Source: Armatimonadota bacterium
GTDB taxonomy: Bacteria > Armatimonadota > Armatimonadia > Armatimonadales > Armatimonadaceae
Length of the DNA stretch: 5,409 nucleotides
Reading direction: 5' to 3'
NCBI GenBank assembly: GCA_014381035.1
Contig: JACMIS010000250.1
Coordinates: forward strand, 1 to 5,409
Made by a program: the position numbers and the translations under genes. Each line of letters starts with the position of its first letter. The first letter of the stretch is position 1. This document shows positions 1 to 5,409 of the stretch, one piece after another. Under the pieces are notes generated by a model that saw only the letters and a program-made list of their open reading frames with translations, had not been told where the DNA came from and searched no databases.

Positions 1-477
1 GTTTCGCAGACCGACCCGGCGTTTACCAGTGCGGCGTTCGGGCTGGCGCGGTGTCGGGCGCAGGGGAAAGATCGGGCCGGGGCGGTCGCCGCCTATCAAC
101 GAATTCCTGCGACTTCGCGGCGATACACGCTGGCGCAAGTCGCCCTCGCGCGGGTGCTGGTGCGCTCCGAACTCGCCCCGCCCGGCGCGACGGAGTTGGA
201 GCAAGCGTCGGCAACGGTACAGGCACTTTCGATGGAAGGGTACGCGCTCCACCAACTGTCCGTGGAACTGTTCCGCGCCGCGATCCGGCAGGTGGAAGCG
301 AAAGCGATCCCCGCCGGTGCCGCAAATCAGGTTCTGGGTCAGCCGCTGGAAACGAACGCGCTGCGCTTCGCGGTAGAGCGAGAACTACGCGCCTGCGCCC
401 GCTACGCGAAGTCCCGCGACGAGCAGATCACGTTGATCGATGCGGCGAACAAGGAACGACCACGGACACTGTTCTAG
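1..477 (+). CDS. PknG-like serine/threonine kinase, C-terminal helical (TPR) part, 5' truncated
   Basis: The frame is open from base 1 to the TAG at 475-477, giving 158 residues of a protein whose start lies outside the window. No kinase catalytic motifs are present. What is visible is an Ala/Leu/Arg-rich helical segment: a TPR-like stretch around residues 5-35 (DPAFTSAAFGLARC, then GDRAGAVAAY-like helix pairs), further helices to about 135, and a tail reading ITLIDAANKERPRTLF. From memory, this tail and the preceding helices match the C-terminus of PknG-family kinases (M. tuberculosis PknG ends in a similar DMANKVRP segment). In that family the C-terminal TPR domain follows a rubredoxin-like domain and the kinase, and helps dimerisation and substrate handling. 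Assignment as a kinase is inferred from the tail and from the PP2C, FHA and GlnX-like neighbours. A non-kinase TPR protein is the alternative. It lies 29 bp upstream of the phosphatase gene. Confidence 0.75.
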   Translation, partial: VSQTDPAFTSAAFGLARCRAQGKDRAGAVAAYQRIPATSRRYTLAQVALARVLVRSELAPPGATELEQASATVQALSMEGYALHQLSVELFRAAIRQVEAKAIPAGAANQVLGQPLETNALRFAVERELRACARYAKSRDEQITLIDAANKERPRTLF

Positions 478-506
478 ACCGGAACCTCGAAGAAAACATA
501 AACTTT

Positions 507-1556
507 ATGCCAATAATCTGCCCGAGGTGTGGGACAACAGCCCCCGATGGTGCCGCCTTTTGCGAGCGGGACGGAACCCAACTCCGCGAGACGACGGCGG
601 AAACGCCGATGCCTTCCGCCAGCCTCACCGTGTCCTTACCGGTGCCTACTCCCGCCACCGGTTGCCGGTGCGGGGCGGGACCGGAAGCCCGCGCGGACGG
701 CTACTGCAACTCCTGCGGGCGTAAGTGGGTGGAACCGCGCAAACCGCTCCCGCGCGATCACGTCGAACTGGCACTCTCGCTTTCGTTCGCGGGCGTGACC
801 GACCGGGGGCAACGCCACAGCAAGAATGAGGATGATTTCGCGATCTCCTTCACCGGCGCGGGGGCTGCTGTGCTGGTCGTTTGTGACGGCGTATCGTCGT
901 CGGAAGAAGCGGATCGCGCGTCCGCTATCGCGGCAAAGACGATGTGCGCCCGACTGAGCGAGCCGACCACGGACGGCGAGGGGGCTTTCCGCGAGGCGGT
1001 CGCCGCCGCGAATGTCGCCGTCTGCGCGTTACACAGCAACGCGCCCGGCGCGACTTCCGCGCCGCCGGAAACCACCGTCGTCGCCGCCATCGTCCGGGAA
1101 CGCGCGGCGATCCTCGGCTGGGTCGGCGATAGCCGCGCGTACTGGATCGACAGCTCCGACCCCACCGCCGCGCGACTCCTCAGCCACGACCATTCGTGGC
1201 TGAACGAGGTGGTAGATTCCGGCGAGATGACGGCGGCAGAGGCGGGCAAAAACCGGCTTGCCCACGCGATCACGCGTTGCCTCGGGACGTTCGACGACCC
1301 CAGCACCAGCGAACCGACAATTACGGAGTTTGCTTTCGGCGCGGCGGGCGGCTACCTGCTCCTTTGCTCCGACGGTTTGTGGAACTACGCGGAATCCCCC
1401 GCGCAGATCGCCGCGTTGGTCCACGCCGCGCCGCAGAGCGAGGGGGCGGTCGCCATCGCCCGACATCTCGTCGCTTGGGCGAACGCGCAAGGCGGGCGCG
1501 ACAACATCACGGTGGCATTGCTGGCGGTGCCCGCCGACGATACGGCAACGATTTGA
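507..1556 (+). CDS. PP2C-family protein Ser/Thr phosphatase with two N-terminal zinc ribbons
   Basis: This 349-residue protein should remove phosphate from Ser/Thr in the cytoplasm, opposing the kinase encoded upstream. Two zinc-ribbon motifs come first: C5-x2-C8 with C19 and probably D22, then C53-x-C55 with C67-x2-C70. The PPM/PP2C domain spans about residues 90-345. Its motifs are all recognisable: HSKNEDD (metal-site D109), VVCDGV (D127-G128), GWVGDSRAYW (D208), LLSHDHSW, LLLCSDGLW (D289) and GGRDNITV (D332-N333). The metal-coordinating aspartates therefore look intact. The usual DGMGG segment reads DGVSSSEEAD. The frame stays open upstream to about base 51, but that stretch overlaps the kinase gene. 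The ATG at 507 directly precedes the first ribbon and is the sensible start, although its ribosome site is weak (GAAGAAAA, 489-496). No membrane segment is seen, so this is a soluble enzyme. It is followed 13 bp later by the VWA gene. Confidence 0.93.
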   Translation: MPIICPRCGTTAPDGAAFCERDGTQLRETTAETPMPSASLTVSLPVPTPATGCRCGAGPEARADGYCNSCGRKWVEPRKPLPRDHVELALSLSFAGVTDRGQRHSKNEDDFAISFTGAGAAVLVVCDGVSSSEEADRASAIAAKTMCARLSEPTTDGEGAFREAVAAANVAVCALHSNAPGATSAPPETTVVAAIVRERAAILGWVGDSRAYWIDSSDPTAARLLSHDHSWLNEVVDSGEMTAAEAGKNRLAHAITRCLGTFDDPSTSEPTITEFAFGAAGGYLLLCSDGLWNYAESPAQIAALVHAAPQSEGAVAIARHLVAWANAQGGRDNITVALLAVPADDTATI

Positions 1557-1560
1557 GAAT

Positions 1561-1566
1561 GGAGAA
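1561..1566 (+). promoter_or_regulatory. Shine-Dalgarno site for the VWA gene
   Basis: GGAGAA lies 5 to 6 bases before the ATG at 1570, just after the phosphatase stop codon. It decides this start over the longer open frame, which extends back to 1258 inside the phosphatase gene. Confidence 0.7.
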
Positions 1567-1569
1567 ACA

Positions 1570-2853
1570 ATGAACTTTCAGATAGAAGCGTTTCAGAACC
1601 CCTATTTGCCCGCCGGGACCACGCGGGTAGACGCCGTGCTGACCGTCGCCGCTTCCGGGGACGCGGGCGTGCCGACCGGTGCTTCGAGCGGCGTCGTGGT
1701 CGGGATCATCGTGGACTGCTCCGGTTCGATGCAGGGCGACCGAATCGAGGCGGTGCGCCACGCGACGCGCAAAGCCATTTCCCTCCTCGGCGAGCAGATG
1801 TACTTTTTCGTGGTCCGATTCAGCACCACCGCCGAACTGGTGTATCCGCTCTCCCAGGCGAGCGAGGCGCACAAAGCGCGGGCGGACGCGGCGGTGCGCG
1901 GCATCGCGGCGGGGGGCGGTACCGCGATGTCCACGGGACTCGAACTCGCCCGCGAACAGTTCGCACAGCTTCAGGGCGCGATCAGCCAGGCGTTATTTCT
2001 GACCGACGGCAAGAACGACGGCGCGGACGAAGCGCGGCTCGACGGCGTGTTGAGCCGGTGCGAGGGCGTATTCCAGTGCGAATGTCGCGGCGTCGGCACC
2101 GACTGGCAGCCCGACCAGTTGAAGAAGATCGCGGCGAAACTCCTCGGCGGGGCGGCGATCATCGCCGAACCGGCGGGGATGGAAGCAGATTTCGCGCAGG
2201 CGATCCAGTCCGCGTCCGGGCGCGGCGTCGGCAACGTCCGCTTGCGCCTGTGGACCCCGAAAACCGCACGGGTCGTCGCCGTCAAGCAGATGAGTCCGAC
2301 GATAGAGGTGCTGACGGATCGCGGGACGCCGGTGGACGCGCAGTCCACGGATTATCCGACCGGCGCATGGGGTTCCGAGTCGCGCGATTATTACGTCGCC
2401 GTCGAAATGAACGCGGCGGGCGACATCGGCGACGAGATGCTCGCCGCGCGTCCGTCGCTCGTGTACGACGCGGGCGGGGTGACGCAGGAAATCAAGAACC
2501 CCGCCGCCCGGATTCTCGCCTCCTGGACCGGCGACGAAGCGTTGTCCGCACGCATCAACGCGCAGGTCGCGCACTACACCGGGCAAGCCGAACTGGCGAG
2601 CACGATTCAGGAAGGCCTGGAAGCCCGCGCCAAAGGCGACGTAGAATCCGCGACGCGCCTGCTGGGACGCGCCGCGAAACTCGCCGCCGAATCCGGCAAC
2701 GACGAAACCACCTCCCGCCTGAAAAAAGTCGTGGACATCGTGGACGAACGCGAAGGGACGGTCCGCCTCAAAGGGGCCGTGAAAAAGTCCGACGAGATGG
2801 ACCTGGACCTCGGTTCGACCCGTACCTCCCGCGCCAAACGCCCCGCCCCGTAA
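1570..2853 (+). CDS. VWA-domain protein with intact MIDAS and a Thr-containing C-terminal tail
   Basis: This 427-residue cytoplasmic protein has no signal peptide or membrane segment. A von Willebrand factor A domain spans about residues 40-215. Its metal-ion-dependent adhesion site is complete: D49-C-S51-G-S53 (DCSGSM), T118 in GGGTAMSTGL, and D146 in LFLTDGKND. Residues 220-315 look like a beta-rich domain, and 320-400 are helical (SARINAQVAHYTGQAEL, then an Ala-rich helix pair). The acidic tail ends DLDLGSTRTS followed by basic residues. VWA domains with MIDAS usually bind partner proteins through a divalent metal. From memory, similar VWA proteins with a GST-[RK]-T tail occur in actinobacterial clusters with PP2C and FHA genes. 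A scaffold or phospho-substrate role in this circuit is inference. The start is set by GGAGAA at 1561-1566. The FHA gene follows after 25 bp. Confidence 0.92.
   Translation: MNFQIEAFQNPYLPAGTTRVDAVLTVAASGDAGVPTGASSGVVVGIIVDCSGSMQGDRIEAVRHATRKAISLLGEQMYFFVVRFSTTAELVYPLSQASEAHKARADAAVRGIAAGGGTAMSTGLELAREQFAQLQGAISQALFLTDGKNDGADEARLDGVLSRCEGVFQCECRGVGTDWQPDQLKKIAAKLLGGAAIIAEPAGMEADFAQAIQSASGRGVGNVRLRLWTPKTARVVAVKQMSPTIEVLTDRGTPVDAQSTDYPTGAWGSESRDYYVAVEMNAAGDIGDEMLAARPSLVYDAGGVTQEIKNPAARILASWTGDEALSARINAQVAHYTGQAELASTIQEGLEARAKGDVESATRLLGRAAKLAAESGNDETTSRLKKVVDIVDEREGTVRLKGAVKKSDEMDLDLGSTRTSRAKRPAP
2800..2829 (+). other. Acidic STRT tail of the VWA protein, candidate phosphothreonine site
   Basis: Residues 411-420 of the VWA protein read DLDLGSTRTS, directly after a run of charged residues (KKSDEM) and before a basic end (RAKRPAP). 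The segment is probably disordered and offers T417 and T419 as phosphoacceptors. The next gene encodes an FHA domain, which binds phosphothreonine peptides, and a kinase and a phosphatase precede it. Phosphorylation here is inferred, not shown. Confidence 0.4.
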
Positions 2854-2878
2854 AACCACCCGAAAAGAACACACGTTT

Positions 2879-3625
2879 ATGTCAGCCATCACCTATGATT
2901 GCCCGAATGGGCACCCATCCACCGACCCGGAATACTGTTCCGAGTGCGGCAAGAAACTATCCGCCACATCGGTGAGTGCCCCGGCGGGGGCACCGCCGAA
3001 CAGCACCGCCCTGCCATCAACCACCGGCAACGGCGGCGAGGCGTGTCCCGACTGCGGCACCCCCCGCGCCACGCCCACCGCCGTCTTTTGCGAAGTATGT
3101 CGTTATAACTTCGTCAGTAAGCAGTCATGGACGCCGAACGCTCCGATGACTGCCCCGGCGACTCCTGCCACGGCGACAGCGGCACCGCCGCTCCCGACAC
3201 CCGCCCCCCCACCGCTACCGACCGGTACGCCCCCCGATCTACCGCGCCGGTGGGAAGCCGTCGCCGTGGTAGACCCGGCACTCTATGTCGATCCCGACCC
3301 GGCGAACCCTCTTCCGACGGGAACGCCGGAGCGCGTTTTCCCGCTCGATTTCCCCGAAAACTTGATCGGACGCCGTAGCGAGCGACGGGCGATCTACCCG
3401 GAGATCGACCTGTCCGGCGATTCCGGCGTGTCGTCGCGCCACGCGATCGTGTACCGCGAGGCGGACGGATCGCTGTCCTTCTTAGACGTCGGCTCGACAA
3501 ACGGCTCGCAGGTCAACGGGGCGGAAGTCGCGCCGGGGGTGCGGGTGCCGCTCGCGGACGGCGACCAGATCACCGTCGGTTGCTGGACGCGCATCACGCT
3601 TCGCGCCGCCGGAGGGAAGCCATGA
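2879..3625 (+). CDS. FHA-domain protein with two zinc ribbons and a Pro/Thr-rich linker
   Basis: This 248-residue soluble protein is the likely phosphothreonine reader of the operon. Ribbon one is C8-x3-H12 with C20-x2-C23; ribbon two is C56-x2-C59 with C71-x2-C74. A low-complexity linker rich in Pro, Ala and Thr runs from about residue 84 to 148. The C-terminal FHA domain covers about 160-242 and has the expected landmarks: IGRR (G164, R165), GVSSRHA (S185, R187, H188) and DVGSTNGSQVNG (S206, T207, N208, G209). Phosphopeptide-binding positions therefore appear intact. In mycobacteria the FHA partner of PknG is GarA, which has a short N-terminal phosphorylated segment instead of zinc ribbons; this protein is larger and organised differently, so the name garA is not used. 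The ATG at 2879 has only a weak GA-rich site upstream (GAAAAGAA). Its stop overlaps the start of the membrane gene by four bases (ATGA). Confidence 0.93.
   Translation: MSAITYDCPNGHPSTDPEYCSECGKKLSATSVSAPAGAPPNSTALPSTTGNGGEACPDCGTPRATPTAVFCEVCRYNFVSKQSWTPNAPMTAPATPATATAAPPLPTPAPPPLPTGTPPDLPRRWEAVAVVDPALYVDPDPANPLPTGTPERVFPLDFPENLIGRRSERRAIYPEIDLSGDSGVSSRHAIVYREADGSLSFLDVGSTNGSQVNGAEVAPGVRVPLADGDQITVGCWTRITLRAAGGKP
3611..3616 (+). promoter_or_regulatory. Shine-Dalgarno site for the GlnX-like gene
   Basis: GGAGGG, the strongest ribosome site in the window, lies inside the last codons of the FHA gene about six bases before the ATG at 3622. It favours that start over the in-frame ATG at 3580, 14 codons earlier, and fits translational coupling through the ATGA overlap. 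Confidence 0.75.
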
Positions 3626-5001
3626 GTGCCCGTTCTGCCGCGACCCCAGCAGACGCCGACCGCTGGAAGACGCCCCGCCTGTTGCAAATAACCATCGGCG
3701 CGATATTCCTCGCGGCGGTCCTGTTCTTCTGGGCGTCCCTTGCGGGCGTCCGCGCCATGCGGAACCGGGTCCAGAGCATCGGCAAAGATTCCGTGCCCAG
3801 TATCCTCGCCGCGCAACGGCTCAAGGTCAGCCTCGCCGACCTCGATGCGAACGTCGTCAACGAGTTGATCGTCGCGCCGGGCAAAAGCCCCGCCTCCATC
3901 AAAGGTTATGTCACACGGCGGCAGGAAATCACGGACAGCCTGATCCGCGCGGCGGAAAATATCACGTACGGCGACCTGGAACGAAAACCGATCACCGACC
4001 TGACGAACGCGCTTTCGGCGTACGAACGGCTCGCGATCAAGGCGCGGACGCTCCACCAGCGCGGCGAGGAGCGCGGCGCGACGGCGACGTACCGGGATGC
4101 ACTCGCGCAGCTTCATGGCGCGCTCTATCCGGCATCGGAACTGCTGGCGAAGGCCAACACAGATGCCCTGCTGCGTCAGGAAAAAGTGATCGGCACGAAC
4201 ACGGCCATCGCGGCGGGACTTACCCTGCTGACGGGCGTACTACTCCTGGGGGTCCTGGTAGAATCGCAGGTGCTTCTTTTCCGGCGCACGAACCGTCTAT
4301 TTAACCCTGCGCTACTGGCAGCGACGACTGTCGCGGTCGTGTCGCTCGGGCTTCTTCTGCGGTCGTTCGCGGTGGCGCAAGAGCAGGTACGTATCGCCCG
4401 CGACGACGCCTTCGTCTCGCTTTCCGCGCTGTGGCAGGCACGGGCAACCGCCTATGACGCGAACTCGGACGAAAGTCGCTGGTTGTATGACCGCGACCGC
4501 CGTCCGGAACTGGAGAAGTCGTTTATGGACAAAACGGCGCTGCTCCTGAAACTTCCCGCCGGGCAGTCCTACGCCGCCATGACACAGGCGACGGCGAACC
4601 CAGCCGCCTTGCCAGCCGACACGAGCGGCTATCTCGCGCAGGAACTCGGCAATATTACGTTCCCCGGTGAGCGCGAAGTCGCGGAGGGGACGGTCCGTGC
4701 CTGGGGCGTTTACTACGCCGCCGACGAAAAGATCCGCGCCCTGGAAAACAACGGTCAGCATGAGGAAGCGGTGCGATTTTGCATCAGCATGGCACCCGGC
4801 GATTCGAACTGGGCATATGCGCAGTACGATCAGGCGCTGGATAAGACAATCGAGATCAATCAAAAGGCGTTCGATGCAGCAATCGAGCGCGGGTTTGGCG
4901 CAGTGCGCGGCTACGACGTCGGACTTCCGGTGGCGGTATTACTCGTCGGCGGACTGGCGTTCGCAGGCATCCGCCCCCGCCTGCGCGAGTACGACGTATG
5001 A
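3622..5001 (+). CDS. GlnX-like membrane sensor with four membrane helices and two extracytoplasmic domains
   Basis: The 459-residue product has four hydrophobic segments, at about residues 19-41, 192-216, 228-248 and 433-449. A short Arg-containing loop (FRRTNRL) joins the second and third. With the N-terminus and the C-terminal RPRLREYDV end inside, residues 42-191 and 249-432 form two large outer domains that look almost wholly helical. No kinase, HAMP, methyl-accepting or cyclase domain follows, so any signal must pass to a separate partner. In mycobacteria, a membrane protein of this layout (GlnX) and a binding protein (GlnH) are encoded next to pknG and act in amino-acid sensing through the kinase. 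The similarity here rests on architecture, the short inside tail and gene context, not on an alignment. Each half begins with a comparable helix, suggesting internal duplication. It is translationally coupled to the FHA gene, and another ATG (4998) overlaps its stop. Confidence 0.8.
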   Translation: MSARSAATPADADRWKTPRLLQITIGAIFLAAVLFFWASLAGVRAMRNRVQSIGKDSVPSILAAQRLKVSLADLDANVVNELIVAPGKSPASIKGYVTRRQEITDSLIRAAENITYGDLERKPITDLTNALSAYERLAIKARTLHQRGEERGATATYRDALAQLHGALYPASELLAKANTDALLRQEKVIGTNTAIAAGLTLLTGVLLLGVLVESQVLLFRRTNRLFNPALLAATTVAVVSLGLLLRSFAVAQEQVRIARDDAFVSLSALWQARATAYDANSDESRWLYDRDRRPELEKSFMDKTALLLKLPAGQSYAAMTQATANPAALPADTSGYLAQELGNITFPGEREVAEGTVRAWGVYYAADEKIRALENNGQHEEAVRFCISMAPGDSNWAYAQYDQALDKTIEINQKAFDAAIERGFGAVRGYDVGLPVAVLLVGGLAFAGIRPRLREYDV

Positions 5002-5252
5002 CTTTTTTCGCTTCTTTTCTTTTCGTCCTTCGCGGACGGCGCCAACCTTACGTTGGATCGTTGTACCTGCGGTGCTCGTTATTGCTTGGTGGTTTTTCTC
5101 ACCGACGGCGGCAACGACTGGGCAGCCGATGGAAAATACTCGAAGATGTCGAGGACGCGATCCGCCGTAAGGCTTATATCATATATGGAACTACTATTCC
5201 TATCCTGCGACATCGAGAAGATTGTAGCATTGATACTTCCCTGGCGCAATAG
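4998..5252 (+). pseudogene. Apparently frameshifted start of a signal-anchored protein, possibly a GlnH-like binding-protein remnant
   Basis: An ATG at 4998 overlaps the membrane gene's stop as ATGA, as expected for a next operon member. Read straight through, the frame runs 84 codons to 5252 and looks unlike a protein start. If reading slips by -1 at the six T of 5003-5008, it instead gives MTFFRFFSFRPSRTAPTLRW followed by IVVPAVLVIAWWFFSP, a convincing basic-then-hydrophobic signal anchor. That frame stops at 5170 after 57 residues. Around 5130-5250 the unshifted frame again looks protein-like (WKILEDVEDAIRRKAYIIYG, then TTIPILRHRED), loosely recalling the start of family 3 solute-binding proteins. 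The simplest reading is a decayed gene with at least two frame breaks; sequencing errors are possible. A binding protein is what mycobacterial context predicts here, but the residue evidence is weak. A real short membrane peptide is the alternative. Confidence 0.4.
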
Positions 5253-5351
5253 TCAGCACTTCGCCGGGAGTGGATCAGAAGACGGAATGGGGCAGTAAGC
5301 CTGATAGGAATGTACGCCCCTCTGCGCGTCAATTGCCTGGAATGTAGGCAG
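5171..5351. other. Low-GC segment between convergent genes, no convincing intact gene
   Basis: Composition drops sharply here: 44 of the 100 bases at 5161-5260 are G or C by hand count, against about two thirds in the operon. The left part overlaps the proposed gene remnant. Small items only are present: an AT stretch (TATATCATATAT, 5176-5187), an 8-base direct repeat GGAATGTA at 5307-5314 and 5339-5346, and a short inverted repeat at 5334-5350. No RNA gene, insertion-sequence end or T-tailed terminator is evident. The segment could be a decayed junction or an old insertion or deletion scar. Confidence 0.5.
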
Positions 5352-5409
5352 TCACAGTGTCCAGAACTGAACGAGACCGTGCTTGTCGGCGGTGGCGAGC
5401 GTGGCTCCA
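5352..5409 (-). CDS. C-terminal end of a probable WD40-repeat protein, truncated by the window edge
   Basis: On the minus strand, codons from 5408 down to the TGA at 5352-5354 read GATLATADKHGLVQFWTL and then stop. The pattern LATA-D-x-G-x-V-x-x-W is the hallmark of the last strands of a WD40 blade, where Asp and Trp occupy the usual places. Ending right after a blade is typical of beta-propeller proteins. Only 18 residues are visible, so the family call is tentative and nothing can be said about the rest. The gene converges on the operon. Confidence 0.5.
   Translation of the reverse strand, partial: GATLATADKHGLVQFWTL

What the first reader, a model, noticed from the sequence alone, without database searches (positions are those of the whole stretch)
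1..5001. Kinase, phosphatase, VWA scaffold, FHA reader and membrane sensor in one tight operon
The five genes supply a writer, eraser, reader, candidate scaffold and input sensor for Thr phosphorylation, with gaps of 29, 13 and 25 bp and one 4-bp overlap. The mycobacterial pknG-glnX-glnH locus lacks the linked phosphatase, VWA protein and FHA reader. The VWA and zinc-ribbon FHA proteins may be uncharacterised parts of an amino-acid-responsive circuit. That the kinase is PknG-like rests on its C-terminal tail only.
Basis: partly seen in the sequence, partly recalled or inferred. Interest (0 to 1): 0.7.

Follow-up and report, generated by a model that had tools for sequence, protein, structure and literature searches.

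The report
PknG kinase switch with Arn-like readout
This DNA carries most of a gene set, found again in the same order in several bacterial phyla, that looks like a complete protein-phosphorylation switch: a membrane sensor, a PknG-type kinase, a phosphatase, a probable target protein and its reader; the well-known PknG pathway of mycobacteria appears to be a shorter version of it.

Summary
The window carries, packed on one strand, the end of a PknG (TPR domain, 1.2e-29), a zinc-ribbon PP2C, a VWA protein, a zinc-ribbon FHA protein and a GlnX-family sensor. Of 80 GlnX-anchored loci (best 80 of 145), 37 carry these five plus a sixth, unnamed ~400-aa helical protein, F0, presumably beyond the window's 5' edge. 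In 194 cyanobacterial genomes PknG, GlnX and F0 occur in the same 5. Streptomyces/Kitasatospora genomes join the set to the textbook locus: GlnX-GlnH-F0-PknG-PP2C-VWA-FHA; other actinobacterial genomes keep only GlnX-GlnH-PknG. No GlnH relative was found in the 80 loci. The VWA protein matches solved 4FX5 over its length (1.4e-90); VWA and FHA profiles also hit the archaeal ArnB/ArnA complex 8S05. Best reading: GlnX gates PknG, which phosphorylates an invariant Thr-x-Thr tail of the VWA protein; the FHA protein reads it and PP2C resets it. Anatomy shown; phosphorylation, binding and ligand inferred. New variant of a known kind.

The parts
1..477 (+). 3' part of a pknG-type Ser/Thr kinase gene (C-terminal 158 residues, PknG TPR domain); 5' part beyond the contig edge
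   Evidence: PF16918 1.2e-29, profile 187-340/340; 49% identical to residues 585-742 of the PknG of L029
507..1556 (+). PP2C-type Ser/Thr phosphatase with two N-terminal zinc-ribbon-like motifs
   Evidence: PP2C_2 7.5e-16, Stp1-type NF033484 5.9e-40, below its cut-off; D127, G128, D208, D289, D332, N333 in 45 of 45; 4th ligand position of the first ribbon is Asp in the window, Cys in 42 of 45
1570..2853 (+). VWA protein, same family as solved 4FX5
   Evidence: VWA_3 4.1e-13, VWA_3_C 9e-20; 4fx5_A 1.4e-90 over residues 3-424; MIDAS D49, S51, S53, T118, D146 in 47 of 47
2803..2832 (+). C-terminal tail L412-R421 of the VWA protein, proposed phospho-Thr site (T417, T419)
   Evidence: L412, T417, T419, R421 identical in 47 of 47; tail pattern in 68 of 71 ORFs of a wider set; pattern absent in 7 control paralogues
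2879..3625 (+). reader protein: two N-terminal zinc ribbons, variable linker, C-terminal FHA domain
   Evidence: FHA 2.2e-11; G164, R165, D181, N208, G209 in 53 of 53, S185 and H188 in 52 of 53
3622..5001 (+). GlnX-family membrane sensor; two periplasmic helical domains inferred
   Evidence: NF058618 275 bits, cut-off 250; AlphaFold model pLDDT 91.9, pTM 0.86
4978..4992 (+). C-terminal R-x-x-E-Y tail (R453-Y457) of GlnX, candidate cytoplasmic docking tail
   Evidence: R453, E456, Y457 invariant in 33 of 33 aligned; R-x-x-E-[YF] in 106 of 106 ORFs that reach the profile end unfused, and in 114 of 120 listed database proteins; altered in the 3 kinase-GlnX fusions among them

Best explanation
The window is one copy, cut at its 5' end, of a conserved six-gene phospho-signalling module: F0 (helical protein, presumably beyond the contig edge), PknG, PP2C, VWA, FHA, GlnX. 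Proposed mechanism: (1) the GlnX four-helix periplasmic domains bind a small ligand directly, or an unlinked partner, since no linked GlnH is seen; (2) the short cytoplasmic surface of GlnX, including its invariant C-terminal R-x-x-E-Y/F tail, contacts the TPR domain of soluble PknG and gates it; (3) PknG phosphorylates Thr residues in the C-terminal tail of the VWA protein (T417, T419); (4) the FHA protein is held loosely to the VWA protein by its zinc ribbons and locks on through its FHA domain once the tail is phosphorylated, as ArnA does on ArnB in Sulfolobus; (5) the linked PP2C resets the switch; (6) F0 is a helical adapter of the VWA arm. Downstream output unknown. Shown: gene order, families, conserved catalytic and binding residues, co-occurrence, homology to the ArnA/ArnB pair. 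Inferred: every phosphorylation and binding step, the ligand, and the role of F0.
For: Families and order. Six genes in 37 of 80 loci: 27 F0-PknG-PP2C-VWA-FHA-GlnX, 6 VWA-FHA-GlnX-F0-PknG-PP2C, 2 PP2C-VWA-FHA-GlnX-F0-PknG, 2 with F0 inverted behind GlnX. Cyanobacteria: PknG, GlnX and F0 in the same 5 of 194, full-length VWA in those 5. Actinomycetota: PknG in 14 of 198; VWA in 9 and F0 in the same 9, all inside the 14. Distance matrices of the six families correlate at r 0.905-0.969 over 34 loci. PP2C, MIDAS and FHA residues conserved. Invariant VWA tail. VWA profile hits ArnB chain 8s05_A 2.3e-14, FHA profile hits ArnA chains 8s05_C 7.1e-7 and 5a8i 1.2e-6. ArnA's zinc finger docks unphosphorylated ArnB and its FHA domain binds the phosphorylated C-terminal domain (PMC12852372: abstract, passages, discussion; PMC6509490: abstract, passages). 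Parts of the GlnX model resemble chemoreceptor ligand domains (8bsa with D-Arg, TMt 0.73-0.75, prob 1.00; 6its with citrate, TMt 0.75). A GlnX-PknG TPR contact is the published proposal (PMC8546545, PMC6069109; passages).
Against: No phosphorylation or interaction was tested. ArnB phosphosites lie in its helical bundle, and no single one is essential (PMC12852372); the same paper says the ArnB blueprint elsewhere is mostly not part of such phospho-switches. The ArnB match of the VWA profile covers the VWA domain only, residues 43-222. The FHA domain is closer to GarA/OdhI (5.5e-10, 1.7e-9) than to ArnA. The tail is well but not uniquely conserved: 13-residue window 409-421 ranks 52nd of 415; 3 of 71 wider VWA ORFs deviate from the pattern, L125 with a wholly different end. 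For GlnX no Foldseek match reaches E 0.001 and the first rows by E-value are mostly MATE transporters at TM below 0.25. Species history was not removed from the distance correlations. GlnX stands alone in 21 of 80 loci; of 27 genomes behind loci, G001 and G010 gave no PknG match and G008 and G015 only weak partial ones.
Confidence: 0.5

Rival explanations
1. The FHA protein itself, as OdhI/GarA, is the PknG substrate and metabolic effector; the VWA protein is only a scaffold of the complex.
For: PknG's known substrate in actinobacteria is an FHA protein (PMC9769921, PMC8546545 passages); GarA and OdhI are among the best solved matches of the FHA profile, 5.5e-10 and 1.7e-9.
Against: No Thr column N-terminal of the FHA domain is conserved in 90% or more of the 53 FHA proteins: that part is zinc ribbons plus a variable linker. 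The OdhI equivalog model gives 22.6 bits against a cut-off of 200.
Confidence: 0.2
2. It is a TerY-P-like stress, metal or defence module (VWA + PP2C + kinase with zinc ribbons) that has recruited GlnX.
For: TerY-P consists of a TerY-like VWA, PP2C and a kinase fused to a zinc ribbon (PMC11090510 passages). A family-F20 gene precedes VWA in four of the six loci with the rotated order (L044, L052, L053, L054); its L053 member is TelA.
Against: The kinase C-terminus is TPR, not a zinc ribbon; Cys motifs sit at the N-termini of PP2C, FHA and, by eye, of the PknG relatives. At E<=0.001 PADLOC names neither the VWA, FHA, GlnX nor F0 protein; PP2C matches one candidate model (PDC-M21C, 2.3e-9) and the L029 kinase many kinase models, which I take as generic enzyme-domain matches.
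Confidence: 0.13
3. The genes are co-inherited neighbours with separate duties; the operon reflects co-expression only.
For: In 21 of 80 loci GlnX stands alone and in 4 only PknG-GlnX are linked; three Chamaesiphon PknG stretches show none of the other families in the bases held (L117, L118, L127).
Against: F0 and VWA occur in the same 9 of 198 Actinomycetota, all with PknG; PknG, GlnX and F0 in the same 5 of 194 cyanobacteria; order kept across phyla although the set is rare within those sampled.
Confidence: 0.12

Closest known systems
GlnX-GlnH-PknG pathway of Actinobacteria (PMC6069109, PMC8546545, PMC9769921; passages read)
   Same: PknG with TPR end, GlnX-family sensor, genes linked; both keep the GlnX R-x-x-E-Y/F tail
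   Different: no GlnH relative found in the 80 GlnX-anchored loci; PP2C, VWA, FHA and F0 added; Streptomyces/Kitasatospora loci carry both sets together
Archaeal ArnA-ArnB switch with kinase ArnC and phosphatase PP2A (PMC6509490, PMC12852372)
   Same: zinc-finger FHA protein plus three-domain VWA protein, kinase with TPR-like stretch, Ser/Thr phosphatase
   Different: kinase is PknG, phosphatase is PP2C; candidate Thr motif sits in a C-terminal tail; sensor, kinase and phosphatase are in one operon; F0 added; nutrient input and motility output not shown here
4FX5, VWA protein of Catenulispora acidiphila (caci_2163 in PMC6509490)
   Same: same family over whole length, with the Thr-x-Thr tail
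   Different: no function given in the passages read; its own gene neighbourhood was not looked up
TerY-P triad (Anantharaman 2012, seen only as cited in PMC11090510)
   Same: VWA + PP2C + Ser/Thr kinase with zinc ribbons
   Different: PknG kinase with TPR end, GlnX sensor, FHA protein, larger VWA protein

Membership tests
PknG | PknG-type TPR domain | tested here: met
   PF16918 103.6 bits, cut-off 27
PknG | rubredoxin and kinase domains | not testable with these tools
   the 5' part is missing from the window; met in the three relatives scanned (L029, L054, L014) and in L050
GlnX family (NF058618) | score over curated cut-off | tested here: met
   275.4 bits, cut-off 250
PknG-activating GlnX equivalog (NF041460) | score over curated cut-off | tested here: not met
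   38 bits, cut-off 780
GlnX-GlnH-PknG operon | linked solute-binding protein GlnH | tested here: not met
   none among the window's genes; phmmer with one Streptomyces GlnH finds none at E<=1e-10 in the 80 loci. Limits: single query, several loci cut by contig ends, and the region upstream of the window's PknG is unseen
ArnB-type VWA | VWA with intact MIDAS + beta-sandwich + C-terminal helices | tested here: met
   whole-length match to 4fx5_A, which PMC6509490 describes as having this tripartite fold; MIDAS 47 of 47
ArnB-type VWA | C-terminal Thr phosphorylated by the partner kinase | not testable with these tools
   T417 and T419 conserved 47 of 47; phosphorylation unknown
ArnA-type reader | N-terminal zinc finger plus phospho-binding FHA | tested here: met
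   C8, H12, C20, C23, C56, C59, C71, C74 each in 52 of 53; R165 53, S185 52, N208 53 of 53; profile hits 8s05_C and 5a8i
OdhI/GarA | equivalog score and N-terminal phosphosite | tested here: not met
   NF041660 22.6 bits, cut-off 200; no conserved Thr N-terminal of the FHA domain
TerY-P triad | kinase with C-terminal zinc ribbon | tested here: not met
   C-terminus is PknG TPR
TerY-P triad | TerY-like VWA | tested here: inconclusive
   hits VWA_3 and VWA_3_C, no TerY-named model listed; TerY itself was not compared

The most novel reading that the evidence does not exclude
Bacteria have an operon-encoded counterpart of the archaeal ArnA-ArnB phospho-switch, driven by PknG and a GlnX receptor that senses without GlnH; the textbook mycobacterial PknG pathway is a stripped descendant that lost the VWA target, FHA reader, phosphatase and the unnamed helical protein F0.
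Probability: 0.42. Interest if true: 0.78.

Novelty: new variant of a known kind. Interest (0 to 1): 0.62.

Why it matters
How PknG is switched and what else it phosphorylates are open questions; PMC8546545 (passages) calls it mostly restricted to Actinobacteria, and the pathway is built there from GlnH, GlnX and an FHA substrate. If the reading is right, PknG belongs to a wider module with its own target, reader and phosphatase in cis, so the whole cascade can be rebuilt from one cloned locus of a harmless cyanobacterium or Streptomyces. It would also give the 4FX5 family a function, tie a bacterial kinase pathway to an archaeal nutrient switch, and put a name to a new protein family (F0).

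Tried and rejected
Viral contigs: no relative of GlnX with the single-protein query. Plasmids: no DNA match to the window; the VWA protein at E<=1e-40 in one record, an 11.85-Mb Nonomuraea sequence labelled plasmid, without annotation in that stretch. No whole genome is held for the window, so its own neighbourhood could not be read.

GlnX tail as PknG docking site: the tail is also kept where GlnX stands alone, so it does not depend on a neighbouring PknG; 23 of the 27 genomes examined have a PknG_TPR match at E<1e-38, two (G001, G010) none, two (G008, G015) only weak partial ones. Besides the three kinase fusions, P0030, P0034 and P0044 of the 120 listed proteins lack the exact pattern; only three fusions, likely related, were seen, among the best 120 of 180 hits.

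Defence role: PADLOC gave one candidate model for PP2C and many kinase models for the L029 kinase, none for the other proteins. VWA_3_C rang in 0 of 14 control genomes and in G003 but not G001.

Armatimonadota: GlnX over the cut-off in 2 of 151 genomes (30 of 151 at E<=0.001), PknG at E<=1e-20 in 1 of 151; the second GlnX genome (G001) is a MAG whose contig stops inside FHA, so absence of PknG there is uncertain.
Full report
What is there. Five ORFs lie on the + strand at 1-477 (open at the 5' end), 507-1556, 1570-2853, 2879-3625 and 3622-5001, with gaps of 29, 13 and 25 bp and one 4-bp overlap. They are the end of a PknG (PF16918, 1.2e-29), a PP2C phosphatase with N-terminal zinc-ribbon motifs, a VWA protein (VWA_3, VWA_3_C), a zinc-ribbon FHA protein and a 4HB sensor over the cut-off of the GlnX family NF058618 but far below the PknG-activating GlnX equivalog. 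The nearest named GlnX relatives (P0002, P0004, P0010) carry Armatimonadota-type labels; P0002 and P0010 also carry Fibrella and Cytophagales labels from another source. The nearest complete locus that I read, L029, has identities of 49, 44, 60, 52 and 38% to the five proteins; its kinase has rubredoxin, kinase and TPR domains and aligns to solved PknG 2pzi at 3.8e-127.

Survey from the GlnX side. A scan of genome contigs with an alignment of 33 GlnX proteins gave 145 relatives; only the best 80 were kept. I called ORFs and searched them with profiles grown from the window's proteins. Order table: 27 loci F0-PknG-PP2C-VWA-FHA-GlnX (one with GlnX split), 6 VWA-FHA-GlnX-F0-PknG-PP2C, 2 PP2C-VWA-FHA-GlnX-F0-PknG, 2 with F0 on the other strand behind GlnX: 37 of 80 with all six. 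By record title, with class membership partly from my own knowledge, these include Cyanobacteria, Acidobacteriota, a Chthonomonas (Armatimonadota) MAG, an Isosphaeraceae (Planctomycetota) MAG, Actinomycetota, Burkholderiales, and MAGs labelled Clostridium and Sericytochromatia. Against simple linkage: 21 loci with GlnX alone, 1 with GlnX in two pieces alone, 4 with PknG-GlnX only; the other 17 carry part of the set, several at contig ends. F0 is a family of about 400 residues (39 loci) with no Pfam or NCBIfam match beyond weak coiled-coil-like hits, predicted nearly all-helical with mean pLDDT 90.

Survey from the genome side. In 194 cyanobacterial genomes GlnX (E<=1e-20) is in 5, PknG_TPR (E<=1e-20) in the same 5, F0 (E<=1e-6) in the same 5; the VWA profile at E<=1e-30 is in 11, of which those 5 match full length and 6 stop near residue 250. 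The chance of two fixed sets of 5 being equal is 4.6e-10, or 1.8e-8 leaving out the centre genome, which was chosen for having the locus; relatedness among the five was not considered. In 198 Actinomycetota PknG_TPR (E<=1e-20) is in 14, VWA (E<=1e-80) in 9 and F0 (E<=1e-10) in the same 9, all within the 14. In 151 Armatimonadota GlnX passes the cut-off in 2, PknG (E<=1e-20) is in 1. So the module is rare and nearly all-or-none inside the phyla sampled yet present in many, which suggests transfer as a unit; distance matrices of the six families over 34 loci correlate at 0.905-0.969, none of 500 permutations reaching the value, but species history was not removed.

Link to the textbook locus. 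Around the strongest PknG of six Streptomyces or Kitasatospora genomes (G011-G014, G016, G017) the order is GlnX-[gap]-F0-PknG-PP2C-VWA-FHA in 6 of 6, and the gap holds GlnH in all six (family match for one); Actinocrispum L116 has the same seven genes. Of the 14 PknG genomes, I read the loci of the 13 besides G011 (14 stretches): seven show the seven-gene run on one strand, and G558 has the F0-PknG-PP2C-VWA-FHA block with GlnX-GlnH facing it; four (G407, G443, G465, G519) show only GlnX-GlnH-PknG, and G419 has one such locus and a second PknG with no partner recognised. A GlnH relative was found in 0 of the 80 GlnX-anchored loci (one Streptomyces GlnH as phmmer query, E<=1e-10, some loci cut short). 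I read this as two parts, sensor-kinase and VWA arm, joined in one ancestral locus, with the VWA arm missing from mycobacterial-type genomes and GlnH missing from the window type. The direction of change (loss or gain) was not tested with trees.

How the VWA and FHA proteins may work. The VWA protein matches 4FX5 over its length (1.4e-90; 3.7e-140 with the profile). PMC6509490 (abstract and passages) describes 4FX5 as having the same three-domain fold as archaeal vWA2, the paralogue of ArnB, and reports ArnB phosphopeptides, two of them ending in ETTRR. PMC12852372 (abstract, passages, discussion) gives the ArnA-ArnB co-crystal 8S05: ArnA's zinc finger holds unphosphorylated ArnB, ArnA's FHA domain binds the phosphorylated C-terminal domain; kinase ArnC has a TPR-like stretch; the switch follows nutrients; no single phospho-Thr is essential; and the authors think the ArnB architecture elsewhere is mostly not used this way. 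By sequence, the VWA profile hits ArnB 8s05_A (2.3e-14, VWA domain only), and the FHA profile hits ArnA 8s05_C (7.1e-7) and 5a8i (1.2e-6), after GarA and OdhI among others. In the window's family the last residues form a motif L-[ED]-x-x-[SG]-T-x-T-x-R: L412, T417, T419, R421 in 47 of 47 (set = window plus loci with a VWA ORF of at least 380 aa), and the motif (R or K last) in 68 of 71 ORFs of a wider set that includes a few re-fetched copies. Seven paralogues of similar length from six cyanobacteria without a PknG match lack it; their ends are Thr/Lys/Arg-rich too but different. Conservation fades right after R421. The likeness to the ArnB phosphopeptides is by eye.

Other conserved features. 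PP2C metal residues 45 of 45, MIDAS 47 of 47, FHA core residues 51-53 of 53 (one FHA entry, on the other strand of L022, is probably not part of a module). The PknG N-termini printed mostly show Cys motifs like zinc ribbons (by eye), as do PP2C and FHA. GlnX: model of high confidence; four-helix parts match chemoreceptor ligand domains, among them one with D-Arg and one with citrate, at TMt about 0.75 but E above 0.3, behind MATE transporters that align poorly. Its C-terminus R-x-x-E-[YF] is kept in 106 of 106 ORFs that reach the profile end unfused (110 found; 3 cut short, 1 fused; a few re-fetched copies) and in 114 of 120 listed proteins; it is altered in three GlnX proteins fused behind a kinase (P0089, P0101, P0118). 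In a Nitrospirae MAG, GlnX is fused to a SpoIIE-type phosphatase (L047).

Literature. The ten searches of the held library and passages of PMC9769921, PMC8546545, PMC6069109, PMC11032199, PMC7159879, PMC1262709 and PMC11090510 showed me no description of the PknG-PP2C-VWA-FHA-GlnX set nor of a PknG-Arn link; PMC6069109 reports the GlnX-GlnH-PknG operon as conserved in Actinomycetales, PMC8546545 notes PknG relatives in Ktedonobacter and Calothrix. Only listings and passages were seen, and most subscription papers are not in the library, so this is not proof of absence.

Verdict. A real, conserved system; a new variant of a known kind (PknG/GlnX signalling joined to an Arn-type VWA-FHA readout). 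Architecture near certain; mechanism about even odds.

Noticed in passing
window 5352-5408, - strand: Convergent frame end reading GATLATADKHGLVQFWTL*, which looks like the last WD40-type repeat of a neighbouring gene (recognised from memory); GlnX would then be the last gene of the operon.
   Followed up: partly
L047:9941-12109: GlnX domain fused to a SpoIIE-type PP2C phosphatase in a Nitrospirae MAG.
   Followed up: partly
P0089, P0101, P0118: Ser/Thr kinase fused in front of a GlnX-type membrane domain, about 775 residues, no PknG TPR domain listed.
   Followed up: partly
L044, L052, L053, L054 upstream of VWA: Family-F20 gene precedes VWA; the L053 member is TelA (Pfam 9.3e-28).
   Followed up: no
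L026 and L028 upstream of F0: F27 (PspA/IM30-like in L026) and F22 (AAA ATPase in L028) genes precede the module in two Acidobacteriia MAGs.
   Followed up: no
window PP2C residue 22 (codon at 570-572): Fourth ligand of the first zinc ribbon is Asp instead of Cys (Cys in 42 of 45).
   Followed up: partly
G024 (Kutzneria genome): L060, L124, L125: One genome holds three PknG loci of different type: window-type six genes, GlnX-GlnH-PknG, and a divergent F0-PknG-VWA-GlnX set.
   Followed up: partly
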